NCBI GenBank assembly: GCA_944371995.1
Contig: CALVYD010000011.1
Coordinates: 1-51,083, forward strand
DNA from: an uncultured Bacilli bacterium
GTDB taxonomy: Bacteria; Bacillota_I; Bacilli_A; RF39; UBA660
Direction: 5' to 3'
Length of the DNA stretch: 51,083 nt
Shown here piece by piece: positions 1 through 51,083 of this stretch (position 1 is the stretch's first letter; the number at the start of each line of letters is the position of its first letter). A program made the translations under genes and the position numbers. The notes under the pieces are model-generated. The model ran no database searches. It was not told the origin of the DNA and saw only the letters and a program-made list of their open reading frames with translations.

Positions 1-1
1 C

Positions 2-85
2 GATAGTAATTATCATATTACTAAAGAAGAAGGCGTTCACTGGGATTTTTCTGGAAATAATAAAGTTTATCAAAAAATATTATAA
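2..85 (+). CDS. C-terminal end of an unidentified protein (partial)
   Basis: An open frame enters from the left edge and ends at TAA 83-85, giving 27 residues that end in a hydrophilic NKVYQKIL tail. The upstream part is outside the window, so the product cannot be named. It lies about 95 bases before ftsK and reads the same way. In Bacillus the genes before spoIIIE include rnjB, tepA and ylzJ, but nothing in these residues lets me choose one. That it is the end of a real gene is an inference from the open frame and the promoter-like sequence that follows it. Confidence 0.4.
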   Translation, partial: DSNYHITKEEGVHWDFSGNNKVYQKIL

Positions 86-139
86 TTTTCTTTACTGTTA
101 AATTTATGTTTTGGTGTTTAGTATTTTTATTATTTGTAG

Positions 140-172
140 TATAATATGTTTGTAATAACTTAGTATAAGGAG
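140..172 (+). promoter_or_regulatory. Promoter -10 and ribosome binding site of ftsK
   Basis: TATAAT is at 140-145, with a weak -35 candidate TTTAGT at 117-122 (17-base spacing). AAGGAG at 167-172 lies 7 bases before the ATG at 180. The -10 and the Shine-Dalgarno site are clear; the -35 is poor. Confidence 0.55.
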
Positions 173-179
173 TATCAAT

Positions 180-2447
180 ATGGCAAAGAAAAAGAAAAAA
201 AAGCAAACTAAGGGTGGTTTTGAATATAAATTAGAAGTATATGGTCTATTAATACTACTTGCTTCTGTATTAGGAATTGGTAAATATGGACCGGTCGGAA
301 GAATGATTTCTTCTTTTGCTTTATTTTTAGTTGGTTCTATTTATATGATACTATTGCTAGTGTTTTTTATTGTTGGTGCTTATTTACTAGTGAAGCGAGC
401 ATGGCCGGATTTTTTTTCTACGAAATTAATTGGTCTTTATGTATTTGTATTAGGTTTTTTGATTGTAATGCATCAAGACTTTGTGTTACAAAATGATGGT
501 AATATGATGCTTATTTTTAGAGCAACTATTGATCAGTTAGTAGCATCTTTTAATGGTATTATGAATACTGGTATTTTAGAGGATTGGTATGCTGTTGGAG
601 GAGGTATTATCGGAGGAATTTTTGCTATTATCTTTGATAAGTTATTTTCTTATACTGGTATGCAGATTGTTTCCTGGGTACTCATGGGATGTGGTTTTTG
701 TTTATTTACAGGATTTTCAATTATTGGTTTTGTAAAAGATGGTCTTGCAAAACAAAAAGAAAAACTTGCTCATGTTAAAGAAGAAAAGAAGGAAAAAGAA
801 GAGAAAAAAGCAGTTATTATTAGTGATGGAGAAGAAGAGGCAAGTGATAATGATAAACATATTAAGATTACTAGTATTGATGAGTTAACTAAAGTTCCTG
901 TTAGGGAAAATGTAAAAGATGAAAATACCCTAAATGATACTTCAGAAGATAAGCAGGTTCAAAATACTTCTTATCAGTTGCCACCAATTAGTATACTTGA
1001 TCAACCTAAGAAGAAGCAGAAAGAAACTGATGGTTCTTCTATTGAGAAAAATATAGAGATATTAGAGAAAGTATTAAAAGACTTTAAGATTGTCGGTAAA
1101 GTTGTGGAAGTTCATATTGGTCCTACGGTTGCGCAATACGAGTTAGAGATTGCATCAGGTACTAGGGTTAATAAAATTACTAGTATTAATCGTGAGATTG
1201 CCTTGGCTCTTGCTAAGAAAGATGTTAGAATTGAAGCTCCTATTCCTGGTAAGAATACTGTAGGTATTGAGTTTGCGAATGATGTTGCAACACCGGTTAG
1301 TTTCTATGAAATTATTAGTAGTAAGAAGATGATGGATGCTCCTGATAAGAAACTTATGGTACCACTTGGTAAGAGTATCATGGGAGATATTGGGGTTTGT
1401 GAAATTAATAAAATGCCGCATTTGTTAGTTGCTGGTACTACTGGTTCTGGTAAATCAGTATGTATCAATGGTATTATTTGTTCTATTTTAATGCGTGCTA
1501 AACCTGATGAGGTGAAACTGGTGATGGTTGATCCTAAGGTTGTTGAGCTTTCTGTTTATAATGGTGTTCCACATTTAATGTGTCCTGTTGTTAGTGATCC
1601 TAAGAAGGCGGCTGTTGCTCTTAGTAAGATGGTTGCTGAAATGGAAAGACGTTATGAGACGTTTAGTGAGACGAAGACTAAGAATATTGAGTCTTATAAT
1701 GCATATATTGATAAGTGGAATGAAGAACATAAGGCGGATGATGTTAAAAAGGCTAGATTACCATATATTGTTGTTATTATTGATGAGCTTGCTGATTTGA
1801 TGATGGTTGCTGCTAAAGAAGTGGAAGACTCTATTTTAAGAATTACTCAGAAGGCACGTGCTGCTGGAATTCATTTGATAGTTGCTACACAAAGACCATC
1901 TACCGATGTTATTACCGGTTTAATTAAAGCTAATATTCCGTCTCGTATTTCGTTTGCTGTTGGTTCTGGAATTGATTCTCGTACTATTTTAGACCAGACT
2001 GGTGCAGAAAAGCTACTTGGTAAAGGTGATATGTTATTTTTACCAATTGGTGTAAATGCTCCGACTCGTATCCAAGGTTCTTTTATTACCGATGATGAAA
2101 TTAAGCGAATTATTGATTTCACTATTGATCAACAGAAAGCACAATATGATGAGTCTTTAATGAATTTGGAAGTTAGTGACCATAATGTTAGTAATGCATC
2201 TGGAACAGAGTTTGGTGATGCTGCTAATGATGATGATCAAATCTATAATGATGTAGTACAGTTTGTTATTGAGACACAAAAGGCTAGTGCTTCTTTATTG
2301 CAAAGACGATTTAAGATTGGATATAATCGGGCTGCAAGACTTGTTGATTTATTAGAGCAACGTGGTATTGTAGGTCCGGCTAATGGAGCAAAGGCTAGAG
2401 AAGTTTTAGTACAGTTAGATAGTACTAATGAACAGACTGAACAATAA
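180..2447 (+). CDS. ftsK: DNA translocase FtsK/SpoIIIE
   Basis: Membrane-anchored, ATP-driven double-stranded DNA pump that clears chromosomal DNA through the division or sporulation septum. The 755-residue protein has about four hydrophobic segments in the first 190 residues, a charged Lys/Glu-rich linker (about 190-290), then the RecA-like motor. Walker A GTTGSGKS is at residues 419-426 and Walker B IIDELADL holds D535-E536. The C-terminal gamma winged helix (about 680-745, with LLQRRFKIGYNRAARL) is the domain that reads orienting DNA sequences. Length matches Bacillus SpoIIIE (about 790). The start is set by AAGGAG 7 bases upstream. It is transcribed alone, between its own promoter and terminator. 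Nearby sporulation-type genes (ylbJ, SpoIIID-like) make a SpoIIIE role plausible, but FtsK and SpoIIIE cannot be told apart here. Confidence 0.97.
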   Translation: MAKKKKKKQTKGGFEYKLEVYGLLILLASVLGIGKYGPVGRMISSFALFLVGSIYMILLLVFFIVGAYLLVKRAWPDFFSTKLIGLYVFVLGFLIVMHQDFVLQNDGNMMLIFRATIDQLVASFNGIMNTGILEDWYAVGGGIIGGIFAIIFDKLFSYTGMQIVSWVLMGCGFCLFTGFSIIGFVKDGLAKQKEKLAHVKEEKKEKEEKKAVIISDGEEEASDNDKHIKITSIDELTKVPVRENVKDENTLNDTSEDKQVQNTSYQLPPISILDQPKKKQKETDGSSIEKNIEILEKVLKDFKIVGKVVEVHIGPTVAQYELEIASGTRVNKITSINREIALALAKKDVRIEAPIPGKNTVGIEFANDVATPVSFYEIISSKKMMDAPDKKLMVPLGKSIMGDIGVCEINKMPHLLVAGTTGSGKSVCINGIICSILMRAKPDEVKLVMVDPKVVELSVYNGVPHLMCPVVSDPKKAAVALSKMVAEMERRYETFSETKTKNIESYNAYIDKWNEEHKADDVKKARLPYIVVIIDELADLMMVAAKEVEDSILRITQKARAAGIHLIVATQRPSTDVITGLIKANIPSRISFAVGSGIDSRTILDQTGAEKLLGKGDMLFLPIGVNAPTRIQGSFITDDEIKRIIDFTIDQQKAQYDESLMNLEVSDHNVSNASGTEFGDAANDDDQIYNDVVQFVIETQKASASLLQRRFKIGYNRAARLVDLLEQRGIVGPANGAKAREVLVQLDSTNEQTEQ

Positions 2448-2459
2448 TTATTTAATTGT

Positions 2460-2485
2460 AAAGGATATTTATCCTTTTCTTTTAT
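2460..2485 (+). terminator. Intrinsic terminator of ftsK
   Basis: AAAGGAT (2460-2466) pairs with ATCCTTT (2471-2477) across a four-base loop, followed by a T-rich tract. It lies 13 bases after the ftsK stop codon. Confidence 0.75.
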
Positions 2486-2523
2486 TTGTTTTATAATTTT
2501 TATTAGATGGAAGGTTTTAATTT

Positions 2524-3438
2524 ATGCACAGATATATAAAGAAATTGTCTATTATGACAGGTTTGGTTTTTTCAGGTTTTTCTTTTGTTGGATGTCAAGA
2601 TATCAAGGATGATGATGTTGTAGAAAACAATAGTTATGTTTTGGAAGAGACCTTGGAAGAAGTAGAAGAAGGAAGTCTTGGACTGGGAGAGATTAGTCAG
2701 ATTGCTGATAGAAAAGGAGAAAAGTTTGTTGGTTTTTTAGTTAATTCTTATGATGCTATCGGTTACCCTTCTTCAGCTTCAATACGATATATGCCTATTT
2801 CTAGTTTTTCTGTTTTGCTTTCTGATACTACTTTTTATGTTGTTAAAGATTATCAAAATAATCAAGGATCTTATTATGACTATTTACGTAATCAAGTAGT
2901 CCCAGAAAATCTTGCTTCTTTAGAAGTAATTCCATTACATGCTTATATTAGTAATCATTCCTCTTTGTTTTCTGATGCTGTTTGTGATATCTATTCACAT
3001 TTTACTGTTTTTGATAGCCAGAAATTACTTCAAGAAAATCATGCTACTGTTTCTGATTTAGCAGATTATGAACAACAAAAATATTTAGGAATTTCTAGAG
3101 TTTCTAGTACTGAACAAAATACTTGTTATATCCATTATGTTCCTGTTGATGATTTGGATATTGTATATAACTCTTATCAGTGTTATTTAGTAGAAAATTA
3201 TCAAGAAAATCTTAGTCCTTCTATTTCTCAAATAGATTTATTACGAGGTAGTAAGGTTCCTAATTATTCTGATTTTTCTATTATTTCTTTTTCTGATTTT
3301 GTTTTTGAACATCCTGATAATTTTTCATCTCTTATTGATGAATTTTTAAATAATAGTGATGTTGATACATTTTGTATAGCTAGCCAAAGTTTTATGGACT
3401 CTTATCAGAGTAGTGTAGCAAAACAAAAAGTTAGGTAG
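2524..3438 (+). CDS. Secreted lipoprotein of unknown function, first of a pair
   Basis: The 304-residue protein begins with a lipoprotein signal peptide: basic MHRYIKK, a hydrophobic stretch, and a lipobox ending FVGC with the lipid-attachment Cys at residue 24. The mature part opens with an acidic Asp/Glu-rich linker typical of extracellular lipoproteins, then a Ser/Tyr/Asp-rich domain that I do not recognise. AAGG lies about 9 bases before the ATG. Only 8 bases separate it from the next gene, also a lipoprotein, so the two form an operon between the ftsK terminator and the terminator at 4164. Surface location is well supported; the function is unknown. Confidence 0.8.
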   Translation: MHRYIKKLSIMTGLVFSGFSFVGCQDIKDDDVVENNSYVLEETLEEVEEGSLGLGEISQIADRKGEKFVGFLVNSYDAIGYPSSASIRYMPISSFSVLLSDTTFYVVKDYQNNQGSYYDYLRNQVVPENLASLEVIPLHAYISNHSSLFSDAVCDIYSHFTVFDSQKLLQENHATVSDLADYEQQKYLGISRVSSTEQNTCYIHYVPVDDLDIVYNSYQCYLVENYQENLSPSISQIDLLRGSKVPNYSDFSIISFSDFVFEHPDNFSSLIDEFLNNSDVDTFCIASQSFMDSYQSSVAKQKVR

Positions 3439-3446
3439 GTGTTTGT

Positions 3447-4178
3447 ATGAAAAAAGTTCATATTTTTACAAATTTAAAAGTATTGTTAATTAGTAGTAGT
3501 ATTGTACTTTCTGTTTCAGGATGTGAATCTCAGTCTAGTATTTCAGATGTTTCTACAGTTTCTAATTCTATTAGTTCTTTAGATTGGGATGATCCTATGA
3601 TTGATAATTCTTCTGATATTAGTTCTCTAAATCAAGAAGATAGTATGTCTGATATTAGCTCTTTAGATCAGGATGATAGTATGATTGATAGTTATTCTGA
3701 TACTAGTGAGAATAAAGAGGAGAAGCAATTTGATTATTTTTCTTCTGATTTATCTAATATCGAAGACTTGATTCAGCAAGAAAGAATAGAAGCTGCTAAA
3801 GCAAAGATTAAAGATGTTTTTATTACTGGTGTTGATTTTATTTTTTATGATGAGGCAATTGGTGATGTTTATTTTGATGATTTGACAGCAGAGGGAAAAG
3901 CCATTACTATGAATAGTATTGATACTATTGGTAATCTGGGAGAAGAGTTTTTTCCTAATTGGAGAGAAAGTTTATCTGAAAAGTATCAAGTTGCATCAGA
4001 ATTTGTTAGTGATGCTTACCTTGGAGTATTAGATAAGATAAAGAATTACTTAGGAGAAGAAAATTATAAGACTATTGGAGAGATTAAAGATCAGGTCTTA
4101 GGTGATTTAAAAGATACCAAAGATAATGTCAAACAACGTGTTAAGTCTTGGTATCAGGAGTTTAAGAGTAGTAATTAA
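3447..4178 (+). CDS. Secreted lipoprotein with Asp/Ser-rich imperfect repeats
   Basis: A 243-residue protein with a lipoprotein signal (MKK, hydrophobic core, lipobox SVSGC, Cys 26). The next 65 residues are a low-complexity linker of imperfect repeats built on ISSL-(D/N)-(Q/W)-(D/E)-D-S/P-M (about nucleotides 3570-3710). The rest is an acidic/basic amphipathic domain with a C-terminal segment suggestive of helices or a coiled coil (IKDQVLGDLKDTKDNVKQRV). No family is recognised. It is the second gene of the lipoprotein operon. The stop codon lies in the loop of the terminator at 4164-4192. The repeat linker could vary in length between strains. Confidence 0.8.
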   Translation: MKKVHIFTNLKVLLISSSIVLSVSGCESQSSISDVSTVSNSISSLDWDDPMIDNSSDISSLNQEDSMSDISSLDQDDSMIDSYSDTSENKEEKQFDYFSSDLSNIEDLIQQERIEAAKAKIKDVFITGVDFIFYDEAIGDVYFDDLTAEGKAITMNSIDTIGNLGEEFFPNWRESLSEKYQVASEFVSDAYLGVLDKIKNYLGEENYKTIGEIKDQVLGDLKDTKDNVKQRVKSWYQEFKSSN

Positions 4179-4192
4179 TACTCTTTTTCTTT
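4164..4192 (+). terminator. Intrinsic terminator enclosing the stop codon of the second lipoprotein
   Basis: AAGAGTA (4164-4170) pairs perfectly with TACTCTT (4179-4185), followed by a T tract. The TAA stop 4176-4178 is in the loop. Confidence 0.8.
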
Positions 4193-4209
4193 GTATTTTT
4201 GTCTATTCT

Positions 4210-4237
4210 TGGTATAATTAATATTGTAGAAAGAAGG
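4210..4237 (+). promoter_or_regulatory. Promoter and RBS of deoD
   Basis: Extended -10 TGGTATAAT (TATAAT 4213-4218) lies directly after the preceding terminator. AGAAGG at 4232-4237 is 6 bases before ATG 4244, which fixes that start; the frame also runs upstream to an ATG at 4199, but that one lies before the promoter. Confidence 0.65.
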
Positions 4238-4243
4238 TATGTT

Positions 4244-4960
4244 ATGGCTACGCCACATATAGAAAGTAGTTTAGAAGATATAGCAGAAGTTGTACTTATG
4301 CCGGGAGATCCATTACGTGCTAAGTATATTGCTGAGGAGTTTTTAACAGATTATAAATTAGTTAATACTGTTAGAAATATGTTGGGATATACTGGATATT
4401 ATAAAGGTAAGAGAGTTACTGTTTTTGCATCTGGTATGGGAGTTCCTAGTATTGGAATTTATTCTTATGAATTATACAAATTTTATCATGTAGAAAAAAT
4501 TATTCGTATTGGTACGTCTGGCTCTTTTCATAAAGATGTCAAACTATTAGATGTTGTTTTATCTACAGGAGCATATTGTAAAAGTTATTTTGATCAGCTA
4601 CTTGACAATCATGATATTAATTATGTTGAAGCAAGTCATACTTTAAATGATAAAATCAAAAAAGTTGCAGAGGATGCACATATTCCTTTAAAAGTTGGTA
4701 AAACTATTACTAGTGATGTTTTTGATTTGTATGCTGATAATGAAGAAGTTTTTCGAACTAATTTTCCAGGAGATGATTATTTGTCTGTTGAAATGGAAGC
4801 ATTTGGTTTGTTTTATATTGCAAAAAAACTTGGAAGGGAAGCTAGTTGTTTGATGACTGTTGTTGACTCTTTTTATGATAAAAGAAGTCTTTCTAGTGAG
4901 GAAAGAGAACGTTCTTTAAATCAGATGATAGAGTTAGCACTAGATACTGCAGTACTTTAA
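4244..4960 (+). CDS. deoD: Purine-nucleoside phosphorylase, DeoD type
   Basis: Hexameric phosphorylase that splits purine (deoxy)ribonucleosides with phosphate to the base and (deoxy)ribose-1-phosphate, for purine salvage in the cytoplasm. 238 residues, the family's usual size. Visible family features: N-terminal MATPHIESS (the His contributed across the subunit interface), VVLMPGDPLRAKYI (phosphate-binding Arg), IRIGTSG (phosphate loop), VEMEA (ribose-binding Glu), and TVVD near the C-terminus holding the catalytic Asp that polarises the base. The ATG at 4244 is chosen because an extended -10 and an RBS directly precede it and because the family protein begins here. It lies 23 bases before ymfF and is probably co-transcribed with it, although the functions are unrelated. 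Confidence 0.95.
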   Translation: MATPHIESSLEDIAEVVLMPGDPLRAKYIAEEFLTDYKLVNTVRNMLGYTGYYKGKRVTVFASGMGVPSIGIYSYELYKFYHVEKIIRIGTSGSFHKDVKLLDVVLSTGAYCKSYFDQLLDNHDINYVEASHTLNDKIKKVAEDAHIPLKVGKTITSDVFDLYADNEEVFRTNFPGDDYLSVEMEAFGLFYIAKKLGREASCLMTVVDSFYDKRSLSSEERERSLNQMIELALDTAVL

Positions 4961-4983
4961 AATATTACAGAAAAGGGTGAAAT

Positions 4984-6255
4984 ATGGAATACGTAAAAAA
5001 AGACTTGGGTGCATATAGTTTACATTTAATTAAAACTAATAAGTTTAAGACGATTACTGTTAGAATTGCTTTTCGTAGTCCGGTTGTTAAAGAAGAGATT
5101 ACAGTTCGTAATGTTTTATGTGATATGTTTTTACAATCCAGTAGTAAATATCCAAGTAAAAGAGATTTGACTATTGAGGCACAAGAATTATATGCGGCTG
5201 ATATACAGACTTATAATTCTAGACTTGGTAATTATAATAATTTAGATATTTATTTATCAGTTTTACATGATAAATATACAGAAGAGGGTAATTTTAAAAG
5301 GGCTTTAGAATTTTTAAATGAAATTGTTTTTCATCCTGATGTTTTAAATCAGAAGTTTTCTTTAGAAAAATTAGAAATTGTGAAAGCAACTACGAAGAGT
5401 CATCTTTCTTCTTTGAAAGAAGATGGAGCTAGTTATAGTTTGCTTCGATTGTTTGAGACGATGGATAAAAAGCGAGTTTCTTCTTATCGAATGGTAGGAT
5501 ATTTAGAGGATTTAGAGAAGATTACACCAGAGTCACTTTATCAATATTATCAAAAAATGATTCATAGTGATTTAGTTGATATATTTATTATTGGTGATAT
5601 TGATATTAAGATGATGACTCAGATGGTTCGGGATGTTATTCCAATCAAAACAGTGAAGAGACAAAGAATTCCTTATTTACTAGAAGATGTAAAACCTCGT
5701 TCTAAGAGATTATTTGCTAAAGAAGTAGTGGAGACTTCACAATCTAAACTTGCTATAGGTTGTCGTGTTCATGGACTTAGTGATTATGAAAGAAATTATG
5801 CTCTTACTTTATTTAATATTATTTTAGGAGGAAGCGGGGATTCTAAATTATTTAAGGAAGTTAGAGAAAAATATTCTCTTTGCTATGTTATTAATTCTGT
5901 TCCTAATAAACTTGATCATTTAATATTAATTCGTGCAGGTATTGATAGGGAAAATTATAATAAGACATTAGAACTTATTGATAATATTTTATTAGAAATG
6001 AAAAAAGGTAAGATTAGTGAGGAAGAGATTCGAGTTGCGAAAGAGTATTTTTGTACAGCTTTAGATGAAGTAGAGGATAGTCCTACACAAATATTAGATA
6101 ATTATTATATGATGGAGTTAATTGGTACTGATACTATTGATGAGAAAAGACGCAATATTATGAAAGTGACGAAAGAAGATATTGTTAAGGTTGCGAAAAA
6201 AGTGAAGATGGATACTGTGTTCTTTTTAGAGGGGGATAGTAATGAAAAAAATTGA
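4984..6255 (+). CDS. ymfF: M16 peptidase-family protein, YmfF type (inactive half)
   Basis: M16-fold protein of 423 residues matching the Bacillus YmfF half of the YmfF/YmfH pair. The zinc-binding HxxEH motif is missing: the corresponding region reads VLCDMFLQSSSKYPSK. That matches M16 pairs in which one subunit is catalytic and the other structural. AAGGGTGA precedes the ATG. Its 3' end overlaps ymfH by 14 bases, so translation is probably coupled and the two products probably form a heterodimer. In Bacillus these genes lie in the spoIIIE region with ymfI; here the following ymfI/J genes are absent. Confidence 0.88.
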   Translation: MEYVKKDLGAYSLHLIKTNKFKTITVRIAFRSPVVKEEITVRNVLCDMFLQSSSKYPSKRDLTIEAQELYAADIQTYNSRLGNYNNLDIYLSVLHDKYTEEGNFKRALEFLNEIVFHPDVLNQKFSLEKLEIVKATTKSHLSSLKEDGASYSLLRLFETMDKKRVSSYRMVGYLEDLEKITPESLYQYYQKMIHSDLVDIFIIGDIDIKMMTQMVRDVIPIKTVKRQRIPYLLEDVKPRSKRLFAKEVVETSQSKLAIGCRVHGLSDYERNYALTLFNIILGGSGDSKLFKEVREKYSLCYVINSVPNKLDHLILIRAGIDRENYNKTLELIDNILLEMKKGKISEEEIRVAKEYFCTALDEVEDSPTQILDNYYMMELIGTDTIDEKRRNIMKVTKEDIVKVAKKVKMDTVFFLEGDSNEKN

Positions 6256-7528
6256 TTTAAAGGGATTAGATTTAACTGTTTATACGGAAACTTTAGATAA
6301 TGGACTTGATGTTATTTTTGTTCCTTTCGAAAATAAAGCAAATTATTTTATGAGTTATGCTACTTATTTCGGGTCTGAGATTACTAATTTTATTCCAGCT
6401 GGAGAGAAGAAGGCTAAAAAGGTTCCTGATGGTATTGCTCACTTTTTAGAACATAAAATGTTTGAGCAAGAGTCTGGGGAGGATCCTTTTCAATATTTTT
6501 CTCAAACTGGTACTGGTTCTAATGCTTCTACTTCTTATAATAGTACTCAGTATATTTGTTATGGTACGAAAAACTTTTTAGATAATTTGCGTTATTTGAT
6601 TCAATATGTTAATGCGCCTTATTATACAGATGAAAATGTGGAAAAAGAGAAAGGTATTATTGCAGAAGAGCTAAAGATGTATGCTGATTTACCAGATATG
6701 CAACTTGAGACGAGACTTCGTGAAAATATTTATCATGTACATCCTAGGAGAGTAGATATTGGTGGTACTGTCGATGAGATTTATAAGATAACTAAAGAAG
6801 ATTTATATTTGTGTTATAATAATTTTTATAGTCCTCATAATATGTTTATCCTTGTCGTTGGTAATTTTCCGATTGATGATGCTATTAAAGTGATTCATGA
6901 GGAACTAGATCACAGAGAAAACCAGGGTGATGCTAGTGTTGTTCCAGTCAAAGAAAAGAAGTCTGTTCGTAAAAAAGAAGATAGTATTTCTGGAAATATT
7001 CAAGTTCCAAAGATTGGAGTAGGATTAAAGATTGCTATTAGTGATTTAGGAGAATATGATGATTTAGAACTGGATTTGTATTTAACAATGCTTAGTACCA
7101 TGTTATTTGGTTCTTCTTCTACTTTTAGAGAATATGCTCGTAGTGAAAAGTTACTTAATAATATTTTTACAGATTGGGATAATATAGAAGAGTATAAGAC
7201 TTTTATGATTTTAGCATCCACTAATCGTCCTGAGGAGTTGATAAAAGCAATTAAAAAGGAACTTTCTAATCATGAATTAGATGAAGCAATGTTTCATCGT
7301 ATGAAGAAAGTATGGATTGCTAACGAGGTTAAGATGGCAGATTATATAGATTCTACGGTTAATAATATTTATGATGATATGATTCGGTATCATAGAGTTA
7401 TTCCTAATAAAGTAGATGTTATTCGTAATATGGATATGAAGACATTAGAGAAAATAGTATCAGCAATTGATTTTCATAATTTGGCAGTTGTTACTATGAA
7501 ACCAGATGAAGAGGAACTCGTTTTATAG
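6242..7528 (+). CDS. ymfH: Zinc-dependent M16 peptidase, YmfH type (catalytic half)
   Basis: 428-residue M16 metallopeptidase-like protein, the predicted catalytic partner of the preceding gene product. HFLEH at residues 67-71 supplies two zinc ligands (H67, H71) and the catalytic Glu (E70). The acidic pair E142-E143 in the segment AEELKMY supplies the third ligand about 72 residues later, the usual spacing. The GSNASTSYNSTQY segment is typical of M16 proteins. The start ATG 6242 lies inside the end of ymfF with GAGGGGGAT upstream. Its stop codon sits in the loop of the terminator at 7515. The substrate is unknown; peptide processing is the family expectation. Confidence 0.9.
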   Translation: MKKIDLKGLDLTVYTETLDNGLDVIFVPFENKANYFMSYATYFGSEITNFIPAGEKKAKKVPDGIAHFLEHKMFEQESGEDPFQYFSQTGTGSNASTSYNSTQYICYGTKNFLDNLRYLIQYVNAPYYTDENVEKEKGIIAEELKMYADLPDMQLETRLRENIYHVHPRRVDIGGTVDEIYKITKEDLYLCYNNFYSPHNMFILVVGNFPIDDAIKVIHEELDHRENQGDASVVPVKEKKSVRKKEDSISGNIQVPKIGVGLKIAISDLGEYDDLELDLYLTMLSTMLFGSSSTFREYARSEKLLNNIFTDWDNIEEYKTFMILASTNRPEELIKAIKKELSNHELDEAMFHRMKKVWIANEVKMADYIDSTVNNIYDDMIRYHRVIPNKVDVIRNMDMKTLEKIVSAIDFHNLAVVTMKPDEEELVL

Positions 7529-7545
7529 ACGAGTTTTTCTTTTTC
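7515..7545 (+). terminator. Intrinsic terminator enclosing the ymfH stop codon
   Basis: AACTCGT (7515-7521) pairs with ACGAGTT (7529-7535), followed by TTTCTTTTTC. The stop TAG 7526-7528 is in the loop. Confidence 0.8.
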
Positions 7546-7563
7546 TATGATATTATAATTAGT

Positions 7564-8004
7564 ATGAAGGTATTTTATTTATGGAAAATTATTAAATCCT
7601 TATAAAAATTTTATTCCTTGGCTAAAGAGGTAGCTTAGGCTGTATTCATTCTGATACTGTGTTTATTACTCATAGTTTAGGCGCCTTTATTATTAAGTTT
7701 TTGTTGGAGAAAAACGTTAAAATAAAGAAACTTATAACAGTTTCTGGATTTAATCGGGTTATGTTTTCTGACGATATTTCTTTATATTAGTCTTTTTATT
7801 TAGATTGGAGAGAAGTTGCTAGAATTTCTTCTATTTGTGCTGAGAGAATTAGTTTTTTTCGATAATAATCCTTATGTTTCATTTGATGATTTGAAAAAAT
7901 TTTGTGATAGTATCTGTGCTAAAGAAATCTTTATTGCAGGTTCTGGTCATTTTAATGAGAAAAGTCGATATTTAGAGTTTAGGAAGTTATTATCTTATAT
8001 TTAA
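7564..8004 (+). pseudogene. Decayed RBBP9/YdeN-type alpha/beta serine hydrolase
   Basis: No intact frame spans this region, but fragments in changing frames line up in order with an RBBP9/YdeN-type hydrolase: a start MKVFYLW after a -10 box (TATAAT 7554-7559), FIPWL shifting to KEVA, then ITHSLGAF (the nucleophile elbow with its Ser), ITVSGF, a stop at about 7790, SFYLDWREVARI, a shift in a T run near 7856-7860, DNNPYVSFDDL (the Asp region) and finally SGHFNEKSRYLEF, which carries the catalytic His. About 60 codons between KEVA and HSLG appear deleted. The last 62 codons (7816-8004) form an open frame but are only the C-terminal piece. Fragment identity is firm; the exact left edge is not. 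Confidence 0.8.
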
Positions 8005-8077
8005 TCGTTGTTGCGTTAAATTAAGTGTCAAATGCTTATAAATATAACATTGTTTATTTTTTTTGGATAAGTTTATG

Positions 8078-8099
8078 TGGTAGAATTAGATAAAAGGAG
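8078..8099 (+). promoter_or_regulatory. Extended -10 promoter and RBS of the DUF3592 gene
   Basis: TGGTAGAAT at 8078-8086 is an extended -10 and AAAAGGAG at 8092-8099 is the RBS, 9 bases before ATG 8109. No good -35 is visible. Confidence 0.5.
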
Positions 8100-8108
8100 T
8101 AAGATAAA

Positions 8109-8651
8109 ATGAAATCAGGAAATTATTGGAGTTCGTTTAAAAGCAGGATTAATAATGAACCATTAAGAACTTTGTTATGCTTAGTTGGAGGTATTCTTTG
8201 CGTTATTGTTGGAGTAATTATTTTATCTTTTGCAATTCAATCTATACAAACTTTTTTTAAGGAACATTCTTATGTTACTACTACGGCCTTAGTTGAGACT
8301 CATGAGGTAGTAAAGGGAGTGGATGAGTATATTATTTCTTATTCTATTTATGGAGAATATTACTATCATGATCATGTTGTAGGCTTACCAGAAGGTCTTA
8401 CAGAGGGATCGGAATTTAAAATTCGATATAATCCAGAAAATCCTGATGAGTATACTTTAAATTCGGGTGATTTTCCTTGGTTATTTTTACTTGTTGGATT
8501 AGTATTCTTCTTATTTGGTATTGCTATTATTCTTCGTAATATTTCTAATTTGAAAGAGAAATTTGGTTTTTCAAAGAATAAATTTCCATCTGATGATATT
8601 GCTGTTCTTTCTGATGATGATGGTGAAGAACCAGCTGAAAATGTAAATTGA
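8109..8651 (+). CDS. DUF3592-type membrane protein
   Basis: 180 residues with two hydrophobic segments (about 20-45 and 122-142). Between them lies an extracytoplasmic domain of about 75 residues that fits the DUF3592 pattern: TTTALVETHEVV, a strand-rich YIISYSIYGEYYYHDHVV, then EGSEFKIRYNPENPDEYTL, where Y-N-P-x-N-P is the recognisable signature. The C-terminal tail is acidic (SDDDGEEP). DUF3592 has no established biochemical role. It stands alone between its own promoter and the terminator at 8664. Confidence 0.8.
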   Translation: MKSGNYWSSFKSRINNEPLRTLLCLVGGILCVIVGVIILSFAIQSIQTFFKEHSYVTTTALVETHEVVKGVDEYIISYSIYGEYYYHDHVVGLPEGLTEGSEFKIRYNPENPDEYTLNSGDFPWLFLLVGLVFFLFGIAIILRNISNLKEKFGFSKNKFPSDDIAVLSDDDGEEPAENVN

Positions 8652-8663
8652 TAAGATTTAGGT

Positions 8664-8692
8664 AAAAGCTCTTTTTTAGAGTTTTTTCTTTT
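8664..8692 (+). terminator. Intrinsic terminator
   Basis: AAAAGCTCT (8664-8672) pairs with AGAGTTTTT (8678-8686, one G-T pair), then T-rich sequence. It follows the DUF3592 gene. Confidence 0.65.
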
Positions 8693-8753
8693 TTGTTAAG
8701 GTTAGTTGACAAAATTCCATGTTGTTTTGATGGTATGCAACTGAAATATTTAT

Positions 8754-8773
8754 TATAATGATTATGAGGTGAA
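8754..8773 (+). promoter_or_regulatory. -10 box and RBS of the XRE regulator gene
   Basis: TATAAT is at 8754-8759. GAGGTGAA at 8766-8773 precedes ATG 8778. A consensus TTGACA at 8706-8711 is too far upstream (42 bases) to pair with this -10 and has no clear -10 of its own. GTG 8769 is in frame but lies inside the RBS, so ATG 8778 is preferred. Confidence 0.5.
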
Positions 8774-8777
8774 GAAA

Positions 8778-9443
8778 ATGAGTTTAGGTGAGAAATTACT
8801 AAAGTTACGAAAAAAGAAAGGATTGTCACAAGAGGAAGTAGCTGATATATTACATGTAACTCGTCAGACAATATCGAAATGGGAGACTGATCAAAGTATG
8901 CCAGATTTTGATAAAGTTATACCTATTTGTAATTTGTATGAAATATCTACTGAGGAATTGTTTAAGGAAGAAAAGTCTTCTACTAATGAAAAAATAGAAC
9001 TTATGGTAGAAGAAGAGAGTTATCCTATAGAACATGCACACAAAAAGGCATTGTTTACTACGATTGCAGTTATGTTATATATTTTGTCAGTCGTTGTAAT
9101 TATTTTCTTTTCAGTTGTTTTACGTAGTCCAATTCTTGGTGTGTGTGTTTTCTTTATTGTAATTGCTATTGCGACAGGATTATTAGTTTATATGGAGTTG
9201 ATGAATCCTGAAAAAGAAGGAATGGTAAAAGAAAAACGAGTTCTATCGAAAGAGGAGAAGTTATATAAGCAAATTACTAGTGTACTTTCTTTACTTGTTT
9301 TAGCTATTTATCTTATTGTTAGTATTTTGACAATGGCATGGTCTATTACATGGATATTATGGATTGTTTATGCACTGCTTACGGAGATTATTAAATTGTG
9401 TTTTTCTTTGAAAGGAGTAAATATTGATGATGAAGATGAATAA
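8778..9443 (+). CDS. XRE-family HTH regulator with C-terminal membrane domain
   Basis: 221 residues. Residues 3-58 form a Cro/CI-type helix-turn-helix (LRKKKGLSQEEVADILHV-TRQTISKWE, then DFDKVIPICNLYEIS), a DNA-binding domain common in Bacilli. An acidic linker follows, then four hydrophobic segments (about 91-113, 115-137, 165-187 and 190-210). The gene overlaps the start of the DUF4097 gene by 17 bases, so the two are translationally coupled. Regulators of this build often control an adjacent envelope-stress gene; that this one senses the membrane and regulates its own operon is inference. Confidence 0.85.
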   Translation: MSLGEKLLKLRKKKGLSQEEVADILHVTRQTISKWETDQSMPDFDKVIPICNLYEISTEELFKEEKSSTNEKIELMVEEESYPIEHAHKKALFTTIAVMLYILSVVVIIFFSVVLRSPILGVCVFFIVIAIATGLLVYMELMNPEKEGMVKEKRVLSKEEKLYKQITSVLSLLVLAIYLIVSILTMAWSITWILWIVYALLTEIIKLCFSLKGVNIDDEDE

Positions 9444-10269
9444 AAATAAAACTATTATAGTTATTATATTATTATCTATTCTTTGTATTTTGTTACTTGG
9501 ATTTATGATTAGTGTTATGTGTGGAGTTCTTCCTATTTGGAAATTTAATTTTGGAACTACTAAAGTAAGTGATGCCTTAGCATTTGAAGAAGTTTATGAT
9601 ACTAGTTTTCAAACTATTGATATAGATGTTAGTTTTGGTAATATCGAAGTGTTACCTTCTAATGATAGTCAAGTACATGTAGCTATTTATAGTGATTATC
9701 GTTTATTTGATGTAAATGATACCAAAAGTTCTTTGGCAATTATCTTTTCAGAAAAAGAGGGATTTCACTTTTCATTTCCTAAGTCTCGGGATTTAGTTCG
9801 AATCTATCTTCCTGATACTAGTAATATAAAAGTTTTGCTTACTACTGATTTAGGTGATGTTAAAGTTGATGATTTTCCTAATACTAGTTTTGATATTACG
9901 GCTGACCTGGGAGATATTTCTGTTGGTCAAGCGGATGTTTTATCGGTTGACAGTGATTTAGGAGATGTTTCTATTGGTGAAGTTTGTGATTTGACTGTTA
10001 AAAGTGATCAGGGAAATATTGAAGTTACTAAAGTCTCAGAAAAGGTGTCAATTGACACTGATTTAGGAGATATCTCTATAGAGGAGTTAAATTTGATTAA
10101 AGATTCGAAGATAGTTCTTTCTTTAGGTGATTTAGAAATTACTAATATTACCAATGCTTATGTTGATTCTACAACAGATTTAGGAACTGTAGATATTAAA
10201 AATAATAACCGAGAAGCACCTTATGTATTAACCGTTGAAAATGATTTAGGAGATGTTAAAATTGGTTAA
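9427..10269 (+). CDS. DUF4097-family beta-repeat protein with N-terminal membrane anchor
   Basis: 280 residues: one N-terminal hydrophobic helix (about 10-32), then a domain of repeating short strands. The unit D-L-G-D-(V/I)-x-(V/I) recurs about seven times (DLGDVKV, DLGDISV, DLGDVSI, DQGNIEV, DLGDISI, LGDLEI, DLGTVDI, DLGDVKI), as expected for the right-handed beta-helix of DUF4097 (LiaX-like, putative adhesin) proteins. ATG 9427 is chosen because AGGAG (9413-9417) lies 9 bases upstream; TTG 9424 is an alternative. Outside-facing and partnered with the upstream HTH membrane protein. An envelope-stress role is inference from family context. Confidence 0.85.
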   Translation: MMKMNKNKTIIVIILLSILCILLLGFMISVMCGVLPIWKFNFGTTKVSDALAFEEVYDTSFQTIDIDVSFGNIEVLPSNDSQVHVAIYSDYRLFDVNDTKSSLAIIFSEKEGFHFSFPKSRDLVRIYLPDTSNIKVLLTTDLGDVKVDDFPNTSFDITADLGDISVGQADVLSVDSDLGDVSIGEVCDLTVKSDQGNIEVTKVSEKVSIDTDLGDISIEELNLIKDSKIVLSLGDLEITNITNAYVDSTTDLGTVDIKNNNREAPYVLTVENDLGDVKIG

Positions 10270-10327
10270 TTTGTAGTCTTTTAATTTACATTTTTCTATA
10301 TTTAGGGTATACAGATGCTTTGTTTTA

Positions 10328-10336
10328 TGTTATACT
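10328..10336 (+). promoter_or_regulatory. Extended -10 promoter of the zinc-ribbon gene
   Basis: TGTTATACT at 10328-10336 is an extended -10, giving a leader of about 70 bases before ATG 10413. No clear -35 box. Confidence 0.45.
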
Positions 10337-10346
10337 ATCTTTACTA

Positions 10347-10390
10347 AAGCGCTAGTATAGGCTTTTTTATAGTCTTAGCTGGCGTTTTTA
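10347..10390 (+). terminator. Terminator-like hairpin in the leader of the zinc-ribbon gene
   Basis: AAGCGCTAGT (10347-10356) can pair with GCTGGCGTTT (10378-10387) with three G-T pairs and a 21-base loop; TTTTTATT runs from 10385. It lies between a -10 box and the RBS (AGGTGG 10399-10404). It may terminate DUF4097 read-through or attenuate the small gene; the sequence cannot decide. Confidence 0.4.
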
Positions 10391-10412
10391 TTGTCGATAG
10401 GTGGTAAAAAAT

Positions 10413-10577
10413 ATGAAAAAAAGATGTAGTTTTTGTAAAAAAGAAATAGATTTATTTACTAAGGAATGTCCTTATTGCTATGAAGATCAAGGAATACCTG
10501 CTATTGTTTGGATAGGAATCATTGTTTTGATAGTTCTTTCTTTAGCAATAGGTATCTATTTAGGAGTTTCCGGGTAA
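10413..10577 (+). CDS. Small zinc-ribbon membrane protein (54 residues)
   Basis: A short gene of 54 codons with AGGTGG 8 bases upstream. Residues 5-22 hold two Cys pairs (CSFC and CPYC, 11 residues between the pairs), a zinc-ribbon knuckle. Residues 29-51 are one hydrophobic helix (IVWIGIIVLIVLSLAIGIYL). Such small zinc-ribbon/membrane proteins are common and usually uncharacterised. Its own promoter, RBS and terminator (stop codon inside the hairpin) all support a real gene despite its size. Confidence 0.75.
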   Translation: MKKRCSFCKKEIDLFTKECPYCYEDQGIPAIVWIGIIVLIVLSLAIGIYLGVSG

Positions 10578-10591
10578 ACTCTTTTTCTTTT
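10564..10591 (+). terminator. Intrinsic terminator enclosing the stop codon of the zinc-ribbon gene
   Basis: GAGTTT (10564-10569, reading from the second G of GGAG) pairs with AAACTC (10576-10581), followed by TTTTTCTTTTT. The stop TAA 10575-10577 is in the hairpin. Confidence 0.75.
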
Positions 10592-10609
10592 TGTATGAAT
10601 TTATGATAT

Positions 10610-10615
10610 TATAAT
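10610..10615 (+). promoter_or_regulatory. -10 box upstream of the flavoprotein pair
   Basis: TATAAT at 10610-10615 directly after the terminator gives a leader of about 75 bases. AGGTGAA just before ATG 10697 is the RBS. No -35 is recognisable. Confidence 0.45.
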
Positions 10616-10696
10616 GATAGGTAATAAAGTGATTGGTTATAAAGAGGTTATGTTGCCTGAGAATTTTTTTTATCAATAAACAGAAGTAGGTGAAAT

Positions 10697-11926
10697 ATGA
10701 AAAAAGTAGCGATTATCGGAGCAGGTGCTGCTGGTGTTATATGTGGTATTCATGCAGTTTGTAGTGATATACAAGTTGTGTTGTTTGATAAGAATATTAT
10801 GGCCTTAAAAAAACTTTTAGCAACCGGTAATGGTCGTTGTAATTATTGGAATAGTAATCAGGATTTATGTCATTATCATAGTAGTGAAGAAGAGTTACTT
10901 CCTTCTATTATTACACCTGAGATACAAAGGGAAGTATTAGATTTTTTTGATTCTTTAGGTGTTGTTCCTAGTATTCGAAATGGTTATTATTATCCGTATT
11001 CTAATCAGGCTAGTAGTATTCGTGATTTGTTAGAGGTAGAAGCACGTAGGCGAGGAGTTATTTTTTCTCTTGGTAGTGAAGTTGTAGATGTTTACCGGGA
11101 GAGTGATAAGTTTGTTATTGTGTATGATGATAAAAAAGAGTACTTTGATGATTTAGTGATTGCGACTGGATCTCTTGCTAGTTTTAAGAAAAGTGGTGAG
11201 GGAGAATCAGGATATTTGTTTGCTGAAAAATTTGGTTTAGATGTTAGTATTGTTCATCCAGCTTTGGTGGCATTAAAGACTTCTGGTGATTTTTTGAAGG
11301 ATGGGGCAGGAGTTCGAGCAACTTGTGTTGTATCTTTGTATCAAGATGGAAATTTTGTTAAGAGCGAAGAAGGGGAGATACAACTTACAGATTATGGTGT
11401 TAGTGGTATTTGTATTTTTAATTTAAGTAGATATGCAAGTTTAGAATATCGATATAGTAAGATGGAGTTAAAGATATCGTTTTTACCATTTTTAAAAGAT
11501 AAAAGTAAGGAGTATATTACTTCTTGGTTTTCTAAGAGAGGGGAACAACTGGGAGATTATTCTATGGTATCTTTCTTAGAAGGACTTCTTCCTTATAAAT
11601 TACTTATGGTTATTCTTTCTAGGACTCATATTTCTAAGTCTTCTACCTGGTCTAGTTTAACAGAAGAAGAAAAAGATAGATTGTTATCGTATATTTTAGA
11701 GTTTCCACTTTTGATTACTGGTTGTCGTGATTTTTCTTGTGCACAGGTGTGTGCTGGTGGAGTGAAGTTATCTTCCGTTAATTCTAATTTGGAAGCAAAA
11801 AAGATACCTCATTTATATTTTGTTGGAGAGGTGTTGGATGTTGATGGTGATTGTGGAGGATATAACTTGGGATTTGCTTGGATGTCAGGTATGATTGTTG
11901 GAAGGAGTATTCGAGGTGATGATTGA
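10697..11926 (+). CDS. HI0933/YhiN-family FAD-dependent oxidoreductase
   Basis: 409-residue flavoprotein. The N-terminal dinucleotide fold is VAIIGAGAAG (residues 4-13); the family signature KKLLATGNGRCN follows at about 42-53. The C-terminal second FAD contact is PHLYFVGEVLDVDGDCGGYNLGFAW, shortened here to its key part GEVLDVDGDCGGYN. This is the HI0933 family (also called BaiN/RdsA-like or AhpF-like in annotations), whose physiological substrate is unsettled in most bacteria. It overlaps the next flavoprotein gene at TGATG, so the pair is translationally coupled. Some members reduce bile-acid intermediates; that activity cannot be assigned from sequence alone. Confidence 0.9.
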   Translation: MKKVAIIGAGAAGVICGIHAVCSDIQVVLFDKNIMALKKLLATGNGRCNYWNSNQDLCHYHSSEEELLPSIITPEIQREVLDFFDSLGVVPSIRNGYYYPYSNQASSIRDLLEVEARRRGVIFSLGSEVVDVYRESDKFVIVYDDKKEYFDDLVIATGSLASFKKSGEGESGYLFAEKFGLDVSIVHPALVALKTSGDFLKDGAGVRATCVVSLYQDGNFVKSEEGEIQLTDYGVSGICIFNLSRYASLEYRYSKMELKISFLPFLKDKSKEYITSWFSKRGEQLGDYSMVSFLEGLLPYKLLMVILSRTHISKSSTWSSLTEEEKDRLLSYILEFPLLITGCRDFSCAQVCAGGVKLSSVNSNLEAKKIPHLYFVGEVLDVDGDCGGYNLGFAWMSGMIVGRSIRGDD

Positions 11927-13515
11927 TGATTCGTATTCGTCAAATTAAGGTTCTTTTAGACTGTGAAGATAAGTTATGTGATATTGTTGCGAAGAAATTA
12001 AGAATTAAGGCTACTGACATATTAGAAGTTCATATTCAAAAGAAGTCCTTGGATGCTAGAAGGAAGAATGATATTCATTATGTGTATGAAGTGGATGTTA
12101 AGGTAAAAGAGGAAGGAAGAATTTTGAAGAAGGTTTCTTCTAAAGATATCTTTTTAGCACCAGAAGAAGAGTATCAAGCACCTCATTCTGGCAATGTTAA
12201 TCTATCTAGTCGTCCTGTTGTTGTAGGAACTGGTCCTGCAGGACTATTTTGTGCTTATATGTTAGCGGAATTGGGTTATCGTCCTTTGGTTATAGAACGA
12301 GGTGAGCGTGTTGATGAGAGAGTAGAGACTGTTACTAAGTTCTGGGAGCAGGGTATTTTAAATCCTAATTCTAATGTTCAGTTTGGAGAAGGTGGTGCTG
12401 GTACTTTTTCTGATGGTAAGCTAAATACTCTTGTTAAAGATAAGTATTTTCGAGGTAAGAAAGTTTTTTCTATTTTTGTAGAACATGGTGCACCAGCTGA
12501 TATTATGTATTTACAAAAACCACATATTGGAACTGATTTGTTAAGAGATGTTGTTAAAAATATTAGAAATAGTATTATTCGTTTAGGTGGAGAGTTTTTA
12601 TATTCTACTTGTCTTACGGATTTAGTGATTTCTGATCAAAAGTTAGTTGGAATTGAAGTAAATCATCAAGAGATTATTCCTTGTTCTATTTTGGTTTTAG
12701 CGATAGGTCATAGTGCAAGAGATACTTTTTCAATGTTATATGATAGAGGCGTTTTGATGCAAGCAAAACCGTTTGCGATTGGTATCAGGGTACAGCATCC
12801 GCAGAAGATGATTCAACTTAGTCAATATGGTAGTTTGGATTCAAGGTTGCCGGTTGCTGATTACAAATTAACTTATACTACGAAGAAAGGACGCGGAGTT
12901 TATTCTTTTTGTATGTGTCCTGGTGGATATGTTGTTAATGCGTCTAGTGAAGAGGGAGGCCTTGCGGTTAATGGTATGAGTTATCATGATAGAGGGAGTG
13001 AAAATGCCAATAGTGCTTTAGTTGTTACTGTAGGACCAGATGACTTTGGCAATCATCCATTAGATGGTGTTTCTTTTCAGCGAGAATTAGAAAAACGAGC
13101 TTATTTCGCTGGCTCTGGTTATATTCCGGTACAGTTATATAGGGATTTTAAAGATGGTATTTTTTCTACTTCTTTTGGAGAGATTCAACCGGTTATGAAA
13201 GGAAGGTATCAGTTTTCTGATTTGAAAGATGTACTACCTGACTATGTTTCTTCTGCTATTTGTGAAGCAATGCCAGCTTTTGGTAAAAAAATTACGGGTT
13301 TTGATAGGGAAGATACTATTTTTGCAGGAGTTGAAAGTCGTACGTCTTCACCAGTAAAAATCATAAGAGACGAAGAGGGAGAAGCGAATATTTCTGGTAT
13401 TTATCCATGCGGTGAAGGAAGTGGTTATGCTGGAGGAATTACTACTGCTGCGATGGATGGTATTAAGGTTAGTGAATGGATTATTCAAAAATACAAGCCT
13501 TTTTCTAAGAAATAA
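11926..13515 (+). CDS. COG2509-family FAD-dependent dehydrogenase
   Basis: 529-residue uncharacterised FAD-dependent protein. The first 90 residues (IRQIKVLLDCEDKL ... YEVDVKV) form a small alpha/beta domain typical of this family. Then comes the FAD fold VVGTGPAGLFCAYMLAE (about residues 97-113), the glycine-rich QFGEGGAGTFSDGKLNT, and near the C-terminus GIYPCGEGSGYAGGIT. These are the COG2509 landmarks. The substrate is unknown. ATG 11926 is preferred over TTG 11923 because AGGTG (11914-11918) is at the right distance and the TGATG overlap is a common coupling form. Confidence 0.9.
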   Translation: MIRIRQIKVLLDCEDKLCDIVAKKLRIKATDILEVHIQKKSLDARRKNDIHYVYEVDVKVKEEGRILKKVSSKDIFLAPEEEYQAPHSGNVNLSSRPVVVGTGPAGLFCAYMLAELGYRPLVIERGERVDERVETVTKFWEQGILNPNSNVQFGEGGAGTFSDGKLNTLVKDKYFRGKKVFSIFVEHGAPADIMYLQKPHIGTDLLRDVVKNIRNSIIRLGGEFLYSTCLTDLVISDQKLVGIEVNHQEIIPCSILVLAIGHSARDTFSMLYDRGVLMQAKPFAIGIRVQHPQKMIQLSQYGSLDSRLPVADYKLTYTTKKGRGVYSFCMCPGGYVVNASSEEGGLAVNGMSYHDRGSENANSALVVTVGPDDFGNHPLDGVSFQRELEKRAYFAGSGYIPVQLYRDFKDGIFSTSFGEIQPVMKGRYQFSDLKDVLPDYVSSAICEAMPAFGKKITGFDREDTIFAGVESRTSSPVKIIRDEEGEANISGIYPCGEGSGYAGGITTAAMDGIKVSEWIIQKYKPFSKK

Positions 13516-13544
13516 TTTACGAATTCTAGTTTCTTAGGTATAAT
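13516..13544 (+). promoter_or_regulatory. Promoter of the 72-residue membrane protein gene
   Basis: TTTACG (13516-13521) and TATAAT (13539-13544) are 17 bases apart, starting right after the flavoprotein stop codon. Confidence 0.55.
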
Positions 13545-13568
13545 TAAATTATGATAGGAGGGACTATT

Positions 13569-13787
13569 ATGTATGTACCTGATGAAGAAAATTATATTAT
13601 TGATAAAAAAGATGATGATTTAGAAGAAGAGTCTAAGTTTGAAGATTTTGATTCATCTAGTTCTGATAGTTCTTCTAAACCTAGGAAGTCTAAGAGGTCT
13701 AATATATTAGTTCTTAAAATATTAGTCATTATTGGTGCTATTATTATAGGGTTTATCGTTTACTTTATTAGTAGTCTTATTTTTTAA
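13569..13787 (+). CDS. Small acidic single-pass membrane protein
   Basis: 72 residues: an acidic and Ser-rich N-terminal half (DDDLEEE, FDSSSSDSSS), a short basic stop-transfer stretch (KPRKSKRS) and one C-terminal hydrophobic helix of about 22 residues. This is a tail-anchored layout with the acidic part in the cytoplasm by the positive-inside rule. ATG 13569 is chosen because AGGAGG (13556-13561) is 7 bases upstream; the earlier in-frame ATG 13551 precedes that RBS. No family is recognised. It sits between its own promoter and terminator, just before lepA. Confidence 0.7.
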   Translation: MYVPDEENYIIDKKDDDLEEESKFEDFDSSSSDSSSKPRKSKRSNILVLKILVIIGAIIIGFIVYFISSLIF

Positions 13788-13815
13788 GATAGAAGATATT
13801 TCTATCTTTTCTTTT
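13786..13815 (+). terminator. Intrinsic terminator overlapping the stop codon
   Basis: AAGATAGAA (13786-13794) pairs perfectly with TTCTATCTT (13800-13808), then TTCTTTT. The stem begins inside the stop TAA 13785-13787. Confidence 0.8.
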
Positions 13816-13822
13816 AGAAGTT

Positions 13823-13845
13823 TGTTATAATAGGTTCTGTGGAGG
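13823..13845 (+). promoter_or_regulatory. Extended -10 promoter and RBS of lepA
   Basis: TGTTATAAT (13823-13831) is an extended -10; GGAGG (13841-13845) is 7 bases before ATG 13853. Confidence 0.6.
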
Positions 13846-13852
13846 CAAGTTT

Positions 13853-15649
13853 ATGAAACAAGAGAATATTAGAAATTTTTGTATTATTGCACATATAGAT
13901 CATGGTAAAAGTACGCTTGCCGATCGTATATTAGAAAAAACTGGTGCTATTGAGGCGCGTGAATTAAAGAATCAGATGTTAGATTCTATGGATATTGAAC
14001 GTGAGCGTGGTATTACTATTAAATTAAATGCTGTACAACTTACGTATCATCATGGAGGAGAAGATTATTATTTTCATTTGATTGATACTCCGGGACATGT
14101 TGATTTTTCTTATGAAGTATCTCGTAGTTTAGCTGCATGTGAAGGAGCATTACTTGTTGTTGATGCGGCTCAGGGAGTAGAGGCACAGACGCTAGCTAAT
14201 TTGTATTTGGCACTGGATAATAATTTGACAGTCATTCCTGTTGTTAATAAGATTGACTTACCTAGTGCAGATATCCCTAAGGTGACAGAAGAGCTTGAAA
14301 CTATTGGATTTTCTAAAGATGAAATTATTTTTACTAGTGCGAAAACTGGTGTAGGTATTGATGAGTTGTTGGAAGCTATTATTAAGAAGATTCCTGCTCC
14401 AACCGGGGATTATACAAAACCTTTAAAAGCGTTAATTTTTGATAGTTTATTTGATGCTTATCGTGGTGTTATTATTAGTATTCGTGTTGTAGAAGGCGAA
14501 GTCAAAGTAGGGGATATCATTCGTATGATGGATACGGGTGCAGTCTATGATGTTGTAGGACTTTCGATTAATACGCCAAAAGAAGTTAAAGTATCTTCTT
14601 TAAAAGCAGGAGAAGTTGGTTATTTATATGCTTCTATTAAAAGTATTAGTGATGTTTCAGTAGGAGATACCATTACTTTAGATAGTAATCCAGCAGATGT
14701 TGCACTACCTGGATATCAGCCAATGAAGCCTATGGTTTATTCTGGTCTTTATCCAATTGATGCTAGTAAGTTTGAAGATTTAAGGGAGGCATTAGAAAAG
14801 TTAAAATTAAATGATGCATCATTATCTTTTGAACCAGAAACTTCTAAGGCTTTAGGATTTGGATTTCGTTGTGGTTTCTTAGGCCTTTTACATATGGAGA
14901 TTATTGAAGAGAGGATAGAAAGAGAGTTTGGTATTGATTTGATTGCGACTTCTCCTTCGGTTGTCTATGAAGTAATACTTAGTGATGGTTCTAAGATGAT
15001 GGTAGATTCTCCTACAAAAATGCCAAAGAGAGAAGTTATTTCTAAGACTATGGAGCCTTATGTTAAAACTAGTATTTTTACACCGACTGATTATATTGGT
15101 CCAATTATGGAACTTTGTCAGGATAAACGTGGAACATTTCTTAATATGGAATATTTAGATCAAAGTAGGGTAACAATTCATTATGAACTTCCACTATCAG
15201 AGATTGTCTATGACTTTTTTGATAAGTTAAAATCTTATACTAAGGGATATGCATCTTTTGATTATGAGTTTATTGGTTATAAGGAAAGCAATTTAGTTAA
15301 GATGGATATTTTATTAAATGGTGATGTTGTCGATGCTTTATCGGTAATTGTTCATAAAGATTTTGCTTATAATCGTGGTAAAATTGTAGTTGAAAAGTTA
15401 AAAGAGATTATTCCAAGGCAGATGTTTGAAGTGCCCATTCAAGCAGCAATCGGTAATCATGTGATTGCTAGAACTGATATTAAGGCACTTCGTAAGAATG
15501 TTTTAGCGAAATGTTATGGTGGAGATGTTACTCGTAAGAAGAAGCTTTTAGAAAAGCAAAAAGAGGGTAAAAAGAGAATGAAAAAGATTGGTAGTGTTGA
15601 AGTTCCACAAGAAGCATTCTTGTCAATTTTATCTACTAGTGATAAATAA
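13853..15649 (+). CDS. lepA: Elongation factor 4 (LepA), ribosomal back-translocase GTPase
   Basis: 598 residues, the full family length. GTPase motifs: G1 AHIDHGKS (13-20), the effector region RGITIK, G3 DTPGHVDF, G4 NKIDLPSAD and G5 SAKTG. The EF-G-like domains II, III and V follow, and the LepA-specific C-terminal domain is present ([24 protein letters not shown], shortened here to the RTDIKALRK and KCYGGD landmarks, then the [17 protein letters not shown] tail). It acts on stalled or mistranslocated ribosomes and in ribosome biogenesis. In Bacillus lepA lies directly before hemN/hemW; here the SpoIIID-like gene lies between them. No terminator follows, so read-through into the next genes is likely. 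Confidence 0.98.
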
Positions 15650-15710
15650 TGGTAAGTTGCGGTACGATGAGCATTTATAGTTATATTTTGTTAGGGTCAG
15701 TCGAGATGAT

Positions 15711-16559
15711 TTGATTCGTGAGTACCGTAGTAATTATCCGTTAGATAGTATGTTTTATTTGTTTGAACGGGATACTGTGAATTATATGGCAGATGTTCCT
15801 AAACGTCTCATTTTAGATTTTGCTTCTTTAGAAGGAAATTATCGATTAGCGTTACAGTCTTTGTTAAATAGGACGAATTCTCAGAAGCAAAATGAATCAG
15901 TAATTTTTTTTGGAGGGTGTATGGATGAATATATTACAGAACAATGTATTATTGAGGAATATTTAAATAATTGGTTTACTTTTCAAGAGCTGGCTGATTA
16001 TTTATGCATTCCTTTGGCAGATGTAGAAAAAGTGTTAAAAAAAGCTAGTGAAAAGAAAACTGGACTGAAAATTCATGAACATGCTAGTCACATAGAAGAA
16101 TATTATGAGAATTGTGATACTAATTTTTTTATTCCAAGTGATAAACAGAAATATGTTGATATTGCAAACTATATGATTGAGAATCAATCTTCTATACGAC
16201 AAACAGCGGATTTCTTCGGACTTGGGAAAACGACGATTTATGATTATATACATGAAAAATTACCTAGTATATCTATTGTTTTATATAAACAAGTTTTTGA
16301 TGTGCTAACTCAGAATAAATCTTTTTCAATTCATAGTAAAAGAGTTATTGAACAAGTTTTAACTAGTTATAGTTTACTTATGCAAGGAAAAAGTAGTGAG
16401 GAGATTGCTTCTTTGCAGAAGGTAGGTAGAAATGTTGTTCAAAGAAATTTGACTGGTAGATTGAAATCTATTGATCTGAATAAGTATATGATGGCTCAGG
16501 AAGTTTTGCAGTCATATCGTTCTCATGGTTTCCAAGGAGGACAATTTGTTAAAAAGTAG
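15711..16559 (+). CDS. SpoIIID-like DNA-binding protein with repeated HTH units
   Basis: 282 residues from TTG 15711. The middle (about 148-200) strongly resembles sporulation regulator SpoIIID: YVDIANYMIENQSSIRQTADFFGLGK then TTIYDYIHEKLPSI, matching SpoIIID's helix-turn-helix followed by a basic RLP helix. Residues 212-270 repeat the pattern more loosely (MQGKSSEEIASLQKVGRN, LTGRLKSI) and end in HGFQGGQFVKK, like the SpoIIID C-terminal RGGEAT...KYKK tail. Residues 74-111 (FTFQELADYLCIPLADVEKVL) look like a third, more diverged unit. Normal SpoIIID is about 90 residues. The start is uncertain: no good RBS precedes TTG 15711; ATG 15750 or ATG 15921 (after GGAGGG, tight spacing) are alternatives. 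DNA binding is well supported; a sporulation role is inference. Confidence 0.75.
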   Translation: MIREYRSNYPLDSMFYLFERDTVNYMADVPKRLILDFASLEGNYRLALQSLLNRTNSQKQNESVIFFGGCMDEYITEQCIIEEYLNNWFTFQELADYLCIPLADVEKVLKKASEKKTGLKIHEHASHIEEYYENCDTNFFIPSDKQKYVDIANYMIENQSSIRQTADFFGLGKTTIYDYIHEKLPSISIVLYKQVFDVLTQNKSFSIHSKRVIEQVLTSYSLLMQGKSSEEIASLQKVGRNVVQRNLTGRLKSIDLNKYMMAQEVLQSYRSHGFQGGQFVKK

Positions 16560-16606
16560 GAAATAGTTGTTGTATGCATATTTTTATGGTTGAAAGGGCT
16601 GAGTTT

Positions 16607-16684
16607 ATGCCAATGTTAATTAAATTTAGTGATATTGTTCGTGGAAAGTTATTTGCAATAAGGAAGTTACGTCGTTATGAATAG
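16607..16684 (+). CDS. Possible small basic peptide gene upstream of hemW
   Basis: A 25-codon frame (MPMLIKFSDIVRGKLFAIRK, then LRRYE) with AAAGGG (16593-16598) 8 bases before the ATG, overlapping the hemW start by 8 bases. It may be a short coupling or leader ORF, or chance. No family is recognised. Weak evidence. Confidence 0.25.
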   Translation: MPMLIKFSDIVRGKLFAIRKLRRYE

Positions 16685-17780
16685 TGTAAGAAGTTGCTAT
16701 ATTCATATTCCGTTTTGTAAAAAGATTTGTAGTTATTGTGATTTTTGTAAATTGTTTTATGATAGGGAATATGTTTCTAAATATTTGGATACTTTACAGT
16801 TAGAAATTAATACCTATTATCAAGGGGAAGAGTTAGATACAATTTATATCGGAGGAGGAACTCCTAGTAGTTTATCTGATAGTGAGTTAGAAAAATTATT
16901 TTCTATTTTATCTGTTTTAAAAAAATCTTCTTCTTGTGAAGTTACGATTGAAGCAAATTTTGATAGTATTACAGAGTCTAAGTTAGATATTTGTAAAAAA
17001 TATGGAGTAAATCGTATTAGTTTTGGTCTAGAGTCTACACATGCTTGGATTTTAGAGAGGATGGGACGTAGTTTATATTTAGATTATGTTCACCATATCA
17101 TTGCTTATTGTAAGAGGATTGGTATTTGTAATATTAATGTTGATTTGATGTATGCTTTTTTAGGAGAGAGTTTAGAAGAGGTGGAAGAAGATATCCAATT
17201 TATTCAAAGTTTAGATATTCCTCATATTTCTACTTATTCATTGATTTTAGAAGAACATACCAAATTATATTTGGAGAAAGAAAAATCTATTTCTGAAGAG
17301 TTGGATGCAAAGATGTATGAGATGATTTGTTCTAAGTTATCTGATTATACGCATTATGAGATTAGTAATTTTTGTAAAGAGGGATATTCTTCAAGGCATA
17401 ATTTATGTTACTGGCAGAACCGGGAATATTACGGGTTTGGACTTGGTGCTAGTGGATATTTAGGAGATATTCGTTATACTAATACTCGTAGTATTACACA
17501 TTATTTACAAAAGAAGTTTCGATATCTGGAAGAAAAACTAAGTATTTATGATAAAATGGAGTATGAAGTGATTTTAAATCTTAGGACTAAGAAAGGTATT
17601 TCTAAGAAGAATTTTTTTGATAAATATTCTATGAAATTAGAAGAGTGTTATCATTATCAGGATTTGGTTAGAGAAGGGTACTTTGTAGAAGATGATGAGT
17701 ATTTAGCTATTCCAGAGAAATATTTTTATCTTAGTAATGAAATCCTGGTTAGATTATTGGAGGAGTGTTGTTATGAATAA
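16677..17780 (+). CDS. hemW: Radical SAM heme chaperone HemW (HemN-like)
   Basis: 367 residues. The radical SAM cluster motif is C14-KKI-C18-SY-C21 in YIHIPFCKKICSYCDF, with IYIGGGTPSSL after it (SAM-binding region), RISFGLES and NVDLMYAFLGE. The C-terminal HemN-type domain has EISNFCKEGYSSRHNLCYW and GLGASG. CxxxCxxC without the extra Cys and N-terminal extension of HemN marks the HemW type, which passes heme to proteins rather than oxidising coproporphyrinogen. AGGAAG lies 10 bases before the ATG. It overlaps the HD gene by 8 bases. No heme-synthesis gene is visible in the window, so its heme source is unclear. Confidence 0.93.
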   Translation: MNSVRSCYIHIPFCKKICSYCDFCKLFYDREYVSKYLDTLQLEINTYYQGEELDTIYIGGGTPSSLSDSELEKLFSILSVLKKSSSCEVTIEANFDSITESKLDICKKYGVNRISFGLESTHAWILERMGRSLYLDYVHHIIAYCKRIGICNINVDLMYAFLGESLEEVEEDIQFIQSLDIPHISTYSLILEEHTKLYLEKEKSISEELDAKMYEMICSKLSDYTHYEISNFCKEGYSSRHNLCYWQNREYYGFGLGASGYLGDIRYTNTRSITHYLQKKFRYLEEKLSIYDKMEYEVILNLRTKKGISKKNFFDKYSMKLEECYHYQDLVREGYFVEDDEYLAIPEKYFYLSNEILVRLLEECCYE

Positions 17781-18354
17781 AATAGATGAGTTTGAAGTAG
17801 AATTAGGATATATTAAAGATGAGACTATTCAAGAGGATTGTCGTACAATGATAGAGTTGCTACCAGATTACTTTTTTTCTGTTCCTGCATCTTCTACTGG
17901 TAAATACCATCCTAGTTATTCTTTAGGAGAAGGTGGCCTTCTTCGTCATACGAAGGCTGCGGTTAGAATAGGGTATGAGTTATTACAAGATGCTTCTATT
18001 GGAGATAAATATAGCAGTGTTGAGAAAGATATTATGTTAATGGGACTTTTGCTTCATGATGGATTAAAATTAGGTATTCCTAGAGAAAAATATACTCGTT
18101 TTGATCATCCTGTTTTAATGGCTAATTATATTATGGAACATAAGGCAGACTTACTTATGAGTGATGAAGAGATTGATTTACTTTGTTCTGTTATTAAAAC
18201 ACACATGGGACCATGGACTCAGGATTATGATGGGAATGAAGTATTAGAAGCTCCTAAGACAAAGTATCAGAACTTTGTTCATATGTGTGATTATTTGGCT
18301 AGTCGTAAATGTTTACTTGTACCTTTTGATGATAATAATAGAATAAGTGTTTAG
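17773..18354 (+). CDS. HD-domain protein, predicted metal-dependent phosphohydrolase
   Basis: 193 residues. The HD signature is present: H in GEGGLLRHTKAAVRI, then the HD pair in MLMGLLLHDGLKLG, a later His in IKTHMGP, and D in HMCDYLASRK. This is the metal-binding arrangement of the HD superfamily, whose members hydrolyse nucleotides or cyclic nucleotides. Start ATG 17773 is set by GGAGGAG (17759-17765) 7 bases upstream and overlaps the hemW stop; the in-frame ATG 17737 lies before the RBS. The substrate is unknown. Its stop codon lies in the terminator loop. Confidence 0.85.
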   Translation: MNKIDEFEVELGYIKDETIQEDCRTMIELLPDYFFSVPASSTGKYHPSYSLGEGGLLRHTKAAVRIGYELLQDASIGDKYSSVEKDIMLMGLLLHDGLKLGIPREKYTRFDHPVLMANYIMEHKADLLMSDEEIDLLCSVIKTHMGPWTQDYDGNEVLEAPKTKYQNFVHMCDYLASRKCLLVPFDDNNRISV

Positions 18355-18372
18355 GGATACACTTATTTTTTG
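18342..18372 (+). terminator. Intrinsic terminator enclosing the stop codon of the HD gene
   Basis: AATAAGTGT (18342-18350) pairs with ACACTTATT (18359-18367), then TTTTTG. The stop TAG 18352-18354 is in the loop. It ends the lepA-to-HD transcription unit. Confidence 0.85.
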
Positions 18373-18425
18373 TTGCGATAATAATTATTTTTTGATATGA
18401 TAAATTGGGATATCAATGATAGGAG
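18373..18425 (+). promoter_or_regulatory. Promoter and RBS of the thymidylate kinase gene
   Basis: TTGCGA (18373-18378), a 17-base spacer, and TATGAT (18396-18401). AGGAG (18421-18425) is 7 bases before ATG 18433, which decides that start over ATG 18397, which overlaps the -10. Confidence 0.65.
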
Positions 18426-18432
18426 TGATTCT

Positions 18433-19098
18433 ATGCGAGGTAAAATTATTGTTATTGAAGGAACAGATTGTTCAGGAAAAGAAACACAGTCTGTTTTACT
18501 AGAACAGAAGTTAAAGGAACGTGGAAAGAAATGTGTTCATTTCGGGTTTCCTATGTATGATACACCAACGGGTAAAATTGTAGGTGGACCTTATCTGGGT
18601 AATCCAGAAATTTGTTTAGGTTATTTTCCAGAAGGAGCAGACAAAGTTGATCCACATATCGCATCATTATACTATGCTGCAGATAGAAAATATAATATGG
18701 ATAAGATTCTTCCATATTTAAATGATGGTTATTATGTTATTTTAGATCGTTATACTACTTCCAATCTTGCTCATCAGGGAAGTAAGATACAAGATAAAGA
18801 TGAAAGATTTTTGATGTATCAATGGATTGATAAATTAGAGTATTGGTTATTGCAACTTCCTAAACCTGATCAGACTATCTTTTTACATATGCCTTATCAA
18901 TATTCTTTGGAATTAAGAAAAAATAGAAAATTTTTAGATGAAAACGAACGTTCTTCTGAACATTTAAAAAATGCAGAGGATGCTTATATAGAGCTTTCTG
19001 AGATGTATAATTGGAAGAGAATAGAGTGCGTTCAAGATGGAAGTATTCGAAGTGTTTCGGATATTAATCAAGAAATATTAGATTTTTTAGAAATTTAA
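18433..19098 (+). CDS. tmk: Thymidylate kinase-like nucleotide kinase
   Basis: 221 residues. Predicted to phosphorylate dTMP to dTDP with ATP. P-loop GTDCSGKE (residues 10-17), DRY motif in YVILDRYTTSNLAHQGSK with the AHQG segment typical of Tmk, and a possible lid region near RKNRKFLDENERSSE. The P-loop ends GKE-T where most Tmk have GKTT or GKST, and an insert of about 15 residues (PHIASLYYAADRKYN region) places it in a longer Firmicutes subgroup. A deoxynucleoside kinase with another substrate cannot be excluded. Monocistronic. In Bacillus tmk lies near holB and rsmI, which are not here. Confidence 0.82.
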   Translation: MRGKIIVIEGTDCSGKETQSVLLEQKLKERGKKCVHFGFPMYDTPTGKIVGGPYLGNPEICLGYFPEGADKVDPHIASLYYAADRKYNMDKILPYLNDGYYVILDRYTTSNLAHQGSKIQDKDERFLMYQWIDKLEYWLLQLPKPDQTIFLHMPYQYSLELRKNRKFLDENERSSEHLKNAEDAYIELSEMYNWKRIECVQDGSIRSVSDINQEILDFLEI

Positions 19099-19108
19099 TT
19101 TTAGTCAT

Positions 19109-19147
19109 AATAAAACCCTAGTTGCTGTTTGCAATTAGGGTTTTATT
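19109..19147. terminator. Bidirectional terminator between tmk and pilB
   Basis: A long hairpin: AATAAAACCCTA-G-TTGC (19109-19125) pairs with GCAA-T-TAGGGTTTTATT (19131 on), with A tracts on the left and T tracts on the right, so it can stop both converging transcripts. Confidence 0.85.
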
Positions 19148-21256
19148 TTAGGATGGTGTAATTTTAACTAGTGGAATTGGTGGTTGAGATGGTTGTTCTT
19201 TCTGTTCTTCTTCTTGTTGTTGCTGTCTCATTTGCTCTTGTTGTTGTTTCATTTGTTCTTGTTGTATTTTGATTTGTGCTTGTATTTGTTGTAGTTGATC
19301 TGCTGGTTGTAACTCTGGTTTTATATTGTTATTTATTTGACCTGATGGAAGTTCTATAGGATTGGTTATTTTTTCATTTATTGTTGGGGATATTATTTGT
19401 TGATCAGGTTGTTTTTGTGCTTCTTTTTCTTGTGCCTCTGGCTTAAGTTGTTCTGGTTGTTGTGAAGTTACTTGTTCTTGTGGTAGTGTCGTTTCTTCTA
19501 CTTTTGATTGTTGCTGTTCTGGTTGGTTTTGTGTTTGAGGTTCTACTTCTGGTTGAGGTTTTGGTTCTGGTTTAGGCTGAGGTTCAGGTTGTTCTTGTTG
19601 TACTTTTTGTGCTGCTATATTATTTATTGTTGTAGAAATAGGATTAGGTTTGATTGGTATTTTAGGGGCATGAACTGGTTCTTCTTTCTTTTCGTCTAGA
19701 CTTTGTATCTTTTCTAGTGTGTTTATTGGTTTACTAGCAGTTGTTGTTTTCAATTGAGTAGGAGTGCCTTTATCAATTGTTGTTGGTATTACTCTTGGTG
19801 TAGCTTGTGTAGTGGTGTTTTTCTCAACTGGATTTATGTTTACTTCTTCTAGCGTTGTTTTTGTTGCAGGAGAAGTTACTTCTTGTTTTGGTTGTTGAGG
19901 TTGAGATTGAGGCCGAGTTTGAGGTTCTGCCTGTTTTGCAGTTTGTTGTTGTTCTTGTTGCTTTTGCTTTTCTTCTTGTTTTTCTAATTCTTCTTTTATT
20001 TTTTCATCTTTTTCTTGTTCTTTTTGCTTTAGTTTTTCAGCTACATCATTTTCAAAGAAATCTTCTGCATCTTCTATTTCAATTACACGTAATACTTCTT
20101 CAAAACTAGTTGTTCCATCTACTACTTTTCCTAGAGCATCTTGTAGCATAGTGATTACTTTGTCATTATATACTAATTTTGTTAAATCATCTTTACTTAG
20201 ATTTTCGTTGTTTAAAGCATTACGCATTTCATCATCTAATTCTAGTACTTCTTGAATAGCGACACGGCCTTTATAACCTTTACGACAGGCATCACATCCA
20301 TCTGGATTGGCATCCCAGATTTTTTCTATATCTTTTTTTAAGTATTTTTTAAATACCTTTTTTTCAAACTTTGAAGTGTTACGTTCTACACGACATTTTG
20401 TACATATTTTTTTGGCTAATCTTTGTGAAATAATACCAGTTAATGCGGTTGATAATAAGTAACGTTCTACATTCATATCTAGTAAACGTTCTACGGTTGA
20501 TAGTGTATTGTTCGTATGGATTGTTGATAGAACTAAGTGTCCAGTAATTGCGGCACGTACAGCAATCTGTGCTGTTTCACTATCACGAATCTCTCCGATT
20601 AGTATAACATTGGGATCTTGACGTAATATGGAACGAAGGGCAGCAGCAAATGTCATACCAATTTCTGCATTAACTTGTACTTGATTCATTCCTTCAATAT
20701 TCATTTCGATAGGGTCTTCTACTGTAATAATATTGGTTTCTTCTTTATTTAATGCTTGTAATATAGAGTATACGGTTGTAGATTTACCAGAACCTGTTGC
20801 TCCTGTGATTAGGATAATACCGTTTGGTACTTGAATCATACGTTTTAATCGAGCTAGATTTGATTCATTAAATCCTAAGAAATCTAGTCCTTGTAAACTT
20901 CGAGAATAATCCAAGATACGAATAACGATTTTTTCTCCTTCGTTTAAAGGTAGACACGATACACGCATATCCAAATAAGTACCACCAAAGTTACCTTTGA
21001 TGGCTCCATCTTGAGGTAGACGAGATTCTGTGATGTTCATATTTGCTAATAATTTTAATCTTGTTGTTAGATTTCTTTCATATGTTTTTGGTATATATGT
21101 AAAATTCTGTAAATCTCCGTCTACACGAAACCGTATCATCATTCCATCTTCTCTAGGATCAAAGTGGATATCTGATGCGTTCGATTTAGCAGCTGATATA
21201 ATTATATAGTCAGCAATTTGCGTAATCGGTGTCTTTGTAAAGTCAAATTTTATCAT
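19148..21256 (-). CDS. pilB: Type IV pilus / type II secretion assembly ATPase (PilB/GspE/ComGA) with Gln/Pro-rich tail
   Basis: 702 residues; hexameric ATPase that drives pilus or pseudopilus assembly on the cytoplasmic side. Motifs: Asp box IITVEDPIE, Walker A TGATGSGKST (151-160), Walker B NVILIGEIRD (216-225), His box STIHTNNTLSTVERL, and a zinc site C285-x2-C288 and C321-x2-C324. It lacks the N-terminal N1 domain and starts directly at the N2 domain, as in ComGA. The catalytic part ends near residue 405. After it come about 295 residues that are highly charged (EEKQKQQEQQQ), then Gln/Pro/Thr-rich with PKPEPKPQPE and many QQ runs. Such a tail is unusual for this family. RBS AAGGGG lies 10 bases upstream. 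It is divergent from two prepilin genes. Confidence 0.95.
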   Translation of the reverse strand: MIKFDFTKTPITQIADYIIISAAKSNASDIHFDPREDGMMIRFRVDGDLQNFTYIPKTYERNLTTRLKLLANMNITESRLPQDGAIKGNFGGTYLDMRVSCLPLNEGEKIVIRILDYSRSLQGLDFLGFNESNLARLKRMIQVPNGIILITGATGSGKSTTVYSILQALNKEETNIITVEDPIEMNIEGMNQVQVNAEIGMTFAAALRSILRQDPNVILIGEIRDSETAQIAVRAAITGHLVLSTIHTNNTLSTVERLLDMNVERYLLSTALTGIISQRLAKKICTKCRVERNTSKFEKKVFKKYLKKDIEKIWDANPDGCDACRKGYKGRVAIQEVLELDDEMRNALNNENLSKDDLTKLVYNDKVITMLQDALGKVVDGTTSFEEVLRVIEIEDAEDFFENDVAEKLKQKEQEKDEKIKEELEKQEEKQKQQEQQQTAKQAEPQTRPQSQPQQPKQEVTSPATKTTLEEVNINPVEKNTTTQATPRVIPTTIDKGTPTQLKTTTASKPINTLEKIQSLDEKKEEPVHAPKIPIKPNPISTTINNIAAQKVQQEQPEPQPKPEPKPQPEVEPQTQNQPEQQQSKVEETTLPQEQVTSQQPEQLKPEAQEKEAQKQPDQQIISPTINEKITNPIELPSGQINNNIKPELQPADQLQQIQAQIKIQQEQMKQQQEQMRQQQQEEEQKEQPSQPPIPLVKITPS

Positions 21257-21320
21257 AGTGTCACAACCCCTTTGTTTTGAACTATCTTTGTTTTTTACTA
21301 TGGTATTTTATCTTATTTTA

Positions 21321-21330
21321 TTATATAATA
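21321..21330. promoter_or_regulatory. Divergent -10 region between pilB and the prepilin gene
   Basis: The near-palindrome TTATATAATA gives a TATAAT box for the plus strand (21324-21329) and a similar box on the minus strand. Neither has a convincing -35, but position between the two divergent starts (21256 and 21366) fits shared control. Confidence 0.35.
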
Positions 21331-21365
21331 GTTTTGAAATAATAGCAAGAAAGTAGAGTGAAAAG

Positions 21366-21935
21366 ATGAAAAAAAATAATAAAGGGTTTGTATTAGTTGA
21401 GACTTTGGTAGTTACTGTTTTTGTTATGGCGATTTTCTCTGTTATTTATATTAACTTTTATCCTTTAGCAGGAGAATATGAAAGACGTGAGTTTTACGAT
21501 GATGTTGATAGTAAGTATAATACCTATTGGATTAAGACTTTTATCCAAGGAAGTTCTTATGATTTTTATAAGAGTGGAGGACCTGCTGATACTATTAGTA
21601 GTAATAAATATGTTGTTTTTAAATGTGATGATTTAACTTCTCCCGAAGATTTAACTTTTTGTAAAAACATGTGGAGTCGTATGGAAGTGAAACAAGCTAT
21701 TATTACGGATTATAATTTAACTGATTTTAAAAATGTTTTGCAAAATAATAATACTGTAGCAAACTCCTTAGGAAATATGTTTACTGCTTATATAGAATAT
21801 TTGCCTTTTTATTCTTATTCTTCTTTAAATGGTGCACAATATCGTGTTTTAGTTGAGTTTGAACGCCATATGAATAGTGATAGGAATAGTGAGGTTTATA
21901 ATACTTATTCTACTATGGAAATATTGAGACCATAA
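21366..21935 (+). CDS. Type IV prepilin-like protein 1
   Basis: 189 residues with a class III signal: basic leader MKKNNKG, predicted cleavage between G7 and F8, Glu at mature position +5 (E12), then a hydrophobic helix (VLVETLVVTVFVMAIFSVIYI, given here as its first part VLVETLVV). The rest is a polar globular domain with three Cys and many Tyr/Asn. By the position of the gene it is a minor pilin or pseudopilin for the PilB/PilC/PilD machine and a substrate of the peptidase at 32611. The RBS is weak (AGAGTGAAAAG). Confidence 0.85.
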   Translation: MKKNNKGFVLVETLVVTVFVMAIFSVIYINFYPLAGEYERREFYDDVDSKYNTYWIKTFIQGSSYDFYKSGGPADTISSNKYVVFKCDDLTSPEDLTFCKNMWSRMEVKQAIITDYNLTDFKNVLQNNNTVANSLGNMFTAYIEYLPFYSYSSLNGAQYRVLVEFERHMNSDRNSEVYNTYSTMEILRP

Positions 21936-21936
21936 T

Positions 21937-21964
21937 TTGACAGATGTAGTAGTTAAAATATTAT
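21937..21964 (+). promoter_or_regulatory. Promoter upstream of prepilin 2
   Basis: Consensus -35 TTGACA (21937-21942), a 16-base spacer and -10 TATTAT (21959-21964), directly after the prepilin 1 stop codon. A second candidate -10, TATAAT, is at 21996-22001. Confidence 0.6.
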
Positions 21965-22022
21965 TGATGTAAATTTAGATAAATGATAAAATATATATAA
22001 TGGGTATAGGTGATGATAAGTT

Positions 22023-22658
22023 ATGGTAAAAAGATTAAATAATAAAGGTATGACTGCAATAGAAATATTGATTACATTTGCTATTGTTGTTGTTATTGTA
22101 GTTTCTATGTATAATGGAATTGCAGATTTAAAGGCTAAGGAGACTGTTTCTTCTTATAAACTTAGTTTGGTTACCTATAAGAATTTGCTTACCAAAGATA
22201 TTCAAGACGATATTATAAAAAATGGACTTACTGCTGCGACTATAGATACTTTGGAACAATCTGGTAAGCCTGTTGGTTATCGGGTTACTTTAACACTTCG
22301 TGATGGTACTAGAAGAATATTAGAAGTAAAACAGATTTTTGGTTGTGCAGCAGTCGATTCTTCAGAGGTTGCAGATTTATGTACTTCTAGAGGTATTGAT
22401 GCTAATCAAAGTGATGAGTTTACTATCAGTTATGGTTCTGAGGGAGAATTAACGGATTATCCTTTACCAGATTTAGGTCATGAAGAGCTTGAAAGTTTCG
22501 ATGGTAGTGGTACTAAGCGTATTATTTATAGTCTTCAGATTAGTGAAGTTAAAGTTTCTGTAGCTGATTCTATTTTTTCTATTGATATTGTATTGTCACA
22601 TCCTGATTTAGATGCTAGACATTCTATTAATATTGTTTCACCAATTAATTATTATTAG
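22023..22658 (+). CDS. Type IV prepilin-like protein 2
   Basis: 211 residues. Leader MVKRLNNKG, predicted cleavage between G9 and M10, Glu at +5 (E14) in MTAIEILITFAIVVVIVV, then a soluble domain with two Cys (GCAAVDSS, DLCTSRG) that could form a disulfide. The RBS AGGTGAT (22008-22014) fits. It has its own promoter, so it may be made in different amounts from prepilin 1. Its last 21 bases overlap the end of the convergent ylbJ gene. Which prepilin is the major one is not decidable; both look larger than typical ComGC-type major pseudopilins. Confidence 0.85.
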   Translation: MVKRLNNKGMTAIEILITFAIVVVIVVSMYNGIADLKAKETVSSYKLSLVTYKNLLTKDIQDDIIKNGLTAATIDTLEQSGKPVGYRVTLTLRDGTRRILEVKQIFGCAAVDSSEVADLCTSRGIDANQSDEFTISYGSEGELTDYPLPDLGHEELESFDGSGTKRIIYSLQISEVKVSVADSIFSIDIVLSHPDLDARHSINIVSPINYY

Positions 22659-23528
22659 GAATAGTAAGCAGGCAATCATGGTTTGAAGAATTCTACCTAT
22701 TAGAAAATTTTTATATTGTATTTTAGTATCAGAAATGATACTTTTTGTTTGCATGTGTACAGATATTCCACCAAAGCAGAAAAAGAAGATAATATAAATG
22801 CTTCTTAAGGTATTGTTGCTGATTAAGCTTGTTAAAAATGTACCATTGGTTAAGTCGAAAATGCCATTGATTAATACATATTCATTTAAGGGAAATTTAA
22901 TGTAATGATTTATCACTGTAATAATTAAATAGAAAAATATTGATGTTCCATAAATGATAATTAAAGTTTTACATGATGATATGATTGCTTTTGGTAATAT
23001 TTTAGAAAAAGAGGAAGTTTCATTTCTTTTGGTAGGAAGATCATTTTTTTCTCTAGGATGATTTAGGAAAGCAATTATAAAATTTGCTAGTATTATACAA
23101 CTAAGTATTTTCCAGGTATATTCTTTGCTTGGAAATAATAGGGATACTGGTCCTAATATGAATAAGGGATTTGGAAAATGGGTAAATTTGATTAAATAGT
23201 TAGCATTTTTTTCTGTAATTAAATTTTTATCTAATAATTCTTTTGTATATTTACTACCACTAGGGAATCCACTAATTAAACTCATTGCTATTACATAAAA
23301 ATTAGCACCATTTATTTTTAGAGTATTACTTATTTTTTCTATAATATTATATTCTATTAATAATGTTGAAAAAGTAAAGAATAAAAAACTTGCGGGAAAT
23401 AACTTTTCTATGAATAGTTTTGTATATTGTAATATGTGTTTTGTTATTAAGCTTGCGTTTATTACATATAGAATCATTAGACATATTAAAGATATTAGAA
23501 TTATATTACTTTTTTTATTTTTTTTCAT
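22638..23528 (-). CDS. ylbJ: YlbJ-type sporulation integral membrane protein
   Basis: 296 residues, very hydrophobic, with about eight membrane segments, of the nucleoside-recognition (Gate) family to which YlbJ/SpmA-type sporulation proteins belong. The family landmark is SLISGFPSGSKYTKELLDKN followed by NYLIKFTHFPNPLFILG, close to Bacillus YlbJ's SGYPVGAK...F...GPLFI. In Bacillus ylbJ is expressed in the mother cell and lies beside ylbL, as it does here, but divergently. The exact transport or structural role is not known. A spore-forming ancestry for the organism is the natural inference. Confidence 0.83.
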   Translation of the reverse strand: MKKNKKSNIILISLICLMILYVINASLITKHILQYTKLFIEKLFPASFLFFTFSTLLIEYNIIEKISNTLKINGANFYVIAMSLISGFPSGSKYTKELLDKNLITEKNANYLIKFTHFPNPLFILGPVSLLFPSKEYTWKILSCIILANFIIAFLNHPREKNDLPTKRNETSSFSKILPKAIISSCKTLIIIYGTSIFFYLIITVINHYIKFPLNEYVLINGIFDLTNGTFLTSLISNNTLRSIYIIFFFCFGGISVHMQTKSIISDTKIQYKNFLIGRILQTMIACLLFLIIINW

Positions 23529-23543
23529 ATTTCCTCATTTCTT

Positions 23544-23564
23544 TGTTATAATGTATCATGGAGG
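23544..23564 (+). promoter_or_regulatory. Extended -10 promoter and RBS of the ylbL-type gene
   Basis: TGTTATAAT (23544-23552) and GGAGG (23560-23564) lie 7 bases before ATG 23572. The open frame continues upstream to 23410 but that part lies before the promoter and over ylbJ. Confidence 0.65.
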
Positions 23565-23571
23565 TAGTTTC

Positions 23572-24582
23572 ATGTTTAAGAAAGTTTATGAGAAAATTAA
23601 GGGTTTTATTAAAGAAGAATATAAATTTATTTTAGTTTTAGTTATTTTTTATGTAATTTGTATTTTTCCTGTTAATTATTATATTATTATTGGTGGAGGA
23701 ATTAGTGATATTTCTAGTCGTGTTGTTGTTGATGATGGTTATGAGAGTAAAGGTAGTTTTAATTTGTCTTATGTTTCTGAGTTAAAAGGAACTACACTTA
23801 GTTATTTATTAAGTTATGTTATGCCTGATTGGAAGAGAGTTAGTATGGATGATTATAAATATACTACGGAAGAGGATTATAGAGATATTGAGTTCCGTAG
23901 TGAATTAGATCTTAAATATTCTAATAGTAATGCTATTTATTATGCTTATCAGTTAGCAGGTAAGCCATGTAAATTAGTTGATACTAATATTTATGTTATT
24001 GTTACTTTAGATGGATATGATAATCCTTTAGAAGTAGGGGATGAGATTGTAAAAGTAAATGGGAAAGAATGTGCTAGTTTAGAGGATGTGCAAGAAGAAT
24101 TGTTGAAAGTCCAAGGTAGTGAAGTTTCTATTACTGTTATTAGGGATGGAGAAGAACAAGTACTTACTTGTAAGTTGTATGAGGAAGAAGATAGGAAACT
24201 TTTAGGTGTTGCATTACAAGTTGTTTCTACTTATGATGTGGATCCTGATGTAGAGTTTCATTTTGAGGCTAATGAATCTGGTCCTTCGGCAGGACTTATT
24301 ACCACGTTATCTATCTATGATCAATTAACTAAAAAAGATTTGACAAAGAAATTAAATATTGCTGGTACGGGTACAATTGAGGCAGATGGTTCTATTGGTG
24401 AAATCGGAGAAGTAGAGTATAAATTACTTGGTGCAGTACGTGGAGGCGCTGATGTTTTCTTAGTACCTGCTGGAGATAATTATAAAACTTGTCAAAAGGT
24501 TGCTAAAGAGGATAATTTAGATATTGAGATTATTCCTGTTAAAACGATAGAGGAAGCAATTGAGAAGTTGGAAGAATTGTAA
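23572..24582 (+). CDS. ylbL: YlbL/SepM-type PDZ and Lon-like serine protease
   Basis: 336 residues: an N-terminal signal-anchor helix (about 19-41), an extracytoplasmic region, a PDZ domain (about 128-195, NPLEVGDEIVKVNGKECASL) and a Lon-type S16 protease domain. The Ser-Lys dyad is visible: S239 in ESGPSAGL and K284 in EVEYKLLGA, 45 residues apart as in Lon. Relatives include Bacillus YlbL and Streptococcus SepM, which cleaves a competence pheromone outside the cell. Together with pilus/competence-type genes this could link it to signalling, but that is inference. It lies 14 bases before the thioesterase gene. Confidence 0.92.
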   Translation: MFKKVYEKIKGFIKEEYKFILVLVIFYVICIFPVNYYIIIGGGISDISSRVVVDDGYESKGSFNLSYVSELKGTTLSYLLSYVMPDWKRVSMDDYKYTTEEDYRDIEFRSELDLKYSNSNAIYYAYQLAGKPCKLVDTNIYVIVTLDGYDNPLEVGDEIVKVNGKECASLEDVQEELLKVQGSEVSITVIRDGEEQVLTCKLYEEEDRKLLGVALQVVSTYDVDPDVEFHFEANESGPSAGLITTLSIYDQLTKKDLTKKLNIAGTGTIEADGSIGEIGEVEYKLLGAVRGGADVFLVPAGDNYKTCQKVAKEDNLDIEIIPVKTIEEAIEKLEEL

Positions 24583-24596
24583 TTTGGAGGAGAATT

Positions 24597-25001
24597 ATGA
24601 GTGATCAAGAGTTATTAGAATTTGGAAAGAAATATATGGAGCAAGTAGAAGGGTTTATTAAGCATAATCAGTATCGTCTGGTTGATATAAAACAAAATTG
24701 TTGTGTGATGGAAGCTGATATTAGAGAGGAATGTCTAAATTATTATGGTTTAGTACATGGTGGATTTATCTTCGGACTTGCTGATACAGCAGCTGGTATT
24801 CTTGCTAGAGCTACAGGAAGAAAAGCTGTTACGTTAAATTCTCATATTGAATATTTACATGCAGCTCGTGGTGGAAAAATAAAAGTAGTTGCTAGTGCTA
24901 TTAAGACTGGACGAAATATTTCTGTTTATGAAGCTAGTATTTATGATGATCAAGATGTGATGGTTGCTAAAGCTATTTTGGATTATTTCTATATTAATTA
25001 G
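24597..25001 (+). CDS. PaaI-family hotdog thioesterase
   Basis: 134 residues, one hotdog domain. The signature is YYGLVHGGFIFGLADTAAG, where HGG and the D after GLA are the catalytic/CoA-binding positions of the PaaI/YbgC type, then TLNSHIEYLHAARGGKIKV. Predicted to hydrolyse acyl- or phenylacyl-CoA thioesters in the cytoplasm; the substrate is unknown. RBS GGAGGAG is 5 bases upstream. Co-directional and 14 bases after the protease gene. Confidence 0.88.
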   Translation: MSDQELLEFGKKYMEQVEGFIKHNQYRLVDIKQNCCVMEADIREECLNYYGLVHGGFIFGLADTAAGILARATGRKAVTLNSHIEYLHAARGGKIKVVASAIKTGRNISVYEASIYDDQDVMVAKAILDYFYIN

Positions 25002-25024
25002 AAAAGAATATTAAGGTGATAGTG

Positions 25025-25729
25025 ATGAAGGTAGCGTGGAAAGTTTTTAAGGTTGTTGTTATAGTAGTGCTTTTTTTAGTTTCTGTATTTTTTCTTTATA
25101 AAGGATATTTAGTTTATTTTAAGTATCATATTCGAAATTTTCAGTATATTCCTGTACAAGGAGAAAAAGCTATTCTTACTAGTAAGGAGTGCAGTTTAAG
25201 TCTTGGTGATTTTTCTATCTGTCTTCCTGATAGTTTTTCTTTAGATGTTGATAAGACTTATGTGAAAGATGGTATTAGTTATTTTGATTCTTTTGGACAT
25301 GTTATTATTAGTGTTGTGCGTGATAATGATTTAGAAGCTGATATTCGGCGAGTAACTGAAGATACAGATGAAGATTTTAGTAGAGTTATCAATCGATATC
25401 AAATTTATAATTTGATGGATATATTACATTATTTAGATGAGCATATGAATGATTCTATTAGTGTCTTATCTTCTGTTTCTGATATTCAAATGTCATATAT
25501 TAGTAAAAAGTTAGTAGATGCTAATCTTCCCAATGGAGATGTTTATTATTTATCTGGAAATTATCAGGGATATCTTGTTAAGCAATCTCGTAATTATTAT
25601 ATTTATATTTATCATGATGATAAAATCTATGAGTTTACTTTTTTAAATTCACCTAGTGATACTGATTATTTTAATGATGATATTGTTCTTGATATTTTAA
25701 GTAGTGTGCGTTTTAAAGTGGAAATTTAG
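25025..25729 (+). CDS. Membrane-anchored protein of unknown function, paralogue A
   Basis: 234 residues: a single N-terminal hydrophobic helix (about 8-28), then a soluble, predicted outside, acidic and Tyr-rich domain. It is clearly paralogous to the gene at 26369: shared blocks are GDFSICLPDSFSL versus GNFSVCVPEDFSL, MDILHYLDEH versus LDVLHYLEEH, and YYLSGNYQGYLVKQSRNYYIYIY versus the equivalent (both with G-x-YQGYL-x-KQ then NYY). Both keep two Cys near residue 50-62 that could form a disulfide. ATG 25025 is preferred over GTG 25016 because AAGGTG (25013-25018) lies 6 bases upstream. No known family is recognised. Confidence 0.75.
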   Translation: MKVAWKVFKVVVIVVLFLVSVFFLYKGYLVYFKYHIRNFQYIPVQGEKAILTSKECSLSLGDFSICLPDSFSLDVDKTYVKDGISYFDSFGHVIISVVRDNDLEADIRRVTEDTDEDFSRVINRYQIYNLMDILHYLDEHMNDSISVLSSVSDIQMSYISKKLVDANLPNGDVYYLSGNYQGYLVKQSRNYYIYIYHDDKIYEFTFLNSPSDTDYFNDDIVLDILSSVRFKVEI

Positions 25730-25741
25730 ATTAATATGTAA

Positions 25742-25747
25742 TATAAT
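25742..25747 (+). promoter_or_regulatory. -10 box upstream of the GNAT gene
   Basis: TATAAT at 25742-25747 predicts a start of transcription near 25754. That makes ATG 25802 (after AAAGGA 25787-25792) a better start than ATG 25769, which would have almost no leader. Confidence 0.45.
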
Positions 25748-25801
25748 AGGTCAGAGGCGAAGAGATGTATGGAGTTTTATCCAATTAAAGGACAGTTACA
25801 A

Positions 25802-26314
25802 ATGAAAAAGGTAGAACCTACGAATGAGAAGGATTTATGGTTACTTCATCATTTAACGATGGATGAAGATGTCTATCTTAATCCTCTCAAAGTAGAAGCA
25901 GAGGAAAGACAAGGTTTTCTTTGGAATTTAGAAGAAGAGACGTTTTTAAATTTAGGATATTTGGAACATGATGAGTTATATGGTTCTGCTTTTTCTATTT
26001 ACTATGGAGATTTTCCTATTGGCTTTTTAGATATTTCTGGTATTTTGTATACGCCAAATTCCTCTTATGTTGATTTTTCTTATGCTTTAATAAAAGAAGC
26101 TAGAGGACATGGATATATGCGGGATACGTTACGTATGGTTAGTGATGATATTTTAGGTAATAGAGTATATTGCCTTGATTTTTGTGAATGTTTTATTAGT
26201 CCTTTTAATCCAAATAGTATTAAGGTTGCTTGTGCTGCTGGTTTTTCTAGAGATACTACGCGAGAAGAGAGTAAAAATGCCATTTTACATTGTTATACAA
26301 AGAAAAGAAAATAA
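25802..26314 (+). CDS. GNAT-family N-acetyltransferase
   Basis: 170 residues. The acetyl-CoA binding region of the GNAT fold is recognisable as YALIKEARGHGYMRDTLRM (the R/Q-x-x-G-x-G/A loop as ARGHGY) and the closing strand as ISPFNPNSIKVACAAGF, typical of RimJ/RimL-like acetyltransferases (N-x-x-S followed by GF). The acceptor is unknown. Start 25802 is preferred because of its RBS and the promoter position; ATG 25769 would add 11 residues. It lies between two paralogous membrane protein genes and ends in its own terminator. Confidence 0.8.
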   Translation: MKKVEPTNEKDLWLLHHLTMDEDVYLNPLKVEAEERQGFLWNLEEETFLNLGYLEHDELYGSAFSIYYGDFPIGFLDISGILYTPNSSYVDFSYALIKEARGHGYMRDTLRMVSDDILGNRVYCLDFCECFISPFNPNSIKVACAAGFSRDTTREESKNAILHCYTKKRK

Positions 26315-26338
26315 TTTGCTTTCTTTTCTTTTTTCTTT
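26299..26338 (+). terminator. Intrinsic terminator enclosing the GNAT stop codon
   Basis: AAAGAAAAGAAA (26299-26310) pairs with TTTCTTTTCTTT (26320-26331), followed by T-rich sequence. The stop TAA 26312-26314 is in the loop. The stem is almost all A-T. Confidence 0.7.
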
Positions 26339-26363
26339 GATATAATGATATCATAGGAGAGGG
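26338..26363 (+). promoter_or_regulatory. Extended -10 promoter and RBS of paralogue B
   Basis: TGATATAAT (26338-26346) is an extended -10; AGGAGAGGG (26355-26363) precedes ATG 26369. Confidence 0.6.
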
Positions 26364-26368
26364 TATAG

Positions 26369-27055
26369 ATGAAGAGTGATGCTAAGAATATTAAACTTAT
26401 TATATGGTTACTTATTTTTGTTTTTGTTGCTTATTTAATTTGCAAAGTGTTTATTGTATATTTTGAATATAGGATAACAACGGATCCGGTTATCGCTTTT
26501 CGTGATACAATTACGTTAAAAATAAATAAGACTTGTGATTATACCTTTGGCAATTTTTCTGTTTGTGTTCCCGAGGACTTTTCTTTGCTTAATGTAGATG
26601 AAGATGTTATTGGCTATACAGATTCGCAAAACCGTTTCGTTTTAGCTGGTGAAGTACAAGGAAATTTTGATGATGATATTTTGTCAATCGATGATAAAGT
26701 AGATGTTTTGGAGTTTAAGAAAAAGTATCAATTTACTTCTACGTTAGATGTATTACATTATTTAGAAGAACATCAAGATGAGGATTTTAATTTATTTTCT
26801 AAAACTTCTGATGTGAGGTATTATTATATTATTTGGAATTTGGTAAATGATTTGTTACCTGAAGGAGAGTTATATTATATCGAAGGAGATTATCAGGGTT
26901 ATCTTATCAAGCAAAAAAATAATTATTATTTCTATTTCTATGATGATAATGGTAATAAATATCATATTTCGTTTGGTAATTCTGGTTTAGATGATGATTA
27001 CTTTGATGATGATAATATATTTTCTTTTCTTGGAAGCATTCGTGTGGAAGACTAA
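26369..27055 (+). CDS. Membrane-anchored protein of unknown function, paralogue B
   Basis: 228 residues with one N-terminal hydrophobic helix (about 9-31) and a soluble acidic, aromatic-rich domain. It is paralogous to the protein at 25025 along its whole length (C-x8-C-x-P-x-x-FSL block, D-x-LHYL-x-EH block, YQGYL-x-KQ block). The C-terminal third is rich in Asp (LDDDYFDDDN). The family is not recognised. It has its own promoter and a terminator that covers its stop codon, so A and B are controlled separately. Confidence 0.75.
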   Translation: MKSDAKNIKLIIWLLIFVFVAYLICKVFIVYFEYRITTDPVIAFRDTITLKINKTCDYTFGNFSVCVPEDFSLLNVDEDVIGYTDSQNRFVLAGEVQGNFDDDILSIDDKVDVLEFKKKYQFTSTLDVLHYLEEHQDEDFNLFSKTSDVRYYYIIWNLVNDLLPEGELYYIEGDYQGYLIKQKNNYYFYFYDDNGNKYHISFGNSGLDDDYFDDDNIFSFLGSIRVED

Positions 27056-27072
27056 TTAGTCTTCTTTTTTTT
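27047..27072 (+). terminator. Intrinsic terminator enclosing the stop codon of paralogue B
   Basis: GAAGACT (27047-27053) and AGTCTTC (27058-27064) with an AATT loop, then eight T. The stop TAA is 27053-27055. Confidence 0.85.
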
Positions 27073-27170
27073 CCGTAATTTCCCATTTTTTTATCAAATA
27101 GTTTTCATAATACTATTTTATACTGGTAGCATGAAAGGAGGATATGATAGAAAAATTGTTCATTGGAAAA

Positions 27171-27191
27171 TAATTTCCCATAATTTCCCAT
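27171..27191 (+). repeat. Overlapping direct repeats TAATTTCCCA, 10-base period
   Basis: Two copies of TAATTTCCCAT overlap by one base (27171-27181 and 27181-27191); a third copy is at 27076-27086. A 10-base direct repeat places both copies on the same DNA face, the usual form of an OmpR-family operator. The nearest such regulator is encoded directly downstream. Binding is inference. Confidence 0.5.
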
Positions 27192-27398
27192 AATTATTTA
27201 ATAATTCTTACACATTTATGCGATATAGTTATATTGTCAAGAGGAGGATGATAGATAAGAAAAAAATAGAAAACAGATTTAAGATTATTAATATTTATTT
27301 TATATAGATTTGGAAAGGATGGATGTGGATTAAGAAAATAAAAAAATATCATTAAAGGAGGCGATGCCCGTAAGGTTATAGAAGAATTCAGGGAATAG

Positions 27399-27419
27399 TG
27401 TTATACTATTGGTAGGTGG
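27399..27419 (+). promoter_or_regulatory. Extended -10 and RBS of the response regulator gene
   Basis: TGTTATACT (27399-27407) and AGGTGG (27414-27419), 5 bases before ATG 27425. If this promoter is used the leader is very short, so a more distant promoter is also possible. Confidence 0.45.
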
Positions 27420-27424
27420 TTAAT

Positions 27425-28087
27425 ATGTATACAATTTGTTTTGTTGAAGATGAAATTGACTTATCAAACCTTATTCGGACCTATTTAGAACGTTCTGGTT
27501 ATCAAGTTGTTTCATTTACCAAAGGACGCGATGCGATTGATTATATCGGTAAGAAAGCTGATCTTTGGATACTGGATATTATGTTAGGAGATGATGTCAA
27601 TGGCTATGATATAATCAAAGCTATCCGGGAGCAAGATAGCAATGTACCTGTGATTTTTACTTCCGCAAGAGATCAAGATTTAGATAAAATCTTAGGATTA
27701 GAATTAGGTAGCGATGATTATATTACAAAACCATATTCTAGTAAGGAATTAGTCTTACGTGTAGATAAAATTTTAAAAAGAGTATATAAAGATACTTCAA
27801 AGCAATTAATTAAATATGATGATTATACAATTGATGTTGATAAACGTGTTGCTTTCGATCAAAAAGGAAAAGAAATTAAACTTACAACTTTAGAATTTGA
27901 CTTGTTGTTGTTATTTGTTCAAAACAAAAATAAATGTTTTTCAAGGGAAGAAATACTTGATTCCGTTTGGGGAAAAGATTATTTTGGAACCGATAGAGTA
28001 GTGGATGATTTAGTAAGAAGACTTAGAAAAAAGATGCCTTTGCTTAATGTTAGTGCAGTTTATGGATACGGGTATCGCTTATCATGA
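27425..28087 (+). CDS. OmpR/PhoB-family response regulator
   Basis: 220 residues. Receiver domain (1-115): acidic pocket VEDE (7-10), phosphorylated D51 in WILDIML, T/S switch at 79-80 and K102 in ITKPYS. The C-terminal winged-helix DNA-binding domain (about 125-218) has LTTLEFDLLLLFVQNKNKCFSREEILD, shortened here to TTLEFDLLLLF, and the GYGYR end. It overlaps the kinase gene by 4 bases (ATGA). ATG 27425 is chosen over GTG 27416 because AGGTGG overlaps the latter. Third-position base choice (more C and A endings) differs from the T-ending neighbours, hinting at separate ancestry. The regulated genes are unknown. Confidence 0.93.
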   Translation: MYTICFVEDEIDLSNLIRTYLERSGYQVVSFTKGRDAIDYIGKKADLWILDIMLGDDVNGYDIIKAIREQDSNVPVIFTSARDQDLDKILGLELGSDDYITKPYSSKELVLRVDKILKRVYKDTSKQLIKYDDYTIDVDKRVAFDQKGKEIKLTTLEFDLLLLFVQNKNKCFSREEILDSVWGKDYFGTDRVVDDLVRRLRKKMPLLNVSAVYGYGYRLS

Positions 28088-29358
28088 AATTTAGAAAAAC
28101 AAAACTAAGTCATCAATTAATTGTTTTAATCGGTATAGCGTTTGTTATTTTATTTATTTCCTTAGGTGTTATTCTTCCCAAGATGTTAATACCAGTAGCC
28201 GAAAAAAATATTTATACTTACTTAAGTGAACCCTTAAAATTTGTAGGTAATAATCGTATCGATAAATCCTTGCTGAATACAGAAGTTGCTTATATTTATA
28301 TTGTAGATGATACTATGACAACCAGTGAAAATATACAACAAGTAATTAACATCAGTGATACTGATAAATTATTATCCTATATTAAAGATGATTATGGTAA
28401 ATTTAACTATAATCATGATACTTACTACTACTATACAATTACCAAAGATAAAATTACTAAAGTTGCTATCTCAAATGATAGCTATATCAACGAAACAAAA
28501 GCCGCAATTTTAAGTGCTATCTTTCCAATAGTTTTATCTACTTGCTTATTAATTGGTTTACTTCTTGTTATTTGGTCTTCCTTTATTGTTAAGAAGATTG
28601 AAAAATTAAAAGATAAGATAGATCATATTGATAACCAAGATTATAATCATAATATTAATTTTGAGATTGACGACGAGATTAAATCACTTGCTTTAGCAAT
28701 CGAAGATATGCGTATTTCTTTAATTAACCAAGAAGAATATCGCAATCAAATGTATCAAAATATATCACATGATTTTAAGACACCTCTCACCGTTATAAAA
28801 TCATATATTGAAGCTGTTGAAGATAATGTTGAAGATAGTAATACCGCACTTCGGGTTATCAAACAGCAAACCGATAAATTAGAACAAAAAGTACACTCAC
28901 TTCTTTACTTAAATAAACTTGATTATCTTAAAAATTCTAAAAATATCGAGTCTAAATTAGTCGATATAGGGCAAATTATTACTATTGAAGTCGAAAAATT
29001 TAAGTTTCATAGAAAAGAAATTAATTTTGTTACGGATATTGATAAAAAGTCAAAGTATTATGGTACTATGGAACATTGGGAAACCATTTTTGATAATTTG
29101 CTTTCGAATTTTATGAGATATGCCAATACTACTATTAAAATTACTGCTAAACAAAACAAACTCGTCCTTTATAATGATGGTGAACACATCGATGATAATC
29201 TTCTTGAAGGAATCTTTACTCCGTTCCGAAAGGGAATCAAAGGAGAGTTTGGTCTAGGTCTTTCGATTGTTAAAAAGACTCTTAATATTATGAATTATGA
29301 TATTACAATTAAAAACGAGAAAAAAGGTGTATCCTTTATTATAAAAAGAAATTCTTAA
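28084..29358 (+). CDS. Sensor histidine kinase
   Basis: 424 residues: two membrane helices (about 11-33 and 139-167) around a small outside sensor domain, a HAMP linker (about 168-216), a dimerisation domain with H229 in NISHDFKTPL, an N box TIFDNLLSNFMRYA and a G2 box FGLGLSIVKK. It is predicted to phosphorylate the response regulator encoded just upstream. The outside domain is Tyr/Asp-rich and not recognised. The stop codon lies in the terminator hairpin at 29345. Codon choice resembles that of the regulator gene. Confidence 0.93.
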   Translation: MKFRKTKLSHQLIVLIGIAFVILFISLGVILPKMLIPVAEKNIYTYLSEPLKFVGNNRIDKSLLNTEVAYIYIVDDTMTTSENIQQVINISDTDKLLSYIKDDYGKFNYNHDTYYYYTITKDKITKVAISNDSYINETKAAILSAIFPIVLSTCLLIGLLLVIWSSFIVKKIEKLKDKIDHIDNQDYNHNINFEIDDEIKSLALAIEDMRISLINQEEYRNQMYQNISHDFKTPLTVIKSYIEAVEDNVEDSNTALRVIKQQTDKLEQKVHSLLYLNKLDYLKNSKNIESKLVDIGQIITIEVEKFKFHRKEINFVTDIDKKSKYYGTMEHWETIFDNLLSNFMRYANTTIKITAKQNKLVLYNDGEHIDDNLLEGIFTPFRKGIKGEFGLGLSIVKKTLNIMNYDITIKNEKKGVSFIIKRNS

Positions 29359-29376
29359 AATAGAATTTCTTTTTTT
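29345..29376 (+). terminator. Intrinsic terminator enclosing the kinase stop codon
   Basis: AAAGAAATTCT (29345-29355) pairs with AGAATTTCTTT (29362-29372), then T's. The stop TAA 29356-29358 is in the loop. Confidence 0.8.
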
Positions 29377-29401
29377 GGTTATAGTAATAGTAGGTGATTT
29401 T

Positions 29402-30181
29402 ATGCGTGTCTTAATTACAGGAGCTGCTTCTGGTATTGGTTATCAAGTAGGAGTTATGCTTGCAAGACGTGGACATTTGGTGTATATGACTTGTAGAAGT
29501 GTTGCAGAAGTGTACTTGCTTCGTGAAAAGTTAAAGAAAGAAATGGTGTTTGCTAGATGTTTTAAGTTAGATCTATTAACTGATGATATTCGTATGGTTG
29601 ATTATTTAGATATTGATTGCCTATTTAATCATGCTGGTATTGGTACTGCTGGTAGTATTTTGTATATGAGTGAAGATAGTCTGCGAGATATTTATGAAGT
29701 TAATTTTTTTCGCTCTTTCTTGTTATTAAAGAAAGTATATCGACATATGGTAGATATGCGAATACAAGGTAAGATTTTTGTTACTTCTTCTTTACTTGGT
29801 ATGTTTCCGATGCCTTTTTTTGGAGTATATGGTTCTAGTAAGTCAGCAATTTCACAGATTGTTAAAACATTGCAGGAAGAGGAGAAAGTATTTCAACATG
29901 GCATTTCTTTTTGCCTGGTAGAGCCTGGTGCTTATGCTACAGGATTTAATCAGGTTATGATTGATTCACAGGAAAAGTATGTAGAGTCGTCCTTTTATAA
30001 GAAATTTTTATCTATGCATCCTTATCAAAGAAAGTTGTTTTTGTTACTTGAATCTAAAAAAATAGAAAAGTTAGCTTTAAAAATAGTATTAGAAATGGAG
30101 CGAAAAAAAACGAAGAAGATTCTTCGCATACCATGGATACAAGGTTTCTTTTTAAAAATATATAATTTTTTCTTACGTTAA
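29402..30181 (+). CDS. Short-chain dehydrogenase/reductase
   Basis: 259 residues. NAD(P)-binding TGAASGIG (6-13), NHAG (76-79, the usual NNAG), catalytic Ser in VTSSLLG (129-130) and YGSSK with Y143 and K147. This is a classical SDR active site. The substrate is not predictable; the basic C-terminus (MERKKTKKILRIPWIQGFFLKIYNFFLR, shortened: RIPWIQGFFLKIYNFF) could bind the membrane. ATG 29402 follows TAGGTGAT at the correct distance; the earlier in-frame start at 29375 lies before this RBS. Its end overlaps the convergent gene at 30178 by 4 bases. Confidence 0.9.
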   Translation: MRVLITGAASGIGYQVGVMLARRGHLVYMTCRSVAEVYLLREKLKKEMVFARCFKLDLLTDDIRMVDYLDIDCLFNHAGIGTAGSILYMSEDSLRDIYEVNFFRSFLLLKKVYRHMVDMRIQGKIFVTSSLLGMFPMPFFGVYGSSKSAISQIVKTLQEEEKVFQHGISFCLVEPGAYATGFNQVMIDSQEKYVESSFYKKFLSMHPYQRKLFLLLESKKIEKLALKIVLEMERKKTKKILRIPWIQGFFLKIYNFFLR

Positions 30182-30489
30182 TTTATTTTTTTCTTTAACG
30201 TTTTTCCTTTTGTTGCAACTCGCTTTATACTTCCTTCATCTAAATAGCTATATCCTCCAATTAATTCGCCGTCAGGAATATCTGGATATTGATTTGCAAT
30301 ATCATAGGCACGGTCTAGTGCTTCTTCTTTTCCTGTAGGCACTTCTTTTTTGTCATCACGTACCCAGTGGCCAAATATATTTCTATATAGAGGGACGTTT
30401 TCTTCTACTATTATTGATTGTTGTCTATATTCTCCCTTTTGTTTTATTAAATATAGACGATTTATATTTCCTTCATAATTTTGTTTCAT
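30178..30489 (-). CDS. Hypothetical protein, 103 residues
   Basis: A small soluble basic protein without a recognised family. It is rich in charged and aromatic residues (LYRNIFGHWVRDD) with a GYSYLDEGSIKRVATKGKTLKKK end. Start ATG 30489 is chosen because AGGAGA (30495-30500 on this strand) is 5 bases upstream; the frame extends further but without RBS. A minus-strand TATAAT is at 30511-30516. It is convergent with the SDR gene. Confidence 0.65.
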   Translation of the reverse strand: MKQNYEGNINRLYLIKQKGEYRQQSIIVEENVPLYRNIFGHWVRDDKKEVPTGKEEALDRAYDIANQYPDIPDGELIGGYSYLDEGSIKRVATKGKTLKKKIN

Positions 30490-30558
30490 AGTTTTCTCCT
30501 TTGTATTGTTATTATACTTAAAAAAAGTCATTTTGTATAGAAATAGCGAAAAAAAGTA

Positions 30559-30587
30559 TTGAAAAACTAAATTTTATTTGTTATAAT
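30559..30587 (+). promoter_or_regulatory. Strong promoter of tRNA-Met
   Basis: TTGAAA (30559-30564), 17 bases, extended -10 TGTTATAAT (TATAAT 30582-30587). Best promoter match on this side of the window, as expected for a stable RNA gene. Confidence 0.75.
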
Positions 30588-30606
30588 CAATTTGTCGCAG
30601 GTAAAT

Positions 30607-30683
30607 GGCGATGTAGCTCAGCTGGCTAGAGCGTCTGGTTCATACCCAGAAGGTCGTGGGTTCGATTCCCTCCGTCGCTACCA
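30607..30683 (+). tRNA. tRNA-Met (CAT anticodon), elongator type
   Basis: 77 bases including encoded CCA. Acceptor GGCGATG/CGTCGCT, D arm GCTC...GAGC, anticodon stem TCTGG/CCAGA with loop TTCATAC (CAT), variable AGGTC, T arm GTGGG/CCCTC with loop TTCGATT. It closely follows the Bacillus elongator tRNA-Met pattern. The second T-stem pair is T opposite T, and the first acceptor pair is G-T. A CAT tRNA could also be lysidine-modified tRNA-Ile, but the overall sequence favours Met. Confidence 0.92.
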
Positions 30684-30693
30684 ATAAGAATTT

Positions 30694-30717
30694 ACTCAGG
30701 AATACCTGAGTTTTTTT
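30694..30717 (+). terminator. Intrinsic terminator of tRNA-Met
   Basis: ACTCAGG (30694-30700), loop AATA, CCTGAGT (30705-30711), then six T. Confidence 0.9.
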
Positions 30718-30743
30718 GTTTTCCACGACCTTCTTATATTTAG

Positions 30744-31049
30744 TTATATATAAAAGATAGGACTTGTTGATGATGTATTAGTAGTGGTATTTGTAGTAGG
30801 AGATGCTTTTATCTCTTCTGGTTGGACAGGATCTTCTTTTAGAGAATCTGCAATCTTAAAAATTGTTTTAGCATTGTTTACGATAGGTTTTATCTGATAA
30901 ACAATGGGAATGGCTTGGTTGATTACACCTAATGTTTTTTGTGTTCCTTCTAGTAAAGTAGCCCATTTTATAGATTTTAATGAAGAAAGTCCTTTACTTA
31001 ATAAGCTTACTTTTGGTGTAGCAGTCATCAGATAAGGGTTTGGATACAT
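30744..31049 (-). CDS. VrrA/YqfQ-like protein
   Basis: 101 residues. The central segment IKWATLLEGTQKTLGVINQA followed by IPIVYQIKPIVNNAKTIFK matches the conserved core of the VrrA/YqfQ-like family of Bacilli (YqfQ of Bacillus, VrrA of B. anthracis). The C-terminal part is Thr/Ser/Asn-rich low complexity. The function is not established. AGGTG lies 5 bases upstream of ATG 31049. Transcribed divergently from pilC. Confidence 0.7.
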   Translation of the reverse strand: MYPNPYLMTATPKVSLLSKGLSSLKSIKWATLLEGTQKTLGVINQAIPIVYQIKPIVNNAKTIFKIADSLKEDPVQPEEIKASPTTNTTTNTSSTSPIFYI

Positions 31050-31104
31050 ATCATCACCTCTTAGTTTAATATATGTAAATTGTATGAAAATGTTAATTAA
31101 ATTA

Positions 31105-31133
31105 TTTTCAAAAAAAATATGTTATGATATACT
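31105..31133 (+). promoter_or_regulatory. Promoter of the pilC-pilD-dnaB group
   Basis: TTTTCA (31105-31110), 17 bases, TATACT (31128-31133); overlapping it is an extended -10 TGTTATGAT (31120-31128). Confidence 0.5.
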
Positions 31134-31159
31134 TATTAAAGAATAGGGAGTGATGTACG

Positions 31160-32599
31160 GTGAGTTTTGCGCCTAAACTTGGAAAACCAAAAAATAATTC
31201 ATTTTTTAAACCCGTTGAAAAGACTTCTGCACCTAAATCTAATGCTTCAGGTGATGAGTCTTCTCGTACTGTGAAAGAAAAAAAGAGCTTATTTAAGAAA
31301 AAAAAGAAGCAAGATGATTCTATGGCTTCTTTAGATGAGTTTAAAACTAATACCAATAATCAAAAACAAGTAGAAAAAGCTCCAGATAGACCACTTATAA
31401 AATATCGATATGTTATTGTTAATGCCATGGGTAAAAAAGAAAATGGTACCTTTGAAGCGGAAAATGAGACAGAAGTTAGAAACTTCTTATTATCGCAAGA
31501 TTATGAAGTTATTTCTATTAAAGTTCGTCCGGCTTACGATATAGATATTAATGATTACTCTAAGATGAAAGTAGGTGAGTTATCTTTTTCACTAACTCAG
31601 CTTTCTACTTATATTAAGTCGGGAATTCCTTTGGTTGATGCTGTTAAAATTTTGGCAAAGCAAGCAACGAAACCTGCTTCTAAAAAAGCTTTCCAGAGAC
31701 TTGTTTATGAGCTTTTAAAAGGCGAAAGTTTATCAAATGCGATGATGAAACAGGAGAAAGTGTTTCCTAAGTTATTAATAAACATGGTTAAGACTGCTGA
31801 AATGACTGGTGATTTACCATCTATTTTGGATGATATGGCAGAATATTATACTTCTATGGAAAGAACTCGTAAGCAAATGACTAGTGCTATGACATATCCG
31901 GTTGTTGTACTTACGGTTGCTTTTGCTGTTTTGATATTCATGCTTACTTATCTAGTACCACAATTTGCTTCTATGTTTGAAGAAAATGATGCAGAGTTAC
32001 CTGCTATTACGCTTGCAGTATTAGGTGCCAGTGATTTTATTAAGAATAATTATATTATTCTGATTATTGCCATTTTGGGTCTTGTTATTGGATTTATTGT
32101 AGCATATAAGAAAGTAGTTGGTTTTCGTACTGCAGTTCAGACATTTTTGATGCATGTTCCGGTTGTAAAAAGTATTATTATTTATAGTGAAGTTGCCAAT
32201 TTTACGAAGACGTTTGCATCTTTAATTAACCATGGCGTCTTTATTACAGATAGTATGGAGATTTTGTCTAAGATTACCAATAATGAGGTCTATAAGCGGA
32301 TTATTAATAAAACTTTACACAATTTAGGAAAAGGAAATTCTATTTCTGAGTCATTCCGTGGAGAATGGGCATTTCCAGTTGTTGCTTATGAAATGTTAGT
32401 TACTGGTGAATCTACTGGACAACTGGGACTTATGATGGAGAAGGTTGCTGATCACTTTCAAGCTTTGCATAAATCTGTTATCGATCAGTTAAAGAGTTTG
32501 ATGGAGCCGTTAATGATTTGTGCTTTGGCTGGTGTAGTTGGTATTATTCTTTTATCAATTGTAGAACCTATGTTTTCTATTTATGGACAAATACAGTAA
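31160..32599 (+). CDS. pilC: Type IV pilus / type II secretion inner-membrane platform protein (PilC/GspF/ComGB)
   Basis: 479 residues, start GTG after GGGAG (9-base spacing). The first 75 residues are Lys/Ser-rich and predicted cytoplasmic and disordered. A small ASNEN-like domain (KYRYVIVNAMGKKENGTFEA) follows, then two T2SSF repeats (about 130-250 and 335-455) each with the four-helix layout, for example LSTYIKSGIPLVDAVKIL and FASLINHGVFITDSMEIL, and three membrane helices. This is the platform on which the PilB ATPase acts. It lies 10 kb away from pilB and is followed after 11 bases by the prepilin peptidase gene. Confidence 0.94.
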   Translation: MSFAPKLGKPKNNSFFKPVEKTSAPKSNASGDESSRTVKEKKSLFKKKKKQDDSMASLDEFKTNTNNQKQVEKAPDRPLIKYRYVIVNAMGKKENGTFEAENETEVRNFLLSQDYEVISIKVRPAYDIDINDYSKMKVGELSFSLTQLSTYIKSGIPLVDAVKILAKQATKPASKKAFQRLVYELLKGESLSNAMMKQEKVFPKLLINMVKTAEMTGDLPSILDDMAEYYTSMERTRKQMTSAMTYPVVVLTVAFAVLIFMLTYLVPQFASMFEENDAELPAITLAVLGASDFIKNNYIILIIAILGLVIGFIVAYKKVVGFRTAVQTFLMHVPVVKSIIIYSEVANFTKTFASLINHGVFITDSMEILSKITNNEVYKRIINKTLHNLGKGNSISESFRGEWAFPVVAYEMLVTGESTGQLGLMMEKVADHFQALHKSVIDQLKSLMEPLMICALAGVVGIILLSIVEPMFSIYGQIQ

Positions 32600-32610
32600 G
32601 GAGGATAATT

Positions 32611-33375
32611 ATGGATAGTTTATATTTAATTATCTTTTTTATTTTAGGATTATTTTTTGGTGGCCTTTATACAGTTATAGGTAGTAGGCTTGCTGAAGAT
32701 GATTATCATTTTTTTCCTTATCGATGTAAGGAATGTTCTCATAGTCTTAGCTTTTTTGATTCTATTCCCATTTTTTCTTATTTATTTTTGAAGGGAAAGT
32801 GTAGGTATTGCCATAAACCTATTGATATTATGGAAATACTAATGGAATTTTTTACGGGAATTTTGTTTGCTGTATCCTATTATAGTTTTGGTTTTTCTTA
32901 TGAATTACTTATTGCTTTAGGTATTGTTTCTTTACTAATAATTATTACTGTTAGTGATCTTAACTATTTAATTATTCCAGATGAAGTGTTGTTGTTCTTT
33001 GCTATTTATTTTATTATTTTCCAATTTTTATCTTCAGGTATATCGGGAGTTATTACTCATATTTTGACGGGTGTATTTTTATTTTTATTGATGTATGTAA
33101 TTATGTGGTTCGGGGAGAAAGCCTTAAAAAAAGAAAGTTTAGGTGGAGGAGACGTTAAGATGATGTTTTTATTTGGACTTGTCTTAGATCCTTTACTTGG
33201 AACGATTGCTGTATTTTTAGGAAGTGTTTTGGCTTTACCAATGTCTTTATTTTTACTTTATAAAAATCATGAGAAAGTTATTCCTTTCGGACCATTTTTA
33301 TTAATTGCCTTTACATTTTTATATTTTACTAAGATAACTCCTTCTATGATTATTTCTTGGCTTCAATTTACATAG
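32611..33375 (+). CDS. pilD: Prepilin peptidase / N-methyltransferase (PilD/ComC)
   Basis: 254 residues with about seven to eight membrane helices. Cuts the class III leader after Gly and, in full family members, methylates the new N-terminus. Catalytic Asp residues: D116 in VSDLNYLIIPDE and D181 in LGGGDVKM. The cytoplasmic zinc loop of bifunctional members is present: C39-x2-C42 and C64-x2-C67. The RBS AAGGAGG is ideal and starts within the pilC stop codon. Its substrates here should be the two prepilins at 21366 and 22023. Confidence 0.94.
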   Translation: MDSLYLIIFFILGLFFGGLYTVIGSRLAEDDYHFFPYRCKECSHSLSFFDSIPIFSYLFLKGKCRYCHKPIDIMEILMEFFTGILFAVSYYSFGFSYELLIALGIVSLLIIITVSDLNYLIIPDEVLLFFAIYFIIFQFLSSGISGVITHILTGVFLFLLMYVIMWFGEKALKKESLGGGDVKMMFLFGLVLDPLLGTIAVFLGSVLALPMSLFLLYKNHEKVIPFGPFLLIAFTFLYFTKITPSMIISWLQFT

Positions 33376-33431
33376 AAGAAGTACTATCTTTTTTTTTAAA
33401 TTTATTGTACGATAGTTGGTAGGTGATTGGA

Positions 33432-34736
33432 ATGAAAAACAGAACGATTTTACCTGCGGATACCTATATTGTTATTAATAAGACTGTACTTAATGATTCT
33501 GATAAGAAACTTATTAGTATGCTTTACCAACCAATTATAGGATATACTGCAGTTTCTTTATATTTTACTTTGTTAGATGATTTGGATAAGTTGGAGGTTA
33601 TGAGTGGTGATTTAACACATCATCATTTGATGGCTACTATGCAATTGAGGCTGGAAGATATTGTGATTGCTAGAGAGAAATTAGAAGCATGTGGTCTTTT
33701 AAAAACTTATTATAAGACTGGAAATATTAATCAATATGTTTATTTAATTTATTCACCAATGTCTGCTCATGAGTTTTTAACTCATCCTATATTAAATGTT
33801 GTATTGTTTAATAATTTAGGTAAAAAAGAATATGAAAGAATTGTTAATTATTATAAAATTCCACGTATTAATCTAAAAGATTATGAAGACATTACTTCTT
33901 CTTTTGATGAGGTTTTTACTTCAGTTCGTGGCAATACTTTTGAAGTTAATCAAGATATTACAAAAAGGGATATTAATAATATTTTGCTTAATAAAGGAAT
34001 TGATTTTAATTTACTTATTTCTAGTATTCCTAGTAGTATGGTTCATGAAAAATGTTTTTCTAAAGAGACTAAAGAATTTATTAATGCTCTTAGTTTTACG
34101 TATCAATTAGATACGCTTGCGATGCAGGGATTGGTACGAGATTCTTTGAATGAAAAAGGGATGATTGATAAGACTCTTCTTAGAAAAAGTTGTCGAGAGT
34201 ATTATCAATTTGAACATAATGGAGATTTACCTACGTTGATTTATAATAAGCAACCTGATTATTTGAAAAAGCCGGCAGGAGATCATTCTAAATGGGCTAA
34301 AATGGTATATGCTTTTGAGAATTTGACTCCATATCAATTTTTGAAAGCAAAGTATAAAGGTGCAGAACCAACAGATAGGGATAAACGGTTAATTGAAAAT
34401 TTGTTAGTTAATCAAAAGTTAAATCCTGGTGTTGTCAATGTATTAATTGCTTATGTTTTAAAGATTAATCATGAGCAGTTAAAGAAAAGTTATGTAGAAG
34501 CGATTGCTGGACAATGGAAGAGATTAAATATAGAAACGGTAGAAGATGCTATGAAGATAGCAGAGAAAGAACATAAAAAGGTGAAGCGTGCATTTGAGAA
34601 AAATAAGACAACTAAGAGTAATAATACAAAGAAAGAAGCGAATTTGCCAGCTTGGTTTGACAAAGATTTGGAAAATGAAGAAACTAGTAAGGAAGAGGTT
34701 GAAGAGTTGAATAAGATTTTAGAAGAATTAGTATAG
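33432..34736 (+). CDS. dnaB: Replication initiation and membrane attachment protein DnaB (Bacillus type)
   Basis: 434 residues. Helicase loader-type protein of Bacilli (not the helicase called DnaB in E. coli), which works with DnaD and DnaI in loading the replicative helicase at the origin. The N-terminal winged-helix region is recognisable in ADTYIVINKTVLNDSDKKLI and MLYQPIIGYTAVSLYFTLL. The C-terminal DnaB/DnaD region has TPYQFLKAKYKG and LNPGVVNVLIAYVLKINHEQ then KSYVEAIAGQWKRLNI, the conserved tail motif. It ends in a coiled, charged tail. ATG 33432 is preferred over GTG 33423 by spacing from AGGTGATT. dnaI, its usual next gene, is not here. Confidence 0.88.
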   Translation: MKNRTILPADTYIVINKTVLNDSDKKLISMLYQPIIGYTAVSLYFTLLDDLDKLEVMSGDLTHHHLMATMQLRLEDIVIAREKLEACGLLKTYYKTGNINQYVYLIYSPMSAHEFLTHPILNVVLFNNLGKKEYERIVNYYKIPRINLKDYEDITSSFDEVFTSVRGNTFEVNQDITKRDINNILLNKGIDFNLLISSIPSSMVHEKCFSKETKEFINALSFTYQLDTLAMQGLVRDSLNEKGMIDKTLLRKSCREYYQFEHNGDLPTLIYNKQPDYLKKPAGDHSKWAKMVYAFENLTPYQFLKAKYKGAEPTDRDKRLIENLLVNQKLNPGVVNVLIAYVLKINHEQLKKSYVEAIAGQWKRLNIETVEDAMKIAEKEHKKVKRAFEKNKTTKSNNTKKEANLPAWFDKDLENEETSKEEVEELNKILEELV

Positions 34737-35198
34737 GTTATATTTAGGTAAAATAAATCAAGATAAAGTATGCAATATGAATTTTGTTTCTTGGATATAG
34801 GGTTTCGTTTACAGTTTCTTGATTTTTTTGTTTTCTTAAAAAATGGAAGTTATTAATTTATGTTAGCAATTTGTATTGTTAATTAAAAAGATAATGGATT
34901 TATAGACGATGAAAAATTATACATTTCTTAGAACAGATACTACTGTAGAATTGAAGAAACTATATTATGAAAGTATAAAAAACATTTTCATTGCTGACGT
35001 ATCATGTGTTTGTAACAGATTATGGATAGAGCATATAGAACTGAAATGGAATGCTTTTATACATATAAAAATGGTCGATGATATCAAAATAGAAATTCGT
35101 AAGATTTTCTAATGTTTTTTTCTAATTTTAATTGTAACTTCTTATTAAAAAACTATAAAACTATTCTAAAATATATTATAATAAATATAGGTGATTGT
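34737..35198 (+). other. Gene-poor stretch with one doubtful frame
   Basis: About 460 bases between dnaB and the glycosyltransferase. A 67-codon frame (34909-35112, MKNYTFLRTDTTVELKKLYY at its start) has no RBS, an unusual amount of Cys and Trp and codon choices (GTC, GAC, ATC) unlike the neighbours; it may be a remnant or chance. Upstream, AATCAAGA near 34756 and TCTTGATT near 34817 could pair with a long loop before a T run, a weak terminator candidate. At the end, TATAAT at 35177-35182 and AGGTGAT serve the next gene. Confidence 0.4.
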
Positions 35199-36416
35199 AT
35201 GAAAAAAATTAAAGATATCATTTGTTCTCATAAGTTTGTTATTTTTCTTTTTTTCTTTTCTTTATTAATTAGAGTTGTTGCTGTTTGTTTGATTCATACA
35301 CCAGTTATTTCGGATTTTAAAACGATGTATGATGCTTCTTTGGAGTTAGTTCATCATACTGATAGTTATAAATCATCTATTTATTTTCTTAACTGGGCAT
35401 ATCAAATGGGACATGTTATTTATCAATCTTTTCTTCTATCTATTATTAATAGTGTTTTATTTTTAAAAATTGTAAATTGTGTTATCAGTTCTTTTACAGT
35501 TGTTTTTATTTATTTGATTAGTAAAGAATTATCTAATAAAAAAGCTGCTGGTATTATAGGTATTATTTACTCTGTTTTTTTATTTTCTTTGTTATTAAAT
35601 ACGGTATTAACTAATCAGATTCTTCCTATGTTATTATTGTTGATTGCTATTTATATTTGGATTAAGCAAAAAAATATTACAGTACGTAATTCTATTATTA
35701 TTGGTGTATTACTCGCTTTTAGTAATATGCTACGAAGTGAGATTATTGTCGTTATTACCGGGTTTATTCTTTACTTTTTATTTTTGATGTTTATTAAGAA
35801 GAAAGATAAAAAGAAATTATTGGTTAGTCTCCTTTGTATTATTATGTCTTATGTAGTATTAACGCAGGGAACTTCTTATGTATTGAAAGCTACGAATGTT
35901 TCTCCTAATGGTTTGGAAAACACGAACCCTGCTTGGAAGTTTTTAGAAGGATTAAATGTAAAAACAAACGGAATGTATAGTGAAGATGATTCTATAAAAT
36001 ATTCTCATAGTAGAGAAAAAACGGAAAAAGCTTTAAAGAAAAGAATTCAGGAAGATTATTTAGAGTTTCCTAAATTATTTTTAAAGAAAATAAAAGTTGT
36101 TTGGTTAAATTCTGATTTATCTTGGTCTTTAGGACATATTGAAGATCAGGAAAAGGTTCAACCTTATGTAATTGTGAATCAATTCTTTATTTATTTCTTT
36201 TTCATTATGTCTTTATTAAGTATTATTACTATATTTAAAAAGATATATAAGAATCCTCAGTTTTTAATTACTTTTATTTTAATTGTTTATTTTGGTGTTT
36301 ATTTATTGATTGAGGTTATGCCTAGATATGCATATTCTTTACAAATATTAGAAGCTATTCTTGCTAGTGTTACACTGGGATATATTTTGGATAAGAAAAA
36401 GATGCGAAAGGAGTAG
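35199..36416 (+). CDS. GT39-like polytopic membrane glycosyltransferase
   Basis: 405 residues with about ten hydrophobic helices. The first outside loop holds HTPVISDFKTMYDAS, where the Asp (SDF) sits as in the catalytic Asp of GT-C family 39/83 enzymes that use polyprenyl-phosphate sugars. The C-terminal half has a soluble, charged loop (LNVKTNGMYSEDDSIKYS). Expected to glycosylate lipids, teichoic acids or proteins outside the membrane; the acceptor is unknown. ATG 35199 follows AGGTGAT and TATAAT; the frame's earlier start at 35112 lies before the promoter. It is followed after 3 bases by addB. Confidence 0.78.
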   Translation: MKKIKDIICSHKFVIFLFFFSLLIRVVAVCLIHTPVISDFKTMYDASLELVHHTDSYKSSIYFLNWAYQMGHVIYQSFLLSIINSVLFLKIVNCVISSFTVVFIYLISKELSNKKAAGIIGIIYSVFLFSLLLNTVLTNQILPMLLLLIAIYIWIKQKNITVRNSIIIGVLLAFSNMLRSEIIVVITGFILYFLFLMFIKKKDKKKLLVSLLCIIMSYVVLTQGTSYVLKATNVSPNGLENTNPAWKFLEGLNVKTNGMYSEDDSIKYSHSREKTEKALKKRIQEDYLEFPKLFLKKIKVVWLNSDLSWSLGHIEDQEKVQPYVIVNQFFIYFFFIMSLLSIITIFKKIYKNPQFLITFILIVYFGVYLLIEVMPRYAYSLQILEAILASVTLGYILDKKKMRKE

Positions 36417-36419
36417 AGT

Positions 36420-38735
36420 ATGTTACAACTAGAAAATAATATGTTAATTATTTGTCCTAACGAAGAAAAATTAAAGATATTAAGACTGTTAGAGAAAGAA
36501 GATAGACTATATAATTTAAAGTTTATGACGAAAGAAGAATATCTTGGTAATTATTTTTTTACTTATCAAGATAGTGCTATTTTATATTTGATGAAAAAGT
36601 ACCATTATAAAGTAGATGTATGTCGTGTATATTTAAGTTATCTTTATGTTATTGATGATAATAAAAAGTATAACAATAAAAAGTTAGTCTTTTTGCAACA
36701 ATTAAAAAATGAATTAAAAGAGCAGGGATTGTTGGAGTATAATCCTGTTTTTAAAGAGTATTTAGAAGATAAAAAGAAAGTAGTGTTAAATTATCCTAGA
36801 TTAGACTTATTTGAACGCATTGCTTTAGGTATTGATGAGATAGAAAAAGTAGAGAGTAAAGAGCTTTTTGTTACTGAATATAAAACGATGGAAGAAGAAG
36901 TAAATGGTGTAGCGTTAGAAATATTACATCTTTTAAAGCAGGGTATCGATATTCAAAAAATATATTTAACTAATGTGTCTAGAGATTATTTGTATACGAT
37001 AGATAGAATATTTTCTTATTATAAAATACCAGTTAATTTACCAATGAATTATCCTATTTACGGGAGTGATATCGTTAAAGAGTATTTAAATACTGGAAAT
37101 ATAGATTTGGAAAGTAGTAATAGGATTACTAAAAAGTTAGTGAATATTTTAAATTCTTTAGTTGATTTGGATGATGGAAGTTTAGAATACCATGATTTAT
37201 TAATATCTAAAATAAAGTCTGCTACTATTTCAAATGAAGAGTATTTAGATGCAGTTAATGTAGGCGAGCTTGAAAAGCAAGAATTTTATGATGATGAATA
37301 TGTCTTTGTTTTAGGACTAAACCAAGATAATCTTCCAAAACTTGAAAAAGATACTCAGTATATTTCGGATAAAGATAAGAGTGAAGTATTATTATATTCT
37401 ACAGATCAAAAAAATAAACTTGCTAAAACTTCATTAATGAATATTTTTTCTTCTATTAAAAATCTTTATTTATCTTATAAATTGCAAACACCATTTCAAA
37501 GTATGTATCCTTCTAGTATTATAGAGGAATATAAGATAAAGGTTATGGCAAAAAAAGATGATACTTATTCTTTTAGTAATCGCTATAATGAATTAAGGCT
37601 TGGTGCTAAGTTAGATACTTATTATAGATATCAAGAAATTACTCCTATGTTAAAGGAGTTATATACTCATTACAAAATTCCATATCAGACGTATGATAAT
37701 CAATTTAAAGGGATTAATCATGATACTTATTTAGAACATTTACCATATCCTTTAAAATTATCTTATACAAGTTTGAATTCTTATAATGAGTGTAAGTTTA
37801 AATATTATTTAAATTATGTTTTAAAGTTAAATACTTTTGAAGATACTTTCGCAGCTTTTATAGGTTCTTTATATCATAGAATATTACAGTTGTATAAGAA
37901 TACTAATTTTGATTTTGAAAAAGAATATCAAAAATATTTAGAAAAAAGAGAGTTATCTTTGAAAGAAAAAGTGCTATTAGTTAGATTAAAAAAAGAATTA
38001 TTAGATCTTTTAGAAGAAGAGAGAAAACAAGATTTAATTTTAGGATATAATGATGAATTACATGAAGAAAAAATAGAAATACCGTTAAGAAAAGATATTG
38101 AAGTTGTATTTACTGGAACAATAGATAAGATTATGTATTATAAAAAAATAGAAGATACTTATTTTGCAATTATTGATTATAAATCAGGAACAGTAGATAC
38201 TAGACTTGAAAAAATGAAATACGGGTTGTCTATGCAATTACCAGTATATTTATATTTAATTAATTATTCTAAAGTGTTCGAAAATCCTATTTTTACAGGT
38301 ATTTATTATCAGAATATTTTATTTAATTATCCATCATTTGATCATAAGAGTATGGAAGATATTAAAAAAGATAGAATCAAATTGCAAGGTTATTCTACAG
38401 ATGATTTAAGTATATTAGAACGTTTTGATCCTACCTATGAAAACAGTGAAGTAATTAAGAGTATGAAATATACGGATAAGGGATTTTATCATTATGCTAA
38501 AGTGTTAAATGATAAAGAGGTTTATGATATTATTCGTTATACTAAAAAAGAAGTTTTGAATGGTATGAATAGTATTTTAGACGGAGATTTTGCTATTAAT
38601 CCTAAGATTTATGATGGTAAGAATCTTTCTTGCGAGTTTTGCGGGTTTAAAGATATTTGCTATCATACACAAAAGGATATGGTGTATTTGGACAAAGTCT
38701 CTGATTTATCATTTTTGGAAAGTGAGGGATATTAA
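36420..38735 (+). CDS. addB: ATP-dependent nuclease subunit B (AddB/RexB-like), short form
   Basis: 771 residues. The C-terminal nuclease half is clear: an iron-sulphur cluster of four Cys (C in SYNECKFKYYL and three in CEFCGFKDIC), and the PD-(D/E)xK motif FAIIDYKSG with the Q motif LSMQLPVYLYL. With AddA it resects double-strand breaks for recombination. The N-terminal half is AddB-like, but no Walker A sequence is found; the protein starts LIICPNEEKL where full AddB has a P-loop, and is about 400 residues shorter than Bacillus AddB (1166). RBS AAAGGAG is near ideal. The end overlaps the addA start (TAATG). Confidence 0.87.
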   Translation: MLQLENNMLIICPNEEKLKILRLLEKEDRLYNLKFMTKEEYLGNYFFTYQDSAILYLMKKYHYKVDVCRVYLSYLYVIDDNKKYNNKKLVFLQQLKNELKEQGLLEYNPVFKEYLEDKKKVVLNYPRLDLFERIALGIDEIEKVESKELFVTEYKTMEEEVNGVALEILHLLKQGIDIQKIYLTNVSRDYLYTIDRIFSYYKIPVNLPMNYPIYGSDIVKEYLNTGNIDLESSNRITKKLVNILNSLVDLDDGSLEYHDLLISKIKSATISNEEYLDAVNVGELEKQEFYDDEYVFVLGLNQDNLPKLEKDTQYISDKDKSEVLLYSTDQKNKLAKTSLMNIFSSIKNLYLSYKLQTPFQSMYPSSIIEEYKIKVMAKKDDTYSFSNRYNELRLGAKLDTYYRYQEITPMLKELYTHYKIPYQTYDNQFKGINHDTYLEHLPYPLKLSYTSLNSYNECKFKYYLNYVLKLNTFEDTFAAFIGSLYHRILQLYKNTNFDFEKEYQKYLEKRELSLKEKVLLVRLKKELLDLLEEERKQDLILGYNDELHEEKIEIPLRKDIEVVFTGTIDKIMYYKKIEDTYFAIIDYKSGTVDTRLEKMKYGLSMQLPVYLYLINYSKVFENPIFTGIYYQNILFNYPSFDHKSMEDIKKDRIKLQGYSTDDLSILERFDPTYENSEVIKSMKYTDKGFYHYAKVLNDKEVYDIIRYTKKEVLNGMNSILDGDFAINPKIYDGKNLSCEFCGFKDICYHTQKDMVYLDKVSDLSFLESEGY

Positions 38736-41700
38736 TGCCATCTTGGACACCTGAACAACAACTTGCTATCGATTGTGAAGGAAAAAATATTATTGTATCT
38801 GCAGGTGCTGGTTCTGGTAAGACTGCTGTTTTGACAGAAAGAGTGATTAGAAAATTAAAAAGTGGCGTTCATATTAATGAATTATTAGTTTTAACATTTA
38901 CGAATGCTGCTGCTGCAGAGATGAAAGAGAGAATTAGAAAAGCAATAAGAAAAACTCCTGGTTTAGAAGAAGAAGCAAATCGTATTGATGGTGCTTATAT
39001 TACAACATTCGATTCTTTTGCTTTATCAATTGTTAAAAAGTATCATACGGTAATTAACTGTACAAATAATATTCAAATTACAGATGATGTTGTTATTAAT
39101 ATTAAGAAACAGGAATTATTAGATGAGATTTTAGATGAAAAATATTTATTGCAAGATAAACGTTTTACTAAGCTAGTTCATGATTTTTGTTATAAAGATG
39201 ATAAAGAGTTAAAAAAAGGATTATTAGATATTTATCAAAAAATAGAATTAAAGTATGATAAAGAGCATTTTTTGAATACTTATTTAGATAGTTATACAAA
39301 ATCCTGGGATAACGTGATAGAAGAGTATTTGGATAGTATTCATAAAAGGACTAGACAAATGAGAGAGATTCTTCTGGAGATGTCTAGCTATTTTGATGGT
39401 AAGTATATGACTAAAGTAGAAGACTATTTATATTCCTTTTTAAATAAAGAGACTTATGAAGAACAAAAACAAGCGTTAGATCAATTAGAAAGATTTCCTT
39501 CTCTTCCTAAAAACTCAGATGAAGTGGGGAAAGCGTTAAAGAAGCAACTTACAGAACTATTAGATGAAGTTAAAGATGAGATGACCTATTCCTCTATAGA
39601 AGAGATGAAAAGAGAGTTAGAAAGTACTGTTTCTAATCAAGAAGAAATAATTGATATTTTGAAGGAATTAGATAAGAGACTCTCTAATTATAAAGAGAAA
39701 GAAGAAATTTATAACTTTACAGATATTTCTAGGCTTGCGATTCAGATTGTGTCTGAGCATCAAGAGATTAGAGAAGAATTAACTCATAGTTTTCATGAAA
39801 TTATGGTAGATGAGTATCAGGATACTTCTGATACGCAGGAAGCATTTATTAATCTAATAGCTAATAATAATGTTTATATGGTTGGTGATATTAAACAATC
39901 TATTTATCGTTTTCGTAATGCGAATCCTTATTTATTTAAAGAGAAATATGATACTTATCGTGATACAGATCAAGGCATTAAGATTGATTTGGTTAAGAAC
40001 TTTAGATCAAGAAGAGAGGTACTAGAAGATATTAATTTATTATTTAATCAGTTTATGGATGATGAAATAGGTGGAGCTGATTATCAAGCTTCTCATCAAA
40101 TGGTGTTTGGAAATATGTCTTATGAAGAAAATGGGAAAACTAAAGATAATCATCACATGGAATTATTAACGTATAGCTTTGATAAAACTTCTCCAGTTAC
40201 GAAAGATGAACAAGAGGCATTTATTATAGGGGAAGATATTAAAGAAAAAGTAAATAGTAAATATCAAGTATTTGATAAAGATACGGGTATCGTAAGACCA
40301 ATTGCATATAGTGATTTTGTTATTTTATTAGATAAAAGTAAAAACTTTGAATTATATAAAAAGATATTTGAATATCTGGGAATTCCTCTTTCTATTTTAA
40401 AAGAGGAGTCTCTTAGTAAAGATAATGATATTTTGGTATTAAAGAATTTATTGAATTTAATTGTTAGGATTTCTAAACAAGATGATTTTGATAGCTTAAA
40501 ATATAGTTTTGTTTCGGTTGCTAGAAGTTATTTGTTTGAGCTTACTGATGAGGAAATATATGGTGCTTTAGTAAATGATAAAATGAAGGAGACAACGCTA
40601 TATCAAGTTTGTGAAGAATTAGGGAAAAAGGTTAGGGAGATGTCTGCTAGTGAGTTTTTCTTAACTGTGATTAAGGTAGTTGATTATGAGGGTAAACTAT
40701 TAAAAATTGGTAATATTTCTTCTTTTCAGGTTCGATTAGAATATGTATATAATTTGATTGGTAATTTAGAGACTAATGGTTATACTATTGATGATATTAT
40801 TACTCATCTAGATGCTATTTTTGATAGTGGAGGAGATTTAAAGTTTAATGTCAATACTGATAGTAGTAATAGTTGCAAAATCATGACTATTCATAAATCC
40901 AAGGGATTAGAGTTTCCGATTTGTTATTTTGCGGGATTTGCTTCTAAGTTTAATTTACGTGATTTAAAAGAGAGAATTTTATTTGATAATACGTATGGTA
41001 TTGTTTTACCTATGGTTACTGATTTTTATAAAGATACTATTTTAAAGACTTTGGTGAAAGAAAATGCTAAACAAGAAGAAGTATCTGAAAAAATAAGATT
41101 ATTCTATGTTGCTTTAACTAGAGCAAAAGAAAAGATGATTATGGTTGTAGAAAAAATCGAAGAAGAAGTAGAAAGTAATGGTTTAGTAAGTAGTTCTATT
41201 CGTAGTAAATATAATTCATTTTTATCAATTATCAAAAGTATTTATTCTTCTCTTTTGCCATATGAAAGAGAAGTCAGTGTTAGTCCTTCTAAAGACTACT
41301 TACTATCTAAAAATAATACGGATGAAAATGAATTAAAATTATCTACGGATACGTTAGAAGTAGAGGAGTTAGAAATAGAAAAGATTCCAGTAGAACACAC
41401 AAGATACTCCAAAGATATTCTTCATCTATCTACTAAAGAAGAAAAAGAAAAGATGGAGTTTGGTATCAGAGTACACCAAGTACTAGAACAACTAGACTTC
41501 AAACATCCTAATTTAGAAGGATTATCAGGAAAAATAAAAGAGAAAATAGAAGCTTTCTTAAAAAGTTCTTTCGTAACAGAAAATATCAATGGTACTTTTT
41601 ATCCAGAATATGAATTTATTGATAAAAAAGAAAATACACATGGAATTATGGATTTAGTTATTGAAAATGGAAATAAAATGATTATTATCGATTATAAATT

Positions 41701-41839
41701 AAAAAATATCGATGATCCTAATTATGATAAACAATTAAATGGTTATCGCGAATTTTTAAAAAAGAAAACAAAAAAAGAAGTAGAGTGTTACCTATACTCA
41801 ATCATAGATGAAGATTATCGTAAAGTAAAAGAACAGTAA
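38735..41839 (+). CDS. addA: ATP-dependent helicase/nuclease subunit A (AddA)
   Basis: 1034 residues, UvrD/PcrA-like helicase with C-terminal nuclease. Walker A AGAGSGKT (23-30), the Q motif TPEQQLAI, motif Ia TFTNAAAAEMKERI, Walker B MVDEYQDT, motif III VGDIKQSIYRFRNA, motif V TIHKSKGLEFP and motif VI LFYVALTRAKEKM. The nuclease domain ends with IMDLVIENGNKMIIIDYKLK, holding the D and the DYK of the active site. It is shorter than Bacillus AddA (1232) but all motifs remain. Start ATG 38735 overlaps the addB stop, so translation is coupled. The stop codon lies in the terminator hairpin. Confidence 0.95.
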   Translation: MPSWTPEQQLAIDCEGKNIIVSAGAGSGKTAVLTERVIRKLKSGVHINELLVLTFTNAAAAEMKERIRKAIRKTPGLEEEANRIDGAYITTFDSFALSIVKKYHTVINCTNNIQITDDVVINIKKQELLDEILDEKYLLQDKRFTKLVHDFCYKDDKELKKGLLDIYQKIELKYDKEHFLNTYLDSYTKSWDNVIEEYLDSIHKRTRQMREILLEMSSYFDGKYMTKVEDYLYSFLNKETYEEQKQALDQLERFPSLPKNSDEVGKALKKQLTELLDEVKDEMTYSSIEEMKRELESTVSNQEEIIDILKELDKRLSNYKEKEEIYNFTDISRLAIQIVSEHQEIREELTHSFHEIMVDEYQDTSDTQEAFINLIANNNVYMVGDIKQSIYRFRNANPYLFKEKYDTYRDTDQGIKIDLVKNFRSRREVLEDINLLFNQFMDDEIGGADYQASHQMVFGNMSYEENGKTKDNHHMELLTYSFDKTSPVTKDEQEAFIIGEDIKEKVNSKYQVFDKDTGIVRPIAYSDFVILLDKSKNFELYKKIFEYLGIPLSILKEESLSKDNDILVLKNLLNLIVRISKQDDFDSLKYSFVSVARSYLFELTDEEIYGALVNDKMKETTLYQVCEELGKKVREMSASEFFLTVIKVVDYEGKLLKIGNISSFQVRLEYVYNLIGNLETNGYTIDDIITHLDAIFDSGGDLKFNVNTDSSNSCKIMTIHKSKGLEFPICYFAGFASKFNLRDLKERILFDNTYGIVLPMVTDFYKDTILKTLVKENAKQEEVSEKIRLFYVALTRAKEKMIMVVEKIEEEVESNGLVSSSIRSKYNSFLSIIKSIYSSLLPYEREVSVSPSKDYLLSKNNTDENELKLSTDTLEVEELEIEKIPVEHTRYSKDILHLSTKEEKEKMEFGIRVHQVLEQLDFKHPNLEGLSGKIKEKIEAFLKSSFVTENINGTFYPEYEFIDKKENTHGIMDLVIENGNKMIIIDYKLKNIDDPNYDKQLNGYREFLKKKTKKEVECYLYSIIDEDYRKVKEQ

Positions 41840-41858
41840 TTTTCTACTGTTCTTTTTT
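41828..41858 (+). terminator. Intrinsic terminator enclosing the addA stop codon
   Basis: AAAGAACAGTA (41828-41838) pairs perfectly with TACTGTTCTTT (41845-41855), then TTT. The stop TAA 41837-41839 is in the hairpin. It lies 24 bases before the convergent gene's stop. Confidence 0.85.
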
Positions 41859-41881
41859 AATCAAGAGAGTTCGTTATAAAA

Positions 41882-42430
41882 TTAAATATTTTCTTTAACA
41901 TACTCTTTGTTTTGACCAGTTATTTGTAAAAAAAGTTCATCTCCTAGTAAGTCTTTTAGATAATCATCCATAATTTCTTCTTCATAGTTTTCTAAAGTAA
42001 TGATTGCTTCACTTTTATGTAGTTTTGAATAACTAATATAATAGGTATGTTTTTCACATAATTCTAAGAAAGTATTATTTTTTACGATATCTTCTTCTAA
42101 ATACCAAGTTGGTTCTTCACTATAATAATCAGTAAATGGCTTAATATAGGCTAGCACCAGTCCCTGACGATTTTTTTCTTTTAGTGAATAGGTTATTTCT
42201 TTAGGATATCTAGAATGATATTCATCAATATAAATTGTTTTATTATTTATGGTTTCTTTTTTTAACAAAGTTGGTACTCCAAATATTAATGCTTCATTAT
42301 CTGGTGTATCATAGAATGGATCATAGTCTACACCATTTAATAGGCGAGTTCTTTTGGCACTTTTTAAATATTCTGGAGTTGCAGTTATAACTCCAAAGTA
42401 ATAATCATTAATATCAAGTGTTTTTTTCAT
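41882..42430 (-). CDS. Hypothetical protein co-transcribed with pyrH
   Basis: 182 residues, soluble, acidic and Tyr-rich (DYYFGVITATPEYLK at the start). No family is recognised. It begins 18 bases after the pyrH stop with AGAGG 7 bases upstream, and both genes read leftward, so it is most likely in the pyrH operon. In Bacilli pyrH is normally followed by frr (ribosome recycling factor); the protein here shows no resemblance to Frr. Confidence 0.75.
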   Translation of the reverse strand: MKKTLDINDYYFGVITATPEYLKSAKRTRLLNGVDYDPFYDTPDNEALIFGVPTLLKKETINNKTIYIDEYHSRYPKEITYSLKEKNRQGLVLAYIKPFTDYYSEEPTWYLEEDIVKNNTFLELCEKHTYYISYSKLHKSEAIITLENYEEEIMDDYLKDLLGDELFLQITGQNKEYVKENI

Positions 42431-42448
42431 ATTATACCTCTTAACTAT

Positions 42449-43147
42449 TTATGATATGATGGAACCAATGTTTTCTCCAAGTAAAAGTTGTTTTAAGTTT
42501 CCTTTTGTATGGACGTCAAATACTAATATAGGAATTTCTTCTTCCATACATAGACTGATTGCAGTAGAATCCATAACTTTTAGTTTTTTATTTAAAACAT
42601 CTAAATAGGTAATGTGTGGAATAAACTCGGCATCTTCAAATTTTTTAGGATCTTTATTGTAGATACCATTGACATTAGTAGCTTTAATTAAGGCATCAGC
42701 TTTAATTTCTGCTGCTCTAAGAGCGGCTGCGGTATCGGTTGAGAAGAATGGACTACCAGTACCACATCCAAAAATAGTAATTCTTCCTTTTTCTAAATGG
42801 CGGATGGCACGGTCTTTAATATAAAACTCAGCAACTTGTCTCATTTCGATTCCTGTTTGAACACGTACTTCTTGTCCTATTTGCTTAAAAGCATCTCCTA
42901 AGGCTAGGGCGTTCATAGTAGTTGCTAGCATTCCAATGTAATCGCTAGTAGCTCGATCCATATAAGTGTTTAGTTTTCCACGCCAGAAGTTTCCTCCACC
43001 AACTACAATAGCAATTTCTATACCTAGTTCTGCACACTCTTTAATTTCTCTAGCAAATTGAAGTACTTCATCAAAATCAATTCCAGTTTTTTTAGAGCCA
43101 GCTAAAGCTTCTCCACTAAATTTTAGTAATACACGCTTATATTTCAA
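42449..43147 (-). CDS. pyrH: UMP kinase
   Basis: About 232 residues. Phosphorylates UMP to UDP with ATP in pyrimidine nucleotide synthesis; hexameric and unrelated to eukaryotic UMP/CMP kinases. Motifs: KYKRVLLKFSGEAL at the start (ATP-binding Lys), VVGGGNFWRG, DRATSDYIGMLATTMNALAL (UMP binding), GTGSPFFSTDTAA (phosphate contacts) and KVMDSTAISLC. The start is unusual: ATG 43156 follows AAGGAG with no spacing, so TTG 43147 (9 bases) or TTG 43150 (6 bases) must be used; 43147 gives the usual MKYKRVLLK start. It is not next to tsf or frr here. Confidence 0.93.
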   Translation of the reverse strand: MKYKRVLLKFSGEALAGSKKTGIDFDEVLQFAREIKECAELGIEIAIVVGGGNFWRGKLNTYMDRATSDYIGMLATTMNALALGDAFKQIGQEVRVQTGIEMRQVAEFYIKDRAIRHLEKGRITIFGCGTGSPFFSTDTAAALRAAEIKADALIKATNVNGIYNKDPKKFEDAEFIPHITYLDVLNKKLKVMDSTAISLCMEEEIPILVFDVHTKGNLKQLLLGENIGSIIS

Positions 43148-43203
43148 CAAAATCATCTCCTTATTTATTAGTGTATCATAAGATAGTAAAAAAATATAAA
43201 GAA

Positions 43204-43232
43204 TTGCAAAAATGTTGTTAATATGTTATAAT
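43204..43232 (+). promoter_or_regulatory. Strong promoter before gene remnants
   Basis: TTGCAA (43204-43209), 17 bases, extended -10 TGTTATAAT (TATAAT 43227-43232). It now drives the small frame and pseudogene below, and may serve the gene pair at 43661-46529. Confidence 0.65.
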
Positions 43233-43258
43233 AAGTGGCACTAAAAGGGATAGTCTTC

Positions 43259-43396
43259 GTGTTTTATAAAAAATTAACGACTACAACATATGAGAAAGAA
43301 ATGTTAGCTATATTAGATGATAATCATAAAATATCTTTGGAAATGTTGAATGCAATCGAAGAATTAAAGAGTGTAGATTTGCAAGAGATGAAGTAG
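43259..43396 (+). CDS. Small frame of 45 codons, possibly a gene remnant
   Basis: Starts GTG with AAAAGGGAT about 8 bases upstream and codes for a helical, charged peptide (YEKEMLAILDDNHKISLEML then NAIEELKSVDLQEMK). It sits behind a strong promoter and directly before a frameshifted remnant, so it may be the first piece of one broken gene or an intact small protein. No family recognised. Confidence 0.4.
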   Translation: MFYKKLTTTTYEKEMLAILDDNHKISLEMLNAIEELKSVDLQEMK

Positions 43397-43403
43397 ATTT
43401 TTT

Positions 43404-43647
43404 ATGCCTATTTTATCAATGATTTCAGATAGTGTTTTTACTGAAGAACTTGTTCATTTACTTCTTTCTAGACAAAACACCAATTATAAAGCACGATTAT
43501 TACGATTAAAATTAGAGTTACAAAAATATTCGAGAGATTAAAGAAATTTTAGAAGAAGGTACCCTAGGTTTTACAAAAGCTTTATTTACTAATAGAAAGA
43601 TAATAGATCAAGAATTAGAACGTATTTTTAAAGTAAGAAGAATATGA
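43404..43647 (+). pseudogene. Frameshifted remnant of an unknown gene
   Basis: ATG 43404 opens a frame (MPILSMISDSVFTEELVHLL ... LELQKYSRD) that stops at about 43541. The adjoining frame continues the same protein without a gap (REIKEILEEGTLGFTKALFT, then NRKIIDQELERIFKVRRI) to TGA 43645-43647. One base change in the run near 43532-43540 would restore a helical protein of about 80 residues. There is no recognised family. It ends 13 bases before the next gene and may once have been part of that operon. Confidence 0.6.
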
Positions 43648-43660
43648 TGAGGTGATAATT

Positions 43661-44680
43661 ATGGAATTTAAAATTATAGATTTGGACTTGGCAACAAAAG
43701 AGGATGTTTTAAAAGCTCTAAACGAAAATAAAAAAACAGCTTTATTAATGGAGAAAGAAATTCAGAAGTTAAAAAGTATCGCTGCTTCTGTTTCTAAGAA
43801 GGAAAGTGTTTTTCAACCAGTAGAGAACTGTTACGACGATACTATAGACACTACAGTAGAGGAAGATGTGCAGGAGGAAAAAGATGATTTAGAAGGGGAG
43901 ATTACTTATTATCTTGAAAGATTTTCTAAAGCAAATTTACAAGAGTTGATAGAAAATAGAGAAGATATTTTACCCTCTTTAGAAAATTATAATTATCAAA
44001 ATATTATGTTGAGATTACGTTTAGAGACATTAAAGGCCATGAAAGAGATTAGTCATATGATACAAGAAGTATCTAGTGATTCTTTAGAAGAGATACAGTA
44101 TTATGGCGAAGAATTAGAATATGAAAAGAAAAAGTTAGAAATTTTAAATATGCCAGTAAAAGAAGTAAGCCAAGAGAAAAAACATAAAAAGAATAGATTG
44201 GTTTTTGCAACTACACAAGGTGGAAATATTAGGGTATTAGAAGACATTGATAAAAGAATTCCTAGAGAATATTATCCTAAATTTCAAGAGTTATTTTCTT
44301 CTATTGTCCAGGGAACATTTAAAAATGTTAGAAGATTTGTTGCTAGTAATAATGAAACTGCAGGTTTTTATGAAGTAAAAGATCATAAGGTAAGAGTAGT
44401 TTTTGATAGATTGGGACCAAATACTTATGCTGTTATTACAGCTTTTATGAAGAAGAGCGATAAAGATAAGGGATACATTGACTTTTTAAAAAGAGTACTT
44501 AGTGATTATAAAGCAAATAATCAAAAAGTATTTAAGGAAAGTTGTGATAGTGTCGAGTTTATGACTTTACAAAAGCATTATGAATTAGAACTATTTAATA
44601 AATTGGGACAAGATAGTAGAAAAGGTATAGAAAGGGTGAAGGTAAATGATGCGTCAAGAATTGCTTCAAGCAGTAATTAA
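43661..44680 (+). CDS. Unknown protein: coiled-coil N-terminus plus HigB/RelE-toxin-like C-terminal domain
   Basis: 339 residues. Residues 1-60 are helical with a Glu/Lys-rich coiled coil; 60-180 are acidic and helical. From about residue 185 (NRLVFATTQGGNIRVLEDID) to 300 the pattern follows the HigB/Gp49 branch of the RelE toxin fold: PKFQELFSSIVQGTFKNVRRF, then GFYEVKDHKVRVVFDRLGPN and TYAVITAFMKKSDKDKGYIDF, where HigB toxins have L-x-ELR...YRVFF...ivLLHaFvKK...A..R. ATG 43661 follows GAGGTGAT. It overlaps the next gene by 35 bases. The toxin-fold assignment is by eye and should be treated as a hypothesis; RNase activity is not implied. Confidence 0.6.
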   Translation: MEFKIIDLDLATKEDVLKALNENKKTALLMEKEIQKLKSIAASVSKKESVFQPVENCYDDTIDTTVEEDVQEEKDDLEGEITYYLERFSKANLQELIENREDILPSLENYNYQNIMLRLRLETLKAMKEISHMIQEVSSDSLEEIQYYGEELEYEKKKLEILNMPVKEVSQEKKHKKNRLVFATTQGGNIRVLEDIDKRIPREYYPKFQELFSSIVQGTFKNVRRFVASNNETAGFYEVKDHKVRVVFDRLGPNTYAVITAFMKKSDKDKGYIDFLKRVLSDYKANNQKVFKESCDSVEFMTLQKHYELELFNKLGQDSRKGIERVKVNDASRIASSSN

Positions 44681-46529
44681 AGAAGAAGAAAAATTAAAAC
44701 AAGACATGTCATTTCAAAATATTGAATTACAATATTTAGAGAATTTTTTAAAAAATAATAAAGCACATAAACTAACTGATTTAAAAGATATCGATGTAAT
44801 TCATTTAATAATTGCTTATTGTGGAAGTAATAATCCAGTCTTTACTATTCAAGAATTACAGAATATTTTTTTAGCTCTTGCTCCAATGGTTGAAAGAAAG
44901 TCATCAGAGAATTTTGCTAAGTTTTTTGAAAATCTTCATAAAATTTATTTAGCTAACAATTTTGAAACAATTAAGTTAGTTTTAGAGGAGAAAAATAATG
45001 TTATAAAAAGTATTGGTCTAGCGTCATTACTTGTAAAAGCTTCTGTTACTAAGACAAAAGAGAATATGCGATTGTTAGATAATAAAGAGATGAATATTCT
45101 TTCTTATTTTATGTTGTTAAACAAAGATTTTGCTACCATAGAAGAAGCAGTATCTATGGCTGTTGCTATTAAAGAGGTACAAGAAGTTGTAAAAAATGCA
45201 ACATTTCTGTCGTTTTCTGCTACTGAAATTAAAGGATTCGAGGCAGGGACAAAAGAGCAAAAGGATGCCTTAAATCAAATGTATGATATCAAACCGATTT
45301 TAGATAGAATAGATGTTATTAGAAAACGTGTTACTAAGTTAAAATCTAATGAAAGTAAAAGAAGAAGGGATGCTTCTAAGGGTGTTAGTGAATATGAAAA
45401 TCTACGTTCTTTATTACAACAAGAACCAGAACTTCCTATTTTAAATCATCAAGAGATAGTATCTCACATTCCTAATGAGAAAATTAAATTAGAAGTATTA
45501 AAATATATCTATACATCTAATTTACCTTATTATAAGAAATTAGAAGAGACTTATCATGAGTTAACAGAGAATTCAGCTACGAAATATCAGGCTTTATTAA
45601 GTGATGCTGGTATTTCTATTGAGATGTGTGATATGGGACGTATTATGCAAAATTCTATTTCTGATGTGAAAGATATGTTACAGATAATAACATCGTTTGA
45701 TGTTAAAGATAAAGTAGAAATTGTTAATATTCTTCAGTCTAGTTCAAAAGCTTATTTAGATAGTATAGTTTCTTTCTGTAAGGAAGGATACTTTGATTTG
45801 GAGTTTATTACTAGTCATCCTATGATTTTAGAGAATCCAAGTTTTTATGATGTGATTTCCCTAAACCAAAAGTCTATGAAGGAAAAAGGATTAAATCCAT
45901 TATTATTAGCCAGAGATCCAGAGGTATGGTTTCAAGATTCTAACGTGTTAAGAGACAATTTAAATATTTTAGAACGTTATCAATTCTTAGGTTCTATGTC
46001 TAGAGCCTCTAAGTATTCTTTTTTAGGAAGTGAAGAATTAGAACATACTATAGATATGATTTTAGAATTAGGATATGAAGAGTTGTTAGAACAAAATACT
46101 GATTTATTAAATTATGACAGTAAAAAGTGGATGCGTATTTATATTTTAAAAGAATTAAATATGGTACCTAGTGATATCGATACTTTAACTACAGTATTGC
46201 AGCAAGAACAATTTTTTGTACCAGAGGAGAAAATGAAAGATTATATTTCTAACGAACCTTGTAAAATAGAGAGTATGGCAAATGATGAAGTTGCAACAGA
46301 AGAGGAAGTAAGAAGAAAAGTGGATACCTTCCCTCAAACAAAAAGGACTTATGTTGTTGGAGGAGTAATATTATCTAAGAATAGAGTGGAGAAAAATATA
46401 GAAGAAGTAGGTGCCTTAGAGTTATCTTTAGCTAATAAAGTGTATTTATCTTTGGCAAGACACACTATATTGTCTGAAAGTGAACATGATGCAATGCAAA
46501 AGATGATGCAAGGTTCTGTAAAAAAATAA
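44646..46529 (+). CDS. Large helical protein of unknown function, partner of the HigB-like protein
   Basis: 627 residues, soluble, almost entirely predicted helical with many Leu/Glu/Lys heptad-like stretches and no membrane segment. No catalytic motif or family is recognised. It begins inside the preceding gene (35-base overlap; AAAGGG 9 bases before ATG 44646, with a second ATG next to it), so the two must be made together. The C-terminal 100 residues (TFPQTKRTYVVGGVILSKNR, VEKNIEEVGALELSLANKVY) look like a separate small domain. A neutralising or scaffold role for the upstream protein is possible but only inference. Confidence 0.65.
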   Translation: MMRQELLQAVIKEEEKLKQDMSFQNIELQYLENFLKNNKAHKLTDLKDIDVIHLIIAYCGSNNPVFTIQELQNIFLALAPMVERKSSENFAKFFENLHKIYLANNFETIKLVLEEKNNVIKSIGLASLLVKASVTKTKENMRLLDNKEMNILSYFMLLNKDFATIEEAVSMAVAIKEVQEVVKNATFLSFSATEIKGFEAGTKEQKDALNQMYDIKPILDRIDVIRKRVTKLKSNESKRRRDASKGVSEYENLRSLLQQEPELPILNHQEIVSHIPNEKIKLEVLKYIYTSNLPYYKKLEETYHELTENSATKYQALLSDAGISIEMCDMGRIMQNSISDVKDMLQIITSFDVKDKVEIVNILQSSSKAYLDSIVSFCKEGYFDLEFITSHPMILENPSFYDVISLNQKSMKEKGLNPLLLARDPEVWFQDSNVLRDNLNILERYQFLGSMSRASKYSFLGSEELEHTIDMILELGYEELLEQNTDLLNYDSKKWMRIYILKELNMVPSDIDTLTTVLQQEQFFVPEEKMKDYISNEPCKIESMANDEVATEEEVRRKVDTFPQTKRTYVVGGVILSKNRVEKNIEEVGALELSLANKVYLSLARHTILSESEHDAMQKMMQGSVKK

Positions 46530-46661
46530 GATTTAGAAGTTAGTTAAATAGTTTAAAATAATATTGGTATTAGTAAAAATTAAAAAGAAAATTCTATTTT
46601 GAACAACTAAAATCCGCTTAGTATTATGAGTAGATGATATTTCAGAGTCCATGGATAATTA

Positions 46662-46718
46662 TTGTTTTTTTTAAAGTTTATGTTATAATATAGCGACAAA
46701 TAGAAAAGGGGATTAGGG
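46662..46718 (+). promoter_or_regulatory. Promoter and RBS of dinG
   Basis: TTGTTT (46662-46667), 16 bases, extended -10 TGTTATAAT (TATAAT 46684-46689). AGGGAG (46713-46718) precedes ATG 46722. Confidence 0.6.
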
Positions 46719-46721
46719 AGT

Positions 46722-48716
46722 ATGGATATTTGGAAACAAACACATGAAGTTAATCAAGAGTTGTATGACGATATGGATCAATTTTATGAGCAATTACAAG
46801 GTCAAAAACATATAGAATATCGTCCTGGTCAAGATACTATGAGTTATGATATTTTGGATATTTTAAGTAATAAAGAAGTACTAGTAATTGAGGCTGGTGT
46901 TGGAATAGTAAAATCCTGGGCTTATTTAATTCCGTTAATATATGCTAGTAAGCATCATAAAAACTTTCAAGGATTTTTAATATCTACATCCTCTATTGCT
47001 CTTGAAGAACAATTAAAAAATGAAGTAAGACTTGTATCTAAAATGTTAGATATTGATATTGATGTGGTTGTTGCTAAGGGAAAAAATAATTATATATGTC
47101 AGAAGCGTTTAGAAAAGTTTTTAAAGTATAATGATAAAAAGCACCAATATCAGTATTTACAAGAGATGTTTGAAGATGGTGCTGTAGATAAAAGAGATTA
47201 TAATGTTCCTCAGCAAATATGGAAAAAAATTAATGTTGATAAAGTAAATTGTACTAATTGCTTGTATAAGAATAATTGTCAGTATAAAATAACTAGAAAA
47301 CAATGGAAGCAAAGTAGCAATGTGATATGTAATCATGATTTATTGGTTGAAATATTAAAGCGAGATAGTGAAGATAAATTAGTTCAGGATCCATCTATAT
47401 TGATTGTAGATGAAGCACATGCTTTGGTTGAAAAGATTGTAAACTCATATAAGAAAAGTGTTTCTAAGACAGACCTTGAGTCTTTAATTTATAGTATATA
47501 TAGTCGTATTGATGAGACTGTTGAAGATGATTTTCCTATTATTGATTTAATGAATACTGTTTTTCGTATGATTAGTACTAAGGCTAAAAAAGAGTATAAA
47601 GCACATGCTAAAGAAGAAGTAGATGTATTAGATTCTGAAAGTAGCGGGTTTACTTGTACACCTATGATTAAACAAAGCATAATAGATTTAGTAAATCAAT
47701 TAGATGAATTAGAGCAATATGCTAGAAAATATCCAAGTTCTGATAAAAAGTTGTTAGAACAATTAAGTTCATTAAAAGAGATAAGATTAGTTTTTTGTGA
47801 TTTAATATCTTCTTCTTCAAAAAGTATTTACTGGGTTAATTTTTTACCTAATACGAGAGAACATATTGAATTAAATTATGTTCCAAAAAATATTTCTGAA
47901 CTTTCTAGACGGTTATTAAGTAATCCAAATTATGGAAAGGTTTTTACTTCTGCAACTTTAACAACAGAAAAAAATAATTATAGTTATTTTATGAAAGAAT
48001 TAGGATTGGATCAGATGATTGGAACACCAGTTTTTCAAGAGTTTAGTCAACCTTCTCCATATAATTATGATGAAAATGCACTTTTATATTGTGCGATGGA
48101 TGGTGTTAGTCCTAAAAGTAAAGATCATAGCTTATATTTGGACTCTTTAGCTTCTAAAGTAGATGAACTAATTAAAATTACTAATGGTAGAAGTCTAGTG
48201 TTATTTACTTCTAAACAAGACATGAGAGAGGTTTATCATAGATTACAAAAAAGACAATATGATTTTAAGATTTTAGTACAAGAAGATGGTACAAATGCAG
48301 AAAAACTTAAATCCGAATTTAAACGTGATACTGCTTCAACTTTGCTAGCAACTGGAACATTCTGGGAAGGTATTGATATTAAAGGAGAAGCACTAGAACA
48401 AGTTATTATTACTAAATTACCATTTCCTGTTGTTGAACCAATTATTGAAGAAAAAGCTTCTCATTATAGAGACGGGTTTAAGGAAGTTTATGTACCTGAA
48501 ATGTTATTAAAATTGAAACAAGGAGTAGGACGATTGATTCGTAGTTCTACAGATAAGGGTATTGTTTCGATACTGGATTCTAGAATGAAAGATTATGGGG
48601 AAGATATTTTGTCTACTTTACCATTTCATAATGTAACTCATTCTATTGATGATGTTAATACGTTTGCTAGAGATGTTTTGCAACGTAAGCCTGTAGAGAA
48701 TGTTTTGAAAAAATAA
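46722..48716 (+). CDS. dinG: DinG/XPD-family iron-sulphur DNA helicase with altered Walker A
   Basis: 664 residues; superfamily 2 helicase of the DinG type without the N-terminal exonuclease domain of some Firmicutes DinG. The iron-sulphur cluster Cys are C126, C177, C180 and C186. The DEAH box is 230-233 (LIVDEAHAL), motif III VFTSATLT, motif V LLATGTFWEGIDI and motif VI KQGVGRLIRS. Walker A, normally EAGTGTGKT, reads EAGVGIVKS (57-65): the Gly before the invariant Lys is Val, and two Thr are changed. The Lys is kept, so ATP binding may remain, but this is unusual. Own promoter; no terminator seen before the rplU promoter. Confidence 0.9.
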   Translation: MDIWKQTHEVNQELYDDMDQFYEQLQGQKHIEYRPGQDTMSYDILDILSNKEVLVIEAGVGIVKSWAYLIPLIYASKHHKNFQGFLISTSSIALEEQLKNEVRLVSKMLDIDIDVVVAKGKNNYICQKRLEKFLKYNDKKHQYQYLQEMFEDGAVDKRDYNVPQQIWKKINVDKVNCTNCLYKNNCQYKITRKQWKQSSNVICNHDLLVEILKRDSEDKLVQDPSILIVDEAHALVEKIVNSYKKSVSKTDLESLIYSIYSRIDETVEDDFPIIDLMNTVFRMISTKAKKEYKAHAKEEVDVLDSESSGFTCTPMIKQSIIDLVNQLDELEQYARKYPSSDKKLLEQLSSLKEIRLVFCDLISSSSKSIYWVNFLPNTREHIELNYVPKNISELSRRLLSNPNYGKVFTSATLTTEKNNYSYFMKELGLDQMIGTPVFQEFSQPSPYNYDENALLYCAMDGVSPKSKDHSLYLDSLASKVDELIKITNGRSLVLFTSKQDMREVYHRLQKRQYDFKILVQEDGTNAEKLKSEFKRDTASTLLATGTFWEGIDIKGEALEQVIITKLPFPVVEPIIEEKASHYRDGFKEVYVPEMLLKLKQGVGRLIRSSTDKGIVSILDSRMKDYGEDILSTLPFHNVTHSIDDVNTFARDVLQRKPVENVLKK

Positions 48717-48725
48717 AATTGAAAT

Positions 48726-48754
48726 TTGACAGAGAAGAGTAGATATGCTATACT
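48726..48754 (+). promoter_or_regulatory. Strong promoter of the rplU operon
   Basis: TTGACA (48726-48731), 17 bases, TATACT (48749-48754) with an upstream TG (extended -10). Nearly ideal housekeeping promoter. Confidence 0.85.
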
Positions 48755-48759
48755 TTAAC

Positions 48760-48846
48760 TGTTTGACGCCTCATGCTCAAACCGCATTGAAAAGGTAAAA
48801 ACAAGATTCTTGTACCTTAAGAGCGAGTCTTAAGTTAAAAAAAAGG
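48760..48846 (+). promoter_or_regulatory. Ribosomal protein L21 leader (autoregulatory RNA)
   Basis: The untranslated leader starts with GACGCCTCATGCTCAAACCGCA, of which GCCTCATGCTCAAACCGCA is characteristic of the L21 leader family found before rplU in Bacillota. It can form hairpins: AAGGTA (48794-48799) with TACCTT (48815-48820), and ACTTAAGA-type pairing after it. In related bacteria this leader is thought to bind L21 and repress the operon. Boundaries are approximate. Confidence 0.65.
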
Positions 48847-48856
48847 AGGTATACGA

Positions 48857-49159
48857 ATGAATGCTGTAATTAAAGTTGGAGGAAAACAATATTACGTAAC
48901 AGAAGGTAGTGAAATTTTTGTTGAAAAATTAAATGCTAATCCTGGTGATGTTGTTAAATTCGACCAAGTATTAATGCTTGATAGTAAAATAGGAAGTCCT
49001 TATCTTACTAATGTTACTGTAGAAGGTAAAGTTATCAAAAACGGTAAACAAAAGAAAATCACTGTCTTCAAGTATAAATCTAAAGACAGATCTAACCGTA
49101 AGAAACAAGGACATAGACAACCTTATACAAAGATTCAAATTACTAAAATTAATGGTTAA
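48857..49159 (+). CDS. rplU: 50S ribosomal protein L21
   Basis: 100 residues, full length. AVIKVGGKQYYVTEGSEIFV at the N-terminus, the central VLML and GSPYL segments, and the C-terminal KKITVFKYKSKDRSNRKKQG, ending in HRQPYTKIQI, match L21 throughout. L21 binds 23S rRNA in the large subunit. AAAAGGAGGT is 6-7 bases upstream. First gene of the rplU-prp-rpmA operon. Confidence 0.98.
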   Translation: MNAVIKVGGKQYYVTEGSEIFVEKLNANPGDVVKFDQVLMLDSKIGSPYLTNVTVEGKVIKNGKQKKITVFKYKSKDRSNRKKQGHRQPYTKIQITKING

Positions 49160-49161
49160 TT

Positions 49162-49464
49162 ATGATACATGTAAAAGTAGAGAAAGAACATGCTAAATAC
49201 AAAAAAATAGCTATTTCAGGTCATGCTATGTACGATGATTATGGTAAAGATATTGTATGTAGTGCTGCTAGTAGTATTGTGACAACAACTGTGAATGGTA
49301 TTTTAGCATTAGATAAAGGTAGTCTAAGTTATATGATTAGTAAAAAAGGTATTAGTATTGATATAAAAAATGAAGATGCTACTACTCAAATACTAATTGG
49401 CAATATGGTTAGTCTTTTAAAAGAGTTGGAAAAAAATTATCCAGCAAATATCGAAGTAAAGTAA
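49162..49464 (+). CDS. prp: Ribosomal-processing cysteine protease Prp
   Basis: 100 residues (YsxB family). Cleaves the N-terminal extension of ribosomal protein L27. Catalytic His 21 in [20 protein letters not shown] and Cys 33 in the same stretch, with the GHA and DIVCSA motifs intact. It starts 2 bases after the rplU stop and has no strong RBS of its own, suggesting coupled translation. It lies directly before its substrate gene. Confidence 0.95.
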
Positions 49465-49475
49465 GGAGGAGAATT

Positions 49476-49766
49476 ATGAATTTTTTAAAGTTAGATATCC
49501 AATTATTTGCTCATCATAAAGGGCAAGGATCAACATCTAATGGTCGTGATTCTGCAGGACGTAGACTTGGAGCTAAAGCTGCTGATGGTGAATTTATAAC
49601 GGCAGGTTCTATCATATATCGTCAACGTGGAACTAAAATATTCCCTGGTAATAATGTTCGTCGTGGTAATGATGATAGTTTATTTGCAACAGTTGATGGA
49701 ATTGTTAAATTCGAACGTTTAGGAAGAGATAAAAAACAAGCTTCAGTTTATCCTGTAGGTGAATAA
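49476..49766 (+). CDS. rpmA: 50S ribosomal protein L27 with cleavable N-terminal extension
   Basis: 96 residues. The mature part begins [20 protein letters not shown], the conserved L27 N-terminus that reaches toward the peptidyl transferase centre. Before it is the Firmicutes-type extension [12 protein letters not shown], with the Prp recognition sequence (L-x-IQLFA, cut after FA). The rest ([26 protein letters not shown]) is typical L27. RBS GGAGGAG is 5 bases upstream. The Prp gene next to it makes the pair self-consistent. Confidence 0.98.
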
Positions 49767-49790
49767 AGTCGAAGTTGGTAAAAATAGAAA

Positions 49791-49820
49791 AAAGGAAAGT
49801 TAATTCTTTTCTTTTTTTTT
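49791..49820 (+). terminator. Intrinsic terminator of the rplU-prp-rpmA operon
   Basis: AAAGGAAAG (49791-49799) pairs with CTTTTCTTT (49806-49814) with one G-T pair, then six T. Confidence 0.75.
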
Positions 49821-49860
49821 GCTTTGTGTTACACTTAAAGAGAATAGAGGTGGCACATTT

Positions 49861-50139
49861 ATGGATAATAAAGTTAAAGTAGTAACTCCGGATAATCAGC
49901 AATTGGAAATAGAAGTTTTAGATATCTTTAATGTGGTTGGATATGAAGGAAAAGATTATATTTTATATTCCCTAGGTGAACAAGTAGATGATGATCATGA
50001 ACAAGCTTATATATCTATTTTAGAGCAAGATCAAGACAGTTATAATTTAGTAGAAATAAAAGATGCTAAAGAATGGGAAGCTGTTCAGAATGCTATTGCC
50101 GAAGATATTAAATTAGGACAAGAGGCTAACAATGAATAA
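49861..50139 (+). CDS. DUF1292 (YrzB-type) protein
   Basis: 92 residues, acidic and soluble. The DUF1292 pattern is seen in IEVLDIFNVVGYEGKDYILY followed by an acidic segment (VDDDHEQAYISILEQDQDSY) and EIKDAKEWEAV. These small proteins are common in Bacillota and have no known function. ATG 49861 is chosen because GAGGTGG (49847-49853) lies 7 bases upstream. It overlaps the next gene by 8 bases. Confidence 0.85.
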   Translation: MDNKVKVVTPDNQQLEIEVLDIFNVVGYEGKDYILYSLGEQVDDDHEQAYISILEQDQDSYNLVEIKDAKEWEAVQNAIAEDIKLGQEANNE

Positions 50140-50950
50140 TTCTGATAAAGTATATCAATTACTCTTAAAGCAGAGTTTGGAGACAATTTCTAAACAAATT
50201 AAAAGTTTGGAACAAAAAAATAGAGGTTTACGAGCTTTGACAGATAAAACTACTGTTGAAATTGAAGGGTTAAAATTACAGTATAATGAAATTGTGACAA
50301 CTTTGAAGAATTATCAGGAACGAATTAATGTCTCTGATAGAAAAGAAGCTAAATTAGACAAGCTTGATGAGAAATCTGATCATATTTCACAAGAGAAGAA
50401 AGAACATCTTGCTCAAATAGATTCATTAAAGCAGGCTCAGAATAAAATGAAAACAGCAAGGGCTAAGAGAAAAGTTGCTAAAGAAATAAAAAAAGAGCAG
50501 GAGATTATTCAGAAACTACAAAAGAAAAATGCACGTATTGATAAACGTCAGAAAGCAATTATGTTACCTAAGTTTTATCGTGAACAAAAAAGAAGTCAGT
50601 TATTAAGTAAGCAACAAGCAAAGGTAAATCAAGTTACTGCTAGTATGCAAGATAATCAAGAATTACAAGCTATGTTAAACCCTGATAAAGTTAGTGATCG
50701 TATTAAATCAGTAGTTCATGATATTAAAGGTGTGTATTATCAGAAAAAACTAAGTCATTCTCAGAATGTCTTAGATACTATGCAAAATTCTCGATTTAAT
50801 ATTACCATTCGTGGTGCTAATGCTATTACTATTAGTAAAAAAGCAGTAAACGGGTTAAGAACAGTTGCAGGTAAAGGAAAAGATGCTGTTTTAAGTTTAT
50901 TAGATGAAAATATGAATACAGCAACTAAACAACCTACTGCTACACGTTAA
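50132..50950 (+). CDS. Coiled-coil protein of unknown function
   Basis: 272 residues. Residues 1-190 are very charged and predicted coiled coil (SLETISKQIKSLEQKNRGLR; KEIKKEQEIIQKLQKKN), the last 80 a smaller globular or membrane-near part (NAITISKKAVNGLRTVAGKG). No family is recognised. It starts inside the DUF1292 gene and ends 65 bases before obg, replacing the genes that usually lie between rpmA and obg (spo0B in Bacillus). Its stop lies at the start of a terminator hairpin. Confidence 0.75.
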   Translation: MNNSDKVYQLLLKQSLETISKQIKSLEQKNRGLRALTDKTTVEIEGLKLQYNEIVTTLKNYQERINVSDRKEAKLDKLDEKSDHISQEKKEHLAQIDSLKQAQNKMKTARAKRKVAKEIKKEQEIIQKLQKKNARIDKRQKAIMLPKFYREQKRSQLLSKQQAKVNQVTASMQDNQELQAMLNPDKVSDRIKSVVHDIKGVYYQKKLSHSQNVLDTMQNSRFNITIRGANAITISKKAVNGLRTVAGKGKDAVLSLLDENMNTATKQPTATR

Positions 50951-50979
50951 AGAAAAGAAATTCTTTTCTTTTCTTTTTC
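50949..50979 (+). terminator. Intrinsic terminator starting within the stop codon
   Basis: AAAGAAAAG (50949-50957) pairs with CTTTTCTTT (50963-50971), then TCTTTTTC. The stop TAA is 50948-50950. Confidence 0.7.
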
Positions 50980-50983
50980 TTGA

Positions 50984-50992
50984 TGATATAAT
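50984..50992 (+). promoter_or_regulatory. Extended -10 promoter of obg
   Basis: TGATATAAT (TATAAT 50987-50992) between the terminator and the RBS AAAGGAGG (51001-51008). Confidence 0.6.
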
Positions 50993-51015
50993 AAGGCCTA
51001 AAAGGAGGAGAGTAT

Positions 51016-51083
51016 ATGTTTGTAGATGAAGTGGAAATTCGAGTGGAAGCTGGAAATGGTGGAGATGGCTGTACTGCTTTTCG
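51016..51083 (+). CDS. obg: GTPase Obg/CgtA (start only, cut by the window edge)
   Basis: The first 22 codons read MFVDEVEIRVEAGNGGDGCT followed by AF, the start of the glycine-rich Obg fold (usual form FVD-x-V-x-I-x-V-x-x-G-x-GGxGCxxFRR). Obg is a GTPase for large-subunit assembly and, in Bacillus, for stress and sporulation control. The gene order rpmA then obg is widely conserved. AAAGGAGG lies 7 bases upstream of ATG 51016. Confidence 0.93.
   Translation, partial: MFVDEVEIRVEAGNGGDGCTAF

Follow-up and report, generated by a model that had tools for sequence, protein, structure and literature searches.

The window analysed here, a stretch of 51,083 nucleotides from an uncultured Bacilli bacterium (1.72-Mb assembly, 71 contigs), carries two overlapping genes on its plus strand, whose products we call A and B. 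The A gene (43661-44680) encodes 339 residues from its ATG, with an in-frame GTG at 43652 as an alternative start, and its product joins a helical arm to a C-terminal domain of predicted HigB/Gp49 type. The B gene (44646-46529) encodes a partner of 627 residues that is predicted to be all helical. An earlier note on this DNA had the second gene begin 35 bases within the first, and the open reading frames bear this out, with the overlap spanning 44646-44680. Both genes are under purifying selection relative to the nearest relative (dN/dS 0.21 for A and 0.27 for B), so the two frames are not chance; within A, constraint is strongest on the toxin domain, with a dN/dS of 0.13.

The pair is flanked by pyrH (42449-43156, minus strand) on one side and by a gene for a DinG-like helicase (46722-48716) on the other, beyond which rplU, prp and rpmA follow in that order. 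We take rpmA (49476-49766) to encode L27 with an N-terminal extension, and the gene directly ahead of it presumably encodes a Prp-like protease. The Walker A motif of the DinG-like helicase reads GVGIVKS, as against GVGSGKS or GVGIGKS in two relatives, a change that may impair the enzyme of the window; the position of the helicase gene relative to A-B pairs varies by genome, being before, between or after them, or the gene is absent. Beside pyrH lies a minus-strand gene of 182 codons (41882-42430) that belongs to no Pfam family and occupies the same place in many genomes of the genus.

Directly upstream of the A gene, on the same strand, lie the remains of a second pair (pair 2), recognised by blastn against locus L070 of a sister species (G011) in which both tandem pairs are intact. 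The N-terminal part of the second A (43251-43575) is interrupted by an 82-bp deletion at about 43386/43387: positions 42441-43386 correspond to L070rc 703-1649 at 87% identity and positions 43387-43575 to L070rc 1732-1923 at 88% DNA identity, and the A-family profile matches the remnant at 43277-43384 and 43383-43547. The last codons of the second B follow at 43570-43647; from 43570 onwards the window corresponds to L070rc from 4242 onwards, and the second B of L070 (B2) ends at 4319. Pair 2 of the window has lost these 82 bp and about 2.3 kb more, leaving part of its A and the last codons of its B. The remnants reported earlier are therefore real, as they derive from a pair that the sister species retains whole, but they are better called deleted than frameshifted. 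The strong promoter said to precede them stands only in part: a promoter-like site (TTGCAA and TATAAT spaced by 17 bases, with TG before the -10) does lie 5′ of the remnant at 43204-43232 on the plus strand, as a consensus match only, but such sites are at chance level in the region as a whole (40, against 34 ± 6 in shuffles).

Predicted structures of A and B

The AlphaFold2 model of A, built on an alignment of 60 relatives (mean pLDDT 86.7), consists of a long helical arm (residues 1-170) followed in order by a strand, two helices, four strands and a long helix. The arm (43661-44173, residues 1-171) is predicted as long helices at residues 13-48, 71-90, 112-136 and 142-163, and its residues 70-170 carry a net charge of -12, in keeping with the earlier description of a toxin domain fused to a helical and acidic N-terminus. 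The C-terminal domain (residues 172-300) is basic, with a net charge of +9 (family mean of the toxin domain, +2.6), and structure matches by VIA and Foldseek place a RelE-fold domain of HigB type at residues 176-296 (44186-44548). In VIA-align, A superimposes on M. tuberculosis HigB1 on the ribosome (7nbu_Y) over 113 aligned residues at 2.8 Å with a Z of 10.7, on S. pneumoniae HigB (6af4) with a Z of 10.2, and on many RelE, YoeB, YafQ and ParE toxins with Z of 7 to 8.4. Toxin-antitoxin structures also rank top when Foldseek is run against the PDB, led by the S. pneumoniae HigB-type module 6af4/6af3 (E 5.4e-5), then RelE and HigB1. A likeness to HigB/Gp49 toxins that had been noticed by eye is thus met by a confident model and by two structural comparisons that agree on a RelE-type, and specifically HigB-type, fold.

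At the level of sequence profiles, Pfam Gp49 (PF05973) scores the window's A at 15.6 bits, below its cut-off of 23.9, and the aligned residues (128-198) lie mostly off the domain. The same profile matches 14 of 27 aligned A proteins (best E 2.1e-5), and its curated cut-off is passed by the A′ proteins described below and by one A of an A-B pair (G012). A search of solved structures by sequence profile returned nothing relevant for A.

Conservation and spacing single out a set of putative catalytic residues, namely E238 (44372-44374), K240 (44378-44380) and R245 (44393-44395), together with F262-x-K264-K265 (44444-44455), which lies at the HigB distance from the conserved arginine. Among the 60 relatives, E238 is kept in 52, a lysine or arginine at position 240 in 58, R245 in all 60, F262 in 47, K264 in 58 and K265 in 56. 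The catalytic R68, R73 and K92 of S. pneumoniae HigB equate to R68, R77 and K95 of HigB1, and E66 and the phenylalanine F93/F90 of HigB1/S. pneumoniae HigB have been named as further residues (PMC9098466). Residues E238, K240, R245, F262 and K264 of A match E66, R68, R73, F90 and K92 of S. pneumoniae HigB with exactly the same spacing, counted as +2 from the glutamate, +5 from there to the arginine, and then +17 and +19 from that arginine. As far as sequence and predicted structure go, we regard it as settled that A is a HigB/Gp49-type RelE-fold toxin domain on a helical arm.

B was modelled with AlphaFold2 from 71 relatives (mean pLDDT 90.2) and is helical throughout. Residues 310-535 (45573-46250) form a solenoid, delineated with VIA, of helical repeats of 30-33 residues. 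When this part was compared by VIA-align, mTERF proteins took all of the first 17 places (Z 9.6 to 6.5, rmsd 4.0 to 7.4 Å), followed by TAL effectors, a ranking to be read with the caveat that for helical repeats a Z under about 13 possibly reflects a mere common arrangement; in Foldseek the best mTERF reached only E 0.19. Searches of Pfam, NCBIfam, PADLOC and PHROGs gave no convincing family match for B, and solved structures searched by sequence gave none. At E-values up to 10, the mTERF profile PF02536 found nothing in the genome to which the window belongs, and it is absent from the 25 families listed for the 71 B proteins. Single weak Pfam matches, e.g. Spore_III_AA (E 0.005), were isolated and were taken as chance. 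We read the likeness of the modelled B to mTERF as a resemblance of fold only. The view of B as a large protein with no recognisable domain holds where known families are concerned, but the model adds to it an acidic helical-repeat solenoid.

The net charge of this solenoid is -16 in the window (residues 310-540) and -9.9 on average over the 71 relatives. Because the solenoid is acidic while the toxin domain of A is basic, both in the window and in the family mean, the charge of B points to a basic protein as its binding target over nucleic acid. Across pairs, the charges of toxin domain and solenoid do not covary (rho 0.05); the argument from charge is therefore one from averages only.

Distribution, variant operons and divergence

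A survey of 60 relatives was extended to 291 genomes of the same family, of which 52 yielded B and 65 yielded A, both being missing from most. Adjacency of the two genes is the rule: in the loci retrieved, A precedes 65 of the 80 B genes in the same orientation, either immediately or separated by a single small gene, and the junctions are mostly overlaps or gaps of fewer than 50 bases. Nine further B genes are preceded by genes of 289-684 codons whose products, aligned together, show similarity to the toxin domain of A (hhalign P 3.4e-7), so that most of the remaining cases are best taken as diverged pairs. Judged by sequence and predicted structure, B is settled as the regular partner of A. 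With this adjacency and the RelE-type fold, neither of the two outcomes that the earlier note named against its own reading occurred. The pairs are spread over many genera of this one family, and in the window's genus and several others they sit between addA/pyrH and rplU, often two in tandem. One genome (G001) holds an array of four B and three A genes (L051:11011-17621), the first B of which (714 residues) has no A and contains an internal duplication near residues 160-260.

Outside the family, 346 genomes of the class and 392 of the phylum gave one weak match to B and none that was convincing; for A too, convincing matches were confined to the family. This sole B-like match is an open reading frame of 335 residues (G523:C2:46011-46472, L209) that aligns with B residues 11-158 at E 2.7e-6. 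An origin from phages or plasmids was considered and set aside: tblastn found neither A nor B in phage and plasmid records, B was absent from viral contigs, and viral fold matches were weak and unspecific. Membership of a known defence family was likewise discarded, with no match in PADLOC.

Related operons differ in what follows the toxin gene. A shorter variant, A′ (258-288 residues), is followed by a protein of 89-93 residues and has no B. The window's own genome contains one such operon on the minus strand (G000:C33:2728-3779, L167), in which a HigB-type protein of 258 residues is followed, with a 4-base overlap, by an HTH-like protein of 92 residues, with no B. What we call type-II operons hold a long A (about 490 residues), an HTH-like protein of 65-78 residues, B, and then a protein C of 90-100 residues. 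By hhalign, the small proteins behind A′ are relatives of those behind long A (P 5e-6); both look HTH-like by eye, while against known HigA and XRE profiles they reach P of 0.009 and 0.24, a link that is not statistically shown. In the A′ and long-A operons the toxin comes first and the small HTH-like protein (65-92 residues) second, which is the higBA order, and with this HTH-like gene behind A, descent from HigBA is the best reading of the module. Neither B nor A is matched by profiles built from the HTH-like proteins, and the idea that B is a fragment of A's antitoxin was dropped. Four copies of A consist of the arm only and still have B directly behind (that at L141 is possibly an interrupted copy), from which B seems tied to the arm. 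Long A proteins also occur at conserved places with neither the HTH-like protein nor B, and the arm may therefore restrain the toxin by itself.

Protein C forms a family of its own, encoded directly after B at L186:3470-3754, L181:3865-4149 and 12 other loci; its helical repeats look mTERF-like by eye, and the two members tested had no Pfam match over the cut-off. A distant paralogue of B, 589 residues long, is encoded on the minus strand elsewhere in the window's genome (G000:C3 14082-15851; L166:5082-6851), with a gene of 289 codons upstream and an overlapping C gene of 95 codons downstream.

No genes of the locus diverge more than A and B, as comparison with genome G005 illustrates (identity 94% for addA, 94% for pyrH, 89% for addB, 62% for A and 57% for B). 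Against the sister species G011, in contrast, A and B of the window have a dS of 0.15 and 0.16, whereas that of the adjacent pyrH is 0.94, and a stretch of 94% identity begins in the B2 tail and ends with the B stop codon. Given this low dS next to pyrH and these sharp ends, the pair looks to have been exchanged between species as a cassette. Over positions 43570-46533, identity to L070 jumps from 87% to 94% at the deletion junction, and a single recombination event may have both deleted pair 2 and exchanged the cassette. In tandem arrays the closest counterpart of each pair usually lies in another species and not beside it, in A and in B alike, and the paralogous pairs are therefore old. Distances among A proteins correlate with those among B proteins (r 0.82), and for most tandem copies A and B agree in their nearest neighbour, consistent with tandem pairs having duplicated and diverged as units.

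Possible roles of the pair

We interpret A-B as a HigBA-derived toxin module in which B would be the dedicated inhibitor or regulator in place of HigA, a reading drawn from the models and from comparison of the operons, and one to which we give about an even chance. The HigB/Gp49-type domain of A would most likely cut mRNA in the ribosomal A site, with the helical arm replacing the bare mono-domain layout. We envision that B grips the helical arm, as seems most likely, while its acidic solenoid covers the basic toxin domain, and that the toxin would be kept off until B is displaced or lost. B would then fill the antitoxin place that is held by the small HTH protein in related operons. The fast divergence, the tandem pairs, the loss by deletion and the cassette-like exchange suggest a use in conflict, and this conflict is probably phage defence. 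Several observations nevertheless sit uneasily with an inhibitor. A correlation of A and B distances is expected of any linked genes, the net charges of toxin domain and solenoid do not covary, and known antitoxins are far smaller than B. Where an operon holds both the HTH-like protein and B, as some do, B need not be the antitoxin, and where long A has neither partner the arm alone may restrain the toxin. A fixed site upstream of rplU throughout the genus is moreover unusual for a defence or addiction module.

The operons that contain A, the HTH-like protein, B and C together speak for a second reading, possible but in our view rather unlikely, in which B would be the sensor of a phage component and would release A in a toxin-plus-sensor defence, the small HTH-like antitoxin being the original inhibitor. 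The analogy is with TAC modules, whose chaperone and antitoxin sense a phage component. These modules extend HigBA by a third protein, and Gp49-type HigB serves in abortive infection (PMC11980606). Fast divergence, deletion, tandem copies and cassette exchange would suit a sensor as well. B, however, has no SecB-like domain and no match in PADLOC, the locus is fixed in the genus beside housekeeping genes and outside any defence island, and A-B is absent from the phage and plasmid records searched.

The mTERF proteins and TAL effectors that head the structural entries for residues 310-535 of B are nucleic-acid-binding solenoids, and on this model and by analogy B could be a targeting factor that binds RNA (rRNA, tRNA or a phage transcript) and brings the RNase of A there; human MTERF4 is said to bring NSUN4 to the large ribosomal subunit in a comparable way. 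The position of A-B just upstream of rplU-prp-rpmA in many genomes would agree with such a role, as would the protein of 95 residues, with similar helical repeats by eye, that type-II operons add after B. We consider it improbable all the same, since the solenoid is acidic in the window and in the family mean, the opposite of what nucleic-acid binding needs, and since its resemblance to mTERF comes with no profile match, a poor Foldseek E-value and Z scores in the range where helical repeats may simply share an arrangement. There is, in our estimate, a slim chance that B acts as an mTERF-like solenoid of bacteria, recognising one particular nucleic acid or a phage-made ligand and delivering or unleashing the HigB-type RNase of A on it; A-B would then be, with the same slim prospects, a guided or sensor-gated toxin whose sensing and toxin parts lie on separate, co-diverging genes.

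That the HigB-like domain is no longer a toxin and that A-B does housekeeping work, e.g. in translation or ribosome maturation, is very unlikely: the fixed site beside rplU across genera, the long A proteins at conserved places without antitoxin and the copies of A without toxin domain could be explained in this way, but the catalytic residues hardly vary, constraint within A is strongest on the toxin domain, and most genomes of the family lack the genes, which have been duplicated and deleted and evolve fast, unlike housekeeping genes.

Relation to known systems

As a rule, a HigB-type toxin is a small protein kept in check by a HigA that is small as well. A shares with the HigB/Gp49 toxins (HigB1, S. 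pneumoniae HigB) the fold, the long C-terminal helix and the spacing of E, K/R, R, F and K, but these are mono-domain proteins of about 115-120 residues, whereas A has an arm of 175 residues ahead of the domain and a tail behind it. As in HigBA type II modules, the toxin gene comes first and an overlapping partner second. The antitoxin of those modules is small, however, while the partner in the window is a large helical-repeat protein, and no small HigA-like frame with an HTH lies between A and B or after B, in line with the earlier remark that the partner is unlike the small antitoxins of HigBA pairs. Since both the mono-domain toxin (about 90-120 residues in HigBA, 339 with the arm in A) and the small HTH antitoxin are missing, we do not file A-B as HigBA, although it is toxin-antitoxin-like of the HigBA type.

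TAC modules likewise have a Gp49-type HigB with a partner beyond HigA, as do the type-II operons with A, the HTH-like protein, B and C. TAC has a SecB-like chaperone, whereas B contains no SecB-like domain and is a solenoid without sequence relatives, and the operon of the window has no third gene. With the mTERF proteins (MTERF1, MTERF3, MTERF4), residues 310-535 of B have a residual likeness of fold, in repeats of 30-33 residues and in the best structural matches; B differs in that it lacks a match to PF02536, is acidic and is bacterial. Our literature search returned no paper that joins mTERF with toxin-antitoxin systems and, for RF39 and HigB, none on this system. The earlier suggestion of an undescribed system agrees with our comparison, in which no described system with the A-B pair was found.

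Taken together, sequence and models argue that A-B is a new variant of the RelE-superfamily toxin modules and that B is a large helical-repeat protein not described before. A HigB-type catalytic domain is here predicted to sit on a large arm and is tied to a helical-repeat protein of some 600 residues, in a module that is family-wide and fast diverging. Should B be the inhibitor, the RelE superfamily would gain an antitoxin of a new kind; should B act as a sensor or guide, it would offer a novel means of targeting an RNase that works on the ribosome. Operons exist in which A is followed by the HTH-like protein only, by both this protein and B, or by B only, and they form a natural series in which the replacement of an antitoxin can be worked out.
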